Positions 1 to 64,000 of a stretch of DNA of 64,000 nt are shown here, one piece after another. A program made the translations under genes and the position numbers. The stretch's first letter is position 1. Each line of letters opens with the position of its first letter. Origin of the DNA: Methanosarcina spelaei (GTDB taxonomy: Archaea > Halobacteriota > Methanosarcinia > Methanosarcinales > Methanosarcinaceae); NCBI RefSeq assembly GCF_002287235.1, contig NZ_LMVP01000001.1, positions 1 to 64,000 of the forward strand, written 5' to 3'. Under the pieces are notes generated by a model that was not told the DNA's origin, searched no databases, and was given only the letters and a program-made list of their open reading frames with translations.

Positions 1-1
1 A

Positions 2-709
2 GGAAAAAGACATTGGCTTCATGTAGCTTCTACTGACAAATACACCTGTTATTTTACTCATGCAAAAAGAGGATCCGAAGCTATTGATGCTATGGGAATT
101 CTTCCAGAGTTTAAAGGGGTAGCAGTTCACGATGGATGGAAACCTTACAACAGTTATAATTGTGATCATGCTCTTTGCAATGTTCATCTCCAGAGAGAAC
201 TTACTGGAATTGAAGAGAATTATAAACAGCAATGGGCTAAAGATATGAATGAGCTGTTGTCTGAAATGAAAAAGTATGCTGATGAGTGTAAAGAGCAGGT
301 CAAAAATCTAGATTTTGAACAAGTTAAGGCATTAGAAAAAAGGTTCAATGCTGTAGTCGCGAAAGGAATTGAAGAAAATCCACCTTCTTTAAATCCTGAA
401 AAACGAGGAAAACGTGGTAAGAATCCAAAAACCAAAGCAAGGAATCTGCTTGATAGGTTTATAGAACATAAAGAAAAGATTCTGAGATTCCTGACAGACT
501 TGAAAGTTCCGTTTGAGAATAATCAAGCAGAAAGAGATGTCAGGATGATGAAGCTACAGCAGAAAATATCAGGAACTTTCAGAACTGCACGAGGAGCGGA
601 AGCTTTCTGCAGAATTAGAGCATATATTTCAACAATAAGAAAGAATGGTTTACCTGTTTTAGAGGGTATTCTCGCGGCGCTCAAAGGAGCGCCGCTAACT
701 ATACCCTGA
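2..709 (+). CDS. IS66-family transposase, C-terminal part (cut by window edge)
   Basis: The reading frame is already open at the left edge (GGA at position 2), so the N-terminus lies outside the window. What remains is the C-terminal catalytic region of an IS66-type DDE transposase. It has a central acidic segment (VHDGW, near residue 40 of the visible part), a Cys/His-containing stretch (CDHALCNVHLQRE) and the typical IS66 ending with NNQAERDVR followed by a basic motif and SGTFRT. IS66 elements mobilise by DNA cut-and-paste or copy-paste transposition. The last codons run through a strong hairpin (see 664-706). No terminal inverted repeat or target duplication can be assigned, because the left end is missing. 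Whether the full transposase is intact cannot be judged. Confidence 0.88.
   Translation, partial: GKRHWLHVASTDKYTCYFTHAKRGSEAIDAMGILPEFKGVAVHDGWKPYNSYNCDHALCNVHLQRELTGIEENYKQQWAKDMNELLSEMKKYADECKEQVKNLDFEQVKALEKRFNAVVAKGIEENPPSLNPEKRGKRGKNPKTKARNLLDRFIEHKEKILRFLTDLKVPFENNQAERDVRMMKLQQKISGTFRTARGAEAFCRIRAYISTIRKNGLPVLEGILAALKGAPLTIP
664..706. repeat. Inverted repeat at the end of the IS66 transposase ORF
   Basis: A perfect 9-bp stem (GCGGCGCTC at 674-682, GAGCGCCGC at 687-695) with loop AAAG is flanked by a second pair of arms, GGGTAT (664-669) and ATACCC (701-706). It covers the last codons and ends just before the TGA stop. It is much more GC-rich than its surroundings. It could act as a terminator or as a protein-binding site of the element. 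Confidence 0.7.
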
Positions 710-810
710 ATAGTTACATTTATTTTTATAAATCACCTGACGAGTCAGAAGTTTCAGGGAAATGTTAACAAATTTGATTCCTGAATGATTTACCAACACT
801 CAGTGGAAAA

Positions 811-820
811 ATTTATAAAT
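811..820 (+). promoter_or_regulatory. Candidate TATA box for the aldolase gene
   Basis: ATTTATAAAT preceded by A-rich sequence fits an archaeal TATA box. It lies about 130 bp upstream of the aldolase start, implying a 5' leader of roughly 100 nt. An A/T-rich direct repeat (AATTATAGATAATA twice, 849-876) follows. The promoter function is inferred. Confidence 0.4.
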
Positions 821-947
821 TTCCAGAACGGGATAAGGTAGTAAGAAGAATTATAGATAATAAAATTATAGATAATACATAAATACAGTTTAACAGTATT
901 ACTATCATCCAACTAATTACTATTCAATAAAACTGAGGTTTATACAC

Positions 948-1871
948 ATGATTTCGATTAATAAAGAGGATGTAATCGTACCTCTGGATGTCCCAAAAGC
1001 AATGCGTGAAACGTACGTGAACAATTATATAGAGATGACCCGGGGAACCGGCAGGCTAATGCTTTTTGCAGGCGACCAGAAGGTAGAGCATCTTAACGAT
1101 GATTTTTACGGAGAAGGAGTACCTGAGGACGATGCTGATCCAGAACACCTTTTCAGGATAGCATCCCAGGCAAAAATCGGAATTTTTGCAACCCAGCTTG
1201 GGCTCATTTCCCGCTATGGTATGGACTACAGGGACGTACCGTATCTTGTAAAGGTAAACTCCAAAACCAATCTTGTCGAGACAACGCAGGCTGATCCTTT
1301 TAGCAACCTCTGGTATGACGTTGACCAGGTCGTTGAGTTTAAGGAAAACAGCGGACTTAAGATTGTTGGTGTAGGATATACAATCTATCTTGGCAGCGAA
1401 TTCGAAGCTGAAATGCTTGTTCAGGCTGCTCAGGTAATTTACGATGCTCACCAGCATGGCATGTTGTCTGTACTCTGGATTTACCCACGCGGTGAAGCTG
1501 TGAAAGACGAGAAGGACCCACATTTGATTGCAGGAGCAACAGGAGTCGGAGCCTGCCTTGGTACGGACTTTGTAAAGGTCAATTATCCGAAAAAAGAAGG
1601 GGAAAAGTCTGCCGAGATCTTTAAGGAAGCTATCAGAGCCGCAGGGCGTACAAGAGTAGTTTGTGCAGGTGGTACAAGCGACGAAGCTGAAACCTTCCTG
1701 AAAAAGCTCTATGACCAGATTCATATTTCCGGAGCGCAGGGAAATGCAACCGGAAGAAATATTCACCAGAAGCCTCTTGATGAGGCTGTCCGCATGTGCA
1801 ATGCTGTCTATGCAATAACGGTTGAAGGCGCAAGCGTCGAAGATGCCCTTAAGATCTATAAGGGTAAATAA
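948..1871 (+). CDS. fba: Class I fructose-1,6-bisphosphate aldolase (archaeal DeoC/FbaB type)
   Basis: 307 residues. Archaeal class I aldolases form a Schiff base with the substrate and interconvert fructose-1,6-bisphosphate with two triose phosphates in cytoplasmic glycolysis/gluconeogenesis. The family signature around the Schiff-base lysine is visible as DFVKVNYPKK (Lys210). An N-terminal segment (FAGDQKVEHLN) and a C-terminal phosphate-binding GAQGNATGRN also match the DeoC/FbaB fold. The start is ATG at 948, preceded by GAGGT at 935-939. Pyruvate kinase follows 96 bp downstream in the same direction, so the two glycolytic genes may be co-transcribed. Some members of this superfamily are 2-amino-3,7-dideoxy-D-threo-hept-6-ulosonate synthases (ADH synthase), but the sequence looks like the Methanosarcina aldolase. 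Confidence 0.85.
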   Translation: MISINKEDVIVPLDVPKAMRETYVNNYIEMTRGTGRLMLFAGDQKVEHLNDDFYGEGVPEDDADPEHLFRIASQAKIGIFATQLGLISRYGMDYRDVPYLVKVNSKTNLVETTQADPFSNLWYDVDQVVEFKENSGLKIVGVGYTIYLGSEFEAEMLVQAAQVIYDAHQHGMLSVLWIYPRGEAVKDEKDPHLIAGATGVGACLGTDFVKVNYPKKEGEKSAEIFKEAIRAAGRTRVVCAGGTSDEAETFLKKLYDQIHISGAQGNATGRNIHQKPLDEAVRMCNAVYAITVEGASVEDALKIYKGK

Positions 1872-1967
1872 TAAAGACTGTAAAAGAGCCTTTAGAAATG
1901 ATTGCAGCAGATCCAATAAGAATTCTAAAGGCTGCATTGAAAAGGTTGCATTAAAGGCCGTGAAAAT

Positions 1968-3401
1968 ATGCAAATTCCGGACCATAAAACAAAGATTGTC
2001 TGCACCATAGGCCCTGCTTCCTCTTCCGAGGAAATTATCAGGGAACTCGTGCTTGCTGGCATGAATGTTGCAAGGATCAATTTTTCCCACGGGAGCTTTG
2101 AAAGCCATAGCGAAGTAATTCGGAGAGTTCGTAAAGTTGCAGAGGAGCTTGACAGAACAATTGCAATTCTCGCTGACCTTCCAGGCCCGAAGATCCGTAT
2201 AGGCAAACTGGAAAAAGAACCTATCTTACTCCATAAAGGAAATCCTGTAACCCTTACTGTTGAAGAGATTCTCGGAAACGAGACACGCATTTCTGTTAGC
2301 TACAAGCAGCTTCCGGAAAGTGTGGTTCCAGGGAGCCTTATTTACTTAAGTGATGGTTTTATCCAGCTTCGCTGCCTGGAAATCTCGGGAAAAGATGTTC
2401 TTTGTGAAGTTGTTATCGGAGGGCAGCTCTATTCTCATAAAGGGTTAAATCTACCAGGGACAAAGATCTTAGTTGATCCTATAACTGGAAAGGATCTTAA
2501 AATTCTTGAGTTTGCCCTGAGTGAGGGAGTTGACACTTTCAGCATTTCTTTCATAGAAAGTGTGGAAGATATTCGTAAGGTTCGGAATTTTGTTGCAGCT
2601 AGAGGAAAGTCCGTATATATTGTTGCTAAAATTGAGCGCAGGCAGGCTGTAGAGAATATTCAGGAAATTCTAAGAGAAACCGATGCTCTCATGGTTGCCA
2701 GAGGAGACCTCGGGGTAGAAATTCCTATCCAGGAAGTTCCTTCAGTCCAGAAGGAACTTATCCAAAGTGCAAAGCTTCTTGGAATTCCGGTAATTACAGC
2801 TACTCAAATGCTGGCTTCAATGACTGACAATATAAGACCTACCCGCGCAGAGGCAACTGATGTTGCTAACGCAATACTCGATGGCACGGATGCAGTTATG
2901 CTTTCGGAAGAGACGGCAGTTGGCAATTATCCTGTGGAAGCTGTCGAAATGATGGCAAAGATTGCAAAAACTACAGAAGAATGGCGTTCCAGGACAAAAT
3001 GGGGACTTGACACTATTATTAAGGGCATAGCTGCAAAAGAAATGTCAGTTGACGAGGTAATACCTCTTCAGGTGCATGAAGCCCTGCAAAAATTGCCGGT
3101 TGCAGCTGTACTGACCCCGACTCGAAGCGGAGCAACTCCCCGCAGGATTTCGCGCTTCAAGCCTGAAACCTGGATCCTTGCTTTTACCCGTGTCCCGAGA
3201 ACTTGCAGCTTCCTCTCTTTATCCTATGGCGTTTATCCCGTTGTTGTAAATGAAAATATTGAAAGCTGGGAAAAAGAGACTACTGAGAAAGCCAAAGAAA
3301 TGGGATTTGTAAAAAGTGGAGACATTGTTGTTCTCACTCAGGGACCTTCTTCAGGAAAACCCGGAGGCACAAACATGCTCAAAATCCTCACTCTTGAGTG
3401 A
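1968..3401 (+). CDS. pyk: Pyruvate kinase
   Basis: 477 residues, normal length for the family. It converts phosphoenolpyruvate and ADP to pyruvate and ATP in the cytoplasm. The N-terminus has KTKIVCTIGPASSS and the substrate-binding MNVARINFSHG. The active-site region holds IVAKIERRQAVENI (a variant of the usual KIEN-x-EG), MVARGDLGVEIP with the metal-binding acidic residues, and ITATQMLASM followed by PTRAEATDVANAILDGTDA. The C-terminal allosteric domain begins near residue 350 and includes TPTRSGATPRRISRFKP. It lies directly downstream of the aldolase gene, consistent with a short glycolysis cluster. A weak Shine-Dalgarno-like GTGA precedes the ATG. CACTC/GAGTG at the stop codon can form a small hairpin. 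Confidence 0.95.
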   Translation: MQIPDHKTKIVCTIGPASSSEEIIRELVLAGMNVARINFSHGSFESHSEVIRRVRKVAEELDRTIAILADLPGPKIRIGKLEKEPILLHKGNPVTLTVEEILGNETRISVSYKQLPESVVPGSLIYLSDGFIQLRCLEISGKDVLCEVVIGGQLYSHKGLNLPGTKILVDPITGKDLKILEFALSEGVDTFSISFIESVEDIRKVRNFVAARGKSVYIVAKIERRQAVENIQEILRETDALMVARGDLGVEIPIQEVPSVQKELIQSAKLLGIPVITATQMLASMTDNIRPTRAEATDVANAILDGTDAVMLSEETAVGNYPVEAVEMMAKIAKTTEEWRSRTKWGLDTIIKGIAAKEMSVDEVIPLQVHEALQKLPVAAVLTPTRSGATPRRISRFKPETWILAFTRVPRTCSFLSLSYGVYPVVVNENIESWEKETTEKAKEMGFVKSGDIVVLTQGPSSGKPGGTNMLKILTLE

Positions 3402-3528
3402 AAAAGCGGCATATCCATTCGCGGTAAACAACTCCAGTTTAAACCAGATTACCGATCTAAAATCCTGTATTCGGTTTTATGAGAAGAATCTCAGGAAAAC
3501 TTCTTACCTCCACAAATCTCAAACCAGT

Positions 3529-3630
3529 ATGTTTAAGCCGATACGTTTAGATATCAGATGTATAATTTCTACTGTCAGAATGTTTAAGCCAATATATTTA
3601 GATATCAAGTGCATGATCTCTACTGTCAGA
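3529..3630. repeat. Tandem direct repeat, 2 x 51 bp
   Basis: Two adjacent imperfect 51-bp units (3529-3579 and 3580-3630) both begin ATGTTTAAGCC and end CTACTGTCAGA. Each carries TTTAGATATCA in the middle. They sit immediately upstream of the secreted-protein gene at 3662, so they probably overlap its promoter or leader. Confidence 0.85.
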
Positions 3631-3661
3631 AAAATTAACTTTACGTTATGAGGTTTCATTG

Positions 3662-4570
3662 ATGAAACAAAAGGACCCAGCAAAGAAAAACCAGAAGTAT
3701 CTGGCTGTTTTTTTAGCATTAACAATGCTTCTGTCAGTCGGTGCGCTCCTCTTTTCAGGTAATAACTCAAACAAAGATAAGAGTGATAATGTTTCTTCTC
3801 CCGGAAATGTAGAAGGAAATGATACGATCGCTTTTTCTCAAATTCCTGGCAGGCAGGTCCACCATGAATTCAACTCCATTGCCGACGGACTAAATCTGTC
3901 CCCTGAAGGGGTAGTAAGTGCCTCATATGTAGACCTGCAGAAAACGAAAGGAACTCCATTTGAACAGGTCTTTGGGAACGAAACAATGATGTACTCTCTA
4001 TATGGGGCAGACGTAACCAAACGTTATGGGGCGCGTTATGCTGATGGTAACGGGTTCGAACTCCATCAGATTCCGGAGCAGAAAATCTTAATGCCCTGGG
4101 GAGCAGTCCAGTACGATAACTATAGTCTCCTTGCAAGGACAAACAATACTTATGACATTTGGAATGTTGTCGGTAACCCTGTAATCCTTGGCTCTCGCCA
4201 GAGCGTACAGGACGTAATTGACATACTGGAAGGAAATGCAACTGCTTCAACTGAATACAATAATCTCGTGAACCAGGTGAGTCCTGAAGGAAGCCTCTAC
4301 CAGGAATTGGCCATGAAAACAAATAACTCCACTATTCCGGCCGATCAGTTTTACACGGACCTCAGGAAACTGGATGACGGCAGTTACAGGCAGACTTCAC
4401 TTTACCTCAATCCTGAGTCCAACTTTACTCAAAAGATCAATGCTATGCAGGTAAACTCCACCGAACGCGGAGTAACCTACAATGTAACTACCTCAGGAAA
4501 CATCACCAAAGTGATGATTACTTCAGACTTTGGAAGCTTACTTAATGAAACGCAGATGCTTTCACAGTAA
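3662..4570 (+). CDS. Conserved secreted or membrane-anchored protein, unknown function
   Basis: About 302 residues. The N-terminus is basic (MKQKDPAKKNQK) followed by one hydrophobic segment (about residues 13-32). After it comes a Ser/Asn/Asp-rich linker and a long polar domain with many N-x-S/T sites, as expected for an extracytoplasmic, glycosylated Methanosarcina protein anchored by its N-terminus. I recognise no catalytic motif. ATG 3662 is preferred over TTG 3659 because GAGGT at 3650-3654 is correctly spaced. Two 51-bp direct repeats lie directly upstream and a pyrimidine-rich tract downstream. It stands alone between pyruvate kinase and a TPR gene, so context gives no clear role. Confidence 0.75.
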   Translation: MKQKDPAKKNQKYLAVFLALTMLLSVGALLFSGNNSNKDKSDNVSSPGNVEGNDTIAFSQIPGRQVHHEFNSIADGLNLSPEGVVSASYVDLQKTKGTPFEQVFGNETMMYSLYGADVTKRYGARYADGNGFELHQIPEQKILMPWGAVQYDNYSLLARTNNTYDIWNVVGNPVILGSRQSVQDVIDILEGNATASTEYNNLVNQVSPEGSLYQELAMKTNNSTIPADQFYTDLRKLDDGSYRQTSLYLNPESNFTQKINAMQVNSTERGVTYNVTTSGNITKVMITSDFGSLLNETQMLSQ

Positions 4571-4928
4571 GCTTCTTAATTTTTTCTTTTTTAAACAGCT
4601 TAACCTATTTTAACTTATTAATATTCTGCATTCTAAATATTATTTTCAATGTTTTAACAGTTTCTGTTTTAATCTAACATTTTTATCTCAATTTTACATC
4701 TTTATCTCAATTTTACATTCCGATATTTTGATTTGATATTCTTATGTATGTCATATTATTTTTGTTCCCGGTTTTGATTTCCTTTTCTTTCCTTTCTTTT
4801 CTTCCTTTCTTTTCTTCCTTTCTTTTCCTTTTCTTTCCTTTTTTTCCCTTCCTTTTTGCTACTCCTGCTAAAAGAAGAATCATCTATTTCTACATCCTAG
4901 GCCAATCTTCTAAATGGGAGTGATACTA
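4571..4928 (+). other. Intergenic region with long C/T-only tract
   Basis: No gene seen. From about 4768 to 4858 the + strand is almost entirely C and T, built from TTTCCTTTTC and TTCTTCC motifs. Lying downstream of a + strand gene, it would give a U/C-rich RNA 3' end, which suits the U-rich terminators of Methanosarcina. A/T-rich sequence (4580-4760) precedes it. Confidence 0.5.
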
Positions 4929-5288
4929 TTGGGATTTCTTGACAGCTTATTCAAAAAGAAAATTGAGGGTAAAACTGCAGAGGAGTGGTATAGGCTTGCG
5001 ACCAGTGAAACCGATCCAGAAAAAAAGATTGAGTATTTCGATAAGGTCCTTAAGCTGAAACCTGATTTTGCAGGAGTATGGAACCTCAGAGGGCTTGAAT
5101 ATGTAATTCTCAGACGGTATGAAGAAGCCATTGCCTCTTTTGACAAAGCCCTTGAGATCCGGCCTGTCTATCCGGAAGCAAAGTACAATAAAGAAGACGC
5201 AGAAACCGAACTAAGAAAGATGGGGGTATCCAAAACAAAAGCCGAAGATCAGAGAGAAAAATCCATTGTAGAAGAAGCAGAAATGTAA
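4929..5288 (+). CDS. Small TPR-repeat protein
   Basis: About 119 residues from TTG 4929. This start gives MGFLDSLFKKK and is preceded by GGGAGTGA (4917-4923) at good spacing. An upstream ATG at 4914 is in frame but lies over that ribosome-binding site. Two tetratricopeptide-like units are visible: AEEWYRLATSETDPEKKIEYFDKVLKLKPDF and the following LRGLEYVILRRYEEAIASFDKALEIRP region. The C-terminus is charged and helical. TPR proteins are protein-interaction scaffolds; the partner is unknown. It has no signal peptide and is probably cytoplasmic. A mobile 198-bp element is inserted 43 bp after the stop. Confidence 0.8.
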   Translation: MGFLDSLFKKKIEGKTAEEWYRLATSETDPEKKIEYFDKVLKLKPDFAGVWNLRGLEYVILRRYEEAIASFDKALEIRPVYPEAKYNKEDAETELRKMGVSKTKAEDQREKSIVEEAEM

Positions 5289-5331
5289 AGTAGGAGACTT
5301 AAACTTTAATTATTCTTTTCCCTAACTTGCC

Positions 5332-5529
5332 GACTCTGTTCCAAAATCCAGTGATTTTCGTATTTTTTAATTGAAGACCTGAGTTAGCAAGAAGAGTCCA
5401 GTTATCATCAAAATCAATATTCGACATCTAAAGACTTCAATTTTTATGTTATGTCACAAGGATTATGACTAATTACAAAATCTAGTGATTTTGAACTTTA
5501 AATTCATCACTAGGTTTTGGTACTGAGTC
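5332..5529 (-). mobile_element. MITE-like element, copy 1 (198 bp, 9-bp target duplication)
   Basis: Begins GACTCTGTTCCAAAATC and ends with the inverted GATTTTGG-type end, here GGTTTTGGTACTGAGTC. It is flanked on both sides by TAACTTGCC (5323-5331 and 5530-5538), a perfect 9-bp target duplication. No ORF is present. The same element occurs at 26378, 37970 (with 38042 nested inside), 55089 and 63414. Strand is set relative to the copies beginning GACTCAGTACC. The 290 bp that follow, up to the next gene, are C/T-rich. Confidence 0.9.
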
Positions 5530-5823
5530 TAACTTGCCGTTTACTAAATAAATCTAATTTTTACGTGTTTCTCCCTAAATATTAATATTTTTCCTTTATT
5601 TCCTTAAAGGGTATTAATTTCTATTTTTTGTACACTTATGATTCTTTTCCTACTTTATGCACCTGCTTTTTTCCTACTTTATGCACCTACTGTCTTTTCC
5701 TTTCTTTTGTGTACTTATCGTTCTTTCCCACTTTGCGCATCAATTTTTCTCTTTCTTTTGTGCATCTATCTTCTTTCTTTAATTTTTCGTATAGCTTATT
5801 TTTTCTCAGTATTTACATCCCAG

Positions 5824-7014
5824 TTACTTCTTTCCCCGGTTCAATGCCTGGAGTCCAAGTTTTACGGGTCCCGGAAGTTTCCCGCATTGCATGACTTTCA
5901 TCTGTTCAGAAGAAATAAGTTTAAAAGCTGCATTCATTAGAGTATCAGACCTCATAATCCCATCCATGAGCTGTCTTGCCTGCACCGAAGTCTCAAGTGC
6001 TTTTCCAAATTGGGCTCGCCAGCGGTGGTCGTATTCTTCAAGCTTGCATTTTCCTGCTGCAAATTCGGCTGCAGTTTCTCCTGCTACTTTTCCGGCAATC
6101 ATTGCAGGAGGAATCCCACCTCCGTTTGTAGCAAAAACCTGGCCTGCTGCATCCCCTACAATCAGCGTGTTTTCAGTTGCAGTCTTTTCCGGAGCGCCAT
6201 TTACAGGGATAATGCCTGCAATAATGTTCATAATTATGCAGTTCTTCAATTTTGGTCCTGCAAGCGGGTGATTCAGCATAAAACAGTGCAGGTATTCTTT
6301 TGCAGAGATCCCTTTCTCAGCCATACCGCTTCGAATCCCGATTCCTACATTTGCTCGGTCCTGGCCTTCGGGAAAAATCCATGCATAGCCGCCAGGCACA
6401 AAATCCTTTCCAAAATACATTTCCAGGGAAGAGGGATCAATATCCACATTCCTGACCTGGTATTCGAGAGCAACCGAGATTTCCCTTGATTCTGGCTTAA
6501 GGGCAAGACCTTTTGATTTTGCTACAAAAGAGTTGGGACCGTCAGCTCCGATAATCGCTTTTGCTTTAATTCTGTGTTTCCCAAAGGCTCCTGATGTTTC
6601 AACAGTTGTTCCCTCAATTTTCGTTACGCGGGTTTTGACCATCAGTTCAGCTCCTGCTCTTGCTGCCTGCTCGGCAAGGAACTGGTCATACCTGAGTCGG
6701 TCAAGGACTGTTCCCCTGACAGCGAACTCTTTTATATTGCAGTTTGGAGTGATAATACGCTGAGTATCAGTCCTCTGCAGCACACAAGATTCAGGGTAGG
6801 TTTTCAGTGTATCCGGAAGCCTGGCTTCATGGAGCAGGGCCTGGACTTCCGAAGCATCAGGAAGGAAGCCAGCACACTGAATAGGACTGCCGATCTCTTT
6901 TTTTTTATCAAGAAGGAGCACCGAGGCACCATTCTCTGCGGCGTACATGGCGGCTGTAGAACCTGCAGGACCTGCACCAACAACGAGTACATCATAAGAA
7001 GCTTCGGGAATCAT
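5824..7014 (-). CDS. Geranylgeranyl reductase family flavoprotein (likely archaeal lipid reductase)
   Basis: 396 residues. Members of this family use FAD to saturate geranylgeranyl chains; in archaea digeranylgeranylglycerophospholipid reductase makes the saturated ether lipids at the membrane. Visible motifs: N-terminal dinucleotide-binding VVGAGPAGSTAA (about residues 11-22), the family PIQCAG motif (about residues 44-49), YAWIFPEGQDRANVGIG, which contains the YxWxFP substrate motif, and the second FAD motif LIVGDAAGQVFATNGGGI. Length is normal. Methanosarcina carries several paralogues, so the exact substrate cannot be fixed here; another isoprenoid reductase is possible. It is divergent from nifH, with about 195 bp between the two starts. 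Confidence 0.85.
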   Translation of the reverse strand: MIPEASYDVLVVGAGPAGSTAAMYAAENGASVLLLDKKKEIGSPIQCAGFLPDASEVQALLHEARLPDTLKTYPESCVLQRTDTQRIITPNCNIKEFAVRGTVLDRLRYDQFLAEQAARAGAELMVKTRVTKIEGTTVETSGAFGKHRIKAKAIIGADGPNSFVAKSKGLALKPESREISVALEYQVRNVDIDPSSLEMYFGKDFVPGGYAWIFPEGQDRANVGIGIRSGMAEKGISAKEYLHCFMLNHPLAGPKLKNCIIMNIIAGIIPVNGAPEKTATENTLIVGDAAGQVFATNGGGIPPAMIAGKVAGETAAEFAAGKCKLEEYDHRWRAQFGKALETSVQARQLMDGIMRSDTLMNAAFKLISSEQMKVMQCGKLPGPVKLGLQALNRGKK

Positions 7015-7134
7015 GAAATAGTCTTCCTGTTATTAGTTTCAGCTCTCAATTTACAGGAAATTGTTTATTAACCCTTTCCCAAAGCTCGCAAACAAAGGCA
7101 ATTATTGATACCGTATCTTTCAATGAACAGAAAG

Positions 7135-7174
7135 TTATATATACAATTACATGGTACAACGGTTACCGGCTTCC
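7135..7174 (+). promoter_or_regulatory. nif promoter with candidate NrpR operator
   Basis: TTATATATA (7135-7143) is a good archaeal TATA box, about 70 bp before nifH. Transcription would start near 7165-7170. Overlapping that point is GGTT-ACCGGC-TTCC (7161-7174), which differs by two bases from GGAA-N6-TTCC, the operator type described for the nitrogen repressor NrpR in methanogens. Repressor binding there would block polymerase. The TATA call is solid; the operator identity is inference. Confidence 0.5.
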
Positions 7175-7190
7175 TGTGCCGAAGAAATAG

Positions 7191-8030
<840 letters not shown>

Positions 8031-8057
8031 TTGCTGAGATGCAGAGGAGATGAAAAG

Positions 8058-8375
8058 ATGCAAATGATACGCGCAATCATCAGGCCAGGCATGGAAACTA
8101 AAGTTATCGAGAGCCTTGAAAAAGAGGGCTGCATTTCCCTTACAAAAATGGAAGTCTTCGGAAGAGGAAAGCAGAAAGGGATCCATATAGCAGACATCAA
8201 CTACGATGAACTGCAGAAGACCATGCTCATGCTTGTGGTAGAAGACGAACATAAGGACAAGGCTATAAAGACCATAATGGAGTCCGCCAGAACCGGAAAA
8301 TTCGGAGACGGTAGAATCTTCGTAAACCCTGTGGAAGAAGCCTATACCATAAGGACTGGAAAACCAGGACTCTAA
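8058..8375 (+). CDS. nifI1: Nitrogen-regulatory PII-like protein NifI1
   Basis: About 105 residues. NifI1 and NifI2 form a complex that binds NifDK and shuts off nitrogenase activity when ammonium appears, with 2-oxoglutarate and ATP as effectors (known from Methanococcus). The PII fold is visible: [22 protein letters not shown] at the N-terminus (split by the T-loop segment FGRGKQKG) and the C-terminal signature [22 protein letters not shown]. The codons from 8031 are open, but GAGGAGA at 8044-8050 favours ATG 8058. It sits between nifH and nifI2, as in all archaeal nif operons. Confidence 0.93.
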
Positions 8376-8400
8376 AGCCGGATTTTCGGAGGAAAATCCA

Positions 8401-8778
8401 ATGAAAGAGATTACTGCAATTATCAGGATGAATAAAGTCCAGAAAACTAAGGATGTCCTGCTTGAATGCGGCTTTCCTTCGTTTACTGTAAGAAGGGTTA
8501 TGGGCCGCGGGAAACAAAGAGGGCTCTGCTTTGAATTTAATCCACCTCTGCCAGACCCGGAAAAGGAAGCTGAGACCTGTATTCGTTTCATTCCAAAACG
8601 CATGTTCACCATCGTTGTGGATGACGAAAACGTAAATGATGTGGTCCAGAAAATCATAGAGGTTAACCAGACCGGAAATGCAGGAGATGGAAAGATTTTC
8701 GTGTCAAACGTTACCGAAGCAATCCGCATCCGAACTGGAGAAAGCGGAGAGGCGACCGTAAATAAGGAGTTGATGTAA
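8401..8778 (+). CDS. nifI2: Nitrogen-regulatory PII-like protein NifI2
   Basis: 125 residues. It is the partner of NifI1 in the ammonium switch-off of nitrogenase. The PII fold is recognisable in [20 protein letters not shown], the T-loop entry [10 protein letters not shown] and the C-terminal [21 protein letters not shown]. The T-loop region is longer than in NifI1 (residues about 45-70), typical of NifI2. Its stop codon overlaps the nifD start (TAATG at 8776-8780), so translation of the two is probably coupled, which would keep the regulator and its target in balance. Confidence 0.93.
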
Positions 8779-10376
8779 TGGGAGCAGAAATAGATTCTGG
8801 AATTGAAGACAAACAAAACCTTGTGGATAACATGCTGAAGGTGCTCCCGGAAAAAGCTGCAAGGAACAGGAGAAAACACATAGTTGTCAGGGACTGTTCC
8901 ACCGAACAGCACATAGAAGCTGACGATAAGGTAATTCCCGGCATCCTCACAAATCGCGGTTGTGCCTTTGCAGGTACCAAGGGTGTGGTCTTCGGGCCGA
9001 TCAAAGACATGGTCCACCTGGTTCACGGCCCCATAGGCTGTGCTTACTTCACCTGGGGGACCAGGCGAAACCTTGCAAAGGCAGAGGAAGGCGGAGACAA
9101 CTTCATGAATTACTGCGTATGCACTGATATGAAGGAAACCGATATCGTCTTTGGGGGAGAGAAGAAGCTCAAAAAAGCTATTGACGAAGTTGTGAAAATT
9201 TTCAGCCCCGAAGCTATCACCATCTGCGCAACCTGCCCCGTAGGGCTTATCGGAGACGACATCGAAGCTGTTGCCAGAGAAGCTGAAAACGAACACGGGA
9301 TCAAGATAATCCCCGCCCGGTGCGAAGGGTACAGGGGAGTTAGCCAGTCGGCAGGCCACCACATCGCGAGCAATGCCCTGATGGAACACCTGATTGGGAC
9401 CGAAGAACTTGAAAATCCAACACCTTTTGACATCAACATCTTCGGAGAATACAATATAGGAGGGGACCTCTGGGAGATCCAGCCGATCTTTGAAAAAATC
9501 GGGTACAGAATTGTCTCTAGTTTGACCGGAGACGGTTCATTCCATAAAATTTCACAGGCTCACAGAGCAAAGCTCAGCATACTGCTCTGCCACCGCTCTA
9601 TAAACTACACGAACCGCATGATGGAAGAGAAGTACGGGATCCCGTGGTTGAAGGTCAATTACATAGGCACCAAAGGTACTGAAAAATCCCTTAGAAAGAT
9701 GGCAGAATATTTTGACGATCCGGAACTTACAAGAAAAACTGAAGAAACCATTGCCGAAGAAAAAGCAAAGTATAAAGATGAAATCGAGAGGTACAGACAG
9801 AAACTCCAGGGAAAAACCGCCTTTATCTATTCCGGAGGCTCCAGGAGTCACCACTATGAGAACCTCTTCGAAGAACTCGGCATGAAAGTGATTGTTGCAG
9901 GTTATCAGTTCGCCCACAGAGACGACTACGAAGGCAGGCAGATCATACCCCAGATTAAGGAGAATGCTCTTGGCTCAATGCTTGAGGACGTGCACTACGA
10001 AAGGGACGAAAATATCAAACCTGCAGTCAGTCCGGAAAGGATTGAAGAGCTGAAAACGAAAATCGGGCTTATGGAATATGAGGGTCTTTTCCCGGATGCG
10101 GGAGACGGCACCATTGTTATCGATGATCTTAACCATCACGAGACTGAGGTCCTTGTAAAGACCCTTAAACCTGATATCTTCTGCTCCGGGATCAAGGATA
10201 AGTACTGGGCTCAGAAGCTTGGAGTTCCGTCAAGGCAGATCCATTCGTACGATTACAGTGGAAGGTATACAGGCTTTTCCGGAGTTTTGAACTTCGCACG
10301 GGACATTGATATGGCCCTGCACAGCCCGACCTGGAGGTTCATACGCCCTCCCTGGAAAGCTGCAGAAGTGGACTGA
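8778..10376 (+). CDS. nifD: Nitrogenase molybdenum-iron protein alpha chain
   Basis: 532 residues. It is the catalytic alpha subunit that carries the FeMo-cofactor. P-cluster cysteines are present at Cys62 (NRGCAFAG), Cys88 (GPIGCAYFTWG) and Cys153 (CATCPVGLIGDD). Cofactor ligands are Cys271 (LLCHRSINY) and His489 (RQIHSYDYSG); SQSAGHH (around 189-195) matches the conserved Gln/His near the cofactor. An insertion of about 50 residues near residue 380-430 is usual for archaeal and clostridial NifD. All metal ligands are intact, so the protein should be active. The start overlaps nifI2, and nifK follows after 26 bp. Confidence 0.97.
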   Translation: MGAEIDSGIEDKQNLVDNMLKVLPEKAARNRRKHIVVRDCSTEQHIEADDKVIPGILTNRGCAFAGTKGVVFGPIKDMVHLVHGPIGCAYFTWGTRRNLAKAEEGGDNFMNYCVCTDMKETDIVFGGEKKLKKAIDEVVKIFSPEAITICATCPVGLIGDDIEAVAREAENEHGIKIIPARCEGYRGVSQSAGHHIASNALMEHLIGTEELENPTPFDINIFGEYNIGGDLWEIQPIFEKIGYRIVSSLTGDGSFHKISQAHRAKLSILLCHRSINYTNRMMEEKYGIPWLKVNYIGTKGTEKSLRKMAEYFDDPELTRKTEETIAEEKAKYKDEIERYRQKLQGKTAFIYSGGSRSHHYENLFEELGMKVIVAGYQFAHRDDYEGRQIIPQIKENALGSMLEDVHYERDENIKPAVSPERIEELKTKIGLMEYEGLFPDAGDGTIVIDDLNHHETEVLVKTLKPDIFCSGIKDKYWAQKLGVPSRQIHSYDYSGRYTGFSGVLNFARDIDMALHSPTWRFIRPPWKAAEVD

Positions 10377-10402
10377 GGGGCAAAAAGTAAGAGGTGATAA
10401 AA

Positions 10403-11773
10403 ATGCTTGACTATACTTCATGTGAAGAAGTAACCAGAGAAGCAGTAACCATTAACCCTGCAAAAATCTGCCAGCCAATAGGCGCAGTCTATGCAGCTCT
10501 TGGTGTACATAACTGCATGCCGCACAGTCATGGGTCCCAGGGATGCCTCTCTTACCTGCGTATGTGTTTAAGCAGGCACTACAGGGAAGCCGCACTGGCA
10601 ACTACCAGCAGTTTTTCTGAAGGAACTGCAGTCTTTGGAGGAGCTGCAAACCTTAAGGAAGCTCTCGTAAACCTGACTGAAATATACAAACCCGAAGTAA
10701 TTGCTATTCACACTACCTGCGTAGCCGAAACAATAGGTGACGACGTAGGGGTTATCTTAGAAGATGTAAAGGATCAAGAACTCATTGACCCTTCTATTAA
10801 GATCTGTGCAGCATCTACCCCCAGTTACGTGGGTACCCATATTACGGGTTATGACAACATGGTAAAGGCTTTTGTAACTACCTTTGCCAAAAAGAGCAAA
10901 CCAAACGGGAAACTGAACCTCATTCCAGGGTTTGTAGAACCTGGGGACATACGGGAAATGAAACGCATACTCTCAATTATGGGAATTTCCAGCATTGTGT
11001 TTCCCGATACAACCGACGTATTTGACGCTCCCCTTACCGGAGAACCCGAGATGTATCCAAAAGGTGGGACTCCGGTAGGAGACATAGAGGATTCCGCAAA
11101 CTCAGTTGGGACAATTGCTCTCTGCAGGATGGCAGGAGGCTCGGCTGCAAAGATCCTTGAAAACCGCTACAAAGTCCCTGCAAAAATAGGGCCCGTTCCT
11201 ATAGGAATCAAGAACACCGACCGTTTCGTAATGAATGCGGCAAAACTTGCTAATGTGGCAATCCCTCCCGAAATTGAAGATGAGAGGGGTAGGCTTGTGG
11301 ATATGATGACTGATGCTCATCCCCACTACCATGGGAAAAGAGTAGCCATTTACGGGGATCCAGATATTCTTACAGGTCTGACCAGTCTTGTGATGGAAAT
11401 GGGTATGGAACCTGCTGTAGTACTTACAGGAACTCAGAATTCGGAATTTGAAAAAGAGGTCGAAGAACTCATAGGTCCTGAGTACCCTGAGGCTGATGTA
11501 ATTTCCGGAGGAGACCTGTTTACCCTTCACCAGATAATCAAGAGAAAGCCTGTGGATCTCCTTATCGGCAATACCTACGGGAAATTCATAGCAAGGGCAG
11601 AGGATGTGCCTCTGGTCAGGGTAGGTTTCCCGATTATGGACAGGGCAAACCTGCACTACTTCCCGATCATGGGATACGCGGGAGCTGCAAGACTGGTAGA
11701 GCGTATAGGAAATACCCTGCTTGATAGGAAAGACAGGGATGCTCCGGACTGGCTGCTTGAAACCATCCAGTAA
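10403..11773 (+). CDS. nifK: Nitrogenase molybdenum-iron protein beta chain
   Basis: 456 residues. It is the beta subunit that shares the P-cluster with NifD. Its cluster cysteines are Cys23 (AKICQPIGA), Cys48 (GSQGCLSYLR) and Cys106 (HTTCVAETIGDD). The serine region TPSYVGTHITGYDNM also matches. It lacks the N-terminal extension of about 50 residues found in proteobacterial NifK, as expected for this lineage. GAGGTGAT (10391-10398) is the ribosome-binding site for ATG 10403; a GTG at 10394 lies within it and is unlikely to be used. 83 bp separate it from nifE. Confidence 0.97.
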   Translation: MLDYTSCEEVTREAVTINPAKICQPIGAVYAALGVHNCMPHSHGSQGCLSYLRMCLSRHYREAALATTSSFSEGTAVFGGAANLKEALVNLTEIYKPEVIAIHTTCVAETIGDDVGVILEDVKDQELIDPSIKICAASTPSYVGTHITGYDNMVKAFVTTFAKKSKPNGKLNLIPGFVEPGDIREMKRILSIMGISSIVFPDTTDVFDAPLTGEPEMYPKGGTPVGDIEDSANSVGTIALCRMAGGSAAKILENRYKVPAKIGPVPIGIKNTDRFVMNAAKLANVAIPPEIEDERGRLVDMMTDAHPHYHGKRVAIYGDPDILTGLTSLVMEMGMEPAVVLTGTQNSEFEKEVEELIGPEYPEADVISGGDLFTLHQIIKRKPVDLLIGNTYGKFIARAEDVPLVRVGFPIMDRANLHYFPIMGYAGAARLVERIGNTLLDRKDRDAPDWLLETIQ

Positions 11774-11856
11774 ATCATATTTTCAAAAAATTAGCAGAAT
11801 AACTGGTAAACTGCCGCTGCAAACCTGAAAAACCATAGCAGAGGGGAGTGAAGGAA

Positions 11857-13461
11857 ATGAAAGAGAAAATTGGAATAGTGGATACTCTAGAAGAAAGGAA
11901 GCCATATATTACCAGAAAACAGGAAAACGGACAGGAAATTCCTCTTGCCTGCGATAATAACTCTCTTGCAGGAGCTATTAGCCAGCGAGCCTGTGTTTAT
12001 TCGGGGGCCAGGGTTGTCTTAAACCCTGTAACTGATGCCATTCACCTGGTCCACGGTCCAATTGGCTGTGCAGGCTATACCTGGGATATAAGAGGTGCAA
12101 AATCCAGCGGGATTGAAACTAACCGCACCAGCTTCAGTACGGATATGAAAGAACTCGATGTGGTCTTCGGAGGAGAGACGAAACTCTCAAGCGCAATCGA
12201 CGAACTGGTTGGACTCTACCATCCTCCTGTTGTTTTTGTATATTCCACATGCATTGTCGGAATTATAGGTGACGACCTTGAGTCCGTATGCAAAACTGCA
12301 AGCCAAAAGCACAACATTCCTGTAATCCCTGTAAAATCCGAAGGTTTCAAAGGCAACAAGTCCGACGGATACAAGGCTGCTTGTGATGCTTTAAAAAAGC
12401 TGATTAAAAAACCTCCGGAAGATCCAACTGCTAAAAAAGCACCCAGGTCCCCTGAAACCATAAAGCCGAAGATTAACATTTTAGGGGATTTCAATGTGGC
12501 CGGAGATGTCTGGCTCATAAAACCTCTTTTTGAACAGATGGGGATTGAGGTCATAGTCTCAATGACAGGGGACTCAACCGCAAAAACCATATCAAGAGCA
12601 GCAGAAGCTGACCTTAACCTCGTCCAGTGTAGTGGGTCCATGACCTATCTTGCAAAATGGATGCAGATAGAATATGGAATTCCCTACTTAAATGTGAGTT
12701 TCTTCGGAATTGAAGATATTTCCCTGGCTCTACGGAAAACTGCGGATTACTTTGGCTCTGAGAAGATGAAACAACATGCAGAACAAATCCTGGAAACCGA
12801 AATAAACCGTATAATGCCTGAGATTTCCAGGGTTCGAGAAAGAGTCAAAGGAAAAAAGGCTGCTATTTACATGGGAGGGCCTGCAAAAGCTCTCACGCTT
12901 ATCAAAGGCTTTGCCGAACTTGGCATGGAAGTCGTTATTATCGGGACTCAGACCGGGAAAAAAGAAGATTACGAGCAGATCAGTTATTCGGTAAGGGATG
13001 GAACGGTTATTGTTGACGATGCAAACCCCCTTGAACTTGCCGAACTGCTCGTGAAACAGAAAGCTGACCTGATGGTTGCAGGCGTAAAGGAGAGATTCAT
13101 TGCATACAAGCTTGGCATTGCTTTCTGTGACTTCAACCACGACAGGGTGGTGGAGTTCGAAGGTTTTGATGGCTTTGTAAACTTTGTGCAGGAGGTGGAT
13201 GCTTCCATCAGCAGCCCTGTATGGAAAGCTGTCAGGCAGCGGGCACTGATACCCGAAGCAGTGGAACCGGAGAATAAATCAGGTAAGATCGAAAAAGCGG
13301 CAGTAGCAGCAGAATCGAAAAAGAAATCAGTCAAAATCAAAAAAGCGGTAGTAAAAGAAAGGATTTCCGAGGAAAATCATGCAACTGAATGTAAAGGTAT
13401 ACACCTGAAACCTAAATTTTTGCACCAGAAATCCGAGGCTGCAGTTGAAAGTCAGGTATGA
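11857..13461 (+). CDS. nifE: Nitrogenase cofactor scaffold NifE, with basic C-terminal tail
   Basis: About 534 residues. NifEN receives the NifB product and matures it into FeMo-cofactor. The NifD-like core has the cluster cysteines in RACVYSGA, GPIGCAGYTWD and STCIVGIIGDD. The core ends at the usual SPVWKAVRQR. It is followed by an extra tail of about 70 residues rich in Lys, Glu and Ala (from IPEAVEPEN to the stop), not part of the NifE fold. A short Lys/Pro-rich insertion (KKPPEDPTAKKAP, about residue 190) is also unusual. GAGGGGAGTGA (11841-11851) sets the ATG at 11857. nifN starts 12 bp after the stop. Confidence 0.95.
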   Translation: MKEKIGIVDTLEERKPYITRKQENGQEIPLACDNNSLAGAISQRACVYSGARVVLNPVTDAIHLVHGPIGCAGYTWDIRGAKSSGIETNRTSFSTDMKELDVVFGGETKLSSAIDELVGLYHPPVVFVYSTCIVGIIGDDLESVCKTASQKHNIPVIPVKSEGFKGNKSDGYKAACDALKKLIKKPPEDPTAKKAPRSPETIKPKINILGDFNVAGDVWLIKPLFEQMGIEVIVSMTGDSTAKTISRAAEADLNLVQCSGSMTYLAKWMQIEYGIPYLNVSFFGIEDISLALRKTADYFGSEKMKQHAEQILETEINRIMPEISRVRERVKGKKAAIYMGGPAKALTLIKGFAELGMEVVIIGTQTGKKEDYEQISYSVRDGTVIVDDANPLELAELLVKQKADLMVAGVKERFIAYKLGIAFCDFNHDRVVEFEGFDGFVNFVQEVDASISSPVWKAVRQRALIPEAVEPENKSGKIEKAAVAAESKKKSVKIKKAVVKERISEENHATECKGIHLKPKFLHQKSEAAVESQV

Positions 13462-13473
13462 GGAGGTATTGAG

Positions 13474-14904
13474 ATGACGAAAAGAAACTATACAACTGTG
13501 AACCCCTGTGTTATGTGCCAGCCCATGGGAAGTGCCCTTGCTTTTAAGGGAATTGAGAATACTATGGTTCTCTACCATGGTTCTCAGGGCTGCAGTACCT
13601 ATATGCGTCTGCATCTTGCCCACCACTTCAGGGAACCTGTGGATATTGCATCAAGTTCACTCAGTGAAAAAGGAGCAGTATACGGAGGCAGGGAAAACCT
13701 GAAAAAAGGACTGAGAAATGTAATTAACAGATATAACCCGAAAGTAATCGGAGTTGCTACGACCTGCCTTGCCGAAACAATTGGGGACGATGTGCCTGCC
13801 ATAGTCCGTGAGTTCAAAGAAGAGGAAGGAATCGGAGATGACCTTGAGAAAGATATTATAATTGTTCCGGTTTCCACTCCCAGCTATGGGGAAAGCCATG
13901 TAAGCGGATATATAAAAGCCCTGGATGCGATTGTCAGGACATTTGCGGAAAAACCTGGAGACGAGAGCGCCGAAAAATTCCCGAATGAAAAACTTAACGT
14001 CATCCCTGTTGAGAGCCTCTCTCCTGCCGATGTACGCGAACTTAAAGAGGTCTTTGAGCTTATGGCCGGAGGTTATATTTTCCTGCCTGATATTTCCGAA
14101 ACCTTTGATGCTCCGCTAAGGGAAGATCTACCAAAAATTGCGCAGGGTGGGACCTCACTTTCCGAAATTGCTGACATGCCAAACAGTCAGGCAAGCTTGG
14201 GCCTGGGTATAGTTAGTAAGAACTTAGCAGTTAAATATCTGGAAGAATCACACGATGTGCCCGGTTCTAGTGTTCCAATCCCAATTGGGCTTTCAAATAC
14301 TGACAGTTTCTTCACTGAGCTGGTCAAAATTCTAGGCTGTCCGATTCCTGTAAAATACCTGCAAGAAAGGGGCAGGCTCCTTGATGCTATGGTTGATGTG
14401 CACAAGTACCTGTATGGGGTAAAAGCTGCGATTTACGGAGATCCTGATTTTGTATTTAGCCTTACAACTTTCATGCTGGAACTCGGAATGAACCCGGTTC
14501 TGATAGCTACAGGAAGTAAAAGCAGGGATTTTGAAGCAAAAATCAGGCAAATAGTTGAAAAAATAAACCCTGAACTCGAACCTCTGGTTCTGAATGGAAT
14601 TGATTTTGACACTCTTAACGATGCAGTCAGCCAATGTAACCCGGAAATCCTGATAGGAAATTCCAATGGGAGATATATTGCAAAAGCCCGGAACATCCCT
14701 CTTGTAAGGGTCGGCCTGCCAATACATGACAGAGTTGGTGCACAGCGCATTCTTACTGTAGGATATAGGGGAGCTATGGAATTCCTGGATAGAATCACTA
14801 ATGCAATTCTGGAAGCTACCGATACTTTCACCGCACCGGTACAGGCAGAATCGGCAGCATATGCCGGAAAGGGAAATGAGGAGTGTGTGGAAGGAATGCG
14901 ATGA
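13474..14904 (+). CDS. nifN: Nitrogenase cofactor scaffold NifN
   Basis: 476 residues. It is the NifK-like partner of NifE in FeMo-cofactor assembly. NifK-like elements are seen: NPCVMCQPMGSALAF, YHGSQGCSTYMRLHLAHHF, TTCLAETIGDDVPAI and TPSYGESHVSGYIKAL. A strong AGGAGGT (13460-13466) precedes ATG 13474. It is the last gene of the operon. nifB is not adjacent but lies at 59546. A short hairpin, GTGATT-CTGT-AATCAC (14917-14932), lies just after the stop. Confidence 0.95.
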   Translation: MTKRNYTTVNPCVMCQPMGSALAFKGIENTMVLYHGSQGCSTYMRLHLAHHFREPVDIASSSLSEKGAVYGGRENLKKGLRNVINRYNPKVIGVATTCLAETIGDDVPAIVREFKEEEGIGDDLEKDIIIVPVSTPSYGESHVSGYIKALDAIVRTFAEKPGDESAEKFPNEKLNVIPVESLSPADVRELKEVFELMAGGYIFLPDISETFDAPLREDLPKIAQGGTSLSEIADMPNSQASLGLGIVSKNLAVKYLEESHDVPGSSVPIPIGLSNTDSFFTELVKILGCPIPVKYLQERGRLLDAMVDVHKYLYGVKAAIYGDPDFVFSLTTFMLELGMNPVLIATGSKSRDFEAKIRQIVEKINPELEPLVLNGIDFDTLNDAVSQCNPEILIGNSNGRYIAKARNIPLVRVGLPIHDRVGAQRILTVGYRGAMEFLDRITNAILEATDTFTAPVQAESAAYAGKGNEECVEGMR

Positions 14905-15426
14905 GTGGAAAAAACGGTGATTCTGTAATCACAGGCCAAAATTTCTCCATCGCTCTCCAAAATTTATTCATCAATTTATGTAAAAAGTTAATCACAGGAA
15001 GCACAGAAAACACGGAATAGGGGAGGCAGGGGCCCAGTTCTTTCGTGCTTTCCGGTTAAAAGTAAAATGCAAATACTTAAGGACTATAATTATTGCAGCG
15101 GTTCTCTACCTGTGGTTGCTTTTCTCGCAGTTTTTTCTGAAGCGTGAACGACTACTACGCTAAACACTTAATGGCTTTTCATCTTTTTTCTAGGTTAAAT
15201 CAATAACCTTCGGATAAGACCAGATTTTCAAATTTGTTACAATCCTTTGAAAATATTTTCATTACTGAGGTCTTAAGATGTCAAATGAGCCTATCCAAAA
15301 ACATTATCTAATCCACTATAGACAGCAACATTAAAACTACCATTTTGACATTATGATGGTTTTTGGATAGACTCAATATTAAATTTAATTGCAGAATATT
15401 TTTCATCTGCAAGTTCGGTATTTTTG
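14905..15426. other. Region after the nif operon: hairpins, no gene seen
   Basis: Contains the hairpin at 14917-14932 and a larger imperfect inverted repeat, GGAAGCACAGAAA (from 14998) with TTTCGTGCTTTCC (ending 15051), which may end nif transcription. Further on lies the small inverted-repeat element at 15287-15374. I see no coding sequence. Confidence 0.5.
15287..15374. repeat. 88-bp element bounded by 16-bp inverted repeats
   Basis: GAGCCTATCCAAAAAC (15287-15302) and GTTTTTGGATAGACTC (15359-15374) are inverted repeats with one mismatch. The interior is 56 bp, A/T-rich and has no ORF. It resembles a very short MITE or insertion-sequence remnant. No clear target duplication is visible. Confidence 0.55.
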
Positions 15427-16007
15427 GAAAAAAGAAGAGCTAAATCTCCTTCATTTTAATGGCGAGATACAGCCCGTAAACTTCAACAAAATGATAAATC
15501 TAATATTTTTATATCTCAATTAGCCAAAACAGTTTTACGCAGGCGCATGCACAATTAACAGTAAGTTCCCATTCTTCAAACTCTTTAATTGATTACACCA
15601 ATATAGTCAAAATTGGATAATTTATAAACAAAAAAGATTATATTTATTTTTCATTAACGTAAATAAGACTTATGTATCCTAAAATCAAGTAATCTCTTCT
15701 TTTATATGTATATTTGAATATGAGTTGAGGCATAATACTCAAATAAATAATTTATGGCCAAATCATTAAACAATAAAAATATTGGAAAGTAATCCCGACT
15801 CAAAATCCGCTTGAAAATTGCATTGTTAGAGAGAGTGGACATAAAACTTATAAGGAGTTAAGAAAGAGAAGTTTATGGAGTTTTGAAGTGCTTCCCAATG
15901 CCACCAGAACTCCATAAAACACGCCCTATGAGGCAGTTATCATGATTAGCTGTGCGAATATTTAAGCTTGCCTGATTCTGCCTCCTGGGATAATAAGGAG
16001 GATAAAT
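15427..16007 (+). repeat. Long duplicated upstream region, copy A
   Basis: This about 575-bp stretch is nearly identical to 18103-18687. It carries a candidate TATA box TTTATAAAC (15621-15629), so the transcript would have a leader of about 350 nt. The last part is the conserved RNA element at 15871-16001. Parts of the same region recur at 23080-23154 and 24230-24365, and the 3' part recurs in diverged form before 20535. Confidence 0.85.
15871..16001 (+). promoter_or_regulatory. Conserved structured leader with alternative anti-Shine-Dalgarno helices, copy A
   Basis: First helix: TTTATGGAGTT (15872-15882) with AACTCCATAAA (15908-15918). Second helix: GAGGCAG (15930-15936) with CTGCCTC (15978-15984), enclosing CAGTTA/TAGCTG (15934-15939/15947-15952). 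Alternative helix: CCTCCT (15981-15986) with AGGAGG (15996-16001), the ribosome-binding site of the gene at 16008. The last two are mutually exclusive. Positions 15927-15986 are identical to the otherwise diverged copy before 20535. No known riboswitch class is recognised. Confidence 0.6.
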
Positions 16008-17129
16008 ATGAAGTGTAATAAAAGTGGAACAGGCATATTTTTGTTAGTAATGCTACTGGCTAGTATTGCGTTGATACCAGCTGCAAGTGCACAAGAAAAT
16101 GCGACTAAAAAGGATCTTTCCTTTGGTCCAGAAACTCTTGATGAACTGAAAAAGGATACGAATTTTATTGCTGCATATGGAAGTATACCAGCTTTCGAAA
16201 CTTCGGAAGAGAGACAACAGTGGCTTGATAAGCTTAACAAAACATATACTAAAGCTAATAAAAATTATGATAAGGAAATATCAAAGCATTTCTATCCAAA
16301 TGGTTCTGTTATAGGTTATGGTTATACTATTGATGGCGCTCTTAAGGTTGTAATCGAAAAAGGACAAGAACTGGATAAAACCAAAGAAAATGAAATCTAT
16401 AATCTATTTTCTAAATATGGACAAGAAATTGGCGTAAAGAATATTCCACTAGTAATTTCATATGGAGATTTTCCTGTACCAACCAGTCGTACTAGCTCAT
16501 GGGTTTCCTATGGATTAATTGGAGGCATAAAAATAGTTTCAGACGGTAATGGTTATTCTGCGACGTCAACTCTTGGTTTCGCTGCAAGAACCGATAGTGG
16601 AACCAAAGGTTTTGTTATTGCTGAGCATGCTGCACCATTTATTGGGAGTAGTGTATATCAACCCACTGCATCGAGTGCCAATTTAGTAGGAAGAGTAGCC
16701 AAATATAGTAACACTCGTGCAGACGCCTCATGGGTTCCTTGTTCTAATGTTAAACCAGTGATATATGATTATGATACTGATCATACAAGAAATGTAGTAT
16801 CATATGGAGATCCCGAGGTAGGAAACATGGTTTTTAAATCGGGTATAACAACAGGAAAAACAAATGGATATGTTACTGAGATCGGAACATACAGGTACGA
16901 TTCCGGTGTTGGACGAACTTTATATAATCAATGTATTGCAGCATATAGGTGCGACGGTGGAGATAGCGGTTCCCCTGTATATATTTTAAGTGGTCCTACC
17001 GGTGCTAAGATTGTGGGAATCCACTGGGGAGGAGTGGGAACACGTTCTTCAAATGGCTACTCGACTTCGATATTTTCCCCAGTTTCTGGTATACACAATG
17101 ATTTAGGTGTATATCCTCTTAAAACATAA
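16008..17129 (+). CDS. Secreted S1-type (streptogrisin-like) serine protease with prodomain
   Basis: 373 residues. A signal peptide (residues 1-28, ending PAASAQ) is followed by a prodomain (about 37-155, containing FGPETLDELKKDTNFIAAYG) and a trypsin-fold domain (about 165-373). The catalytic triad is readable as His207 (VIAEHAAP), probably Asp239 (TRADASW) and Ser320 (CDGGDSGSPVY). It should act outside the cell as an endopeptidase after prodomain removal. The same prodomain occurs alone in the next gene. A strong AGGAGG site precedes ATG 16008 but can be sequestered by the leader. The usual HC of the bacterial motif is HA here. Substrates are unknown; nutrient scavenging or surface-protein processing are both possible. 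Confidence 0.82.
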   Translation: MKCNKSGTGIFLLVMLLASIALIPAASAQENATKKDLSFGPETLDELKKDTNFIAAYGSIPAFETSEERQQWLDKLNKTYTKANKNYDKEISKHFYPNGSVIGYGYTIDGALKVVIEKGQELDKTKENEIYNLFSKYGQEIGVKNIPLVISYGDFPVPTSRTSSWVSYGLIGGIKIVSDGNGYSATSTLGFAARTDSGTKGFVIAEHAAPFIGSSVYQPTASSANLVGRVAKYSNTRADASWVPCSNVKPVIYDYDTDHTRNVVSYGDPEVGNMVFKSGITTGKTNGYVTEIGTYRYDSGVGRTLYNQCIAAYRCDGGDSGSPVYILSGPTGAKIVGIHWGGVGTRSSNGYSTSIFSPVSGIHNDLGVYPLKT

Positions 17130-17288
17130 ACGTGCAGTTAGAAAACTTTGTTAGTACCGTTCACTTTTGAAAAAATGCAACATAATAACATAATATGCGT
17201 TATTCAAAGTTGATCCATACTAACTATTCCTTTATTTTTAATAAAGTCTAGTCATATTCAAAGAAATATTGAATTAAGAGGAAGCTAC

Positions 17289-18032
17289 ATGGGCTTAAAA
17301 ATATCATATATTCTATTATGTGTTCTTTTAGTAAATATTTTAGGGAACTGTGTTTCAGGCTCTTGTTCCCAAAACGGAGATGGCATTATGGAAAATTCAA
17401 GTAACAATAATTCTGAGAACGCAGATAACACTTCACAACGTTTACCACTTACCTTTGGTCCGGAAACTCTTGATAAACTGAAAAAGGATACGAATTTTAT
17501 TGCTGCATATGGAAGTATACCAGCTTTCGAAACTTCGGAAGAGAGAGACCAATGGATTGATACTCTTGGCAAAATAATGGAGGAAATCAATGCAAATTTT
17601 GACAATGAAATGTCAAAGTATTCCTATCCAAATGGTCCAGTAACAGGATGTGGTGTAACCATTGATGGTGTTCTAAAGGTAGGGATCAACAAGAGTGAGA
17701 AAGTTGAAAAGCCTTTTATGGATGAAATATATAAGATCTTTGACTCAAAAGCAAGCCAGATGGGACTTAAGGAAGTCCCTGTGGTATTCGTGTATGAAGA
17801 TAATCCTGTGCCAAACGTTGCTACTGAAACGCCAAACTTGTCCATACCTAGAGAAAAAAATACTGGAAGACTTAATAATTCTAATGATGATTCTGAACCT
17901 AACAATGGAAATATTTCAAACATAAATAGCTCAAGTGAAAATAATTCGAGCAAAAATAACTCTACTCCAGGCTTTAGTTTACTGGGAAGCTTGATCTGTC
18001 TTTATGGAGTGTGGAAGTTCAGGAAGAAGTAA
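17289..18032 (+). CDS. Orphan protease prodomain with PGF-CTERM surface anchor
   Basis: 247 residues. A signal peptide (residues 1-25) leads to a Ser/Asn-rich linker, then a domain (about 54-175) closely matching the prodomain of the protease at 16008. Shared segments include KKDTNFIAAYGSIPAFETSE. No protease domain follows. Instead there is an Asn/Ser-rich spacer (about 185-225) and a C-terminal PGF-CTERM-type sorting signal: STPGFSLLGSLICLYGVW then basic FRKK. PGF-CTERM proteins are cleaved by an archaeosortase and linked to lipid on the cell surface. A protease prodomain displayed alone could act in trans as an inhibitor or folding helper; that is inference. ATG 17289 follows AAGAGGA. Confidence 0.75.
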   Translation: MGLKISYILLCVLLVNILGNCVSGSCSQNGDGIMENSSNNNSENADNTSQRLPLTFGPETLDKLKKDTNFIAAYGSIPAFETSEERDQWIDTLGKIMEEINANFDNEMSKYSYPNGPVTGCGVTIDGVLKVGINKSEKVEKPFMDEIYKIFDSKASQMGLKEVPVVFVYEDNPVPNVATETPNLSIPREKNTGRLNNSNDDSEPNNGNISNINSSSENNSSKNNSTPGFSLLGSLICLYGVWKFRKK

Positions 18033-18102
18033 TACAGGGCTTGGATTACCAGACAGCTAAATGACATAATATCTTTTTGCATGTTTGTTTTCAGCCTCTT
18101 GA

Positions 18103-18687
18103 GGAAAAAAGAAGGATTATTTCCCTTTATTTTAATGGCGAGATACAGCCCGTAAACTTCAACAAAACGACAAATCTAATATTTTTATATTTCAATTAGC
18201 CAAAACAGTTTTACGCAGGCGCATGCACAATTAACAGTAAGTTCCCATTCTTCAAACTCTTTAATTGATCACACCAATATAATCAAAATTGGACAATTTA
18301 TAAATAAAAAAGACGATATATATCATTCATTGACGTAAATAAGACTTATATATCCTAAAATTAGATACCCCTTTTTTTTATATGTATTTTTGAATATGAG
18401 TTGAGGCATAATACTCAAATAAATAATTTATGGCCAAATCATTAAACAATAAAAATATTGGAAAGTAATCCAGACTCAAAATCCGCTTGAAAATTGCATT
18501 GTTAGAGAGAGTGGACATAAAACTTATAAGGAGTTAAGAAAGAGAAGTTTATGGAGTTTTGAAGTGCTTCCCAATGCCACCAGAACTCCATAAAACACGC
18601 CCTATGAGGCAGTTATCATGATTAGCTGTGCGAATATTTAAGCTTGCCTGATCCTGCCTCCTAGGGTGATAAACAGAGGTAAAAATA
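18103..18687 (+). repeat. Long duplicated upstream region, copy B
   Basis: Nearly identical to copy A (15427-16007). TATA candidate TTTATAAAT lies at 18297-18305. The duplication places the same long leader before an unrelated coding sequence (18688), so the leader rather than the gene is what is shared. Confidence 0.85.
18547..18680 (+). promoter_or_regulatory. Conserved structured leader with alternative anti-Shine-Dalgarno helices, copy B
   Basis: Same helices as copy A. GAGGCAG (18606-18612) pairs with CTGCCTC (18654-18660). In the alternative, GCCTC (18656-18660) pairs with GAGGT (18676-18680), the ribosome-binding site of the gene at 18688. The Shine-Dalgarno sequence and spacer differ from copy A, yet the sequestering pairing is kept. 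Confidence 0.6.
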
Positions 18688-19428
18688 ATGAAAATGAAGA
18701 GTATAAGAATATTGGTTTTGGCAATGCTATTGATTGGTATGGTGTTGGTGCCAGCTGTGAGTGCGCAGAAAGAAAATTCAATAACGAGTGATAAGCCTTC
18801 TGAATTGGAACAAGGTCTAATAGATGCGCTGAATTCTAATACAAAAGGTCTGTCCAAAGACGTTATGATTGCGAATTATTGTAAAGCAAACAAGGATAAA
18901 ATTTCAATACCAAAAAACGATACTGTTCCAGGCAAAGATAATTTAAGGACATATCAGCTAAAAGATGGATCAGCAATAACTTTCACCAATAAAAGTTTTT
19001 TTTACATTAGTGGCTTGAAGGAAGACGCAAATAATGAAATAGTAGCTAAAAATATTAATACAGCAGCGGGTGATTCGTATACTGGTATGCTAACAGCATA
19101 CAAGAAATTCTATAGTTATCCATTTGGCTCATTATTATTTACTATCAATGCAAAAGGATATTATAAGTATAATGGGGCTACTGTGACAGCTTATTATTAT
19201 GATTCATGGTACACTAGAGGTGTTGCACAAATCTGGCAAGTTAGTAACTGGGAAGAAGGTGGGTATAATTATGACACGCATACTCTTTCAGAAATTTATG
19301 GAAGAGGGAATTTCCATTGGGGAATTGAATACCAAGGTGTAGGCTGGGTTATTGAAGATTATCTTTGCACAGTTAAATCACAATGTGATAAAAATGGAAA
19401 CTACCAGTTTCTCTACTCCATACATTAA
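18688..19428 (+). CDS. Secreted Tyr/Trp-rich protein of unknown function
   Basis: 246 residues. The signal peptide (MKMKSIRILVLAMLLIGMVL, ending PAVSAQ) is very like those of the genes at 16008 and 20535. A charged helical part (about 27-75) is followed by a domain rich in Tyr, Trp and Gly (about 100-246) with segments such as GVAQIWQVSNWEEGGYNYD and ENYHWGIEY-like patterns; two cysteines near the end (LCTVKSQC) could form a disulfide. I recognise no family. It shares the long leader and the RNA switch with the protease gene, suggesting co-regulated secretion. The start ATG follows GAGGT. A 16-bp inverted repeat lies 33 bp after the stop. Confidence 0.7.
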   Translation: MKMKSIRILVLAMLLIGMVLVPAVSAQKENSITSDKPSELEQGLIDALNSNTKGLSKDVMIANYCKANKDKISIPKNDTVPGKDNLRTYQLKDGSAITFTNKSFFYISGLKEDANNEIVAKNINTAAGDSYTGMLTAYKKFYSYPFGSLLFTINAKGYYKYNGATVTAYYYDSWYTRGVAQIWQVSNWEEGGYNYDTHTLSEIYGRGNFHWGIEYQGVGWVIEDYLCTVKSQCDKNGNYQFLYSIH

Positions 19429-19460
19429 CGAAATAATTTTAAATCAATATCTATAAAGCA

Positions 19461-19529
19461 GATTTCATACGACATTCTTGGTTGATACAGCACTAATGTC
19501 AAGTCAATAGCAAAATGTCGTATGAAATC
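19461..19529. repeat. Inverted repeat with 16-bp perfect arms
   Basis: GATTTCATACGACATT (19461-19476) and AATGTCGTATGAAATC (19514-19529) are perfectly complementary, separated by 37 bp. It may be a transcription-end hairpin for the gene before it or a tiny transposon remnant. No T-run follows. Confidence 0.6.
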
Positions 19530-19706
19530 ATTTGCAACTATTCCAAATCATTATATCTTTAATGATTGACGAAATGCTAGTCTTAGACTATGAAAAATGG
19601 TTCAAAATTCTTGTTATAGAGAACTTCCAAGGTTTAAATAGAGCTATAAGATGTAAAAATAAAATTCTCCAAGCTAAGAATTATTGGTATGGGTGTGGAT
19701 TATATT

Positions 19707-19916
19707 ATGATGAAAAAAAATTATATAACGTTGTTTATCACTTGCTTTGCCGTTTTTTTAATCTTGAATTTTAGGAGTTTATTTCAACTTAATTTCTCAA
19801 CTGCTATAGCAGTAATTCTTATGTCTTTGATTGAAACTCTCATTGTATATTTAATCATAATCCTCATTATACATATTGCGAATCGTTACAGTAGATTGTC
19901 TCAGAGACGGTCTTAA
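19707..19916 (+). CDS. Small two-helix membrane protein, hypothetical
   Basis: About 69 residues, with two hydrophobic segments (ITLFITCFAVFLILNF and the longer AIAVILMSLIETLIVYLIII) and a basic C-terminus (RYSRLSQRRS). GGTGTGGA lies about 9 bp before ATG 19707. The amino-acid pattern looks like a real membrane protein, but I recognise no family and nothing nearby supports it. It could equally be a fragment in this decayed island. Confidence 0.35.
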   Translation: MMKKNYITLFITCFAVFLILNFRSLFQLNFSTAIAVILMSLIETLIVYLIIILIIHIANRYSRLSQRRS

Positions 19917-20395
19917 AATCCAAGCAATTTTTACAATTGGATAAGATGCAAATCAAAGAATGCAGCTACTCCAGCCCGCTTAACCCCGATCAAAGCACGC
20001 GCATTTAATACGTGTCATGCGTGCATACAATACGCGCCCGCACGATATTATTAAAGAGGTAAGAACTACTTGGAAGAAAAGAGCTTGTGAAAATTTCTAC
20101 TTCTAAAATCCCTGAAGTTTTAAACTCTTAAAAGTTCTAATGCCAAATTTTCGCATCACGTTAACATTTTAGAATAATGTTAACTTATTAAAGCATATAT
20201 TTTTAATAAAATAACTATCATCTTTTTTTACCGATATCTTTGAATATAGTCTGGATCCACGTGACCATATAAAATACTTCCGGCCAAATTCTCTAGCTGT
20301 TAATGATCACGTAATAAGCTCATATCAAAATTAGTTCAAAAATCAATTGTTTGAGAGATTACACAGAAAAAATTTAAAGAATCAATAAAAAGGAA
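19917..20395. other. Intergenic, diverged leader region of the gene at 20535
   Basis: No gene seen. A short GC-rich patch (about 19978-20050, with CGCGC and GCGCCCGC) stands out from the A/T-rich island. GTTAACATT (20160-20168) and AATGTTAAC (20176-20184) form a hairpin. CCATATAAAATAC (20264-20276) is a TATA candidate for the downstream leader. Confidence 0.4.
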
Positions 20396-20527
20396 TTTAT
20401 GGAGTTTAAAAGTATTTCCCGATACCACCCGAACCCCATAAAACATGCCCTATGAGGCAGTTATCATGATTAGCTGTGCGAATATTTAAGCTTGCCTGAT
20501 TCTGCCTCCTAGGGAAAAATCTAGGAG
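20396..20527 (+). promoter_or_regulatory. Conserved structured leader with alternative anti-Shine-Dalgarno helices, copy C
   Basis: Upstream sequence has diverged strongly from copies A and B, but the element is kept. GAGGCAG (20454-20460) pairs with CTGCCTC (20502-20508). The alternative is CTCCTAG (20506-20512) with CTAGGAG (20521-20527), a perfect 7-bp helix over the ribosome-binding site of ATG 20535. The pairing partner differs from copy A (AGGAGG), so the pairing appears preserved while the sequence changed. Confidence 0.6.
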
Positions 20528-20534
20528 TAATAAA

Positions 20535-21779
20535 ATGATTAAGGACAAAATTAGAGTAGGAACGCTAGTTTTAGCAATACTGCTGGTTGGTATGGCATTG
20601 ATACCAGCTGTGAGTGCACAGAAAGAGGATAATTATTCTGTAACTGCAGAGAAAGCCTTTGAGCACGCAAATGCGCAAATGATCCAGTTCATAACAACTA
20701 ACATGGAAGGTGTTGGAAATTGGACAGAATAATCTATTAATCCAAAACCATTGGAAATCTATGATATAAATGGCCAAAAATTATATTATCAATTCTCAGT
20801 ATATAAAAATAGTAACCTAATGGGTAGAATCGACATCGGTGCCAATAAAACAATAGGACAATCAGTCCGACTCGTCGAACTTGATCCTAAAACCTTTAAC
20901 GCGGCTGAAGCAATGGACAAGTCAATAGAAACCGCTAAAACAAAATACCCAACTGGAGAAATCATGTCAACTAAGATGGTTGTATATGATTATCCTGAAA
21001 TAGGGGCAATGACGATAGTAAAGGACAAGATCCGAGGTGATGAACATCGGATATTTGTAGATGCCTACACCCTTGATGTGATACCAGATCAACCAGCAAC
21101 TAAAACAGAACCTGGAGTTTGGTCAATGTATGAAAAGGTAGTGAAAAATAAAATAGACGAGAATCTTAAAAAATGGCAAAATAGTGATGAACTTGTTAAA
21201 TCTATAGAACAAGCAGCAACTGATAAGGGAGTTAATATAAATGTGCCAGTCACTGAAGAAAATATTAAAAAACTTCGTGACAATACAACTATAGCATCAA
21301 AAACTGTCCAAAAAACAATCATTAGTCCTGCAAATTTTGGTTTTGCTCAAAAATTACTCAGTGTTCCTGTATATTCGCAAGCCACCACTTACTACTGTGT
21401 GCCAGCAAGTGCAGCAATGATTACTACTTACTATAAAGGAAGTAGTCCTTCCCAAAGTTCTATATATCAAATGATGAATGGGGTAGCCCCTCACGGAGTT
21501 AGTGCCTCTCGCGCATTACTCTATTATAAATCAAGTAACGGATTAAATAAGCCTAATTCATCTTCCTCGTTTGATGTTAGGTATCTTGCTGATATTCGTA
21601 ATGAAATTGACAATAATAGACCCTTGCAGAGTAATACTGCGACACATGCTAGAGCTTGCGTTGGATACCAATATAATGGTCTTCTAACTTCTTATTTGCG
21701 TCTCAATGATCCGTGGCCAATTGGTCATTCTTATTGGGAAGCATTTGGTTCTGAAAGTGATCGCATATATGTGAAGTGA
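20535..21779 (+). pseudogene. Secreted C39-like cysteine peptidase gene with in-frame TAA
   Basis: The frame is interrupted by TAA at 20730-20732 (codon 66) and otherwise runs open to 21779 (about 414 codons). Part one has a signal peptide ending PAVSAQ and the start of a helical prodomain. The rest continues the prodomain (about codons 70-270) into a C39-type domain: catalytic Cys in TTYYCVPASAAMITTYY, His in ATHARACVGYQ and the Asn/Asp of YLRLNDPWP. A restart at ATG 20751 would lack the signal peptide and stay inside the cell. TAA is not the pyrrolysine codon (TAG), so recoding is unlikely. It may be a recent mutation, since the rest looks intact. Confidence 0.75.
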
Positions 21780-21911
21780 AGAGTTTTAACTCTTCATTTT
21801 TTAGATGTGAAGGATATGAATAAAATTAAAAAGGGAATAGCTGTTGTTATTGTTCTTCTGATTCTTGTAGTAATTTATGTGTTTATTCATCTTCCCATGT
21901 ATCAAGAACCA
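21632..21911 (+). repeat. 280-bp direct repeat, first copy
   Basis: Covers the end of the C39 peptidase, the terminator and the start of the first UPF0228 gene. The second copy lies at 22228-22507, the same length, with one difference noticed (AATGATCC against AATAATCC). A recent tandem duplication with 316 bp in between. Confidence 0.92.
21778..21802 (+). terminator. Hairpin and T-run after the C39 peptidase
   Basis: GAAGAGTT (21778-21785) and AACTCTTC (21788-21795) followed by ATTTTTTA. It separates the peptidase from the UPF0228 gene and is repeated at 22374-22398 and, in variant form, at 23450-23476. Confidence 0.6.
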
Positions 21912-22199
21912 GAAGTAAGCGGTTTAATTATCGATTTTAAAAATGGAACTACTGAGCCGGAAGTTAAAGCCATTCTTGAAAATTGCAACATGTCTGTGAA
22001 CTATACTATAGATTATAATACAACAAGTTTTCAAGATGATCACTATTTGGTGGGAAAGACCATTTTTTGTTATATCCAGTTTGTCGATATATCCGGCAAT
22101 AGTGCTATAATCACAGAAAAGGATGCAATTATAATAAAAAATAAGCTTGAAACGAATAAGAAAGTTTGGTCCGTACACTTTGATTATGTTAAATATTAA
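21816..22199 (+). CDS. UPF0228 family protein, internally shortened
   Basis: 127 residues from ATG 21816 (GAAGGA just before it). UPF0228 is a Methanosarcina family of unknown function. An N-terminal transmembrane helix (IAVVIVLLILVVIYVFI) is followed by a short extracytoplasmic domain with the family motif FKNGTTEPEVKAILENCNM. Compared with the full copy at 23488 it lacks about 60 central residues, with the frame kept, and rejoins at CYIQFVDISGNSAIITEKDAI. It is therefore probably a deletion derivative whose function is doubtful. It follows the peptidase across a hairpin, a pairing repeated three times here. Confidence 0.7.
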   Translation: MNKIKKGIAVVIVLLILVVIYVFIHLPMYQEPEVSGLIIDFKNGTTEPEVKAILENCNMSVNYTIDYNTTSFQDDHYLVGKTIFCYIQFVDISGNSAIITEKDAIIIKNKLETNKKVWSVHFDYVKY

Positions 22200-22227
22200 A
22201 GGGTTCCGTTGCAAAAAATATCTTTCG

Positions 22228-22375
22228 TAATACTGCGACACATGCTAGAGCTTGCGTTGGATACCAATATAATGGTCTTCTAACTTCTTATTTGCGTCTC
22301 AATAATCCGTGGCCAATTGGTCATTCTTATTGGGAAGCATTTGGTTCTGAAAGTGATCGCATATATGTGAAGTGA
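22228..22375 (+). pseudogene. C39 peptidase C-terminal fragment (duplicated)
   Basis: Encodes the last 48 or so residues of the peptidase (ATHARACVGYQ onward to the stop at 22373-22375) with no start or catalytic cysteine. It arose from the 280-bp duplication. Confidence 0.85.
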
Positions 22376-22507
22376 AGAGTTTTAACTCTTCATTTTTTAG
22401 ATGTGAAGGATATGAATAAAATTAAAAAGGGAATAGCTGTTGTTATTGTTCTTCTGATTCTTGTAGTAATTTATGTGTTTATTCATCTTCCCATGTATCA
22501 AGAACCA
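22228..22507 (+). repeat. 280-bp direct repeat, second copy
   Basis: See 21632-21911. It duplicates the peptidase 3' end, the terminator hairpin (22374-22398) and the membrane-anchor codons of UPF0228. Confidence 0.92.
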
Positions 22508-22956
22508 AAAGTCGGTGGTTTATATATCCAATTTGAAAATGGAACTACTGAGCCGGAAGTTAAAACTATCCTTGAAAATTACAACATGACTATGGACTAT
22601 ACTATATATTATGATTCCGACGATATGCTAAAAAGATACTATATATCTATAGACCAAGGTAAAAAAACAGACATAATCAACGAATTAAGGAAAGATGAAA
22701 ATTGGACTTATGAAGTTGAAATCAAAAAAGAAAATTATAGCATAATTCTGTTACCTGAAGACTTTACTCCGGATGAAAAATTTTTTACAATGCTGAAAAA
22801 AATAATCTTCCGTTGAAAAAGGCCATTGTGTGTTATATTCGTCTTGGAGATGGATCAACTAGTTGGATTTATGAGAAGGATGCAACTAGGATCAAAAATG
22901 AGCTTGAAACAAATGAAAAAATTTTGGATGTGTTCCTTGCACACATTGATGAATGA
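22412..22956 (+). pseudogene. UPF0228 family gene with frameshift in an A-run
   Basis: The frame from ATG 22412 stops at 22814-22816. The C-terminal part continues in another frame (IVCYIRLGDGSTSWIYEKDATRIKNELE) to TGA at 22954-22956, matching the end of the intact copy at 23488. The break lies at a run of seven A residues (22796-22802); eight would restore the full frame. The N-terminus duplicates the gene at 21816, while the middle is the complete family version. Either a decayed gene, a sequencing error or slippage-dependent expression; the first is simplest. Confidence 0.75.
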
Positions 22957-22994
22957 AACACAAAGTTGGCAAGATATTACATTAATGATCTGTC

Positions 22995-23154
22995 TTTATG
23001 GAGGGTAGAATTTCAGGAAGAAGTAATACAGGGCTTGGATTGTCAGACAGCTAAATGACATAATATCTTTTTGCGTGTTTGTTTTCAGTCTCTTGAGGAA
23101 AAAAGAAGGGCTAACCCCCCATCATTTTAATGGCGAGATATAACCCGTCATGAA
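22995..23154 (+). other. Fragment of a PGF-CTERM gene end joined to the shared leader's 5' part
   Basis: Positions from about 22988 match the end of the gene at 17289 (CTTTATGGAG then TTCAGGAAGAAGTAATACAG) and its 3' flank, then run into the AATGGCGAGATA segment of the shared upstream region. No ORF remains. It marks a lost gene. Confidence 0.65.
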
Positions 23155-23451
23155 GGGGGTGTTATTGACGACCAGAAATATTATTATAAAACAAGCAGAT
23201 CTGAAGGAGGGTTAGGGAAAACTGGTACATTTGACGATGGGACTCCAATTTTTAGTCAACTCACCTCCGAAATAAATAATAATAGACCTGTAGTTAGTCT
23301 GATTCCAGGGCATGCTCGAGTCTGTAGAGGATACTCAGATTCTGGCGTTGGAGTACACTATTTGAAGATTAATGATCCACTGCCTGTTGGATCGGGGCAC
23401 CAATATATAGAAACTTGGGGAGCTGAAACTTGTCATATATATGTGAAGTGA
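23155..23451 (+). pseudogene. C39 peptidase C-terminal fragment
   Basis: An open frame without a start codon encodes VIDDQKYYYKTS through GHARVCRGYSDSG and YLKINDPLPVGSG to the terminal HIYVK. It is a diverged homologue of the last third of the peptidase at 20535, including the His and Asn/Asp positions but not the cysteine. It is fused upstream to the 5' part of the shared leader, so a deletion removed the rest. A hairpin with T-run follows (23450-23476). Confidence 0.78.
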
Positions 23452-23476
23452 AGAGCTAAAACTCTTCACTTTTTTG
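23450..23476 (+). terminator. Hairpin and T-run after the peptidase fragment
   Basis: GAAGAG (23450-23455) and CTCTTC (23462-23467) followed by ACTTTTTT. Same arrangement as after the peptidase at 20535, directly before a UPF0228 start. Confidence 0.5.
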
Positions 23477-23487
23477 GGGTAATTGGT

Positions 23488-24072
23488 ATGAGTAGAATTA
23501 ACAAGAAAGTTGCTTTTTTTATTGTTTTTCTGATTCTAGTAATAATTGCAGGGCTATTTGTAAAAACACCAGTAGATACGGAAACGCAAGTTAACGATGA
23601 GCTTAAGGTAGGTGGTATGTATATTCAATTTGAAGATGGAATTTCCGATTCAGAAGTTCAAACTATTCTTGAAAGCTACAACCTTACTATGAACTATAGC
23701 ATAAAGTACAATATTGATCATGTGGCGGACAAATACTATATAATGTTAGACAAAGACAATTGGGATATAAGACGTGAACTAAGTCAAAAAATGAAAGAGG
23801 AAAAAAAAGATTGGATTATATCTTCTCCTTCCCAAGTTATCAGAAAAGGAGATTATCACGTATTTACGGTATCTGAACAAGCTGTTCAAGATGAAAATTT
23901 TCTTGAAATACTCGATAAATATGATATTCAAGTGAAAAAGTCTACCTGGTGTTATATTCGTTTTGAAGATGAGTCCAAGAATTGGATTCCGGAAAAAGAT
24001 GCAATCAGAATAAAAAGTGAGCTCGAAAAGAACGAAAATATTTTCTCTATATATCTTGATTACCGTTATTAG
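23488..24072 (+). CDS. UPF0228 family protein, full length
   Basis: 194 residues, the normal length for this Methanosarcina family of unknown function. One N-terminal transmembrane helix (about residues 8-26) places the remainder outside the cell. Two similar halves are visible: [31 protein letters not shown] (split around residue 62) and, at the end, [26 protein letters not shown]. The IQFEDG/IRFED strands suggest two related alpha/beta domains. It follows a C39-peptidase fragment and a hairpin, as the other two UPF0228 genes do. A role as an anchored partner or inhibitor of the neighbouring secreted peptidases is possible but unproven. Confidence 0.82.
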
Positions 24073-24714
24073 CTCGTTTATTCATATTTTTAAGAAATAT
24101 TCCACATAACTTTGCCTGCATACATATTAACACGCCCGCACTTTATGGAGGATGGAAGTTCAGCAAGAAGTAATACAGGGCTTGGATTGCCAGACAGCTG
24201 AACGGCATAATGTCTTTTTGTGTGTTTGTTTTCAGCCTCTTGAGGAAAAAAGAAGGACTAATCCCTGTCAACTTCAGCAAAACAATAAATTTAAGGTTTT
24301 TTATATCTCAAAGTAAAACAATTTTACTCAGGTGCGTACACAATAACTGTAAGTTCCCGTCCTTCATTAACAATCATCCAAACAACTTTAACACGACTAC
24401 TACACAGTCATAACGGCTAAAGTTTTGCTTGAGACAGCACAATATAATGCAGGTCTAACAGAAATACATAAAGAGTTAAAAGCAGATATTGGAAATTGAA
24501 ACATGTGTTCTATCCTACTTATGAGCTGAAAAAATCAGTTTTCATTCTATTTTTTAAGCACCTTTAATATAAGCAGTTACACTACTAGAGCGAATATCAA
24601 CTAGTAGACAGGTTGTCCGGAGACAGGTTTAATAACGCGAACAAGTCCCTCTATATGAACTCTAGTGAATAACACATTTCATCCAGCTACTTAAAAATAC
24701 TAGGTGGGATAAGC
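24073..24714. other. Intergenic with remnants of PGF-CTERM end and shared leader
   Basis: From about 24141 to 24258 the sequence repeats the 3' end and flank of the gene at 17289 (CTTTATGGAGGATGGAAGTT onward). From 24230 to 24365 it repeats the 5' part of the shared leader in diverged form. Nothing recognisable from 24420 to 24700. Confidence 0.6.
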
Positions 24715-25602
24715 TTGAGAAAAAGAAATCTTCTACTCATTCCCATATTTTTGATTCTTCTAGTTATGGGTCTATTTGTCCACGGCATTTACATGAATGA
24801 GGTAAATTGGAGAAATGATGGTCAAAGATATCAATGTCTTTATTCTGTCAAAGTGACTGGCCTTTCTGGAAGAGAAGTACAGGGGATGACCGTAATAATG
24901 GTTCCTATCCCTGCATCTAAGGAAGGCAAGTTTTTTACTCCTCCTGCACAAAAAGATCCTTATTTTACCCAGAAGTTAATTCATAAAACCTTTAATTGGT
25001 CTGAACAATACCACAAAGGTCCTTATTTCAGAAACATGACTGAAATTTTTGACAACAAAGAGATAGATTCAGGGAACTGGATAACTTTCATTGCAGAAAC
25101 CGAGAAAGGCCACATGCTCGGATTCAAAACAAACAAAACCCGACTCAAAGATATTGATTATATTACTAGCTTTGTTGCAGATAATTTCGATGTTTTTGAT
25201 CCCATTAATAATGGAAGCCCGATGATATTCCCTGTTGAAAATGTTTCTAATGTTTCTTCGGTGCCTTATGGAAAATACACTAAATATGCCTCTTATCCGA
25301 CATATGATACCTATGTCTATTTAAGTGACAATCTAAAAGAAGAAGAAAACATATTTTTCTTTGTCTATTTGAACGCAAATAACGACCCAACAGAGTGGCC
25401 TAGAGAATACTTTGGTTGGTATAATAATCTTCTAGCAGCAAAAGTTAATGACACTGGTTACGTAAAAGTCAAGGCTATTCTGGGACAGAAGCTAGGTGAA
25501 AACGACAGTCTTGATGTATTGGGTAGTCAGTATGCTTTTGATTATTATGAAAATAAAACATCTCACGTTATAAACGAAACTACCAACTACACAAATGCAT
25601 GA
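24715..25602 (+). CDS. Membrane-anchored extracytoplasmic protein, unknown function
   Basis: 295 residues from TTG 24715, which is preceded by AGGTGGGAT (24702-24710). One N-terminal transmembrane segment (LLLIPIFLILLVMGLFVHGI) is followed by a beta-rich, Asn/Tyr-rich domain with several N-x-S/T sites near the C-terminus. Segments such as YSVKVTGLSGREVQGMTVIM and YVYLSDNLKEEENIFFFVYL suggest alternating strands. I recognise no family and no catalytic motif. It closes the accessory island; no partner gene is evident. Confidence 0.7.
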   Translation: MRKRNLLLIPIFLILLVMGLFVHGIYMNEVNWRNDGQRYQCLYSVKVTGLSGREVQGMTVIMVPIPASKEGKFFTPPAQKDPYFTQKLIHKTFNWSEQYHKGPYFRNMTEIFDNKEIDSGNWITFIAETEKGHMLGFKTNKTRLKDIDYITSFVADNFDVFDPINNGSPMIFPVENVSNVSSVPYGKYTKYASYPTYDTYVYLSDNLKEEENIFFFVYLNANNDPTEWPREYFGWYNNLLAAKVNDTGYVKVKAILGQKLGENDSLDVLGSQYAFDYYENKTSHVINETTNYTNA

Positions 25603-26377
25603 GATTGCTTTAGGCACATAACGACTTACTGTTACTGTTTTTCAGTTCACGTATGTAAACCCTACTTAGAATAGATTTCATAATAATACATATTAAAATT
25701 ATGTAATATTACCCCTATTTGTTTTTGTGAATATTCTACATCGTGTTTTTCCTTTATTAATTCCAAAATTTCTCTAGTAGTTCAATAATCCGTCTCATTC
25801 AGTAATTTCTTAATTCTATCATTTGTTCATCGGTAAGTTTAGATTTTCTTCCTCCACAAAATTGTGGCATTAAAGAGGTGTAACCGCCTTTGTTCCAATC
25901 TTCCTGCCAATGATATCCTGTTTTCTTAGTAACTCGAGGTTTAATAGCAGCTTTTTCAATAGAATCTCCTTAATATCTGAATTTGACAAAATAAAGTTTT
26001 TTAAGTATTCTAGAGTTCTTTTCGTGAGTAATCAAGGAGTTAAGTTCATCAAGAGTTACCTTTCGATCAATGATAATTTGTTCCTTCACCACTATAAAAG
26101 GATATAAAACAAAGGATAATGAGACCTAATACATGTAGTAGTCTACGTAAGAACTATAATTACTGGATATTAACACTTAGTAGTACATCATCCGTAGTCC
26201 TTTCCTTAATTCCAGAGACGTATACCTGAATTTCCTAGACGTCAATGATCTTAGATCAGAATCTTAATCTATCTGATTTTATATATTTACATAAGTTTGT
26301 AGGGCACTTCCCTTATGAAAGCCAACATTAACTGAATTTTGGAAATTTTCTATTTATATATTTGTAATATGCATTTA
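25603..26377. other. Gene-poor region with a transposase remnant
   Basis: Apart from the transposase fragment at 25799-25981 and the mobile element that begins at 26378, I see no coding sequence. The region is A/T-rich and its short ORFs look random. Confidence 0.5.
25799..25981 (-). pseudogene. IS630-type transposase N-terminal fragment
   Basis: Read on the minus strand, the frame gives DSIEKAAIKPRVTKKTGYHW, then QEDWNKGGYTSL, FCGGRKSKLTDEQMIELRN and a stop at 25799-25801. This is the helix-turn-helix DNA-binding part of an IS630-like transposase; the DDE domain is absent. A relic of an old insertion. Confidence 0.7.
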
Positions 26378-26574
26378 GACTCAGTACCAAAATCTAGTGA
26401 TGGATGTAAAATTCAAAATCACTAGATTTTGTAAATGGTCACCATCCGTGTAATACAACTTAATGATTCAAGTCTTTAGATAGCGAATATTGATTTTGAT
26501 AAAAACTGGATTCTTCTTGCTAATTCAGATTTTCTATCAAAAATGCAAAAATCACTGGATTTTGGAACAGAGTC
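26378..26574 (+). mobile_element. MITE-like element, copy 2 (197 bp, 9-bp target duplication)
   Basis: Begins GACTCAGTACCAAAATC and ends GATTTTGGAACAGAGTC. Flanked by ATGCATTTA on both sides (26369-26377 and 26575-26583). Near the left end CAAAATCTAGTGAT pairs with ATCACTAGATTTTG, so each end can also fold on itself. No ORF. Confidence 0.92.
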
Positions 26575-26947
26575 ATGCATTTATTTGCATTTATGGTAAT
26601 CATTGCCCTTTATTCAATTGTAGACTCAAGTTATTTTTAAAACGCACTCTCAGAGGCTGTTTTAAAATTCAAATCATTCCTGCAGCTGGATAATGGGCAA
26701 TGTTAAATTCAGACCATGAATTTTTCCGAAATTCAGGTATGCATTGACTTTAAGGTATCTATTTGAGTTACGTACTCGATGTGTTAAATCAAACACATTA
26801 AGCATCATGGTTTAAGTTACACTTTGGACATTTAGCGGTTTAATGCTATTTTGTTTTTAGTTCAAGTATGCAAGTCTTATCCCAATTATAGAACCAAATT
26901 TGGTTATAAGATATGATCTAAGTTAAACAGGTTAGGAGATAACTCTA

Positions 26948-29293
26948 ATGAAAAACTTGAAGACTTTTATAACAATATTTATTTTAACTCTTTTTTTTCT
27001 TGCGTTAAGTAGCTCTGCAGCTTTGGCAGCAAATATAGTGATTGACAAAGAGGCTGGCCCAGATGAACCGAGTTATTTTCATACACCTAATTACGAAAAC
27101 GATTCAGCTTGCATTCAGGCAGCACTGAATTACTCAAAAAGCGGAGATACGATAACTATCTATGGAGAGGATTATTATCTCCCGGAAGAAATATCTCAAA
27201 CAAATAAAAGTCTGAATATAGTAGGCAAGGGGAAAGTAACCCTTCATCTTCAAACTCCGGATAGAGGAATGGCTCAAGAAGTGAATAGAGAGATTTTCTT
27301 CAATGGATCAATTGTCGCAAATACAACTCTGTCTGCTAATGCTAAAAAAGGTTCATCTAAAATTGTATTAACCGATGTTTCCCAGGTTCGCAAGAATGAC
27401 CTGGTTAAGATCTGGAAAAACGTTCAGTGGTGTCCTCTGGACTATCCTGATCAAATAACAGGTGAAATGTATGTTGTTAAAGGTGTAAATGGAAATGTTG
27501 TCACTTTAAATCAACCACTTCTTAGAGATTACAAATTGTCCGAGACTGTACAGGTTGAAGTATACAGGCCTATTCAAATACATATAAAAAATATAAGGAT
27601 AGAGGATACAGGCAGTTCAACGATTCATCACGGACTTGTTTTGCAATATTGTAAGGATAGTTCGGTCACAAACTCCTGGCTCAATAACAGTGGATTTGGT
27701 GATCTTTGTTTATATTCCTGTTTTAATGTGAGTGTTAATAACAATGAAATTTACAATTCACTACACGCTAACTGCGGATATGGTATAAATGTGGCTAGCG
27801 GTTCGGCTTTTATAAATATATCCAATAATCACATAGAGAACTGCAGGCATGCTATTACAGGCAATTCAGATGAACGCAAATCTTTAGATCGAGACGTTTT
27901 TATCTCCAATAATACTCTGATAGGTACTGAGGTCACTGGTGCTAATGTAGTTGATGCCCATGCCGTTGTTATTAATTTTGTCGTAACTGGAAATAAGATC
28001 TACCCACAACTTCTAAAACATTATGCATTTGCAGATGGTACGCAACAGTCTACTTTTTCTGATAATAATATCTATGGCGGATATGGAGGGATATTTAAAC
28101 GCGGCAGCTTAAACGATGGAGTACACATTTACGAAAACAACACGTTTAATGGTATGACAGGTGACATGTATAAGGGAGGAAATGGAATTGATAGCGAGCT
28201 TATAATTAGAAATAATATTCAAAACAAAGGGACTTACGGAATTGATTTTCCAAATAAAGGAAGCTTTAGGAGTATAATAATTAGTAATAACACTTTTAAA
28301 AATCTCTCCTATCAAGGAGTGAATCAGAAGTTCCTGATAGACGGGCTAAACTCGGATATTTCCAAAAATACTTTTGAAAATCTGGGACTGGAAGGAATTT
28401 ATGTAGATGGAAATTCTTTCAAAAATGGTGCTGTAAATATACAAAATAATACTTTAATAAACGTGGATACATCGAGGACCTCTTCCGGAATCCTCGTGAA
28501 AAATATTAAGAACGTTGTAATTAGCGGAAACAAGCTATTCAAAACCCCGACTGCTGTCTTCTCTGCATCCCCAACTTCAGGAAATGCTCCTCTGAAAGTC
28601 AGTTTTAAGGATAAGAGTACAGGCACACCAACTTCATGGAAATGGAGCTTTGGAGATGGAAATACTTCAACAGTTAAAAATCCTGTACACGCGTATAGTA
28701 AAGCAGGAAAGTACACTGTGAGCTTAACAGTAAAGAATGCAGTGGGCAGTAATACCGCAACAAAATCCAATTACATAAATATTGTAACTTTGACAAAACC
28801 TGTTGCTGTTTTTTTTGCATCCCCGACTTCAGGAAAAGTATCATTGACAGTAAAGTTTACTGATAAGAGTGCAAATAGTCCCACTTCCTGGAAATGGAGT
28901 TTCGGAGATGGAACGTATTCAACATCTCAGAATCCAGCGCACAAGTATACTAAAGCAGGAAAGTACACTATCAGCTTAACAGTAAAGAATGCAGTGGGCA
29001 GTAGTACAGCAACAAAATCCAGTTATATAAGTGTTGTAACTGTAACAAAACCTGTTGCTTCTTTTTCTGCATTGCCGACCACTGGAAAACATCCTTTGAA
29101 TGTGAAGTTCACTGATAAAAGCACAGGATCACCTACTTCCTGGTACTGGAATTTTGGTGATAAAAGCACTTCAACAGCCCATAATCCAACACACAAGTAT
29201 ATTAAAGCAGGAAAATACACTGTGAGCTTAACGGTAAAGAATGCTGCTGGTAGTAACACAGTAAAAAAGACCAGTTATATCGCAGTTAGGTAA
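26948..29293 (+). CDS. Secreted surface protein: parallel beta-helix plus three PKD domains
   Basis: 781 residues. The signal peptide (1-27) ends in LSSSAALAAN. Residues about 30-530 look like right-handed parallel beta-helix (PbH1) repeats, with many N-N/I-S-N-N-x-I turns such as ISNNHIENC and IIRNNIQNKG. Three PKD domains follow (about 535-615, 617-698 and 700-781), each with SWKWSFGDG- or SWYWNFGD-type and KAGKYTVSLTVKN motifs. PKD proteins are common on the Methanosarcina surface; beta-helix domains often bind or cleave polysaccharide. No anchor or S-layer domain is seen at the C-terminus. RBS AGGAGA at 26934-26939. A hairpin lies 109 bp after the stop. Confidence 0.85.
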   Translation: MKNLKTFITIFILTLFFLALSSSAALAANIVIDKEAGPDEPSYFHTPNYENDSACIQAALNYSKSGDTITIYGEDYYLPEEISQTNKSLNIVGKGKVTLHLQTPDRGMAQEVNREIFFNGSIVANTTLSANAKKGSSKIVLTDVSQVRKNDLVKIWKNVQWCPLDYPDQITGEMYVVKGVNGNVVTLNQPLLRDYKLSETVQVEVYRPIQIHIKNIRIEDTGSSTIHHGLVLQYCKDSSVTNSWLNNSGFGDLCLYSCFNVSVNNNEIYNSLHANCGYGINVASGSAFINISNNHIENCRHAITGNSDERKSLDRDVFISNNTLIGTEVTGANVVDAHAVVINFVVTGNKIYPQLLKHYAFADGTQQSTFSDNNIYGGYGGIFKRGSLNDGVHIYENNTFNGMTGDMYKGGNGIDSELIIRNNIQNKGTYGIDFPNKGSFRSIIISNNTFKNLSYQGVNQKFLIDGLNSDISKNTFENLGLEGIYVDGNSFKNGAVNIQNNTLINVDTSRTSSGILVKNIKNVVISGNKLFKTPTAVFSASPTSGNAPLKVSFKDKSTGTPTSWKWSFGDGNTSTVKNPVHAYSKAGKYTVSLTVKNAVGSNTATKSNYINIVTLTKPVAVFFASPTSGKVSLTVKFTDKSANSPTSWKWSFGDGTYSTSQNPAHKYTKAGKYTISLTVKNAVGSSTATKSSYISVVTVTKPVASFSALPTTGKHPLNVKFTDKSTGSPTSWYWNFGDKSTSTAHNPTHKYIKAGKYTVSLTVKNAAGSNTVKKTSYIAVR

Positions 29294-29401
29294 GCCAATA
29301 CTTAAATTGGAAAAAGTAAAAGATCAAGCTTGGGAGTGTGGGATTTATTATTAAAAAATTGAAAATTGGGAATGTGAGATTTATTATTAAAAGATTAAAA
29401 A

Positions 29402-29434
29402 ATGAAGTTACCAAAACTTCATCATTTTCCTTTT
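29402..29434 (+). terminator. Hairpin after the PKD protein
   Basis: ATGAAGTT (29402-29409) and AACTTCAT (29415-29422), loop ACCAA, followed by CATTTTCCTTTTT. Two similar copies of GGRAT/GTGAGATTTATTATTAAAA precede it (29338-29398). Confidence 0.6.
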
Positions 29435-29905
29435 TGTCTTTTTCGCTTCTGTAACTTAAGGAAACAGCTTAATGTTTAACCTGCTGTTTTTTATGGATTA
29501 AGCTTTGAATGTTGACTCTTGTTCATGCATAATCTATATTCTATTCAAAAAGGAAAATTTTTAATTCTGGAATCTCCGGTGATATATGCCCCATCAAATC
29601 TAAAGATTTAACGGGTTTTACGCTTCAGCCTATAAGTCCAGAATGGAGATAAGTTCTCCAGACAACAAAAGGCCTGGGATATTATGATGCAAGAAGATTC
29701 CGTTAGCTATTTGGATCAGGTTTCCTCTTGCGTCACTTTTTTCTGTTTCTTTGTGCTTCATATAGCTTTTTTGTTAATCCGGTCATCGTCTACCTTCATC
29801 ACGTAACTGAGTTTTTGTTTGACTGTGGAGTTCTAAGCAGGGCCTGCATTTGTTCTCTTTTTATTGGACTTATTCTCTTTTTGCGAGTTTTGTTTTTTGT
29901 GAGGT
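29435..29905. other. Intergenic between convergent genes, nothing recognised
   Basis: No gene, repeat or RNA recognised. The T-rich + strand toward 29900 may end transcription of the minus-strand methyltransferase or simply be low-complexity sequence. Confidence 0.4.
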
Positions 29906-30787
29906 TTATTCTCTTTTCACAGCTTTCAGGATTGCTGCCCCTTCCGCACTTTCAACATCTACTGCGAAGCCGACATCTTCAAAAAGCCCTTGCCATCCAG
30001 CTTCCGAGAGTTGAGGGCCGTGGTGATGGTGATCTGCAAGTGGTTCAACTGCTACCAACATGCCTCCGTTTTTAAGCACTCTCTTAATCTCGAACAGGGC
30101 GAATTTGATGTCTTCAAGGTGGTGAAGCATTAAAAAGCAGGTAGCTACATCCACCGAACCGGCTTCAAAAGGAAGGGAATAGGCACTTCCTGTCCTGAAT
30201 TTTACATTCGGCACGCCAAGGATATCGGCATTCATCTGAGACTGGCCTGTAAGAGAATCATGAAGATCGATTCCGTAAACTTTTGAATCAGGGTTGTTTT
30301 TTGCAAGTTCTATGGTAAGGCTTCCAAAGCCGCTTCCTATATCGAGAATTGTTTCTCCTTTTATGTCCGGAAGCACAGAAGGAATCACCTTCATCCGTAC
30401 ACGTGCCATGCGGTCTTTAGGAAATGTTGCCATCTTTGATTTTTCTGCATCTATTGTCATAAAAGGAAGGATAGCATAGATTTTTGACCCATTAACTGCC
30501 ATGAGCCCTTTTACGTAAACGCTGTCAGTTTCAGTTACGATATGCTCAACAACTGAAACTCCGACATCTCTGCAAAAGCGCATGTTCCATTCTTCTCTTT
30601 TCTCGGAAAAACGGATATTCAGGGGAGTATGAACTACAATATAATGAGAATATTCCGGTTTGAAATAATCTGATACGGATTCAGGTTCATTAAGGCAAAT
30701 TTCACTGATACTTTCCCTGAATAGGGAAATAATTTGCAGGGCAATCTCATCAGCCTCGTTTTTTACACTTCCGATTTCTTTGAACAT
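29906..30787 (-). CDS. Class I SAM-dependent methyltransferase
   Basis: 293 residues. A family-specific N-terminal region (1-145) precedes a Rossmann methyltransferase domain. Motif I is ILDIGSGFGSLTIELA (about 147-162), the acidic end of strand 2 is VYGIDLHD, and later motifs are SVDVATCFLMLHHLED and LKNGGMLVAVEP. It transfers a methyl group from S-adenosylmethionine to an unidentified acceptor in the cytoplasm. A His-rich stretch (DHHHHGP) near residue 262 is unusual and could bind metal. It is divergent from glnK with about 270 bp between the starts. A C-methyl or small-molecule acceptor is more likely than RNA, but the sequence does not decide. Confidence 0.8.
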   Translation of the reverse strand: MFKEIGSVKNEADEIALQIISLFRESISEICLNEPESVSDYFKPEYSHYIVVHTPLNIRFSEKREEWNMRFCRDVGVSVVEHIVTETDSVYVKGLMAVNGSKIYAILPFMTIDAEKSKMATFPKDRMARVRMKVIPSVLPDIKGETILDIGSGFGSLTIELAKNNPDSKVYGIDLHDSLTGQSQMNADILGVPNVKFRTGSAYSLPFEAGSVDVATCFLMLHHLEDIKFALFEIKRVLKNGGMLVAVEPLADHHHHGPQLSEAGWQGLFEDVGFAVDVESAEGAAILKAVKRE

Positions 30788-31053
30788 ATCTCTAAATTTG
30801 CTTTCACTGAATAAAAGCTCTCTGACAAAAATATTTGAAAACAGGGAAGTAAACTAACACCAGATACTCAGGACTCCTATTTTTAATATACGGTAACAAC
30901 GTCGAAAGCAGAAAAACAATATTGGGCTCCCTAATTGAAGAATGACTCCGTTTATTTTAATTTTATTTGGAAGAACTATTTAAATATCCAATACCCCGAT
31001 AGGCAACTTTAAATACAATGATATCGGATACAAGATACCTATTGGTGGTCGTG

Positions 31054-31398
31054 ATGAAGTACATAATCGCAATGATAAGGCCGGAAAGACTCGATGCAGT
31101 CAAAAGAGAACTTCAGAAACTTGAGGTTAATAGACTAACCGTATCATCGGTCGCCGGTTATGGTGCGCAAAAAGGGCATCTGGAGATTTACAGGGCAACT
31201 GAACATGAGGCAAATCTTCTTGAAAAAGTCAAGATCGAAATTGCTGTGGAAGATCATTTCCTGCAATCAGTTATTGAAGCAATAAACACCGGAGCAAAAG
31301 GCAACGATGGTTATATCGGAAGCGGCAAGATATTTGTGCTTCCTTTAGAGGATGTAATACGGATTCGCACTAACGAAACTGGACCTAACGCTCTATGA
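31054..31398 (+). CDS. glnK: PII nitrogen-regulatory protein GlnK
   Basis: 114 residues from ATG 31054; an in-frame ATG at 31018 would add 12 residues without a ribosome-binding site. GlnK senses ATP/ADP and 2-oxoglutarate and blocks the neighbouring ammonium channel when nitrogen is plentiful. Features: MKYIIAMIRPERLDAVKREL, T-loop GYGAQKGHLEIYRA and C-terminal GYIGSGKIFVLPLEDVIRIRTNETG. Residue 51, tyrosine in uridylylated bacterial PII, is histidine here, while Tyr46 is kept, so regulation is probably by ligand binding alone. TATTTAAATATCC (30977-30989) is a TATA candidate, and amt follows 31 bp downstream. Confidence 0.92.
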   Translation: MKYIIAMIRPERLDAVKRELQKLEVNRLTVSSVAGYGAQKGHLEIYRATEHEANLLEKVKIEIAVEDHFLQSVIEAINTGAKGNDGYIGSGKIFVLPLEDVIRIRTNETGPNAL

Positions 31399-31429
31399 AT
31401 AGATAAATAGCGCTTTATGAGAGGATAAT

Positions 31430-32623
31430 ATGGCTATCGAAGGAGCAGACACGGTATGGGTACTAATCTCAGCCGCACTTGTATTACTAATGCTTCCTGG
31501 ACTTGCGTTGTTCTATGGCGGATTGGTCCAGCGTAAAAATGTTCTTAGCAGTATGATGCATTCATTTGTTGCAATGGGCATCATGGCTCTGGAATGGGTA
31601 TTGATAGGTTACTCGCTTGCATTTGCAGATGGCAACTGGTTTGTTGGTGGCCTTGGGCATGCATTCCTGAGAGGAATTGATGCATATTCAGTAACTGGCA
31701 CAATTCCGACTTATGCATTCATTGCATTTCAGGGAATGTTTGCAATAATTACACCTGCTCTGATTTCAGGTGCAATTGTAGGACGTGTTAAGTTTAAATC
31801 TTATATTGCATTCATTGCCCTCTGGGGTCTCATTGTATATGCACCTGTCTGCCACTGGGTCTGGGGCGGGGGGTTCCTTACCGGAGAAGCTCTAGACTTT
31901 GCAGGTGGTACGGTTGTTCATATAACTTCAGGTGTCTCTTCGCTTGCAATTCTGACCTACATCGGCAAGAGACGTGGTTTTGGAGTAGACCCGTTAAAGC
32001 CACACAACGTTACTCTGACGCTCCTTGGAGGTGGCCTTCTCTGGTTCGGATGGTTCGGGTTCAACGCAGGTTCAGCTCTTGCTGCAAATGAGATCGCAGC
32101 ACTTGCATTTATTACGACGCTTATAGCTCCAGCAGCTGCAGGTTTTGTCTGGATGGCACTTGAATGGCGTCACTTTGGATATCCGACTGCCCTGGGATTT
32201 GCAACGGGTGTTCTAGCAGGACTTGTTGCAATAACTCCGTGTGCGGGTTTTGTTACGCCAATGGCAGCAATTCCTATAGGCATGATCACAAGTTTTGTGT
32301 GCTACAAAGCTGTAGGACTCAAAGAAAGGTTCGGATATGATGATTCGCTGGATGCCTTTGGAGTACATGGAGTAGGAGGAATAGTAGGTGCACTTCTGGT
32401 AGGTGTATTTGCAAGCGTAGGAGGAACTGGTCTCCTGCTTGGAAACACCAGCCAGATGTTAATCCAGCTTCAAGGCGTTGTTATCACGATTGTTTATGCA
32501 GCTGTTGGTACTCTCCTTATCGGATTCATACTCAACAGAACTATAGGGCTTAAAGTCAGCGAAAGTGAAGAAAACATCGGACTTGACAAAACGCAGCATG
32601 GTGAAATTGCGTACAACGTTTAA
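31430..32623 (+). CDS. amt: Ammonium transporter (Amt/Rh family), GlnK-linked
   Basis: 397 residues with about 11 transmembrane helices; a trimeric membrane channel for ammonium. The conserved histidine pair of the pore is visible in GGTVVHITSG and FGVHGVGG, the structural Asp in LDFAGG, and the FNAGSALAA segment. The C-terminal tail IGLDKTQHGEIAYNV is the region contacted by GlnK in the family. It directly follows glnK (31 bp), the standard operon. GAGGA precedes ATG 31430. A strong terminator lies immediately downstream, so the second amt gene is a separate unit. Confidence 0.95.
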   Translation: MAIEGADTVWVLISAALVLLMLPGLALFYGGLVQRKNVLSSMMHSFVAMGIMALEWVLIGYSLAFADGNWFVGGLGHAFLRGIDAYSVTGTIPTYAFIAFQGMFAIITPALISGAIVGRVKFKSYIAFIALWGLIVYAPVCHWVWGGGFLTGEALDFAGGTVVHITSGVSSLAILTYIGKRRGFGVDPLKPHNVTLTLLGGGLLWFGWFGFNAGSALAANEIAALAFITTLIAPAAAGFVWMALEWRHFGYPTALGFATGVLAGLVAITPCAGFVTPMAAIPIGMITSFVCYKAVGLKERFGYDDSLDAFGVHGVGGIVGALLVGVFASVGGTGLLLGNTSQMLIQLQGVVITIVYAAVGTLLIGFILNRTIGLKVSESEENIGLDKTQHGEIAYNV

Positions 32624-32634
32624 GTACAGATTTG

Positions 32635-32664
32635 AGTACAGGTAAGAGTTTACCTGTACTTTTC
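32635..32664 (+). terminator. Terminator after glnK-amt
   Basis: Perfect 11-bp stem AGTACAGGTAA (32635-32645) with TTACCTGTACT (32650-32660), loop GAGT, followed by TTTCT. Confidence 0.75.
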
Positions 32665-32851
32665 TAATTTTCGATTTTCGTTGAAGTTTCCTTATCGAGA
32701 AACCCCATCTTAACAGTATCTATCCCGGAAATCTCTTAAAACATATTTCGTATAACACGAAGGGTAGAAATGGTTATGTATGATAACATAGGAAAAAGGT
32801 AAGACGTTTGAGATTTCCTAGTTATCGTATAAATATAGATGGGATGATAAG

Positions 32852-34069
32852 ATGTTAAACACCGGTTCTACAGGCTTTATGCTGCTTGCGACAAGTCTTG
32901 TGATGCTAATGACCCCTGGTCTGGCATTCTTTTACGGAGGACTTTCCTGTAAGCGGAATATTTTAGGAATTATGATGCAAAGCTTTGTTTCGATGGGATT
33001 GACAACTATTTTATGGTTTTTCATAGGTTATTCCCTGTGCTTTAGCGGGGGAGAAGGTGCAATTATCGGAAACCTGGACAAAATGTTTTTGCATGGAATT
33101 ACTCCAACCACACTATTCAAAGATATGGGGTTCCCGGAAATTGTATTTGTGGCTTACCAGATGATGTTTGCAATTATAACTCCGGCTCTGATCACGGGAG
33201 CATTTGCAAACCGGGTTACTTTTAAGGCTTATTTTATTTTCCTTGTTCTCTGGCAGCTTTTTGTTTACTATCCTTTTGTCCATATGGTCTGGGGAGGCGG
33301 TCTGCTTGCACAAATGGGAGTTCTTGATTTTGCAGGCGGAATCGTTGTCCATGCTACAGCCGGCTTTGCAGCTCTTGCTTCTGTTTTTTATGTAGGCTCA
33401 AGAAAGTACAACAAAATAACAAAGCCAAACAACATTCCGTTAATGGCTATAGGTACTGCTCTTCTGTGGTTTGGATGGTACGGCTTTAACGCTGGAAGCG
33501 AACTCAATGTAGATGGAATTACCTCACTTGCATTCCTGAACAGCGACATTGCAGCCTCTTTTGCAGCAATCACCTGGATGACAATAGAATGGTATAAGGA
33601 AAGAAAACCAAAGTTCGTAGGACTTATGACAGGAGCAGTTGCAGGCCTTGCAACAATTACTCCGGCAGCAGGTCTTGTTTCTTTACCTGTAGCTGCACTA
33701 ATGGGAATCTTCGGATCAGTTGTCTGTTATTTTGCCGTACATCTTAAAAACAAGATGGAATGGGACGATGCTCTTGATGTATGGGGTGTCCATGGAATTG
33801 GTGGCGTTACCGGAACAATTCTACTTGGAATCTTTGCCTCGACGGCTATAAACCCGGCAGGAGCGGATGGCCTGCTTTACGACGGCACAGCATTCTTTAT
33901 TAAAGAAGTTGTGGTTGTTGCAGCTACTTCAGTCTATGCATTTGTGTTTACCTACATTATGCTGATGTTAATAAACTTGGTAACTCCGGTCAGGGTTACA
34001 GATGAAGATCAGCTTATAGGCCTGGATATCTCTATGCATGGAGAATGTGCCTACGACACAATTCACTGA
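32852..34069 (+). CDS. amt: Second ammonium transporter (Amt/Rh family) without its own glnK
   Basis: 405 residues. Pore histidines lie in GGIVVHATAG and WGVHGIGG, the Asp in LDFAGG, and the C-terminal tail is IGLDISMHGECAYD. It is clearly diverged from the first amt, especially in the N-terminal helices and the loop near residue 80, so it is an old paralogue rather than a recent copy. It has its own promoter candidate, CGTATAAATATAG (32826-32838), just before the start, which gives a very short leader. No PII gene is adjacent; the upstream GlnK could serve both. A terminator follows at 34123. Confidence 0.93.
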   Translation: MLNTGSTGFMLLATSLVMLMTPGLAFFYGGLSCKRNILGIMMQSFVSMGLTTILWFFIGYSLCFSGGEGAIIGNLDKMFLHGITPTTLFKDMGFPEIVFVAYQMMFAIITPALITGAFANRVTFKAYFIFLVLWQLFVYYPFVHMVWGGGLLAQMGVLDFAGGIVVHATAGFAALASVFYVGSRKYNKITKPNNIPLMAIGTALLWFGWYGFNAGSELNVDGITSLAFLNSDIAASFAAITWMTIEWYKERKPKFVGLMTGAVAGLATITPAAGLVSLPVAALMGIFGSVVCYFAVHLKNKMEWDDALDVWGVHGIGGVTGTILLGIFASTAINPAGADGLLYDGTAFFIKEVVVVAATSVYAFVFTYIMLMLINLVTPVRVTDEDQLIGLDISMHGECAYDTIH

Positions 34070-34122
34070 GAAAATATATCTTTCAGTTAACCTAAAAACT
34101 TAGATATCCAATTAACCTAAAA

Positions 34123-34149
34123 AGTTAGGGAGCTTCCCTAACTCTTTTA
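34123..34149 (+). terminator. Terminator after the second amt
   Basis: AGTTAGGGA (34123-34131) and TCCCTAACT (34135-34143), loop GCT, followed by CTTTTATCTTTTC. The remaining bases to 34431 hold no gene. Confidence 0.75.
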
Positions 34150-34431
34150 TCTTTTCTATTTCAGTTTTTCGGATTGTCTTCCTTTCACAGGAAGCTGCAC
34201 TCAGGGATTTTCAAGTACGAAATTAACAAATAAAAAGTTCTGAAGAAAACATCTTAAAATTCGGGTACTTAGGCGAGATTTATTTTAAAATTGATATTTA
34301 ACATGAAAATGCTGCTATCAGCATTCATTTTCATATAGTTGTGCATGTTATTCAAGGAATATCATGTTTGTTTTCAGTGTTTTTTTAGAACCTTTTTTTC
34401 TTAGAATAGTTGTTTTCTTAAAGCAGTTGCT

Positions 34432-35367
34432 TTAGAATAGTTGTTTTCTTACCATTGTGAAAGCTAGGATCGTTGAGAAAACTAACGATATTATGAAAAT
34501 AATTACAAATGCATGAGGATTATACTCGAAGGGGACGTCAACGTTCATTCCAAAGAAACTGGCAACCATTGTTGGGACTGATAAGACGATTGTAGCTGAA
34601 GTAAGGAATTTCATAACAATATTTAAGTTATTGGAAATAACCGAAGCATATGCATCCATTGTTCCGGTCAGGATATTGCTATAGATATTTGCCATTTCAA
34701 TTGCTTGCTTGTTTTCGACAATAACATCCTCAAGAAGATCCGTATCTTCAGGATACATTTTGACAGGAGTAGACCTAAGAATTTTCTCAAGGACTATTTC
34801 ATTGCTTTTTAAAGATGTAGAGAAATATACCAGGCTTTTTTCCAGTTCAAGAAGCTGAATTAATTCTTCGTTCTTCAGGGACTTATGCAATTTGGACTCA
34901 ATTTTATCGCTTGCTTTATCAATGCGCCTGAGATACTGAAGATATAACTTTGAGTTTTTATACAGGATCTGTAAAAGAAACCGTGTTTTTTTAAATGTAT
35001 AAAAGGATTTTATTCTCCTTTCAATAAAGCTACTAATAACATAATTTTCCTGAAGGGAAACGGTAACGATGTTTCTGTCGGTAATTATAATCCCAAGGGG
35101 GATTGTATAATAAATTCCTCCATCTTGCAAGTTCGCGTTCGGTACGGGTATATCTATTAATACGACAGTACAGCCTTCATCCACTTCAATTCTGGAACGT
35201 TCTTCTTCATCGAGTGCAGCTTTGAGGTGTTCAACAGGAATATTCAGATTTTCTGATATAGAGAGAATTTCCTGCTCTATCGGATTTGTAAGATTAATCC
35301 ATGTACCGTCTTCAACCTGATCAAGAGTTACCAGTCCGGAATCTGTTGATTTGAATATTTGAAGCAT
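34432..35367 (-). CDS. CorA-family magnesium/divalent metal transporter
   Basis: 311 residues. CorA proteins are pentameric channels for Mg2+ (sometimes Co2+ or Ni2+). The large cytoplasmic N-terminal domain (1-250) ends in the long stalk helix; two transmembrane helices close the protein. The signature GMN is present (SFFGMNVDVPF, about residue 270) at the end of the first helix. The C-terminus is basic (MVRKQLF). The frame is intact and of usual length. It is oriented opposite to the amt genes and shares no operon. Metal specificity cannot be read from the sequence. Confidence 0.9.
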   Translation of the reverse strand: MLQIFKSTDSGLVTLDQVEDGTWINLTNPIEQEILSISENLNIPVEHLKAALDEEERSRIEVDEGCTVVLIDIPVPNANLQDGGIYYTIPLGIIITDRNIVTVSLQENYVISSFIERRIKSFYTFKKTRFLLQILYKNSKLYLQYLRRIDKASDKIESKLHKSLKNEELIQLLELEKSLVYFSTSLKSNEIVLEKILRSTPVKMYPEDTDLLEDVIVENKQAIEMANIYSNILTGTMDAYASVISNNLNIVMKFLTSATIVLSVPTMVASFFGMNVDVPFEYNPHAFVIIFIISLVFSTILAFTMVRKQLF

Positions 35368-35662
35368 GGATATTTCTCTCCCTATATAGTATAGAAGTTA
35401 CATACTCAAAATGAGAATAGAATTATACAGGGCTTCAAGCAGAACGCTTATCTATAAATATATTTTCATAACAAATATTTCTGCCAGGTTTAATTATTTA
35501 TTAAACTTTCTTCTCTTTGTTTTTCTCTATTTTTTTTCCTAAAATTCCTTTTCTTTTCCTGCAACTTTCTATAATTCTCTTCTTTCCTTGATCTTATAGG
35601 CTCCCTGGTTATTCTTATTGGAGTATCAATCATTTACTACTGGCCAAGAGAGGATGATATAA

Positions 35663-35992
35663 ATGATTGACTCTGTAGTATCTCTTGTTCTGTTTTTTCT
35701 GGCTGCCCTTTTTGAAATAGGAGGAGGCTATCTTGTTTGGTTATGGTTAAGGGAAAAGAAAGGAGCAGTACTCGGGCTTCTCGGAGGACTGACGTTAGCA
35801 GTTTACGGGATAATTCCAACTTTTCATCCGGCGCATTTCGGTAGGGTTTATGCTGCCTATGGAGGAATCTTTATTGTTTCATCCCTGATCTGGGGAGCTC
35901 TGATAGACAAGAAAAACCCAGACAAATATGAAATAATAGGGGCATTGATCGCACTTGCAGGTGTGCTGATAATGTTCTACATTCCTCGTTGA
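35663..35992 (+). CDS. UPF0060 (YnfA-like) small membrane protein
   Basis: 109 residues with four transmembrane helices, typical length of the UPF0060/YnfA family, which resembles small multidrug-resistance exporters. Family motifs: LFEIGGGYLVWLWLRE near residue 17 and the AAYGGIFIVSSLIWG helix near residue 65. It is followed, in convergent orientation, by a broken second copy (36010-36294). GAGGATGATATAA precedes the ATG. Substrate unknown. Confidence 0.88.
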   Translation: MIDSVVSLVLFFLAALFEIGGGYLVWLWLREKKGAVLGLLGGLTLAVYGIIPTFHPAHFGRVYAAYGGIFIVSSLIWGALIDKKNPDKYEIIGALIALAGVLIMFYIPR

Positions 35993-36009
35993 CAGGTCAG
36001 TATAAAGAT

Positions 36010-36294
36010 AAATAGAGGATAAATATGGGTATCGGGAGGGATTTTGTCAAAAATCCAGCCCCATAAGAGGGATATAACAACAAAAATACCACCATAAGTT
36101 GTATATATTCTACGGAAGTAAGAGCGCTGAAAAGTGGGCACGATTCCATATCAAAACAGGACAATTGCCCCTGAAAATGCAAAAATCAGTCTTCTGTCTT
36201 CACGTAGCCACAACCACATAAGGTATCCTCCTCCTGTCTCGAAAATACCTGCAAAGATAAACAGGAAGATAGTATACATAAAGCACCTTTTCAT
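36010..36294 (-). pseudogene. UPF0060 (YnfA-like) gene with in-frame TGA and lost C-terminus
   Basis: On the minus strand the frame starts MKRCFMYTIFLFIFAGIFE (ATG at 36294) and shows the family motif ETGGGYLMWLWLRED. It meets TGA at 36151-36153 and continues in the same frame as YGIVPTFQRSYFRRIYTTYG then GIFVVISLLWGWIFDK before losing similarity. It therefore has one premature stop and no fourth helix. It faces the intact copy at 35663 tail to tail. Confidence 0.82.
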
Positions 36295-36442
36295 GGAAAT
36301 GCATTCGGGTTCTGTTTCAACCATGTTCTTCAAAGATTGCCAGATATATATATAAATACATTGATTTTGACTCTTCTTGGATTTAATTTAAACGTTGATC
36401 CGGTTGAAACTTGATTCAAATTATTTTGAAATAGGAAATTTT

Positions 36443-36520
36443 ATATAGGTTATTTCAAATATATTTGAAATAGAGAATGTTGTTTGAAATAGAGAATGTT
36501 ATTTTAAATAGAGAATGTTG
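36443..36520 (+). promoter_or_regulatory. Operator-like palindrome and triple repeat before the thioredoxin-like gene
   Basis: ATTTCAAATATATTTGAAAT (36447-36466) is a perfect 20-bp palindrome, part of TATTTCA-N8-TGAAATA. It is followed by three tandem copies of an about 19-bp unit, TTGAAATAGAGAATGTT (36460-36519). The layout suits an ArsR-like repressor. The same palindrome type occurs at 51411-51438. Confidence 0.6.
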
Positions 36521-36531
36521 AGGTGAATACG

Positions 36532-36765
36532 ATGAAAATCGAAATACTTGGTACAGGATGTTCAAAGTGCAACAAAACAAAAGAAATTGTTGAGAAAGCT
36601 GTAAAGGAAACAGGTGTAAATGCTGAAATCATCAAGGTAGAAGATTTCGATAAAATTCTGGGATATGGAGTCATGGTCACTCCTGCTCTTGTGGTTGACG
36701 GAGAGGTTAAAGTCGCAGGTAAAGTTCCAAGTGTCGATGAAATCAAAAAGTGGATTAAAAAATAA
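36532..36765 (+). CDS. Small thioredoxin-like redox-active disulfide protein
   Basis: 77 residues. The N-terminal MKIEILGTGCSKCNKTKEIV carries the CxxC pair (Cys10, Cys13), and MVTPALVVDGEVKVAGKVPS holds the cis-proline of the thioredoxin fold. This short type is often linked with permeases of the kind found at 38499 and with ArsR-type regulators. GAGGTGA (36520-36526) supports ATG 36532 rather than GTG 36523. It probably shuttles thiol/disulfide electrons or binds metal in the cytoplasm. Strong operator-like repeats precede it, so it is likely inducible. Confidence 0.88.
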   Translation: MKIEILGTGCSKCNKTKEIVEKAVKETGVNAEIIKVEDFDKILGYGVMVTPALVVDGEVKVAGKVPSVDEIKKWIKK

Positions 36766-36872
36766 ATCTGTTAAAATGATTGAAGTGTTAGCTCGGAACT
36801 AGAAAGCAAAATTATAGTTAATTTAAGATAAACTCAAGATTACAGTCACTTTATGATAAATCCGAGGTCAGT

Positions 36873-37265
36873 GTGAAAAATATGCCAGAAGAACCAAAAT
36901 GTGCATGCGGTTCGGCAAATGTGGCAATTTTCACGTGTGCTGGAGCAGTCAATATAGGCCAGCTCTCAAACAGAATCGCAATCAAACTCGAAAAGCAGGG
37001 TATAGGGAACCTGATGTGTACTGCCGGAATAGGTGCACGAGCGCCAGGACTTATGAAGTCTGCAGAAACTTCTGATCGTATTATTACAATTGACGGTTGT
37101 CCTTTGAACTGTGCCAGCAAGACACTTGAGCTTGCAGGGTTTAAACCTGATAGACAGATCGTAATTTCCGAATTTGGAATCAAGAAAAGCAAAGAAAGAG
37201 GTCTTGAAGACCAGGAAGTAGCAGATACTCTCAGGAAAGTCATGGAGATCCTTCAATCAAAGTGA
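36873..37265 (+). CDS. DGC-domain putative zinc-binding protein
   Basis: 130 residues from GTG 36873 (GAGGT at 36864-36868); ATG 36882 is the alternative. Cysteines occur in CACG, FTCAGAVNIG, LMCTAGIGA and the family motif DGCPLNCASKTLE, which names the DGC domain. The family is thought to bind zinc or another thiophilic metal; its biochemical role is unproven. It lies 107 bp after the thioredoxin-like gene in the same direction, and a permease of the metalloid/heavy-metal type follows beyond an insertion-rich stretch. A second DGC protein is encoded at 54512. Confidence 0.82.
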   Translation: MKNMPEEPKCACGSANVAIFTCAGAVNIGQLSNRIAIKLEKQGIGNLMCTAGIGARAPGLMKSAETSDRIITIDGCPLNCASKTLELAGFKPDRQIVISEFGIKKSKERGLEDQEVADTLRKVMEILQSK

Positions 37266-37542
37266 TCTTCCATTTTAGTCTTTTATCTTTTAATTTGAAT
37301 CTCTTCCCTTTAAATTTATACAAAACCGCTCTGCACAAAACCGTTAACAGATATTTAAGCTTGTTTACAGGGTTTTTAGCTTTTTACGGCTGACTTTGTC
37401 ACTAAAACTTTTTGATGTCAATTCTTAATCGGTTTTAGTGGCTGACTTCTTATAGAAGGAAAAGAGCAAGTAAGACTCCGAAGGGAAAAATAGAGTGAAG
37501 AAAAGTGGGAGTAAACTACAGGATGTAAGAATAGATTCATTT

Positions 37543-37695
37543 TCAGCAATCGCATCTACCACAAGAAGGATGAAGATTCTTGTTGCTGTTTTCGACTTCC
37601 CAGCATTCGAAACAGAGCTTTACAGTGCCAAGTTTCCTATGCTTTACTCTAAGCAGTGAACTTTCATCCTTCCCACAGATAGAGCATTTGACCAT
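37543..37695 (-). CDS. Small Cys-rich (zinc-ribbon-like) protein, 50 residues
   Basis: On the minus strand, ATG at 37695 to TGA at 37543-37545 encodes 50 residues. There are three pairs of cysteines: MVKCSICGKDES at the start, LCFECWEVEN in the middle and HPSCGRCDC at the end. The paired C-x2-C spacing is that of a zinc or iron-binding knuckle. GAGGG lies 10 bp before the ATG. Its short length makes it easy to overlook. It is on the opposite strand to the DGC and permease genes around it. No family is recognised with certainty. Confidence 0.68.
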   Translation of the reverse strand: MVKCSICGKDESSLLRVKHRKLGTVKLCFECWEVENSNKNLHPSCGRCDC

Positions 37696-37927
37696 ACTTG
37701 AAGCCCTCAATTAGTGAATTTAAATTCAGCTTTGATGAGATTTGAGCCTTCAGTCATGTTTCAGAAAGCATTGTTTAAGCACACTTGAACTCTCTATTGG
37801 TGTTTTCGTGACAGTATGTTCATAAAGATTCCCTTGCTGGTTTATTAGATGTATAATTAAACCTTTAATTACACTGGCTTTGAATATCGGTGTTAAAGTG
37901 TCTCAATCTAATTTCACTCTAATTCAG

Positions 37928-37969
<42 letters not shown>

Positions 37970-38372
37970 GACTCAGTACCAAAATCTAGTGATGAATGTA
38001 AAACTCAAAATCACTAGATTTTATAAATGGTCACCATCCATGACTCTGTTCCAAAATCTAGTGATTTTTTCATTTCTTGATTGAAAATCTGAATTCGAAA
38101 GAAGAATCCCGTTTTCATCAAAATCAATATTCGACATCTAAAGACTTCAATCCCAAAGTTGTATCTCAGGGATGGTGACCAATTACAAAATCTAGTGATT
38201 TTTTATTTTATGTTCGTCACTGGATTTTGATACTGAGTCCCATCCATGTAATACAACTTAGTGATTCAAGTCTTTAGATAGCGAATATCGATTTTGATAA
38301 AAACTGGATTCTTCTTGCTAATTAAGACTTTCTATCAAAAATGCAAAAATCACTGGATTTTGGAACAGAGTC
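37970..38372 (+). mobile_element. MITE-like element, copy 3, interrupted by copy 4
   Basis: The left end is GACTCAGTACC at 37970 and the right end GGAACAGAGTC at 38362-38372. The outer element is split by the inner copy at 38042-38239 and would be about 197 bp without it. An 8-bp TATTATTA lies on both sides, within the microsatellite. Confidence 0.9.
38042..38239 (-). mobile_element. MITE-like element, copy 4, nested in copy 3 (198 bp)
   Basis: GACTCTGTTCC to GGTACTGAGTC-type ends (here TTTTGATACTGAGTC) in opposite orientation to the host copy. CCATCCAT is duplicated on both sides (38034-38041 and 38240-38247). Its insertion post-dates that of the outer copy. Confidence 0.92.
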
Positions 38373-38498
38373 TATTATTATACATATTTACTTAGAGCGG
38401 CAACTTTATATCTTTTAAGGATCATATAAATATATATTGATATAACGTGAAGTAAAAATTACAAAAAGAGTGCAAATAACTGGAAGAAGGAACTCAAA

Positions 38499-39470
38499 AT
38501 GGTAGATATATTTTATCCTCTTCAATGGATTGCAGACAAGCTAACATACGAGGTTTTCGGGATTGCACCTGACACGCGCCTTGCAGCTAGCGTTAACTTT
38601 GTTATTTACGATGTGATGAAAATTTTCTTGCTGCTTGCATTGATGATTTTTTTCATTTCTTATCTCAGGACCTATATTACTCCTGAAAGAACCCGGAAGG
38701 TGCTTGGAAACAAAAAAGGGATTAAGTATTACTTTCTTGCGTCTCTGATCGGAACAGTAACTCCTTTTTGTTCGTGTTCTTCAGTTCCGATTTTTATCGG
38801 GTTTGTAGAGGCAGGCGTACCTCTTGGAGTTACTTTTTCCTTTCTGATAACTTCCCCTCTCGTAAATGAAGCCGCAGTTGCTGCTCTCTGGGCAACTCTC
38901 GGCCTTAAAGCAACAGTGATCTATATTGTATCAGGAGTTATACTGGGAGTTATTGGGGGTTATCTGATTGGTATTATGAAGCTGGAAAGGTACGTGGAGG
39001 ACTTTGTTTATAAGATAAAAGTAGGGCAGCAAACTACAAAACCCGATGAGCTTACTGTAAAGGAACGAGTAAATATTGCATTTGAAAACGTAAAAGACAT
39101 TATGGGAAGGGTATGGGTCTATGTAATTATAGGCGTTAGCATAGGAGGCATTTTTCACGGATATGCACCTGAAGGTATTTTAGAGAAATATGCAGGCAAG
39201 GACAACCTGTTTGCAGTTCCGATTGCCGTCCTGATCGGAGTTCCATTGTACTCAAATGTTATGGCAATGATTCCTATCGTAGAAAGCCTAATTGGGAAAG
39301 GGCTTCCTATAGGAACTTCTCTTGCGTTCCTTATGTCCGTTACAGCTGTTTCCCTGCCCGAAATGATCATCCTTAAAAAAGTGCTTAAAAATGAGCTAAT
39401 AGCGATTTTTGTCTCAATTGTGGCAATTTCGATAATCTTTACAGGATATCTATTCAATATCCTTTTATAA
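38499..39470 (+). CDS. Permease of the DUF318/ArsP-like family
   Basis: 323 residues with about eight transmembrane helices. The cysteine-rich motif TVTPFCSCSSVPIFIGF (around residue 90) and SFLITSPLVNEAAVAALW identify the permease family that includes organoarsenical and other metal(loid) exporters. A cytoplasmic loop (about 165-200) separates two halves. The C-terminal half contains GVPLYSNVMAMIPIVESLIGKG. Together with the thioredoxin-like and DGC proteins upstream it suggests a thiol-dependent metal or metalloid export group, but the operon has been split by 1.2 kb of inserted repeats. It probably has its own promoter (CATATAAATATAT, 38424-38436). Confidence 0.85.
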   Translation: MVDIFYPLQWIADKLTYEVFGIAPDTRLAASVNFVIYDVMKIFLLLALMIFFISYLRTYITPERTRKVLGNKKGIKYYFLASLIGTVTPFCSCSSVPIFIGFVEAGVPLGVTFSFLITSPLVNEAAVAALWATLGLKATVIYIVSGVILGVIGGYLIGIMKLERYVEDFVYKIKVGQQTTKPDELTVKERVNIAFENVKDIMGRVWVYVIIGVSIGGIFHGYAPEGILEKYAGKDNLFAVPIAVLIGVPLYSNVMAMIPIVESLIGKGLPIGTSLAFLMSVTAVSLPEMIILKKVLKNELIAIFVSIVAISIIFTGYLFNILL

Positions 39471-40379
39471 CCAGTATGAGCCCCAATCAAACATTGAGAG
39501 AAGTAGGGATAAGCTGTACAAAACCGAAACTTTTCCTTCTTCTTGTCTTTTTACTCTATTTGTTAACTAGTGCTTCGATTCCAAAATCAATTTTTTTATT
39601 TCTTGGGGAAATTCATGATCTTCGGGTCTATTCAAAATATTATAAATGTATAACAAATTTGCTATAATATTCATATCATCACTATTATTATAAATATAAA
39701 GTTAAAATCACTTTCTTTAAATACCACCTTGTTATATTAATTATTGTAGTAATTTAATAATATTATTTACCATTTATTTTTACATTTTTATTTAAAACTG
39801 TAACTTTCACAGGCTATTTAATAAATGAGTTTCAGGAGCAATATAAAAGTAAACTAAAATCAGTATGTTTAAATATAGCTTTGTTCATGCTAATTTGTAC
39901 TACTTAGTAGTACTCAAATCATTTAATAGTACCTATTGTTACTCAGTAGTATTACATAACGAGAAATGTAAACAAGAATAAACAATACTTGGGGGCTATT
40001 TTGTCCATTATTCTTGTTAGTAATATAAAAGTAAAAAGAAAATCACTATCTTTAAATATGCCTTTGTAATATTAAGAATTGGCAACATGTCGAATTTATA
40101 TCGACATTATTCACATATTATTATTTCTTGTGATTTTGATATAAGAATACTATAATATTTGTGGAATATTAGTCCATATTCTTATACACTCAGGAATTGC
40201 GCAGTTGGACTGGGAAATCAATATAATAAGTCATTTGGCAGTATAAAAACCAGGTTACAATAACATTCAGGTTATAAAACGTCCTGATATTGGATTCTGT
40301 TTTTTCAGTTGCGTAAATTCCAGTATTATAGTCAGACAATAAACAGATCGGAGGATTAATAGATCGGAGGATACGCTGT
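39471..40379 (+). other. A/T-rich region upstream of ech with three promoter-like repeats
   Basis: No gene seen. Three imperfect repeats of about 55 bp (39685-39740, 39838-39893, 40020-40076) each contain ATAAA-AGTTAAA/AGTAAA, ATCAC/ATCAG and TTTAAATA followed by a TTGTT/TTGTA motif. Between them lies GTACTACT-T-AGTAGTAC (39897-39913), a near-perfect palindrome. GTTATAAAAC (40269-40278) is the nearest TATA candidate for ech. The segment GATCGGAGGAT occurs twice just before the ATG (40345-40373). Confidence 0.5.
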
Positions 40380-42299
40380 ATGATAGAAAACACCGTTATG
40401 CTATTAATTATAGTACCCATACTGTTTTCGTTATTATTTGTAGCCCTTCCTAAATCGCTATATAAGTACCTGGCTTGGGCTTTTTTCATAATAGGAGTAG
40501 CTTTATCAGTTAATTTAGTATTGGATGGTACTGGAGTAGTTCAGATTGGTGAACCAAATTTCGCAATGTTTGAAAATATTGTTCTCATACTTGAAGTACT
40601 GATAATACTATTTATTCTTGCGGTGTCAGCAAAATACAAAAACTGGCCTACACTCGGACTAGGAATTGTTTCGGCAGCTTTATTTGCTTACACTTTTACC
40701 AACGTTCCAGGTGTTGAAGGTGCTTCTCTTAATATTGACCAATTTTCTCAGATAATGATATTAATTGTCAATATAGTCGGTACTGCGATTATATTATTTG
40801 CAACCGGTTATATGGATGAATATGAAGAACACAGACACCTAAATAGACAAAAAATTTTCTATTTTACAATGAGCTTCTTCCTTGGAGCCATGAATGGTCT
40901 GGTAATGGCTGACACACTGGGATGGCTGTTCCTTTTCTGGGAGCTAACAACTCTGTGTTCATTCGTGTTGATTTCATATAACATGGATGAGGAAGGAATA
41001 AATAACGGTTTCAGGGCTCTTGCTTTAAACCTGGTTGGTGGAATTGCTTTATCCATAGGCATAATTCTTCTCGCTACTAAATATGAAATAAGTACTCTTT
41101 CTGGGATTGGAACTTATGCTGGAACTGATGCAGCAGCAATGGCCACTGTAGCTCTTCCTGTTGCTTTACTCTGTATAGGAGGCTTTGCAAAATCTGCTCA
41201 GATGCCTTTCCAGAGCTGGCTCTTAGGCGCAATGGTAGCTCCAACCCCGGTTTCTGCCTTACTGCACTCAAGCACAATGGTGAATGCAGGTGTGTTTTTA
41301 GTTGTCAAACTTGTACCAGCTTTTGCGGGTTCGAGCCTCGGAACAGCTATTGCAGTTTATGGTAGCTTTACTTTCGTTATGTGTTCAGCTTTAGCCTTAT
41401 CTCAAAGAAATGCTAAAAGAGTGCTAGCGTATTCAACTATTGCAAACCTGGGACTAATTATCGCAAGCGCTGGAATAGGCACACCTCTAGCTGTAGCTGC
41501 TGCGATTATGCTTATCCTGTTCCACGCCATATCAAAGGCTCTTCTCTTCCTGTGCACAGGTGAAATTGAGCACACCATAGGAAGTAGAGATATCGAGGAC
41601 ATGTCAGGATTAATAAACAAGGCTCCTCTTCTCACTACTCTTGCAGCTCTGGGAATGGTTTCCATGCTCTTGCCTCCTTTCGGAGTACTGCTCACAAAGT
41701 GGGTGTCAATGGAAGCTGCTTCAAGCAACCCTGTTGTAATAGTGTTCCTTGTCCTTGGAAGTGCACTCACTACAGTTTATTACGCTAAGTGGCTTGGAAC
41801 AATTCTGTCATCCAGCATGGACAAAAATGCAGTTCCGCATAAAAAACCGGAGACTTATTTCCCATTGTCCTTCCTTGGATTAGCCATTGTAGTTACAAGT
41901 ATTTTTGTATTCTCAATATACAACTACTTCATTAAACCTCAGGTCGAAATTCTGCTCAAAACCGCTCCTGTTATCTCAGGACAGGCTGGACAATTTACCT
42001 CTGAAATAGGGGCATTTGCTTATGCAGCAATATTCGTAGTGCTTGCTCTGGCAGTTCTGATCTATCTAGCTACCAAAAATATGTTTACTCCTCGTACATC
42101 CAGCTATTACATGTGTGGGGAAAACAACCTTGAAAAGGATAGATTAATGTTCAGAAATGGACTTTGCAGTTACGAAAAAAGCAGCGTTTCCAACATCTAT
42201 CTCCAGAATACTTTTGGAGAAAGTAAACTTACAACACTCGGATACGCAATATCCATAATTCTTATTGTAATTGCATTAGCAGGGGGAGTAGGATTATGA
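40380..42299 (+). CDS. echA: Ech hydrogenase subunit A (NuoL/MrpA-like ion-translocating subunit)
   Basis: 639 residues, about 16-17 transmembrane helices, related to NuoL of complex I. It forms the ion-pumping arm of the membrane-bound Ech [NiFe] hydrogenase, which couples ferredoxin:H2 chemistry to the ion gradient. Conserved antiporter-like stretches are seen: FYFTMSFFLGAMNGLVMADTL (split near residue 170), LFLFWELTTLCSFVLI with the key Glu, and AQMPFQSWLLGAMVAPTPVSALLHSSTMVNAG (in two parts) with the channel Lys/His residues. AGATCGGAGGAT precedes the ATG. It overlaps echB by 4 bp (ATGA). Confidence 0.95.
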   Translation: MIENTVMLLIIVPILFSLLFVALPKSLYKYLAWAFFIIGVALSVNLVLDGTGVVQIGEPNFAMFENIVLILEVLIILFILAVSAKYKNWPTLGLGIVSAALFAYTFTNVPGVEGASLNIDQFSQIMILIVNIVGTAIILFATGYMDEYEEHRHLNRQKIFYFTMSFFLGAMNGLVMADTLGWLFLFWELTTLCSFVLISYNMDEEGINNGFRALALNLVGGIALSIGIILLATKYEISTLSGIGTYAGTDAAAMATVALPVALLCIGGFAKSAQMPFQSWLLGAMVAPTPVSALLHSSTMVNAGVFLVVKLVPAFAGSSLGTAIAVYGSFTFVMCSALALSQRNAKRVLAYSTIANLGLIIASAGIGTPLAVAAAIMLILFHAISKALLFLCTGEIEHTIGSRDIEDMSGLINKAPLLTTLAALGMVSMLLPPFGVLLTKWVSMEAASSNPVVIVFLVLGSALTTVYYAKWLGTILSSSMDKNAVPHKKPETYFPLSFLGLAIVVTSIFVFSIYNYFIKPQVEILLKTAPVISGQAGQFTSEIGAFAYAAIFVVLALAVLIYLATKNMFTPRTSSYYMCGENNLEKDRLMFRNGLCSYEKSSVSNIYLQNTFGESKLTTLGYAISIILIVIALAGGVGL

Positions 42300-43165
42300 A
42301 TACGAACGACATTCTATTAGCTGTTCTTGTTTTAATTGGTGCTCCTATTATCGGCTGTATAGCTTCAGGAATTGACCGAAAAATTACTGCAAGATTGCAG
42401 GGTAGAGTAGGCCCTCCTCTTTTGCAGCCATACTACGATGTTAAGAAACTCCTCAGCAAGGACAACATGGTTGTAAATCCAACTCAAAATTTTTATGTAA
42501 TCGTGTACCTGGTATTTATAGTTCTGAGCCTCTTAATGTTGGTTTTCAAACAAGACTTCTTGATGATAATATTCGTCTACACAGTAGCTTCGTTAGCTTT
42601 AATTGTAGGAGGAATGAGCACCGGTTCTCCGTACGCTAGAGTGGGAAGTTCAAGGGAAATAATGGCTATACTGTCCTATGAGCCAGTTTTGATTTTATAT
42701 GCTCTTGCAATCTACCTACTTACCGGTACTTTCAAATTAACTGCGGTGTTAGATGCATCATCTCCTATGCTGATGTATACGCCTCTTATATTCATAGCAA
42801 TGATAGTTGTTCTGAATATCAAACTGAAAAAGTCACCCTTTGACTATTCAACCTCTCACCATGGTCACCAGGAGCTGGTTAAAGGTATGACGACAGAATA
42901 TGGAGGGCCAGGGTTTGCCACTATTGAGATTGCACACTTCTATGAATACGTGTTTTTAACAGGACTCATATTCTTATTCTGGGCATCAAACCCAATAATA
43001 GGTGTGCTTTTAGGTATCATTGCTTACTTGCTTATAATTGTCATAGACAATATTACCGCAAGAGTATACTGGCAGTGGATGCTCAAACTGAGTTGGTCAG
43101 TCCTGCTAATTATTTCGATCGTGAACATAGCATTCCTGTACGTTAGCGGAGTCCAATTAGCTTAA
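42296..43165 (+). CDS. echB: Ech hydrogenase subunit B (NuoH-like)
   Basis: 289 residues with about eight transmembrane helices; the membrane subunit that docks the hydrogenase module, related to NuoH. Family features: RKITARLQGRVGPPLLQPYYD (in the first cytoplasmic loop, residues about 31-50), SREIMAILSYEPVLI and SPFDYSTSHHGHQELVKGM. The start overlaps the end of echA by 4 bp, indicating coupled translation. Confidence 0.95.
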   Translation: MNTNDILLAVLVLIGAPIIGCIASGIDRKITARLQGRVGPPLLQPYYDVKKLLSKDNMVVNPTQNFYVIVYLVFIVLSLLMLVFKQDFLMIIFVYTVASLALIVGGMSTGSPYARVGSSREIMAILSYEPVLILYALAIYLLTGTFKLTAVLDASSPMLMYTPLIFIAMIVVLNIKLKKSPFDYSTSHHGHQELVKGMTTEYGGPGFATIEIAHFYEYVFLTGLIFLFWASNPIIGVLLGIIAYLLIIVIDNITARVYWQWMLKLSWSVLLIISIVNIAFLYVSGVQLA

Positions 43166-43178
43166 AAGAGGGACACTT

Positions 43179-43649
43179 ATGAGTTTGGCAAAATCCCCAT
43201 GGATTATACATGTAAACGTGAACAGTTGCAATGGCTGTGATATTGAAGTAGTGGCCTGTCTTACTCCTCTATATGATGCTGAAAGATTCGGTGTTTTGAA
43301 CATCGGTACTCCTAAGCAAGCTGATATAATGGTGGTTACAGGCTCGGTGAATTATAAGAACGTAAATGTGCTTAAAAATATTTATAACCAGATTCCTGAT
43401 CCAAAAGTTGTTCTAGCTGTAGGCGCCTGTGCATCTACAGGTGGGATATTCCACGACTGCTATAATGTAGTAGGCGGAGTAGACCAGGTTATACCTGTAG
43501 ACGCATATGTTCCCGGATGCTGCCCAAGGCCTGAAGCCATACTTGACGGCGTAGTAGCAGCACTTTCAATACTTGAAAATAAGAAGAAAGGGAACATCAA
43601 AGGAAAAGAAGTAAAACTGAAAGGAAAAGAGGTGCCATCAAATGCTTGA
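43179..43649 (+). CDS. echC: Ech hydrogenase subunit C (small subunit, NuoB-like)
   Basis: 156 residues. It carries the proximal [4Fe-4S] cluster. Cluster cysteines are visible in NSCNGCDIEVVACLTP, VGACASTGGIF and PGCCPRPEAI. The C-terminus is a short Lys-rich tail (KKKGNIKGKEVKLKGKEV). It follows echB by 13 bp and overlaps echD by 8 bp. Electrons pass from EchF through this cluster to the [NiFe] site in EchE. Confidence 0.96.
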   Translation: MSLAKSPWIIHVNVNSCNGCDIEVVACLTPLYDAERFGVLNIGTPKQADIMVVTGSVNYKNVNVLKNIYNQIPDPKVVLAVGACASTGGIFHDCYNVVGGVDQVIPVDAYVPGCCPRPEAILDGVVAALSILENKKKGNIKGKEVKLKGKEVPSNA

Positions 43650-43995
43650 TAATGTGATTCAAAATATAACAGAAATTAAAAGCATGCCAGAAGTGCTAAA
43701 AGCTGTTGAAGGTTTTAAAAGTGATGGCTATCGATACGTTACTATGATATGTCTGAAGGCTAACGAAGGCCACGAGTTGATATATATCTTCGAGAAAGAT
43801 AATAAACTAAAGAACCTGAGGTACTTTGTAAAGCCAGGTGAAAAACCCAAGAGTATGTCAGGCATTTACCTATGTGCACTTTTAATCGAGAATGAGTACC
43901 AGGATCTTTTCGGATTGACCTTCGAAGGTTTAGCAATCGACTATAAGGGCCACCTTTACTTAACGCCAAACAGTCCAAAAACTCCTTTGGCTTAA
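43642..43995 (+). CDS. echD: Ech hydrogenase subunit D (NuoC-like)
   Basis: 117 residues, soluble. It corresponds to the NuoC-type subunit of complex I-related hydrogenases and has no cofactor motif. Recognisable features are the GYRYVTMICLKANEGHELIYIF strand pair (in two parts) and the ENEYQDLFGLTFEGL segment typical of NuoC-like proteins. It overlaps echC by 8 bp and precedes echE by 22 bp. It is thought to stabilise the catalytic pair. Confidence 0.92.
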   Translation: MLDNVIQNITEIKSMPEVLKAVEGFKSDGYRYVTMICLKANEGHELIYIFEKDNKLKNLRYFVKPGEKPKSMSGIYLCALLIENEYQDLFGLTFEGLAIDYKGHLYLTPNSPKTPLA

Positions 43996-44017
43996 AGCAG
44001 TTTGAGAGGTGAATCAA

Positions 44018-45094
44018 ATGACAACCGTAATACCTTTTGGTCCTCAGCATCCCGTTTTACCTGAACCGGTATCGTTAAAACTCGAGATTGACAATGATGT
44101 CGTTGTTGGAGTACTTCCCTCACTGGGCTACGTTCATAGAGGGCTTGAAAAATTCATAGACACAAAGGACTTCAATCAAACGATGTATATTTGTGAAAGA
44201 ATCTGTGGAATTTGCAGTGGCATCCATGGTATAACTTATTCACGGGCAGTCGAAAAGCTCTTCGATATCGAAGTCCCTGAAAGAGCTCAGTATTTAAGAG
44301 TGATAAATAGTGAACTCTGCAGAATTCACAGTCACCTTCTCTGGCTCGGCCTGTTCGCAGATGGTTTCGGATTTGAAAGTCTCTTTTATGAATGCTGGAA
44401 GTACAGAGAAGATGTACTGGATGTATTGGAGAGATTTACTGGAAACAGAGTTATACACTCAATGTCCAAAGTTGGAGGAGCTTCCAGAGATTTGACTAAA
44501 GAACAGATTGATCAGATTCTGAAAACTCTTGATGACCTGGAACCCAAAGTCAAAAATATAGAAAAGGTGTTTGTAAACAATTACACTGTTAAGAAAAGAC
44601 TTGTGGGATTAGGTGTAATGTCAAAGCAACTCGCATATGAGGCCGGAACTGCTGGACCTACACTTAGAGGTAGTGGGAACGCCATTGATGTGAGAAATAC
44701 CTCAGACTATGATATCTATAAGGATCTTGGTTTTAAGACAGCCGTCGCAAAAGAAGGAGATTGTTACGGTAGAACTAAAGTAAGAATCGATGAGATATAC
44801 GAGGCTATTAAGCTGATAAGAAATGCGATCTCCAAGCTGCCTGAAGGTGAAATTGCAACGCGTGTAAAGGGCTTTCCTACTGGCGAAGCGATTATAAGAG
44901 CAGAGCAGCCCAGAGGTGAAGTTGTATACTATGTGAAAGGTAATGGTACCAAAAATCTGGAGAGACTTAAAGTAAGGACTCCAACCTTTGCAAACATACC
45001 TTCACTGTTACTTATGCTGCCAGGCGTCAAACTAGCTGACGTGCCTATAGTTGTACTTACTATAGATCCCTGCATTAGCTGCACTGAAAGATAA
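44018..45094 (+). CDS. echE: Ech hydrogenase subunit E ([NiFe] large subunit)
   Basis: 358 residues from ATG 44018; a GTG at 44009 lies within the GAGGTGAAT ribosome-binding site. It is the catalytic subunit with the [NiFe] centre. Nickel-ligand motifs are complete: ERICGICSGIHGITY (N-terminal C-x2-C) and DPCISCTER at the C-terminus. The protein ends four residues after the last cysteine motif, so, unlike most [NiFe] hydrogenases, there is no C-terminal peptide to remove by a maturation protease; this is known for Ech. It is followed by echF after 16 bp. Confidence 0.96.
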   Translation: MTTVIPFGPQHPVLPEPVSLKLEIDNDVVVGVLPSLGYVHRGLEKFIDTKDFNQTMYICERICGICSGIHGITYSRAVEKLFDIEVPERAQYLRVINSELCRIHSHLLWLGLFADGFGFESLFYECWKYREDVLDVLERFTGNRVIHSMSKVGGASRDLTKEQIDQILKTLDDLEPKVKNIEKVFVNNYTVKKRLVGLGVMSKQLAYEAGTAGPTLRGSGNAIDVRNTSDYDIYKDLGFKTAVAKEGDCYGRTKVRIDEIYEAIKLIRNAISKLPEGEIATRVKGFPTGEAIIRAEQPRGEVVYYVKGNGTKNLERLKVRTPTFANIPSLLLMLPGVKLADVPIVVLTIDPCISCTER

Positions 45095-45110
45095 AAGAAG
45101 GGTGATATCA

Positions 45111-45509
45111 ATGGGCATGTTAAACCTTGTACTAGGAAATATTTCTCGGAAACCTGCTACCAGACTTTACCCCTTCGAGGTAAGGGCACCTTTTAAGGAG
45201 TTCAAAGGAAGAATCGTTTTCAATCCTGATAACTGTATTTTATGCGGACTATGCCAAAAGAAATGTCCACCTGACGCAATAACAGTTATTAAGGCCGACA
45301 AAACATGGGAACTCAATGTATTTAGATGCATTATGTGCACTGAATGCGTTAATGGATGCCCAAAAGATTGTATATCAATCTCTAACGAAAGAGCAAAGAC
45401 TGGTGCTAAGGAGTTCATTAAGGTAGCGGTTCCAATAGTGGACAAGCCAAAAGCAGAAACTCCAAAAGCAGACACTACAAAAGCTCCAAAAGCAGCGCCT
45501 TCAAAATGA
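45111..45509 (+). CDS. echF: Ech hydrogenase subunit F (2[4Fe-4S] ferredoxin-like)
   Basis: About 132 residues from ATG 45111 (GTG 45102 and ATG 45117 are alternatives; GGGTGAT at 45100-45106 is the ribosome-binding site). Two cluster-binding motifs are present: CILCGLCQKKCPPDAI and CIMCTECVNGCPKDCI. It is the likely entry point for electrons from soluble ferredoxin. The C-terminal tail (about 25 residues) is a simple-sequence extension built from K-A/P-K-A/D-T/P steps (PKAETPKADTTKAPKAAPSK); it looks unstructured. Confidence 0.94.
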   Translation: MGMLNLVLGNISRKPATRLYPFEVRAPFKEFKGRIVFNPDNCILCGLCQKKCPPDAITVIKADKTWELNVFRCIMCTECVNGCPKDCISISNERAKTGAKEFIKVAVPIVDKPKAETPKADTTKAPKAAPSK

Positions 45510-45987
45510 GAACTTAATTTTTAAATTAATTCTTTTTTGATACTGCTTTTCAATTTTTTAAACTTTTTACCTGAAAAACAATACTGAATGTTCTCCGGTC
45601 TAAATTTGGCAGTTAAGGGAATCCTTCCAAGGAATTCCCCAAAAGCCATTCTAGCAGAAAAGGTATTTTTCTCTTGCTTTCTGTTCTCTCTTGCTTTCTG
45701 TTCTCTCTTTATTTCATCTGATAACTAGCTGCTATGAATGGAGCTGTGTCAATGGACTTGGCAATTTTCTGTTTACTGGCCCCGTGGGTAAAAGGCCTCT
45801 TTACGAGTGGACATTGATACAAAACTTGCAGCTCATAAGGACTGAAGAAGCGACTGCAACCAATTCCTTGCTCTTGCTGTCAGGATGATATTCTCAAAAA
45901 TGTTATCCCAGTTAGTTTTTAAATAGAGAAAAATGATAAACAACTCTTATAAAAGCTTAGTTTCTTTTGTTTCCCTTTAAGCTGTTC
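45510..45987. other. Region after the ech operon, no gene seen
   Basis: Immediately after echF the sequence is T-rich (TTAATTCTTTTTTGAT), consistent with a terminator. At 45671-45708 CTCTTGCTTTCTGTT occurs twice in tandem. No convincing coding sequence. Confidence 0.45.
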
Positions 45988-46512
45988 TCATTCCTGCCTG
46001 ATCCAGGCCATAGGAATGTCTGCTTCCAGTTCTCCAGTTTTGCCTGAAATCCTTTTTTCAAGCCTGCCTTCAGCCCTGAAACTAAATTTCTTGTAAAACC
46101 TTATGGCTTTTTGATTGCTTTCCTTTGCGATGAGTTCAACTCTGATGATCTCAGGATATTTTGATTCTATTTCCTTAAACAGGGCTCGAAAGAGCAATGA
46201 CCCTATCCCTTTACCTTGATAGTCCGGATGCACAGCTATTGTAAGGTCGCTGAAAAGATGTGAAAAAACCTTTATACCAGGGCTGCAGGTATGAACTTCA
46301 GCTATCAAGGTTTCAGGATTTAAAGGATTTTCAATTGTCAGAATAATTCCTGTTTCATGGCATCTCTCGATGAAATTTCGGACATAAGCTTCAGTGACCT
46401 CATCGGCTTGCCTTGCAATTCCACCCGATCGGGCTGCAACAGCCTTATAAAGCACCATGATTTTATGAAGATCCGAAAGTTCGGCTCCTCTTACACTGTA
46501 TTCCAGTTGCAT
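45988..46512 (-). CDS. GNAT-family N-acetyltransferase
   Basis: About 174 residues if started at ATG 46512; in-frame ATGs at 46521, 46527 and 46548 would add up to 12 residues and no ribosome-binding site decides between them. The acetyl-CoA-binding motif appears as VHPDYQGKGIGSLLFRALF, preceded by the LIAEVH strand and followed by the NQKAIRFYKKFSFRAEGRL motif of the GNAT C-terminal region. It transfers an acetyl group from acetyl-CoA to an unidentified amine. It stands alone; the substrate cannot be inferred. Confidence 0.85.
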   Translation of the reverse strand: MQLEYSVRGAELSDLHKIMVLYKAVAARSGGIARQADEVTEAYVRNFIERCHETGIILTIENPLNPETLIAEVHTCSPGIKVFSHLFSDLTIAVHPDYQGKGIGSLLFRALFKEIESKYPEIIRVELIAKESNQKAIRFYKKFSFRAEGRLEKRISGKTGELEADIPMAWIRQE

Positions 46513-46597
46513 TTTACCCATCCCCATTTTCAAGAAAAAAATCAACATGACAATATTAAAACATATCCCTATATGTGCCAGGAACTAAATTTCGGGA

Positions 46598-46795
46598 ATG
46601 GAAAGCAGTACCAAACTTGTCAAAAGATGTTACGAGAAAGTAAAAAAGAAATCTTTTTCTGGAAAAAGAATAGAGAATGAGAGAGCAGCGGATAAGTTGA
46701 TTGAGAAAGAAGCCCTGAGCTTACTGAGGACAAACTCAGTAATATATGTGCTCTCTGGAGTACTCCCAAAGAAAAGTCCAGAAAACACATTGTAG
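46598..46795 (+). CDS. Possible small basic protein, weak candidate
   Basis: 65 residues, rich in Lys and Glu (KLVKRCYEKVKKKSFSGKRI and IEKEALSLLRTN). The composition is protein-like and helical, but there is no clear ribosome-binding site, no recognised family and no functional context. It may be a decayed gene. Confidence 0.25.
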   Translation: MESSTKLVKRCYEKVKKKSFSGKRIENERAADKLIEKEALSLLRTNSVIYVLSGVLPKKSPENTL

Positions 46796-46841
46796 AGCCA
46801 GAGAATTTAGTTAAGCTTTTATTCTTTCCTCTTAATTAATA

Positions 46842-47312
46842 ATGAAAAAAGGCAAAAATGAACAGGAGATGAACTGGCTGACCAGTAAAATTCCGTTTTC
46901 CAGTCTAGGCCCGGAAACTAACTTTGATAAGCAGTGGGCTTTTGAGATTGCTTACTTTACTCAGCATATAGGGACTGATCTCAGGAAGCTCGGTGATCTT
47001 CTAAATGCAAGAAATTATGTTGAGTCACGTTTTCTGGTATCTGAGATGAAACATAGGGCAGAGTACGAAAAAACCGTTCAGCCCGACTTCAGAACCTCGG
47101 ATGACCTTATAAAAGCCCGCAAGCTGTTCAATAGCTTTCTGGACGAGTGCGTTAATTTTGCCGAACTTCTGAGGATCACAACAATACAGGAGGAAACCGG
47201 ATGTGAAGAAGTACTTGACAAGCCCGAACAGATCCGGAACTCAATAGACAGGCTGAACCTCCTTAAAGAAATGTTGACCGATGAAATTTGTTTTCATGGA
47301 CGGTATTATTGA
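46842..47312 (+). CDS. Helical hypothetical protein
   Basis: 156 residues, no signal peptide or membrane segment. It is strongly helical, with a polar N-terminus (MKKGKNEQEMNWLTSKIPFS), a central helix pair (FEIAYFTQHIGTDLRKLGDL and VSEMKHRAEYEKTVQPDF) and a Leu/Glu-rich C-terminal helix (IRNSIDRLNLLKEMLTDEI). No family is recognised. No Shine-Dalgarno sequence precedes ATG 46842, so the message could be leaderless; ATG 46869 is an in-frame alternative. It lies between a GNAT and a DEAD-box helicase without clear linkage. Confidence 0.6.
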   Translation: MKKGKNEQEMNWLTSKIPFSSLGPETNFDKQWAFEIAYFTQHIGTDLRKLGDLLNARNYVESRFLVSEMKHRAEYEKTVQPDFRTSDDLIKARKLFNSFLDECVNFAELLRITTIQEETGCEEVLDKPEQIRNSIDRLNLLKEMLTDEICFHGRYY

Positions 47313-47450
47313 ACAGGCAGGTATTTTCTCAACGTTTTCTTAGTCCTATCTGAAAAGCCCTATCTAAAGCCTCATTTTATAACCTCTAAGCACCGGATAT
47401 AATTTCCAAGCATTGATTGCGATTCTAAGCACTCTATTGAGTCTGTAACT

Positions 47451-47608
47451 CCTGTCTATATTGCAATTGCTTCATATGCCTGTATTGTAATTGCTTCATA
47501 TGCCTGTATTGTAATTGCTTCATATGCCTATATTGTAATTGCTGCATATACTCATTTTAATTGCTGCATATACTCATTTTAATTGCTGCATATGCTTGTA
47601 TTGTAATT
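47451..47608. repeat. Tandem repeats of 22-24 bp
   Basis: About four units of TTGCTTCATATGCCTGTATT plus GTAA (24 bp), followed by about three units of TTGCTGCATATACTCATTTT plus AA (22 bp). The two unit types are related. No coding sequence. Confidence 0.85.
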
Positions 47609-47712
47609 ATTGGCTTATAATTGGGTTTCCTGGAAATCGCTGCCATCTGGCTTAAGGGCTTTTCCGGATGATAGAAAGCTTTATCATTAAAGACTCCATT
47701 AGAGGAGTTGCA

Positions 47713-48109
47713 AAGGGTTATATACAGGAATTGGTTACAGGGTAACTGTAATTATTCAAGTCAAAGGTTATCTAACCTGGTATTATTTAATCTAATAACT
47801 CCGTCTGCCTGTATCACAGGGAAGAACTCAAAAAAGCGTCCGGAACTTATCCAAGAAAATCGAACTTTTGCTGTATAAGTTTTATGTATCTCGGTTGTGA
47901 ATTTCCCTGGTCCTAGGCACCTTCTCGCATTCCCGGGAAATATCAACCATTTATTCGGCGTGTTTACCTGTTTTTAGCTGGTATCATGTACTGGTTTCAA
48001 TAAATGGCCTCTTCCGCAAAGGATACTGCCGGGTATGCGGCAGAGTATGTCAGCAGCAGACCTGCAAGTTGAGCGATCTGTAAAAAAATATTAACATTAG
48101 AGTGAGTAC
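47713..48109 (+). promoter_or_regulatory. Long leader of the DEAD-box helicase gene
   Basis: GGGTTATATACAGG (47713-47726) is a TATA candidate. If used, the helicase message would have an untranslated leader of about 365 nt. The leader contains possible hairpins, for example TACTGCCG/CGGCAGAGTA (about 48023-48046). No convincing ORF is present. Long leaders are known for cold-induced archaeal DEAD-box helicase genes. Confidence 0.4.
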
Positions 48110-49816
48110 ATGGAAAAATTAGCAAAATTTAAGGCATTAGGGCTTTCAGACAGTACATTAAAAGCTCTTAAAAAGAAAGGGTTTGAAGAACCAACCCCAA
48201 TTCAGGAAAAGGTTATCCCGCTTTTTTTGAAAGGAGAATGTGATATCATAGGGCAGGCTCAGACCGGAACCGGGAAAACAACGGCTTTCGGAGCTCCCAT
48301 TATAGAAAAAATTCCGGAAAAATCAGGAAAGGTGCAGGCTATAGTCCTGACCCCTACTCGAGAACTGGCAATCCAGGTCTCAGAAGAGCTCAACTCCCTG
48401 AAAGGGGACAAAAAGCTGCATATCGTCCCGATTTATGGGGGACAGTCCATGACCCAGCAGCTCAGAGTGCTGAAAAGTGGAGTTGATATTGTCGTGGGAA
48501 CCCCAGGAAGGGTCATCGATCACCTTGAGCGGAAGAGCTTGAACCTTGAGGACATCATGTACTTTGTGCTGGACGAAGCCGATGAAATGCTCAATATGGG
48601 CTTCATTGACGATATTAAGGAAATTCTAAAGGCAACTGGGCCTCATAAGCGAATGCTTTTCTTTTCAGCTACAATGCCAAAAGCAATCCTTGGAATCGTC
48701 AAGAAGTATATGAAAAACTATGAGCACATTGCTATAGAAAAAGAAGAAATTGTCGCAGAACTGACGGAACAGATCTACTTTGAGGTACAGGAAAACGACA
48801 AGTTCGAAGCTCTGTGCAGGATTATAGATATCGAAGACGAGTTCTACGGGCTTATTTTCTGCAGGACAAAAACAGATACCGGCCAGCTTGCTCAGAAGCT
48901 TGGAGACAGAGGTTACTCAGCCGATGCACTGCATGGAGACCTCTCCCAGAATGAAAGGGAAAAAATCCTGAATAAGTTCAGGAAACAGAAGATAAATATC
49001 CTCGTAGCAACTGACGTTGCAGCGCGAGGTATTGATATCATGGACCTGACCCATGTTATCAACTATGCTCTTCCCCAGGATCCCGAATCCTACGTGCACA
49101 GGATCGGAAGGACAGGAAGGGCCGGAAAGCAGGGAACTGCGATTACCTTTGTTACATCCAATGAATACAGGCGACTCACTTACATAAAAAAGACTTCAAA
49201 GTCAGAGATGAAGAAAGGAAAACTGCCTGAAATAAAAGATGTGATCAAAGCCAAAAGGACTAGAATAAAAGCCGAACTTGACTCTACTATAAAGATGGAA
49301 GAATATGGCGACTGCCTTGAGATGAGCGAAAAACTCCTAAATGAATATCCGGCAGAAAAAATCCTGGCTGCACTTCTTAAGTACGCTTTCAAAGAACAGT
49401 TCGACGAAAGCATGTACGCAGAGATTTCCAGCAGTTCTTATGTCGATAGAAAAGGCAAAACAAGGCTGTTCATAGCTATGGGAAAAGTTGACGGCATGAC
49501 TCCTGACAAGTTGAGTGAGTTCATTCAGGAGGAAACAGGAGATAGCGAACTGAAAATAAGGGACGCAGAAATTTTCCCCCACTTCTCCTTCGTAACCGTA
49601 CCTTTTGCCCAGGCTGAAGCCCTGCTTGAAATCTTCAAAAACAGAATGAGAGGGCGAAAACCCTTTGTAGAACTTGCCCAGAAATCAAAAGGGAGAAGTT
49701 CAAAGAGTACTGGTGACTCTCGCGGTGGCACTCGAAGTGACTCTCGCAGCGGCTCTCGCAGCACAGGTTATACGAGAAATACTAGAAGTACGAAAAGAAA
49801 AGATTCTTCGTACTAA
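48110..49816 (+). CDS. DEAD-box ATP-dependent RNA helicase with basic RS/RG-like tail
   Basis: 568 residues. It unwinds RNA using ATP; such proteins act in ribosome assembly, RNA decay and cold adaptation. All helicase motifs are present: Q-motif (PTPIQEKVIP), I (AQTGTGKTTAF), Ia (TPTRELA), Ib (GTPGRVID), II (DEADEML), III (FSATMP), IV-V (HGDLSQNEREKIL, ATDVAARGID) and VI (HRIGRTGRAGKQG). Residues about 440-525 resemble the DbpA-type RNA-binding domain (MGKVDGMTPDKLSEFI). The last 45 residues are rich in Ser, Arg and Gly (GSRSTGYTRNTRSTKRK), a flexible RNA-binding tail. GAGTGA precedes the ATG. Confidence 0.95.
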   Translation: MEKLAKFKALGLSDSTLKALKKKGFEEPTPIQEKVIPLFLKGECDIIGQAQTGTGKTTAFGAPIIEKIPEKSGKVQAIVLTPTRELAIQVSEELNSLKGDKKLHIVPIYGGQSMTQQLRVLKSGVDIVVGTPGRVIDHLERKSLNLEDIMYFVLDEADEMLNMGFIDDIKEILKATGPHKRMLFFSATMPKAILGIVKKYMKNYEHIAIEKEEIVAELTEQIYFEVQENDKFEALCRIIDIEDEFYGLIFCRTKTDTGQLAQKLGDRGYSADALHGDLSQNEREKILNKFRKQKINILVATDVAARGIDIMDLTHVINYALPQDPESYVHRIGRTGRAGKQGTAITFVTSNEYRRLTYIKKTSKSEMKKGKLPEIKDVIKAKRTRIKAELDSTIKMEEYGDCLEMSEKLLNEYPAEKILAALLKYAFKEQFDESMYAEISSSSYVDRKGKTRLFIAMGKVDGMTPDKLSEFIQEETGDSELKIRDAEIFPHFSFVTVPFAQAEALLEIFKNRMRGRKPFVELAQKSKGRSSKSTGDSRGGTRSDSRSGSRSTGYTRNTRSTKRKDSSY

Positions 49817-50019
49817 TCTCATTTCTTTTTTATAGAGTTCTGGGCTTCAAAGCTTCAGAGATTCCGGCAAATTCTGAGAGCATCATAATTTACCTGAATT
49901 TTTTATTAGATCTTTTACTTCCTGTTTGGATTTGCGTTAAAATTAACATCAATAGACCTACTTTTCACAGGCTGAGTGGTTACTGATATTCTCTGATATT
50001 CTTCATTAACATCAAAGTC

Positions 50020-50382
50020 TTATTTTCCCAAAAAGGTCTTTATTCCTATTAAAATAACAAATATACCAAAAGCTTTTCTTAGTACATCCACTGGGAGCAT
50101 ATTTGCGAATTGTGCTCCGAATTTAGCACCAATAACCATAGCAACACAAATAATTATACCAGCATATAAATCGGTGTTTCCTCTTTTATAATACTCAAGA
50201 AATGCAAGTATGCCAACAGGCGGAAGCAGTGCGACTAGAGAGGTTCCCTGGGCTTTTATTTGAGAAAATCCCTGTAAAACAACTAATGCAGGGATAATTA
50301 TAACCCCACCACCAATCCCAAATAATCCGCTTAAAATACCTGCTGCAGCACCAATCAGTAAATATATTATTAAATCTTCCAT
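50020..50382 (-). CDS. Half-size TauE/SafE (TSUP) family membrane protein
   Basis: About 120 residues from ATG 50382 (TTG 50397 is an upstream alternative), four transmembrane helices. The family motif GILSGLFGIGGGVIIIPALV is near the N-terminus. Usual TauE/SafE sulfite or organosulfur exporters are about 250 residues with two such halves; this one contains a single half and ends properly with LIGIKTFLGK. Half-size members exist elsewhere and may act as dimers, so it need not be a fragment. The substrate is unknown. It stands alone on the minus strand. Confidence 0.82.
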   Translation of the reverse strand: MEDLIIYLLIGAAAGILSGLFGIGGGVIIIPALVVLQGFSQIKAQGTSLVALLPPVGILAFLEYYKRGNTDLYAGIIICVAMVIGAKFGAQFANMLPVDVLRKAFGIFVILIGIKTFLGK

Positions 50383-50595
50383 ATAATTTACCGCCAAAAT
50401 ATGTTTGATATGAATATTCCATTTATTCTATTTTTGTGATGAAAAACAGATGTAGAATCAATATTAATATCATTTCATTAATAAAAAAATTATTCTGTCT
50501 ATAAGTAAGATTGAATTTGTCAGCTAATTTATGTGATTTTAAATCCTGTAATCAAAGAATAAGAAACAAAATAAGGACAATGAGAACTCACCAAC

Positions 50596-51297
50596 TTATT
50601 TGGTGCAGTAAAAACCAGCCTGCATGTAAGAATACCAGAATAGTTCTACGGTTCTGAATCCTGTTTCTCTTAAAAGCTCAAGGTGTTCTTCAACAGTTAT
50701 TGGAAAATATTCGGTATCAAAACGCTCCAGATGTTCATTTATTTCTTCTTCAGTCCTGCCGTGGGCTAACTGGAAATTACGCCAGTATCGTTTTCCTAAA
50801 GTAATGCCTTCTTCGGTTAGCGGCCTGATATTTTCAAATGTGATATAAATCCCACCTTCTTTTAGAAGATTATAACACACACCAGTCGCCCTGATCCTGC
50901 CTTCGCGGGTAAGATAATGATGACACTGTATTGCAGTTATAATATCCGGCTTTTCTTCCAATTCTTGAGAAAACTCCTGGGAAGAGGAAGCTTTCAGGAA
51001 TTCCAGCCTGTCAGCAGGGCAGGATGATAGTTTTTTCCTTGCCTGATTTAGCATACCTTCTGAGGGATCAAGTAAAAGAAATTTTGTTGCCGGAAATTCC
51101 TCAATTGCCTTATTAACAAGAGATCCTGTTCCGCATCCGGTATCTAGCCAGATTTTTGGGCTGTATGGCAGGGACTTGATGAAATTCATAATTTCCTGGT
51201 GAAAAAAGGAGTAATAAGGAAGAACTCCGGAAATCCGAGAATCATAGTCCTCAGGAAGATGAGGAGTAGCATTTTGGGTAGATTTTGCAGAAGTCAT
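50596..51297 (-). CDS. Class I SAM-dependent methyltransferase
   Basis: 233 residues. Motif I is IWLDTGCGTGSLVNKAIEEF (about residues 47-66), motif II region FLLLDPSEGML, and the later IITAIQCHHYL and LLKEGGIYITFENI match the small-molecule methyltransferase fold. The acceptor is unknown. The start region lies in a 37-bp tandem duplication (51277-51350) that copies the start codon and makes a short upstream ORF ending one base before the real ATG. A strong palindrome (51411-51438) lies about 115 bp upstream and may control this gene, the divergent hydantoinase-family gene, or both. Confidence 0.82.
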   Translation of the reverse strand: MTSAKSTQNATPHLPEDYDSRISGVLPYYSFFHQEIMNFIKSLPYSPKIWLDTGCGTGSLVNKAIEEFPATKFLLLDPSEGMLNQARKKLSSCPADRLEFLKASSSQEFSQELEEKPDIITAIQCHHYLTREGRIRATGVCYNLLKEGGIYITFENIRPLTEEGITLGKRYWRNFQLAHGRTEEEINEHLERFDTEYFPITVEEHLELLRETGFRTVELFWYSYMQAGFYCTK

Positions 51298-51350
51298 ATT
51301 ACCAGGGTCCTTTGGTAGATTTTGCAGAAGTCATATTACCAGGGTCCTTT
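51277..51350 (-). repeat. 37-bp tandem duplication over the methyltransferase start
   Basis: GGTAGATTTTGCAGAAGTCA and the following 17 bases occur twice (51277-51313 and 51314-51350). Because 37 is not a multiple of three, the outer copy of the start codon opens an 11-codon ORF (MTSAKSTKGPW, TAA) that ends one base before the methyltransferase ATG. Confidence 0.93.
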
Positions 51351-51410
51351 TTATTTGTTATCTAGTTAAAAAGCTATCATTTTATGTTTGTAAAGAAAGT
51401 TTTCATTTTT

Positions 51411-51438
51411 AGTTATTTCAAATTAACCTGAAATAACT
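51411..51438. promoter_or_regulatory. Operator-like palindrome between divergent genes
   Basis: AGTTATTTCA (51411-51420) and TGAAATAACT (51429-51438) are perfect 10-bp arms around 8 bp, followed by TATATAT. The core TATTTCA-N8-TGAAATA has the same arm sequence and spacing as the palindrome at 36443-36467, suggesting the same regulator. Confidence 0.6.
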
Positions 51439-51598
51439 ATATATATTCATTGATTTCAAATATTATTGTTCTAAGATTACACTGCTTTATTATATCAATT
51501 TTTAATTTCTAAACTCTTTTATTTTGCGAGCAAGCGTAAAAATAATAAAACATTTGTTAAGACACTTCAAGAAAAAGAAAAAAGGAGCAATTTTCAAC

Positions 51599-53527
51599 AT
51601 GCATTACAGCCTTGGGATTGATGCCGGAGGTACTTATACCGATGCAGCACTTGTAAGGGATTCGGATGGAGAAATTGTAGACTCAAATAAAGCGCTTACT
51701 ACCTATCCCGACCCCCTTGAAGGCATCAAAAACGTGATTGATGGACTCAATCCTGAATATCTTGAAAACGTAAAGCTGGTTTCGGTCTCAACGACCCTTT
51801 CAACCAATACAATTCTTGAAGGCACAGGTTTTCCTGTAGCCCTTATCCTTATAGGAGACCATCCGGTTGAAAAAGAATTGCCGGCAGAACACGTGCTTTT
51901 TGCTGCAGGCGGGCATAACCATAACGGAGAAGAGGTTGCTGCCCTTGACCTTGAAGCTATCGAGAAGTTTGCTCTGCAGGTCAAGGATAAGGTTTCAGCT
52001 TTTGCAATATCGTCCTATTTTAGCACAAGAAATCCTGAACATGAAATAAGGGCAAGAGACCTGATTCTTGAACTTACGGGGTTGCCTGCGGTCTGCGGCC
52101 ATGAGCTTTCCCAGGAATTGGGAGCTTACGAAAGGGCTGTAACGGCTTTTCTCAATGCCCAGCTCATCCCTATAACAAGGCAGTTTGTGAAGTCCATTAT
52201 TTCAGATATCACAAAGCGTGGGATTAACGCACGGCTACTTATGCTCAAATGCGATGGTTCTGTAGTGGGAATAAAAGATGCCCTGAAAAAACCCATTGAA
52301 ACTATCTTTTCAGGCCCTGCAGCAAGCCTTGTAGGGGCTTCTTACCTTTCAGGGCTCAAGACCTGTGCAGTTGTGGACGTAGGAGGCACAAGCACGGACA
52401 TCTCCTCAATCTGTATGGGCGTTCCCGACCTGAGCGACGAAGGAGCCGTTGTAGGAGGCTGGAAAACCCGTGTCAGAGCAATAAGGATGGAGACGACAGC
52501 TACAGGTGGGGACAGCCATATCTGGACCGTTAACAGGGAACTCTTCCTTGGTCCCAGGCGAGTCATTCCCCTGGCAGTAGCTGCGGTAAAGTATCCTGAT
52601 TTCTTAAATAACCTCAAAAGAACGCCTATGCATGCTAGAGAAGATCTTGGAGAAAACATTCAGCCAACAAAGTTTTTTGTAAGATCCGGCTACCCTACAG
52701 GAGAATTGAGCAGGGCTGAAGCCGAGGTACTGGAGGTAATCGGAGAAGAGCCTGTTTCGGTAACTGAAATCAACGCACTTATCCGAAAAGATGTCTATCC
52801 TCAGACATTAGATTCCCTTACCAGAAAACGTCTCGTACAGGCAATTGGCTTTACCCCTACTGATGCTTTGCATGTACTGGGAGAGTATACAGCCTGGAAC
52901 GCCGAAGCTTCCAGGATAGGTGCAGAAAGGCTTGCAAGACTCATGCGTATGACTCTAGGAGAGTTTTGCACTGCCGTAAAAAAGCGGGTTGCAAGGAATA
53001 TGGCACTTCATCTGTTGTCTTATATTCTTGCAGGCGTTCCATACACATCCATTGCAAAAATCCTGGATGGAAACTATCTTGCCAAATTCAAACTGGACAT
53101 TCCGGTTGTGTTGCTTGGAGGACCTGTCCGGGCATATAGGGAAGAATTAACGAAAATTATTGATGCGGAAATTCTCGTTCCCGAACACGCAGAGGTAGGA
53201 AATGCAGTTGGAGCCCTTGTGGGAAAAGGCATTAAAAGAGTTGAAATTCTAATACGGCCAGCTAGTCTCATGTCTCCTGATAAGGATTTCCTTGTCTTTG
53301 CCCCTGGCAGCAGGCTGAAATTTGATACATATTCGGAAGCCCTTGATACTGCAACCACACTTGGGAAAAAGCTTGTTGCGGATTACATGCAAGGCTGCGG
53401 CCTTAGTGAAAATCAGGTCGAGATTTCCATTGATAAAAGGACGATTTTACCTGATGGGTGGAATCATCCGCCTATGGAAACCAATTTACTGGTAATGGGA
53501 ATAGGCATACGTGGACTACATGTTTGA
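51599..53527 (+). CDS. Hydantoinase/oxoprolinase family ATP-dependent enzyme (HyuA-like)
   Basis: About 642 residues from ATG 51599 (GGAG at 51582-51585); the frame is open from 51524, but the extra 25 residues are Lys-rich and unlikely. The actin-like ATPase fold is visible: YSLGIDAGGTYTDAALV (phosphate 1), STTLSTNTILEG, LKCDGSVVG, the FSGPAASLVGA helix and VVDVGGTSTDIS (phosphate 2). The C-terminal part contains VVLLGGPVRAYREEL and EHAEVGNAVGALVG. Family members open cyclic amides (hydantoins, 5-oxoproline) or carboxylate ketones with ATP. No HyuB-like partner gene is adjacent, so the substrate is uncertain. Confidence 0.87.
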   Translation: MHYSLGIDAGGTYTDAALVRDSDGEIVDSNKALTTYPDPLEGIKNVIDGLNPEYLENVKLVSVSTTLSTNTILEGTGFPVALILIGDHPVEKELPAEHVLFAAGGHNHNGEEVAALDLEAIEKFALQVKDKVSAFAISSYFSTRNPEHEIRARDLILELTGLPAVCGHELSQELGAYERAVTAFLNAQLIPITRQFVKSIISDITKRGINARLLMLKCDGSVVGIKDALKKPIETIFSGPAASLVGASYLSGLKTCAVVDVGGTSTDISSICMGVPDLSDEGAVVGGWKTRVRAIRMETTATGGDSHIWTVNRELFLGPRRVIPLAVAAVKYPDFLNNLKRTPMHAREDLGENIQPTKFFVRSGYPTGELSRAEAEVLEVIGEEPVSVTEINALIRKDVYPQTLDSLTRKRLVQAIGFTPTDALHVLGEYTAWNAEASRIGAERLARLMRMTLGEFCTAVKKRVARNMALHLLSYILAGVPYTSIAKILDGNYLAKFKLDIPVVLLGGPVRAYREELTKIIDAEILVPEHAEVGNAVGALVGKGIKRVEILIRPASLMSPDKDFLVFAPGSRLKFDTYSEALDTATTLGKKLVADYMQGCGLSENQVEISIDKRTILPDGWNHPPMETNLLVMGIGIRGLHV

Positions 53528-53539
53528 GGGATAAAACGG

Positions 53540-53767
53540 AGAATCTAAAGAGAAAAATAGACAAAATAAAAAACAAAGGGAAATAAAAACAAAGGGAAAT
53601 AAAAACAAAGGGAGATAAAAGTAAACAATGGAATAAAGGAAACAAGTACGGAAATTTAAGGGAAAAAAGAAAAAAAGTACGGAAATTTAAGGGAATAAAG
53701 GAAAAAGGTATGGAATCTACGGAACAAAGAAAATAAGTACGGAAATCGAAGGGAAAAAAGGAAAAGT
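53540..53767. repeat. Purine-rich tandem repeats
   Basis: The + strand is almost pure A/G. ACAAAGGGAAATAAAA repeats about four times (53571-53620). Then a unit of about 30 bp, AGTACGGAAATTTAAGGGAA, repeats about four times with changes (53643-53760). It fills the gap between two + strand genes and ends in the ribosome-binding region of the second. Confidence 0.8.
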
Positions 53768-54469
53768 ATGAGACTTCTGCTGATTGCCGACATCCATGCA
53801 AATTATGAAGCTTTAGAGACTGTTCTGGAAATTTCTCATGATAGAGTCATCTGTCTCGGAGATATTGTTGACTATGGACCTGATCCAGACAAATGTATTG
53901 ACCTTATGCGTATGAAAGGAATTCCTGTAATAAGAGGAAACCACGATAATGCAGTTGCTTTCAAGGTAGACTGCCAGTGCGGGTACAAATATAAACATCT
54001 CTCAACTTCAACCAGGGAATATACCTGGAAAATCCTTAACAGATCCGAAATAGAATACCTTCAGAAATTGCCACTTCTGATAAGAGAAGAAATTGATGGA
54101 AAAAGTCTCTACCTGACTCATGCAAGCCCTCGCTCTATGTTCGAATACATAAAACCTGAAACCCCGGATGACGAAATTCAAAATATGATAAATGAAGCAA
54201 CAGAGCCTGTAGAAACGGAATTTCTTGTTGTCGGGCACTCTCATATCCCCATGAACAGGAAGCTCGGAAACCTGACAATTATAAATCCGGGTTCAGTCGG
54301 ACAGCCTAGAGACGGAGATCCCCGAACAAGCTGTGCAGTTTTTGATACCGAAAATGGAGAAGTAAAGTACCTGCGCCTCGATTACGATATCAATTCGGTC
54401 TGCGCAAAAATTAAAGAAAGAATGCCTCATGCAGAGGAATTGATAGCAATTCTCAGGCGTGGATACTAA
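53768..54469 (+). CDS. Metallophosphoesterase (PPP-like, YfcE-type fold)
   Basis: 233 residues. All metal-binding motifs of the calcineurin-like superfamily are present: LLIADIHANYEAL (D-x-H), CLGDIVDYGPDP (GD), IRGNHDNAV (GNHD), THASP and VVGHSHIPMNR (GH-x-H), followed by INPGSVGQPRDGDPR. The GSVGQPRDGDPR ending is typical of the cytosolic subgroup that includes phosphodiesterases and protein phosphatases. A cysteine pair (DCQCGYKYK, near residue 60) is unusual. The ATG follows AAGGAAAAG inside a purine repeat. Substrate unknown; a cyclic-nucleotide or phosphoprotein substrate is possible. Confidence 0.87.
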   Translation: MRLLLIADIHANYEALETVLEISHDRVICLGDIVDYGPDPDKCIDLMRMKGIPVIRGNHDNAVAFKVDCQCGYKYKHLSTSTREYTWKILNRSEIEYLQKLPLLIREEIDGKSLYLTHASPRSMFEYIKPETPDDEIQNMINEATEPVETEFLVVGHSHIPMNRKLGNLTIINPGSVGQPRDGDPRTSCAVFDTENGEVKYLRLDYDINSVCAKIKERMPHAEELIAILRRGY

Positions 54470-54511
54470 TACTCTAAACAAGGAGTTAAAAGTAATATTG
54501 GGAGGTTGGAG

Positions 54512-54925
54512 TCAGGCTTCTTTTATAGCTCTGACAATTTTCTCTACATATTCTAGCTTCACATCCGAAGGCATTGTTTTTTCAATCCCGAGTTCAGTGA
54601 CCATCATATATACATCGGCTTTCAACCCGCCTTCTTCGAGTTTTTTTGTGGCGCAGCGGTCCGAGCAGCCGTCCAGGACAAGAATATTAACCCCGTCTGA
54701 TAAGGCATCTTCAACTGCATCAACCCCTTTGTGAGCAGCTGCAGCCCTGTACAGGTCAGGCCTCCTGAAAGCAAGAGCTGACGCTGCTTGCATTGTAAGT
54801 TTTCCTGTGTTCGAAAGGCCAGAGCAGGCAAAAATGAGAGTACTTTTCCTCTTTCCGGAAGCTTTTTTCATTTTATCTGCCTTGCCGGATAAATAGTTTG
54901 TAGGTTTCTTTCCTGTTGCTTCCAT
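54512..54925 (-). CDS. DGC-domain putative zinc-binding protein
   Basis: 137 residues. The DGC motif is VLDGCSDRCATKKLEE (about residue 82). Another cysteine lies in LIFACSGLSNTGKLTMQAA. It is a paralogue of the protein at 36873 but with fewer cysteines (the CACG and LMC pairs are missing) and a different N-terminus (MEATGKKPTNYLSGKADKMK). The biochemical role of the family is not established; metal handling is likely. It is convergent with the metallophosphoesterase at 53768, with 42 bp between their ends. Confidence 0.83.
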   Translation of the reverse strand: MEATGKKPTNYLSGKADKMKKASGKRKSTLIFACSGLSNTGKLTMQAASALAFRRPDLYRAAAAHKGVDAVEDALSDGVNILVLDGCSDRCATKKLEEGGLKADVYMMVTELGIEKTMPSDVKLEYVEKIVRAIKEA

Positions 54926-55088
54926 GGCTATTACAACCTTAAATGAGAGATCTAATCATTAGTAAGAGATACAATCTTTATGAGTTTACAATTTTTAATG
55001 AGAAGCTGCTTCAAAACTTGTTGAAATGGAAACGTTAAGAAAGCTGATATAATTTCCGATATTATTTCCAAAGAATCGGGTTCAGTTT

Positions 55089-55286
55089 GACTCAGTACCA
55101 AAACCTAGTGATGAATTTAAAGTTCAAAATCACTAGGTTTTGTAATTAGTCATGATCCTTGTGACATAACTTAAAAATTGAAGTCTTTAGATGTCGAATA
55201 TTGATTTTGATGATAACTGGACTCTTCTTGCTAACTCAGGTCTTCAATTAAAAAATACGAAAATCACTGGATTTTGGAACAGAGTC
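55089..55286 (+). mobile_element. MITE-like element, copy 5 (198 bp, 8-bp target duplication)
   Basis: GACTCAGTACC to GGAACAGAGTC. TTCAGTTT is present on both sides (55081-55088 and 55287-55294). It lies between a DGC gene and a phosphodiesterase gene, both on the minus strand; the rest of 54926-55379 holds no gene. Confidence 0.92.
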
Positions 55287-55379
55287 TTCAGTTTGCCTGG
55301 AAAATACTAAAGAACACCAAAAAAATGCCAAATGATATCAATAAAACTCATTATGCTAAAAAATAAGAGAGGAACAAAA

Positions 55380-55880
55380 TCAGTCAAGTTCAAGCTGCAT
55401 TATTTCAATGTTAAGGTTTGATATCTCAAGAATGGCAACCGTTGATTTTTCTGAAAGCACGCCTGAGGCTTCTCCTGGATTTATCACAGGAACTCCTTCA
55501 ATGATTTTGACACCTGGTTCATGGGTATGGCCTCGGACTACCACATCAAACTCACCTGATTTGGCAAGCGCTTTGACAAGGGTCTCATTTGTCCCATGGA
55601 GAAGGGCAATATGCAGTCCGTCAATTGTCAGATCTCCAAAATCCCCGCAGGAAGTAGCTCCGATTTCTTCAAACCGCTTAGTAAGTGTTACTTTATCGCC
55701 ATCGTTATTTCCGAACACAAAATAAAGTTTTGACTCCAGTTCCTTAAAGGCTCTAGCAGTAAACGGAGAAACGAGATCTCCAGCGTGCAGCACGGCTTTT
55801 ACATTTTTTCCATTGAACAACTCTACCGCTTTCCGGATAGCGTTTATGTTATCGTGTGAGTCCGAAATAATTCCAATCAA
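55380..55880 (-). CDS. YfcE-type phosphodiesterase
   Basis: 166 residues, normal for the YfcE/MJ0936 family of metal-dependent phosphodiesterases. Motifs: MIGIISDSHDNINAI (D-x-H), VLHAGDLVSPF (GD), VFGNNDGDK (GNND), LLHGTNE and VVRGHTHEPGV (GH-x-H), then VINPGEASG. The archaeal homologue MJ0936 hydrolyses bis(p-nitrophenyl) phosphate in vitro; the natural substrate is unknown. It ends the reverse-strand pair after the mobile element. Confidence 0.92.
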   Translation of the reverse strand: MIGIISDSHDNINAIRKAVELFNGKNVKAVLHAGDLVSPFTARAFKELESKLYFVFGNNDGDKVTLTKRFEEIGATSCGDFGDLTIDGLHIALLHGTNETLVKALAKSGEFDVVVRGHTHEPGVKIIEGVPVINPGEASGVLSEKSTVAILEISNLNIEIMQLELD

Positions 55881-56434
55881 GTATTCCCACCTCTTCGATT
55901 AACTTTCCTTATTCAATATATAGTTCGGTTTGCTAAAAAGAATTAGGTAAAAAAGGTTTTTTGGAGCCTTATTCAAGAGTTTAAATTTTAAAATAGGATT
56001 TATAATAAGATTCTTTATCGAAGTTGAGAACGGAACTTAAGATTAAACTTTAACGGAAACTGCTTTTATACCTGCACTCAAAACACTTTCCCACTTGCAC
56101 CTGGAATGGGTCTGAATCAGTACAAATCCATAGGTTGAGTCTTAACTCTCATCAAGAGGACAGCTACTTTTAAATACGAGTTACTGATATTATTGAAATA
56201 ATCCCTGAAGAATATCTTGGGAACCCTGGAAGAATACTTCTTTATACTCCTGATTCAATGAACCTGGATAATCTTGCAATTACAAGTTCAAGAAATTCCC
56301 TCTTAAGTTTAAAAGATGATTTTAGTTCCTATTGAGTTTAAAATAATTAGTTAAATTTCCTATTGAGTTTAAAAAGTGGGTTTAATCAGATATTTAGAGT
56401 CTTGAGTTAAAATAAAGTTAATTAGTGAGTGAAA
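55881..56434. other. Promoter region between divergent genes, no gene seen
   Basis: A/T-rich; TTCCTATTGAGTTTAAAA occurs twice (56325-56342 and 56358-56375), and AGTTTAAAA a further time. Probably contains promoters for the phosphodiesterase and queC. No RNA structure recognised. Confidence 0.4.
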
Positions 56435-57130
56435 ATGAAAGCTATAACCCTCCTGAGCAGCGGGCTTGATTCAGTTGCGGCGCTCGCAATCGCAGCGGAA
56501 GATTTTGGCATTGAGATGGCTATTACCTTTGATTATGGGCAGAGAGCCAGAGAGAGAGAAATTGAGTACTCACGAAAGGTATGTGAATATTTCGAAATTG
56601 AGCACAGGGTTATAAAACTGGACTGGCTTTCAGAAATAACATCTACGTCTCTCGTTAACAGGGATGTTGAAGTCCCAGCTTTATCGTTTGAGGACATTGG
56701 CGAAACGGCTCCTGCAGAAATTACAGCCGCTTCAGCAAAAGCTGTCTGGGTCCCTAATAGAAACGGAGTAATGCTCAATATCTCAGGGAGCTTTGCCGAA
56801 AGCAGGAAATGTGATTACATTGTAGTGGGCTTTAACGGAGAAGAGGCAGGCACTTTCCCTGACAATTCCCTTGCATACGTACAGGCAATGGACAGGGCTT
56901 TTTCCTACTCCACCCAGAATGGGGTAAAGATACTCGCTCCTCTAATTGAACTTGGAAAAACCGAAATCGTCAGAAGAGCTCTGGAAGCAAAAGCTCCTCT
57001 TGAGTATAGCTGGAGCTGTTATCACGGAGGAGATATTCCCTGTGGAGAATGCGAAAGCTGCGTGCGCAGGGCACGTGCATTTAAAAATGCAGGTGTAAAA
57101 GATCCTCTTCTGGAGAGACTTGGAATTTGA
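56435..57130 (+). CDS. queC: 7-cyano-7-deazaguanine (preQ0) synthase
   Basis: About 231 residues from ATG 56435 (GTG 56429 is in frame). QueC converts 7-carboxy-7-deazaguanine to preQ0 using ATP and ammonia. In archaea preQ0 goes to archaeosine in tRNA. The PP-loop motif [12 protein letters not shown] is at the N-terminus; the zinc-binding cysteines appear as [19 protein letters not shown] at the C-terminus. [13 protein letters not shown] is also conserved. It is the first gene of queC-DUF366-queE-queD. Confidence 0.95.
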
Positions 57131-57160
57131 GCCGAGACACCTGGAATCAGTATAAGTAAT

Positions 57161-57220
57161 AATCAGTAATATTAGACAGGATGTCGGAATCAGTAATATT
57201 AGACGGGATGTCGGCCGACA
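57161..57220. repeat. 27-bp tandem duplication and palindrome
   Basis: AATCAGTAATATTAGACAGG plus ATGTCGG occurs twice (57161-57187 and 57188-57214, one difference). The second runs into TGTCGGCCGACA (57209-57220), a perfect palindrome. It lies between queC and the DUF366 gene. Confidence 0.85.
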
Positions 57221-57290
57221 AAGTACATTAAGAAAGAATTAAGAAGAAGCCTGCAGAAAAACTTGCAGAAAAACTTGCAGAGATAGTTCT

Positions 57291-57851
57291 ATGAAATGCA
57301 TTGTTTTACCTGAAAAATTTGATTATGATGGAAGCCAGATTTCCTCTCTCTGGGCCTACAATAGTTTTGGAGTTCAGGAAGACTCGGTTGTAGTTTTCAG
57401 AGGGGCCTGCGACGTAAAAATTGAGCACATGATCGACCTGGAAGACCGACGGGCAAATGAATCGATCTGGTCTGAAGATATGGTAAGTTTCATTATCGAA
57501 CATTTTGACTCTACAGACCTGAAACTTATATATGCACGGCAGCGTTTTTTCACAGCTCTTGTCAGAGAGTACCTTTCAGATCTCGAAGTGCACACAACCC
57601 GAGAAGGAGATGACCTTTTCCTGAACGGTAAGAAACTGACAGTCTCTATTGCCAGTACCTCTGCAGTTTCCCAAAAAATCCACTTTGGCATTAATATATC
57701 TCACGATGTATACGGAAATCTGAAAGATGCAGGGATAGGAGAAGACAAACAGGTTGCAAGCTTTATGCTGGCAGTAGGAGAAGCCTATGTCCGTGAGTTT
57801 GAGGATATTGAAAAGGATTTGAGAAAGTCCAGGCCTCTGGGGGTTATATAA
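57291..57851 (+). CDS. DUF366 family protein
   Basis: 186 residues. DUF366 proteins are found mainly in archaea and often next to queuosine/archaeosine genes; no activity is established. The sequence is intact, with MKCIVLPEKFDYDGSQISSL at the N-terminus, the acidic stretch DVKIEHMIDLEDRRA and a conserved ISHDVYGNLKDAGIG near residue 145. Position inside queC-queE-queD argues for a role with preQ0 or archaeosine. Its TAA stop overlaps the queE start (TAATG at 57849-57853), indicating translational coupling. Confidence 0.88.
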   Translation: MKCIVLPEKFDYDGSQISSLWAYNSFGVQEDSVVVFRGACDVKIEHMIDLEDRRANESIWSEDMVSFIIEHFDSTDLKLIYARQRFFTALVREYLSDLEVHTTREGDDLFLNGKKLTVSIASTSAVSQKIHFGINISHDVYGNLKDAGIGEDKQVASFMLAVGEAYVREFEDIEKDLRKSRPLGVI

Positions 57852-58627
57852 TGACGGCTTCTGACTTTACTTCTGCTCCGATTAGGGAAGTTTTCTGTTC
57901 TGTGCAGGGCGAGGGACCATATGTTGGAGTAAGGCAGGCTTTTGTCCGCTTTTCTGGCTGCAATCTCAATTGCAATTACTGTGATACTGACTTTGCAAAC
58001 CCCGGAACCTGTGATTATGAGCAGGTGGAAGGGAGTGGAAGTTTTGAGAAGATCAAAAACCCTGTAAGTGTCGGCCAGCTAGAAGCTATGCTGCATCCTT
58101 TCAAAAAGCTACATTCAGTCTCCCTGACAGGAGGAGAACCTCTCCTGCATGCAGATTTCATAGAAACGTTGAATCTGGCCTTGCCACTTTATCTTGAATC
58201 CAATATGACTTTACCTGAGCAGGCCAGAAAGCTCACTGAAAAGGTTACTTATGTGTCTGGAGATTTCAAACTTCCAGCATCACTCCGGGATATAGGGTCT
58301 GAAGCCCGGGATGCCCATATGGAAAATACAGTAGAGTGCTTCAGGCTTCTGAGAAAAAATCATTCAAGAGATTGCTTTTGCAAGATTGTTGTAGATAACA
58401 GTACGGAATTAGAAACTGTAACTTCAGCTGTAGAAGCTATAGTTCCCTACGTATCCTGTGTGATACTTCAGCCTGAAACCCCTATTGGACGCGACGTAAC
58501 GAATCTGCGACCTTCTGGATCTATACAGGCATCCGTACAGAGTATTATGCAACTTCAGAAAAGCCTGCTTGAGATTATAGACACACGAGTTATCCCTCAG
58601 ACTCACAGGATGTGGGGTTGTTTATAA
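57851..58627 (+). CDS. queE: 7-carboxy-7-deazaguanine synthase (radical SAM)
   Basis: 258 residues. It rearranges 6-carboxy-5,6,7,8-tetrahydropterin to 7-carboxy-7-deazaguanine. The radical-SAM cluster motif is FSGCNLNCNYCDTDFA (C-x3-C-x2-C, about residues 35-43). It is preceded by FCSVQGEGPYVGVRQAFVR, the substrate region of QueE, and followed by SLTGGEPLLHADF. The 3' part contains VILQPETPIG. The start overlaps the DUF366 stop. It needs reduced ferredoxin or a similar donor. Confidence 0.94.
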   Translation: MTASDFTSAPIREVFCSVQGEGPYVGVRQAFVRFSGCNLNCNYCDTDFANPGTCDYEQVEGSGSFEKIKNPVSVGQLEAMLHPFKKLHSVSLTGGEPLLHADFIETLNLALPLYLESNMTLPEQARKLTEKVTYVSGDFKLPASLRDIGSEARDAHMENTVECFRLLRKNHSRDCFCKIVVDNSTELETVTSAVEAIVPYVSCVILQPETPIGRDVTNLRPSGSIQASVQSIMQLQKSLLEIIDTRVIPQTHRMWGCL

Positions 58628-58708
58628 CCGGAATTAAAGAGAACAAAAACACATTGAAATGTGAATAAATTATTGAAAAAAACATTTATTGAAAACGGAG
58701 TGTACCAG

Positions 58709-59062
58709 ATGACAAAAATGAGATTGGGAGTTATTGACTATATTGATAGTGCCCATTACCTTCCTGGACACGGAAAATGCGGAAGAGTACACGGTCATAC
58801 GTATAAAATTGAGGTCCTGGTAGAAGGGGAAGTCAGGGAAAGTGGAATGGTTATCGATTTTTACGACCTGAAGAAGGGAATTAAGGAAACACTTGAAGAA
58901 TATGACCATACCCTGTTAAATGAAATCCTCGAATTTCCAAGTTCCGAGCACCTCTGCCAGCACATTCACTCCCGACTCCTCGAAAGATTTGGTTTTCCGC
59001 TACAGGTAAAGGTCTGGGAAGGGGAAGGAAAATGGTGCGAAATGGATAATTTTTCGGAATAA
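58709..59062 (+). CDS. queD: 6-carboxytetrahydropterin synthase (QueD/PTPS family)
   Basis: 117 residues from ATG 58709, with GGAGTG (58698-58703) before it; an ATG at 58661 is in frame but lacks a ribosome-binding site. It makes 6-carboxy-tetrahydropterin from dihydroneopterin triphosphate. Zinc ligands are seen in DSAHYLPGHGKCGRVHGHTY (first His, then H-x-H) with the catalytic Cys in GKCGRVHGH. The EYDHTLLNE and PSSEHLCQHI segments are family hallmarks. It is the last gene of the operon; six tandem 32-bp hairpin repeats begin 6 bp after its stop codon. Confidence 0.93.
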   Translation: MTKMRLGVIDYIDSAHYLPGHGKCGRVHGHTYKIEVLVEGEVRESGMVIDFYDLKKGIKETLEEYDHTLLNEILEFPSSEHLCQHIHSRLLERFGFPLQVKVWEGEGKWCEMDNFSE

Positions 59063-59067
59063 TCAGG

Positions 59068-59258
59068 TTTGACAATGTTTGTCCTGACAACATTTAGTGT
59101 TTGACAATGTTTGTCCTGACAACATTTAGTGTTTGGCAATGTTTGTCCTGACAACATTTAGTGTTTGGCAATGTTTGTCCTGACAACATTTAGTGTTTGG
59201 CAATGTTTGTCCTGACAACATTTAGTGTTTGGCAATGTTTGTCCTGACAACATTTAAT
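59068..59258. repeat. Six tandem 32-bp hairpin-forming repeats after queD
   Basis: Unit TTTGRCAATGTTTGTCCTGA plus CAACATTTAGTG repeats head to tail from 59068; the last is cut at about 59258. Each unit can fold AATGTTTGTC against GACAACATT. There are no variable spacers, so this is not a CRISPR array. Confidence 0.93.
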
Positions 59259-59545
59259 AATTAATTTCATTTTATTCAGGATTTTTGAGAGATAAAATTT
59301 ATCGAACATAAATAAGTTCATTTAAAGCTTACTATATCGTGCTGAACTTTTATATAATTAAAGAGATTTTAATACTATTCAAATTTAAAATTGTAGGAAC
59401 TCGGAGGAGCTTCTATAAATTCTCCGGATTCCAGCTAAATTCACAATGTATATCAAGGGGTGTATCATAGATGGTTAGACATCCTGAAATCCCCCTGCAC
59501 TGAGGTTCTGCTGTATTTCTAAATTCTGAACGGAGGAGAACATAT

Positions 59546-60511
59546 TTGCCAGAAGACAATCCTATAAATGATATAAACAGCCCTGAATTTGAAGAAGGGC
59601 TCCTGAGAAAGATTGCCGAACACCCCTGCTACGACAGGAAAGCCCAGCATAAGTACGGGAGAATTCACCTGGCTGTGGCTCCTTCATGTAACATCCAGTG
59701 TAATTTCTGTGTCCGGGAATTTGACTGTGTAAACGAGAGCCGTCCAGGAGTTACGAGTAAAGTTCTTACTCCACAGGAAGCCCTTGAGAAGACAAGGCAG
59801 GTTCTGAAAGACTACCCTTTTATCAAGGTTGTCGGAATTGCAGGCCCGGGTGACCCTCTGGCCAACAAAGAGACTTTTGAGACCTTTGAACTGATAAAAA
59901 ATGAGTTTCCTGAACTTACTCTCTGTATGAGTACAAACGGGCTCCTGCTCCTCGAAAAGTTGGATGACATTCTTCGCGTGGGAGTTTCTACGTTAACAGT
60001 AACAATAAATGCGATAGACCCGGAAATCCAGGCAAAAATCGTGGACCATATAGTTTATCACGGAAAGGTCTACAGGGGGATCGAAGGTTCAAGAATCCAG
60101 GTAAAGAACCAGCTTGAGGGTGTTAAAGCTGCTGTTGATGCAGGTATTGTTGTCAAGGTAAATACCGTTCTCATCCCGGGCATTAATGATAAACACGTTG
60201 TTGAGATTGCCAGAAAACTCAACGAACTCGGGGTATATATAATGAATATCATGCCCCTTATTAATCAGGGAGCTTTTGCAAGCATTGAGCCTCCTACAGC
60301 AGAAGAAAGAAAAGCTGCTCAGCAGGCATGTGAACCTTACGTCTTGCAGATGCGCCACTGCAGGCAGTGTAGAGCTGATGCATACGGTCTCCTTTCTCAG
60401 GACATGTCGCAGATGAGCGAAGAACGCAGAAAGCTCATAAAAATGCAGACAAAAGAGGATGTCGAAAGAGCAAGAAAAGTCCTTAAGGAAAATGGGAAGG
60501 AGAAAGCTTGA
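59546..60511 (+). CDS. nifB: FeMo-cofactor biosynthesis radical SAM protein NifB (short archaeal form)
   Basis: 321 residues from TTG 59546 (GGAGGAGAA just upstream). NifB builds NifB-co, the 8Fe-9S-C precursor of FeMo-cofactor, and passes it to NifEN. The radical-SAM cluster is bound by VAPSCNIQCNFCVREFDCVN (Cys48, Cys52, Cys55), followed by NESRPGVTS, a NifB hallmark. The family AGPGDPLAN and the C-terminal MRHCRQCRADAYGLL are present. It lacks the NifX-like C-terminal domain, as in other methanogens. It lies 44.6 kb from nifN with its own promoter region (candidate TATA TTTTATATAATT, 59348-59359). Confidence 0.96.
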   Translation: MPEDNPINDINSPEFEEGLLRKIAEHPCYDRKAQHKYGRIHLAVAPSCNIQCNFCVREFDCVNESRPGVTSKVLTPQEALEKTRQVLKDYPFIKVVGIAGPGDPLANKETFETFELIKNEFPELTLCMSTNGLLLLEKLDDILRVGVSTLTVTINAIDPEIQAKIVDHIVYHGKVYRGIEGSRIQVKNQLEGVKAAVDAGIVVKVNTVLIPGINDKHVVEIARKLNELGVYIMNIMPLINQGAFASIEPPTAEERKAAQQACEPYVLQMRHCRQCRADAYGLLSQDMSQMSEERRKLIKMQTKEDVERARKVLKENGKEKA

Positions 60512-60660
60512 AAAGAGCAGGAGTTCCAGAACTATAAGTTACCTCTTCAATAACATCAGTAATTTTCAGGTTTTATTGGAAAAACCTTTAAAATACTTTA
60601 ATTAAGAGTTCAAATAAGAGTTCGGCTTAAAAACCTGAAAAAAGAATTCTTGATCAAAAC

Positions 60661-60695
60661 CTGAAAAGCCGGAGTAAGAGTACTCCGCTTTTCAG
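60661..60695. terminator. Bidirectional terminator between nifB and the ferredoxin gene
   Basis: CTGAAAAGCCGGAGTA (60661-60676) pairs with TACTCCGCTTTTCAG (60681-60695) with one bulged C and loop AGAG. A/T-rich sequence follows on both sides. It serves the convergent genes nifB (+) and ferredoxin (-). Confidence 0.8.
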
Positions 60696-60735
60696 ATCTA
60701 TTTTAAAAACATACTTAAAATTGCATCTATAATAG

Positions 60736-60912
60736 TTACTCGATTGCGATTGCATTGTTCGGGCAGGCGTCTTCGCATGCACCGCAGTCCAGGCATTCAC
60801 TTTCATCCACAACTGCAATATCATCGTCGTTGAGAGAAATTGCGGCTGCTGGGCATTCGTCTACACAGGTTCCACAGCCTGTACAAGTATCGGCGTTTAC
60901 TTTTGCTACCAT
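60736..60912 (-). CDS. 2[4Fe-4S] ferredoxin
   Basis: 58 residues on the minus strand, ATG at 60912 to TAA at 60736-60738. Two clostridial-type cluster motifs: [16 protein letters not shown] and [16 protein letters not shown]. It is a small cytoplasmic electron carrier. GGAGTGA lies 8-9 bp before the start, and a TATA-like ATATATAAAAATT lies 30-40 bp further up (minus strand, about 60942-60954). Facing nifB tail to tail, it is a candidate electron donor to nitrogenase, NifB or Ech, but Methanosarcina has several such ferredoxins. Confidence 0.95.
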
Positions 60913-61367
60913 TTTTTTTCACTCCTTTTTTAATAGTATGGAATTTTTATATATCCATACTTATATGGCCTTAATAAGATTGAATTACTTAATAAAAAGC
61001 TGTCGCTTCTTCTCTATGAAACAAAGAACAAAAAAGATAAAGGATAAAAGAATAGGTACTCACGAAAATATCTCAAGATTCTTTCATAAGAGAAGTTTCG
61101 TAATCTGTTTAAGTTTATTGATAGCATACTGGTAATGTTATCTATATTATTTGCATTCATAGCTTACTGGTAATATTATCTGTATTATTACATGCTTTCA
61201 TATTTGTAGTATTGATTAACTCGTATTTACACTGCTGAAATATTTGTGTTTATACTACTGAAGTACTCGTATTTATGTTACTGATTGCTTGCACTTGTAC
61301 TGTTAATATTCGTATCTATAACACTGAAATATTTGTATAAATTTTAAAAACAAAAGGAAGCCTGACA
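60913..61367. other. A/T-rich region with degenerate repeats
   Basis: From about 61125 to 61345 a loose repeat of 25-35 bp recurs, built from ATACTGGTAATRTTATCT and ACTGAAATATTTGTRTTTA-like units. No coding sequence recognised. It probably holds the promoter of the marker-2 gene. Confidence 0.45.
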
Positions 61368-62348
61368 TTGAACCTAGAAAAACTTGCAGAAGGGATAAAG
61401 AACTTCGAAGGGGTTACCCGAAAAAAACAGATTGAGGACATCGTTTCAGTTTTCGAAGCCGTTCGTCCGGAGTACAAGAACGCAATTGTTGATTTTGGAG
61501 ACGATGCAGCAGTTATAGATATAGGAGGAGATGATGTTATCCTCTTTGCAGCAGATGGGATCTGGGGAAGGATACTGGATGCAAGTCCCTGGTGGGCAGG
61601 CTATGGAGCTGTAGTTGTTAATATAAACGACATCGCAGCAATGGGGGGAAAGCCTCTTGCTATGGTAGATATTGCGTCTTCAAATTCCGAGAAAGCCTGT
61701 AAGGAACTGATGGAAGGACTGGCTGAAGGAGTCAGGAAATTCGGAGTTCCGGTTGTAGGCGGGCACGTCCATCCTGATACCGATTATAACTCCATTTCCG
61801 TCGCTATTATCGGGATAGTGAAGAAAGATTGCGTAATCCGGAGCGATACTGCCCGTCCTGGAGACCTGGTCATTGCAGCTTACGATATGGACGGAAAAAT
61901 AGGGCCAAACTCTCCTTATAGCTGGGATACGACTTCTTTTAAAGACCCTGCAGTAATCAGGAAAAGCTATCTTGTGACCCAGGAAATTGCGAAAAGAAAA
62001 CTTGCTACAGCAGGAAAAGACATCAGCAACCCAGGACTTATAGGGACGCTTGGCATGCTCTGTGAAACAAGTAGAGTTGGTGCAGCCGTAGACCTCGAAA
62101 AAGTTCCGAGACCTGACAATGTGGATTTTGAACAGTGGCTAAAAGTGCATCCCGGAACAGGTTATGTGTTTACTGCAGATCCGGAAAAGGCCGAAGAATG
62201 CAGAAAGGTTTTTGAAGAAGCCGGACTTACAGCGGCTATTATCGGAAAAATCGAGGCTGGCTCAAAACTCGATATCTATGATAAAACAGATAGAGTTACG
62301 GTATTTGATTTATCAAAGGAAAGCATTACAGGTATCTGTTCTGAATAA
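61368..62348 (+). CDS. Methanogenesis marker protein 2 (AIR synthase/PurM-like)
   Basis: 326 residues from TTG 61368 (AGGAAG at 61355-61360). It belongs to the PurM/ThiL/SelD ATP-binding superfamily: FGDDAAVIDIGGDDVILFAA carries the metal/ATP-binding acidic residues, followed by VNINDIAAMGGKPLAMVDI and GGHVHPDTDYNSISVAIIG. The family TIGR03267 is restricted to methanogens and relatives, which supports the organism call; its reaction is unknown, but an ATP-dependent activation step in cofactor biosynthesis is plausible. A pyrimidine minisatellite follows the stop. Confidence 0.88.
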   Translation: MNLEKLAEGIKNFEGVTRKKQIEDIVSVFEAVRPEYKNAIVDFGDDAAVIDIGGDDVILFAADGIWGRILDASPWWAGYGAVVVNINDIAAMGGKPLAMVDIASSNSEKACKELMEGLAEGVRKFGVPVVGGHVHPDTDYNSISVAIIGIVKKDCVIRSDTARPGDLVIAAYDMDGKIGPNSPYSWDTTSFKDPAVIRKSYLVTQEIAKRKLATAGKDISNPGLIGTLGMLCETSRVGAAVDLEKVPRPDNVDFEQWLKVHPGTGYVFTADPEKAEECRKVFEEAGLTAAIIGKIEAGSKLDIYDKTDRVTVFDLSKESITGICSE

Positions 62349-62399
62349 TCGGAACCTTCCTGTCCTTATTTCCTTTTAATTTTCTTTCCTTTTTACTTA

Positions 62400-62570
62400 C
62401 TTTCCTTTTAATTTTCTTTCCTTTTAATTTTCTTTCCTTTTAATTTTCTTTCCTTTTAATTTTCTTTCCTTTTAATTTTCTTTCCTTTTAATTTTCTTTC
62501 CTTTTAATTTTCTTTCCTTTTAATTTTCTTTCCTTTTAATTTTCTTTCCTTTTAATTTTCTTTCCTTTTT
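62400..62570 (+). repeat. 16-bp pyrimidine-rich minisatellite, ten perfect units
   Basis: CTTTCCTTTTAATTTT repeats ten times without error from 62400 to 62559, then breaks in CTTTCCTTTTT. A variant unit precedes it (62366-62399). It lies directly downstream of the marker-2 gene. The rest, to 62795, is T-rich with no gene. Confidence 0.95.
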
Positions 62571-62795
62571 AACGCCTTTACCTCCTTTATTCTTTTTTTG
62601 ATGTCATTTCTCTTTTAAAATTTATACCTTTAAAGTTTACATTTTATATTTTCGTCAAAAAAAGAATAATTTTCATTGTTTTTTTCAATCCGGAATTTTA
62701 TTTTTCTTCAAGTACTGACCAGAAGAGACTTAACCGGATTGAGAAAACTTGCTGGATTATTTGTAAAATCTAGTCGATTGAGAGCGTTTAATTAG

Positions 62796-63104
62796 TTACT
62801 GATTTTTTATCCAGGCTTCCATTTCTTCGTAGAGGAATTTTTCAGCAGCCTGAACTTTCTCCAGAGGGCCACGGAGAACCAGGAGTTCTCTTTCTTCACT
62901 GTTTGCTACGCCTACGAATATCTTCCTGGTAACAGGTTCAAGCCCGAACTCTTCAACAATATCGTAAATAATAGATACAACCGTACCTGGGGGAATTATT
63001 AGGTCGTACAGTTCTTCAATTTTCAGATCCCCGCGTTCTGTCTCTTTTTCCTTTTCAAGTTGCTTTGAAACAATTAACTCTTCCAGATTAAGTGTCTTAT
63101 GCAT
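62796..63104 (-). CDS. Conserved hypothetical protein, possible methanogen-specific
   Basis: 102 residues. The N-terminus is charged (LEKEKETERGDLKIEELYDL); the remainder forms a compact alpha/beta pattern: PPGTVVSIIYDIVEEFGLEP, then KIFVGVANSEERELLVLRG and an amphipathic C-terminal helix. The ELLVLRGPLEKVQAAEKFLY segment resembles nucleic-acid-binding KH-like folds only loosely. GGTGA precedes the ATG at 63104. I cannot assign a family. It is convergent with the methanogenesis marker 2 gene. Confidence 0.65.
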   Translation of the reverse strand: MHKTLNLEELIVSKQLEKEKETERGDLKIEELYDLIIPPGTVVSIIYDIVEEFGLEPVTRKIFVGVANSEERELLVLRGPLEKVQAAEKFLYEEMEAWIKNQ

Positions 63105-63413
63105 CCTGGGGTCACCTTCTTATTTATTTTTCCTTGTTATCTTTTCTACTTGTTTTTTCTACTTGTAGCCTCTGTCAGTTTAAGTTAGCTTCAACCAAAA
63201 GAAGCAGGTTTAGTCAAGTGGACAAGTTTTTTGTTTGCGCATTGTTAAAGTAAAGGATAAGGTAAATCAAATTAAATCTTCAGATATATCAGGCAATTAA
63301 TCATATCTTTTTCGTATCAACTTATGATAGATATAATCATATTTATGATTGATTCTTGCGAATATTATCTATTTTGAGTAGAATATTTAATTTATAAAGC
63401 TATGCTAAAACAA
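63105..63413. other. Intergenic, nothing recognised
   Basis: A/T-rich sequence upstream of the minus-strand gene at 62796. CTTGTTTTTTCTACTTG-type short repeats (63148-63168) are present; no gene or RNA recognised. Confidence 0.4.
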
Positions 63414-63610
63414 GACTCTGTTCCAAAATCCAGTGATTTTTGCATTTTTGATAGAAAGTCTTAATTAGCAAGAAGAATCCAGTTTTTATCAAAATCGATA
63501 TTCGCTATCTAAAGACTTGAATCACTAAGTTGTATTACATGGATGGTGACCATTTATAAAATCTAGTGATTTTGAGTTTTACATTCATCACTAGATTTTG
63601 GTACTGAGTC
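63414..63610 (-). mobile_element. MITE-like element, copy 6 (197 bp, 9-bp target duplication)
   Basis: GACTCTGTTCC to GGTACTGAGTC, flanked by CTAAAACAA on both sides (63405-63413 and 63611-63619). Its interior is very close to copies 2 and 3. Confidence 0.93.
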
Positions 63611-63619
63611 CTAAAACAA

Positions 63620-64000
63620 AATTACACCATATAAATCAAGAAGATAAGTTCAGGTTTTATATTCTAATGTAAATTATTGAAAGTAAACTCAACATAAAAT
63701 TACAAAAGCTATAGACAAAATTAGACAAAGCAGATTAAATATGAATAAAAAAGGACGTGATAAGGAAAAATATAGGAATCCATGTTCAAGGGGCTTTATT
63801 CTGGACTGATTTGTGAAATTACTCAACTTCATGTTAAATTAATGGCCAATGTTAAATATGATCAGAACTGAATAGTTAGAGATATCCTATAAAAAACCGT
63901 ATCCTTTCCCTTACTTGATATAATGCATTTGGTATTACGAAATAAAATGGATGTAACAATGTGCTGGATTACTGGATGTAACGATATGCTGGATAACTGT
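63620..64000. other. End of window, no gene seen
   Basis: A/T-rich. The last 52 bases contain two near-identical units (TGGATGTAACAATGTGCTGG and TGGATGTAACGATATGCTGG), possibly the start of a tandem repeat cut by the window end. Confidence 0.5.

Follow-up and report, generated by a model that had tools for sequence, protein, structure and literature searches.

What is the role of the closely similar leaders that precede three secreted-protein genes in a 64,000-nucleotide stretch of Methanosarcina spelaei DNA (the window)? An earlier note had proposed an anti-SD/anti-anti-SD translational switch. The positions that it gave for leaders A, B and C are correct, both in the sequence and by a covariance model, which places the elements at 15870–15989 (E 1.5e-24), 18546–18665 (E 2.6e-24) and 20394–20513 (E 3.6e-25), on the forward strand like all features given below. 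Gene A (16008–17129) encodes a secreted, serine-protease-like protein of 373 amino acids with a signal peptide and a GDSGSP motif; the product matches NCBIfam NF051463 below the cut-off (E 1.2e-4) and has no match in Pfam or PDB. Gene B (18688–19428) encodes a secreted protein of unknown function of 246 amino acids, without a match in Pfam or NCBIfam, and gene C (20535–21779) a secreted C39-like peptidase with an in-frame TAA at codon 66, by which the gene may be broken in this assembly. A core 31-mer of the leaders has three matches in the window, at A, B and C only, with none expected from shuffled sequences. The uninterrupted identity between A and C noted previously is real and slightly longer than claimed, extending over 64 nucleotides (15923–15986) rather than sixty (15927–15986). 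Leaders A and B are also alike over most of the few hundred nucleotides upstream; because this marks A and B as a duplication, the A/B pair alone is weak evidence.

A search with covariance models located the element at about 20 places in the M. spelaei genome, and hundreds of copies are found in other genomes. The family is present in 27 of 31 Methanosarcina genomes, with up to 30 copies each, and extends across the family and the order to five further families of the phylum, the fold being kept despite low sequence identity. That leaders A, B and C belong to a real, dispersed and conserved RNA family is virtually beyond doubt. Its position, observed computationally, is fixed: across the sets for family, order and phylum, the element lies at a median of 22–25 nucleotides upstream of the start codon (5th–95th percentile 17–26 nucleotides in the Methanosarcinaceae set), in that set always in sense orientation to the gene. 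A dispersed mobile repeat of the MITE or REP type was rejected on the grounds of this fixed position, the constant sense orientation and the compensatory changes. The suspected link to signal-peptide genes holds throughout the phylum, a hydrophobic N terminus being encoded downstream in 109/129 cases of the family set, 21/26 of the order set and 24/29 of the phylum set. Among 137 downstream proteins, 90 fall into one homology cluster, and the leader also occurs at 33 further protein clusters; the products include unrelated peptidase families, and many copies precede short or broken reading frames.

The assertion that the leader represents no known class was borne out by Rfam scans. Rfam 15 gave no match at the gathering cut-off in the window, and lax scans, which covered the window and 19 loci carrying diverse members, returned only sub-threshold antisense matches to sRNA162 at the leaders. 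Likewise, no description of this leader was found among open-licence papers.

Computed alignments reveal a fold that consists of a separate 5' hairpin, P1, followed by a closing helix, P2, over the inner stems P3 and P4. In copy A, the strands of P1, assigned from its covariation, occupy 15872–15882 and 15908–15918. The 5' strand of P2, CCCTATGAGGCAG, lies at 15924–15936 (the anti-anti-SD), the P4 hairpin (AGCT...AGCT, with a conserved apex) at 15948–15968, and the 3' strand of P2, CTGCCTCCTGGG, at 15978–15989. The corresponding P2 strands are CCCTATGAGGCAG (18600–18612) and CTGCCTCCTAGGG (18654–18666) in copy B, and CCCTATGAGGCAG (20448–20460) and CTGCCTCCTAGGG (20502–20514) in copy C, both 3' strands including the anti-SD. 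The GAGGCAG/CTGCCTC pairing of the earlier note thereby stands as the core of P2, which is really 11–13 bp long; P1, P3 and P4 had been missed. The covariation that was to be sought in wider alignments is seen in P1 to P4. Changes on both sides occur in 24 of 35 pairs, and 88.5% of cells are paired, versus 24–53% when the pairing is slid (0/500 shuffles). For P1 alone, 93% of cells are paired and 8 of 11 pairs have changes on both sides, and a broader set contains 166 double-change cells versus 68 ± 9. In being a structured part of the 5' UTR that is conserved and covaries, the leader satisfies one criterion of a riboswitch.

One position of P2 is mismatched in most members, at a C that is required by the helix with the Shine-Dalgarno sequence described below. 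A conserved, pH-sensing A+.C pair was considered for this position and rejected; since the mismatch varies (A.C in 57 members, U.C in 17), the anti-SD constraint explains it better. A possible duplex between the P4 loop and the start-codon region (AUAUUUA/UAAAUAU in A) was discarded, as it is not kept in C or in member L010, and so was a box C/D or K-turn motif (ATGATTA ... CTGA), whose CTGA is not kept (CTGT in member L008).

The 3' strand of P2 can pair instead with each gene's own Shine-Dalgarno sequence. The complementarities pointed out earlier are present: CCTCCT (15981–15986) with AGGAGG (15996–16001) in A, GCCTC with GAGGT (18676–18680) in B, and CTCCTAG with CTAGGAG (20521–20527) in C. 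Complementarity to CCUCC is in part trivial, because any Shine-Dalgarno sequence resembles its complement, and the test rests on the flanks. The members' own anti-SD/SD duplex has an energy of −11.5 kcal/mol, compared with −10.1 ± 0.16 for permuted partners (0/5000 shuffles). The co-variation of the two strands that had been called for is observed also under a control for relatedness and in a separate, distant set. In swaps between nearest relatives (65 pairs), the own partner was better in 39, worse in 19 and tied in 7 (sign test p 0.006, Wilcoxon 7e-5), with the reservations that the paralogues in these tests are related and that 19/65 pairs favoured the swap. In the distant set, the own duplex has −10.5 versus −9.3 ± 0.24 kcal/mol (0/5000). 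The two folds are near balance, with a median difference of 2.1 kcal/mol and a median P(SD free) of 0.53 (folding at 37 °C only), and in about 70% of the members the energy is lower with P2 formed. For many members the prediction strongly favours a single state: in copy B, P2 is favoured by 14.4 kcal/mol and the alternative helix is the weakest of the three. In a few members the anti-SD pairing comprises only 3–4 bp; the SD helix of member L010 has 8 bp. The criterion of mutually exclusive structures, an expression platform, is met, by sequence and energy only.

The RNA is predicted to start at P1, which places its start upstream of GAGGCAG, one of the points on which the earlier note had staked its reading. 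The prediction relies on the spacing of the TATA box, about 22 nucleotides before the element, and on the published start of one member. A TATA box is found at −23 to −21 relative to the element in 95 of 133 upstream regions; in the window, TTATAA lies at 15848–15853 in copy A (22 nucleotides before the element) and at 18524–18529 in copy B, and a TATA-like TTTAAA at 20373–20378 in copy C. For the homologous MM2442 leader, the start determined by RACE is about 8 nucleotides upstream of the element (PMC3510493).

The sequence tests support the earlier reading, and we judge it quite likely that the leader is a cis-acting translational switch of this layout for secreted-protein genes, with an unknown trigger. 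Transcription would start at or shortly before P1. In the presumed ON state, P2, P3 and P4 would be folded, with GAGGCA holding the 3' strand of P2 and leaving the Shine-Dalgarno sequence free; in the OFF state, P2 would be open, and CCUCC with its gene-specific flanks would pair with the gene's own Shine-Dalgarno sequence and block ribosome entry. A signal, be it a small molecule, an ion or a protein, might shift the balance at the conserved apex of P4, possibly also at the P1 loop. The change in translation, the assignment of ON and OFF, the switching by ligand or protein and the operation in cells are inferred, in the absence of expression, probing or reporter data.

A constitutive structural leader, in which P1 and P2–P4 shield the 5' end against decay or maintain access to the Shine-Dalgarno sequence without a regulated second state, would suit the prevalence of P2 as the lower-energy state, the location of P1 at the predicted 5' end and the long structured 5' UTRs usual in methanogens (PMC3510493, PMC5378194). 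It leaves unexplained, however, why the flank of the anti-SD follows the Shine-Dalgarno sequence of its own gene and why a mismatch that favours the SD helix persists at a P2 position, and is considered unlikely. The leader could also belong to a non-regulatory cassette of promoter and leader that duplication and gene conversion have spread along with the signal-peptide portion of a multigene family. This would account for the resemblance of the upstream promoter sequences, the seemingly related signal peptides of many downstream genes, the large homology cluster and the short or broken frames. But copying creates no compensatory changes in P1–P4 or in the anti-SD/SD pair, and neither the 33 further clusters with their unrelated peptidase families nor the phylum-wide persistence of the fold is expected from it; we give this explanation hardly any credence.

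The remaining rivals concern the trigger. The same switch could be operated by an antisense RNA of the sRNA162 type that pairs with P1 rather than by a ligand or protein. In 16 of 18 strong sRNA162 loci a family member lies antisense, overlapping the 5' end of the sRNA; weak antisense sRNA162-like matches occur at other members, and nucleotides 1–65 of sRNA162 bind the MM2442 leader in vitro (PMC3510493). Strong matches are nonetheless confined to few loci per genome (searched in the genus only), the family reaches genomes far outside the genus, and P1 takes part in neither competing helix, which makes an antisense trigger improbable. If the GAGG of P2 served as the Shine-Dalgarno sequence of a translated uORF, translation of this short frame would open or close the structure. 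An ATG does follow GAGG after 6–19 nucleotides in 79 of 118 Methanosarcinaceae members, with frames often of 7–12 codons, but it is absent in 39/118, length and frame differ among members and the alignments show no sign of a conserved peptide; a leader-peptide attenuator or uORF was rejected as the main explanation, and any such role is very doubtful. An RNA thermometer or another ligand-free physical sensor would agree with the nearly equal energies of the two states, yet it has no need of the conserved P4 apex and the genes encode exoproteins rather than heat or cold functions, so that we regard it as highly improbable.

The preferred reading, a translational switch with an undefined signal, resembles the bacterial translational riboswitches of the anti-SD/anti-anti-SD type in its exclusive helices with a common strand, one of which masks the Shine-Dalgarno sequence. 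It differs from them in lacking a known ligand and an Rfam riboswitch fold, in its archaeal host and in its gene theme, which is secretion instead of metabolism. The fluoride (crcB) riboswitch, among the few classes common to bacteria and archaea (PMC2864571), is likewise a conserved structured leader in archaea, but has another fold and other genes and does not match the family. In the related methanogen Methanolobus psychrophilus, long 5' UTRs carry predicted stems that are proposed to mask the ribosome-binding site (PMC5378194); these concern individual genes with temperature-selected start sites, without a conserved motif or a theme of secreted proteins. Very few cases of natural riboswitch-type control have been validated in archaea (PMC11549558). 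The family appears to be a genetic switch that is new and has yet to be characterised. If so, a structured leader class with a clear gene theme, secreted peptidases and other exported proteins, would be abundant (up to about 30 members per genome) in Methanosarcina, a group amenable to genetics, and would offer a defined way into exoprotein regulation in methanogens. More tentatively, and short of what we would call probable, the family may be a phylum-wide orphan riboswitch-like class through which a single cue within the cell, such as a metabolite or the condition of the export machinery, sets the translation of many secreted proteins in methanogenic archaea, the anti-SD being re-tuned for each gene.

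The family also bears on the sRNA162 system of M. mazei. The MM2442 leader, published as the cis target of sRNA162, belongs to the family as a divergent member that had gone unrecognised; that work describes it neither as part of a repeated family nor as a switch (PMC3510493). The leader strand has no match above the cut-off to the sRNA162 model (RF02792); the strong matches are found on the other strand, where they overlap P1. sRNA162 is the antisense partner and not the leader itself. MM2442 has a long 5' UTR without a ribosome-binding site at the annotated start (PMC3510493). From the family, translation is predicted to begin at a TTG, with an AGAGGT Shine-Dalgarno sequence further upstream, which offers an explanation for the missing site.

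Inspection of the window found the three leaders as the earlier note had described them, each 5' of a gene for a secreted protein; a covariance model places the elements at 15870-15989 (A), 18546-18665 (B) and 20394-20513 (C) on the forward strand. Copies A and B are a duplication, most of the few hundred nucleotides 5' of the leader being common to both. The key question is therefore whether the element occurs outside this cluster. Copy A, used as a query against the genome that contains the window, gave 20 matches at E ≤ 1, 12 of them with E < 1e-7, at identities as low as 75%, and the covariance model R1 recovers about 20 credible copies there. R1 matches were found in 27 of 31 genomes of the genus (maximum of 30 in one genome) and in 58 of 101 genomes of the family, representing 9 of 14 genera; named records carrying the core motif are Methanosarcina. 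With models R2 and R3, made from wider alignments, the element is also recovered from additional families of the order, inferred to be Methanosarcinales, and from another five families (f9, f17, f26, f27, f28) of the phylum, inferred to be Halobacteriota. Counts at looser thresholds include some matches on the opposite strand of hairpins. No match was found in 321 of 393 sampled phylum genomes, which serve as a negative control. The element is a member of no Rfam family.

Alignment of 12 copies from the window's own genome reveals a clear common fold. P1 is a 5' hairpin with the strands UUUAUGGAGUU and AACUCCAUAAA, and the closing helix P2 pairs CCC-N-GAGGCA(G) with (C)UGCCUC-N-GGG. P2 encloses the inner helix P3 (GACUAAGU/ACUUAGUC in the locus L014) and P4, a short hairpin (AGCUU/AAGCU) with a conserved apex. 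The covarying pairs anticipated for wider alignments are present: among 117 distinct sequences, 24 of 35 pairs display changes on both sides, and 88.5% of cells are paired, compared with 24-53% when the partners are slid. None of the shuffled controls attains any of the five measures used. In a broader alignment, double-change cells number 166 versus 68 ± 9 in shuffles. Both alignments were fitted to the covariance model and are thus biased towards structure; the slid and shuffled controls guard against this bias, but neither fully removes relatedness.

CCUCC, or a variant of it, forms part of the 3' strand of P2, and this strand can pair with the downstream Shine-Dalgarno (SD) sequence. Resemblance to the complement of CCUCC is common to all SDs, so the informative part of this pairing is the flank. 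CTCCT followed by GG accompanies AC before AGGAG in 29 cases, CTCCT followed by AG accompanies CT in 18, and CTCCT followed by AA accompanies TT in 8. Leaders pair more strongly with their own SD than with shuffled ones (0 of 5000 shuffles), and when SD swaps are restricted to nearest relatives own pairing is still the stronger in 39 cases against 19 (sign p 0.006, Wilcoxon 7e-5). Own pairing is again stronger in distant genomes (0 of 5000 shuffles), with other sequences: GTCTCC/GGAGAC at the loci L225, L232, L239 and L244, GTGCCTCA/TGAGGCAC at L228 and TTTGCCTCC/GGAGGCAAA at L238. One P2 position is mostly mismatched (A.C 57 and U.C 17, versus G-C 14 and A-U 10), and it is the C required by the SD helix. 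Such a mismatch would be the trace expected from two competing helices.

The P2 fold is favoured over the SD-helix fold by a median of 2.1 kcal/mol (interquartile range -0.7 to 5.1; A 2.9, B 14.4, C 4.7), and the predicted probability of a free SD has a median of 0.53. The leader is taken as a translational switch that is ON when P2 is formed, a reading that is computational only, without measurement in cells. Models in which it acts as an RNA thermometer or encodes a leader peptide fit less well. In its mode of action the switch would resemble a translational riboswitch; the property that defines that class, binding of a ligand, has not been shown. Since the leader genes share export and not a metabolic pathway, no ligand is proposed; whether the trigger is a ligand, a protein or, for some members, an antisense RNA remains open.

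In 95 of 133 upstream regions a TATA-like motif precedes the element, at positions -23 to -21, a spacing that should place transcript starts at P1, 5' of GAGGCAG. Starts downstream of GAGGCAG, which would have refuted the switch, are thus not predicted, in agreement with a published RACE start at the inferred MM2442 locus. The promoter is conserved together with the leader, at about -80 to -20 of the elements (e.g. window 15790-15853), and comprises phased A-tracts, an ATTGTT block near -48 to -43 and the TATA box; this conservation suggests that transcriptional control may be shared too. At 16 of 18 strong loci of sRNA162 (RF02792), a small RNA of M. mazei, a divergent family member is encoded on the opposite strand, its P1 overlapping the 5' end of sRNA162 (L247-L256, L262-L267). 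The 5' UTR of MM2442 is the published cis target, and its RACE start gives a 65-nt overlap with sRNA162 (PMC3510493). At L247 this start maps about 8 nt 5' of the element and an ATG 184 nt downstream of it agrees with the annotated MM2442 start; these coordinates, rather than a gene name, are the grounds for inferring that L247 is the MM2442 locus. A TTG start with AGAGGT is nearer to the leader than that ATG, and the real start of MM2442-type genes is probably this TTG, 23 nt after the element.

Start codons lie at a median of 22-25 nt 3' of the element. The proposed association with signal-peptide genes holds: a strongly hydrophobic N terminus was found in 109 of 129 downstream frames in the family, 21 of 26 in the order and 24 of 29 in the phylum, against 12 of 44 window ORFs of at least 150 aa. 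Starts were chosen mechanically, and the window background is rough and includes spurious ORFs; by eye, the exceptions are mostly wrongly chosen starts or broken frames. The phylum-level matches, whose downstream proteins start like MNGNIGMRALSVLLAMLLVSAGVV, are the strongest check, as the model had no information on the gene. The downstream proteins form 34 homology clusters and include M12B, S8, C39 and M10 peptidases and a transglutaminase-like protein. The element marks a subset of such genes, as it is missing before others in the window whose products are secreted or membrane proteins (e.g. the ORF at 26948).

Leader-bearing genes often look broken (e.g. gene C and the loci L081, L085, L091, L097 and L129). 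The frame after the leader is shorter than 80 aa in 48 of 129 cases, partly through mis-chosen starts, and in gene C, encoding a C39-like peptidase (window 20535-21779, forward strand), codon 66 is an in-frame TAA. Whether these genes are decaying as redundant paralogues, or the breaks come from assembly error or another cause, could not be resolved. Seven leader copies lie inside about 23 kb at L079/L080 (G010:C1:1181000-1208000), most preceding related C39-like secreted proteins; this cluster is a local expansion of the leader cassette. At L194 and L198 the leader genes encode secreted precursors whose C terminus is rich in cysteine and reminiscent of halocin C8-like peptides, a likeness with no NCBIfam or Pfam match in support. 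The locus L078 contains, at 11095-11194, a strong match to Rfam PYLIS_5 (E 2.1e-21), the pyrrolysine insertion sequence of a transposase. Just 5' of copy A, window 7209-14904 holds an operon-like run of nitrogenase-type genes, identified by eye only, with a nitrogenase-iron-protein-like ORF at 7209 and four large cofactor-protein-like ORFs.
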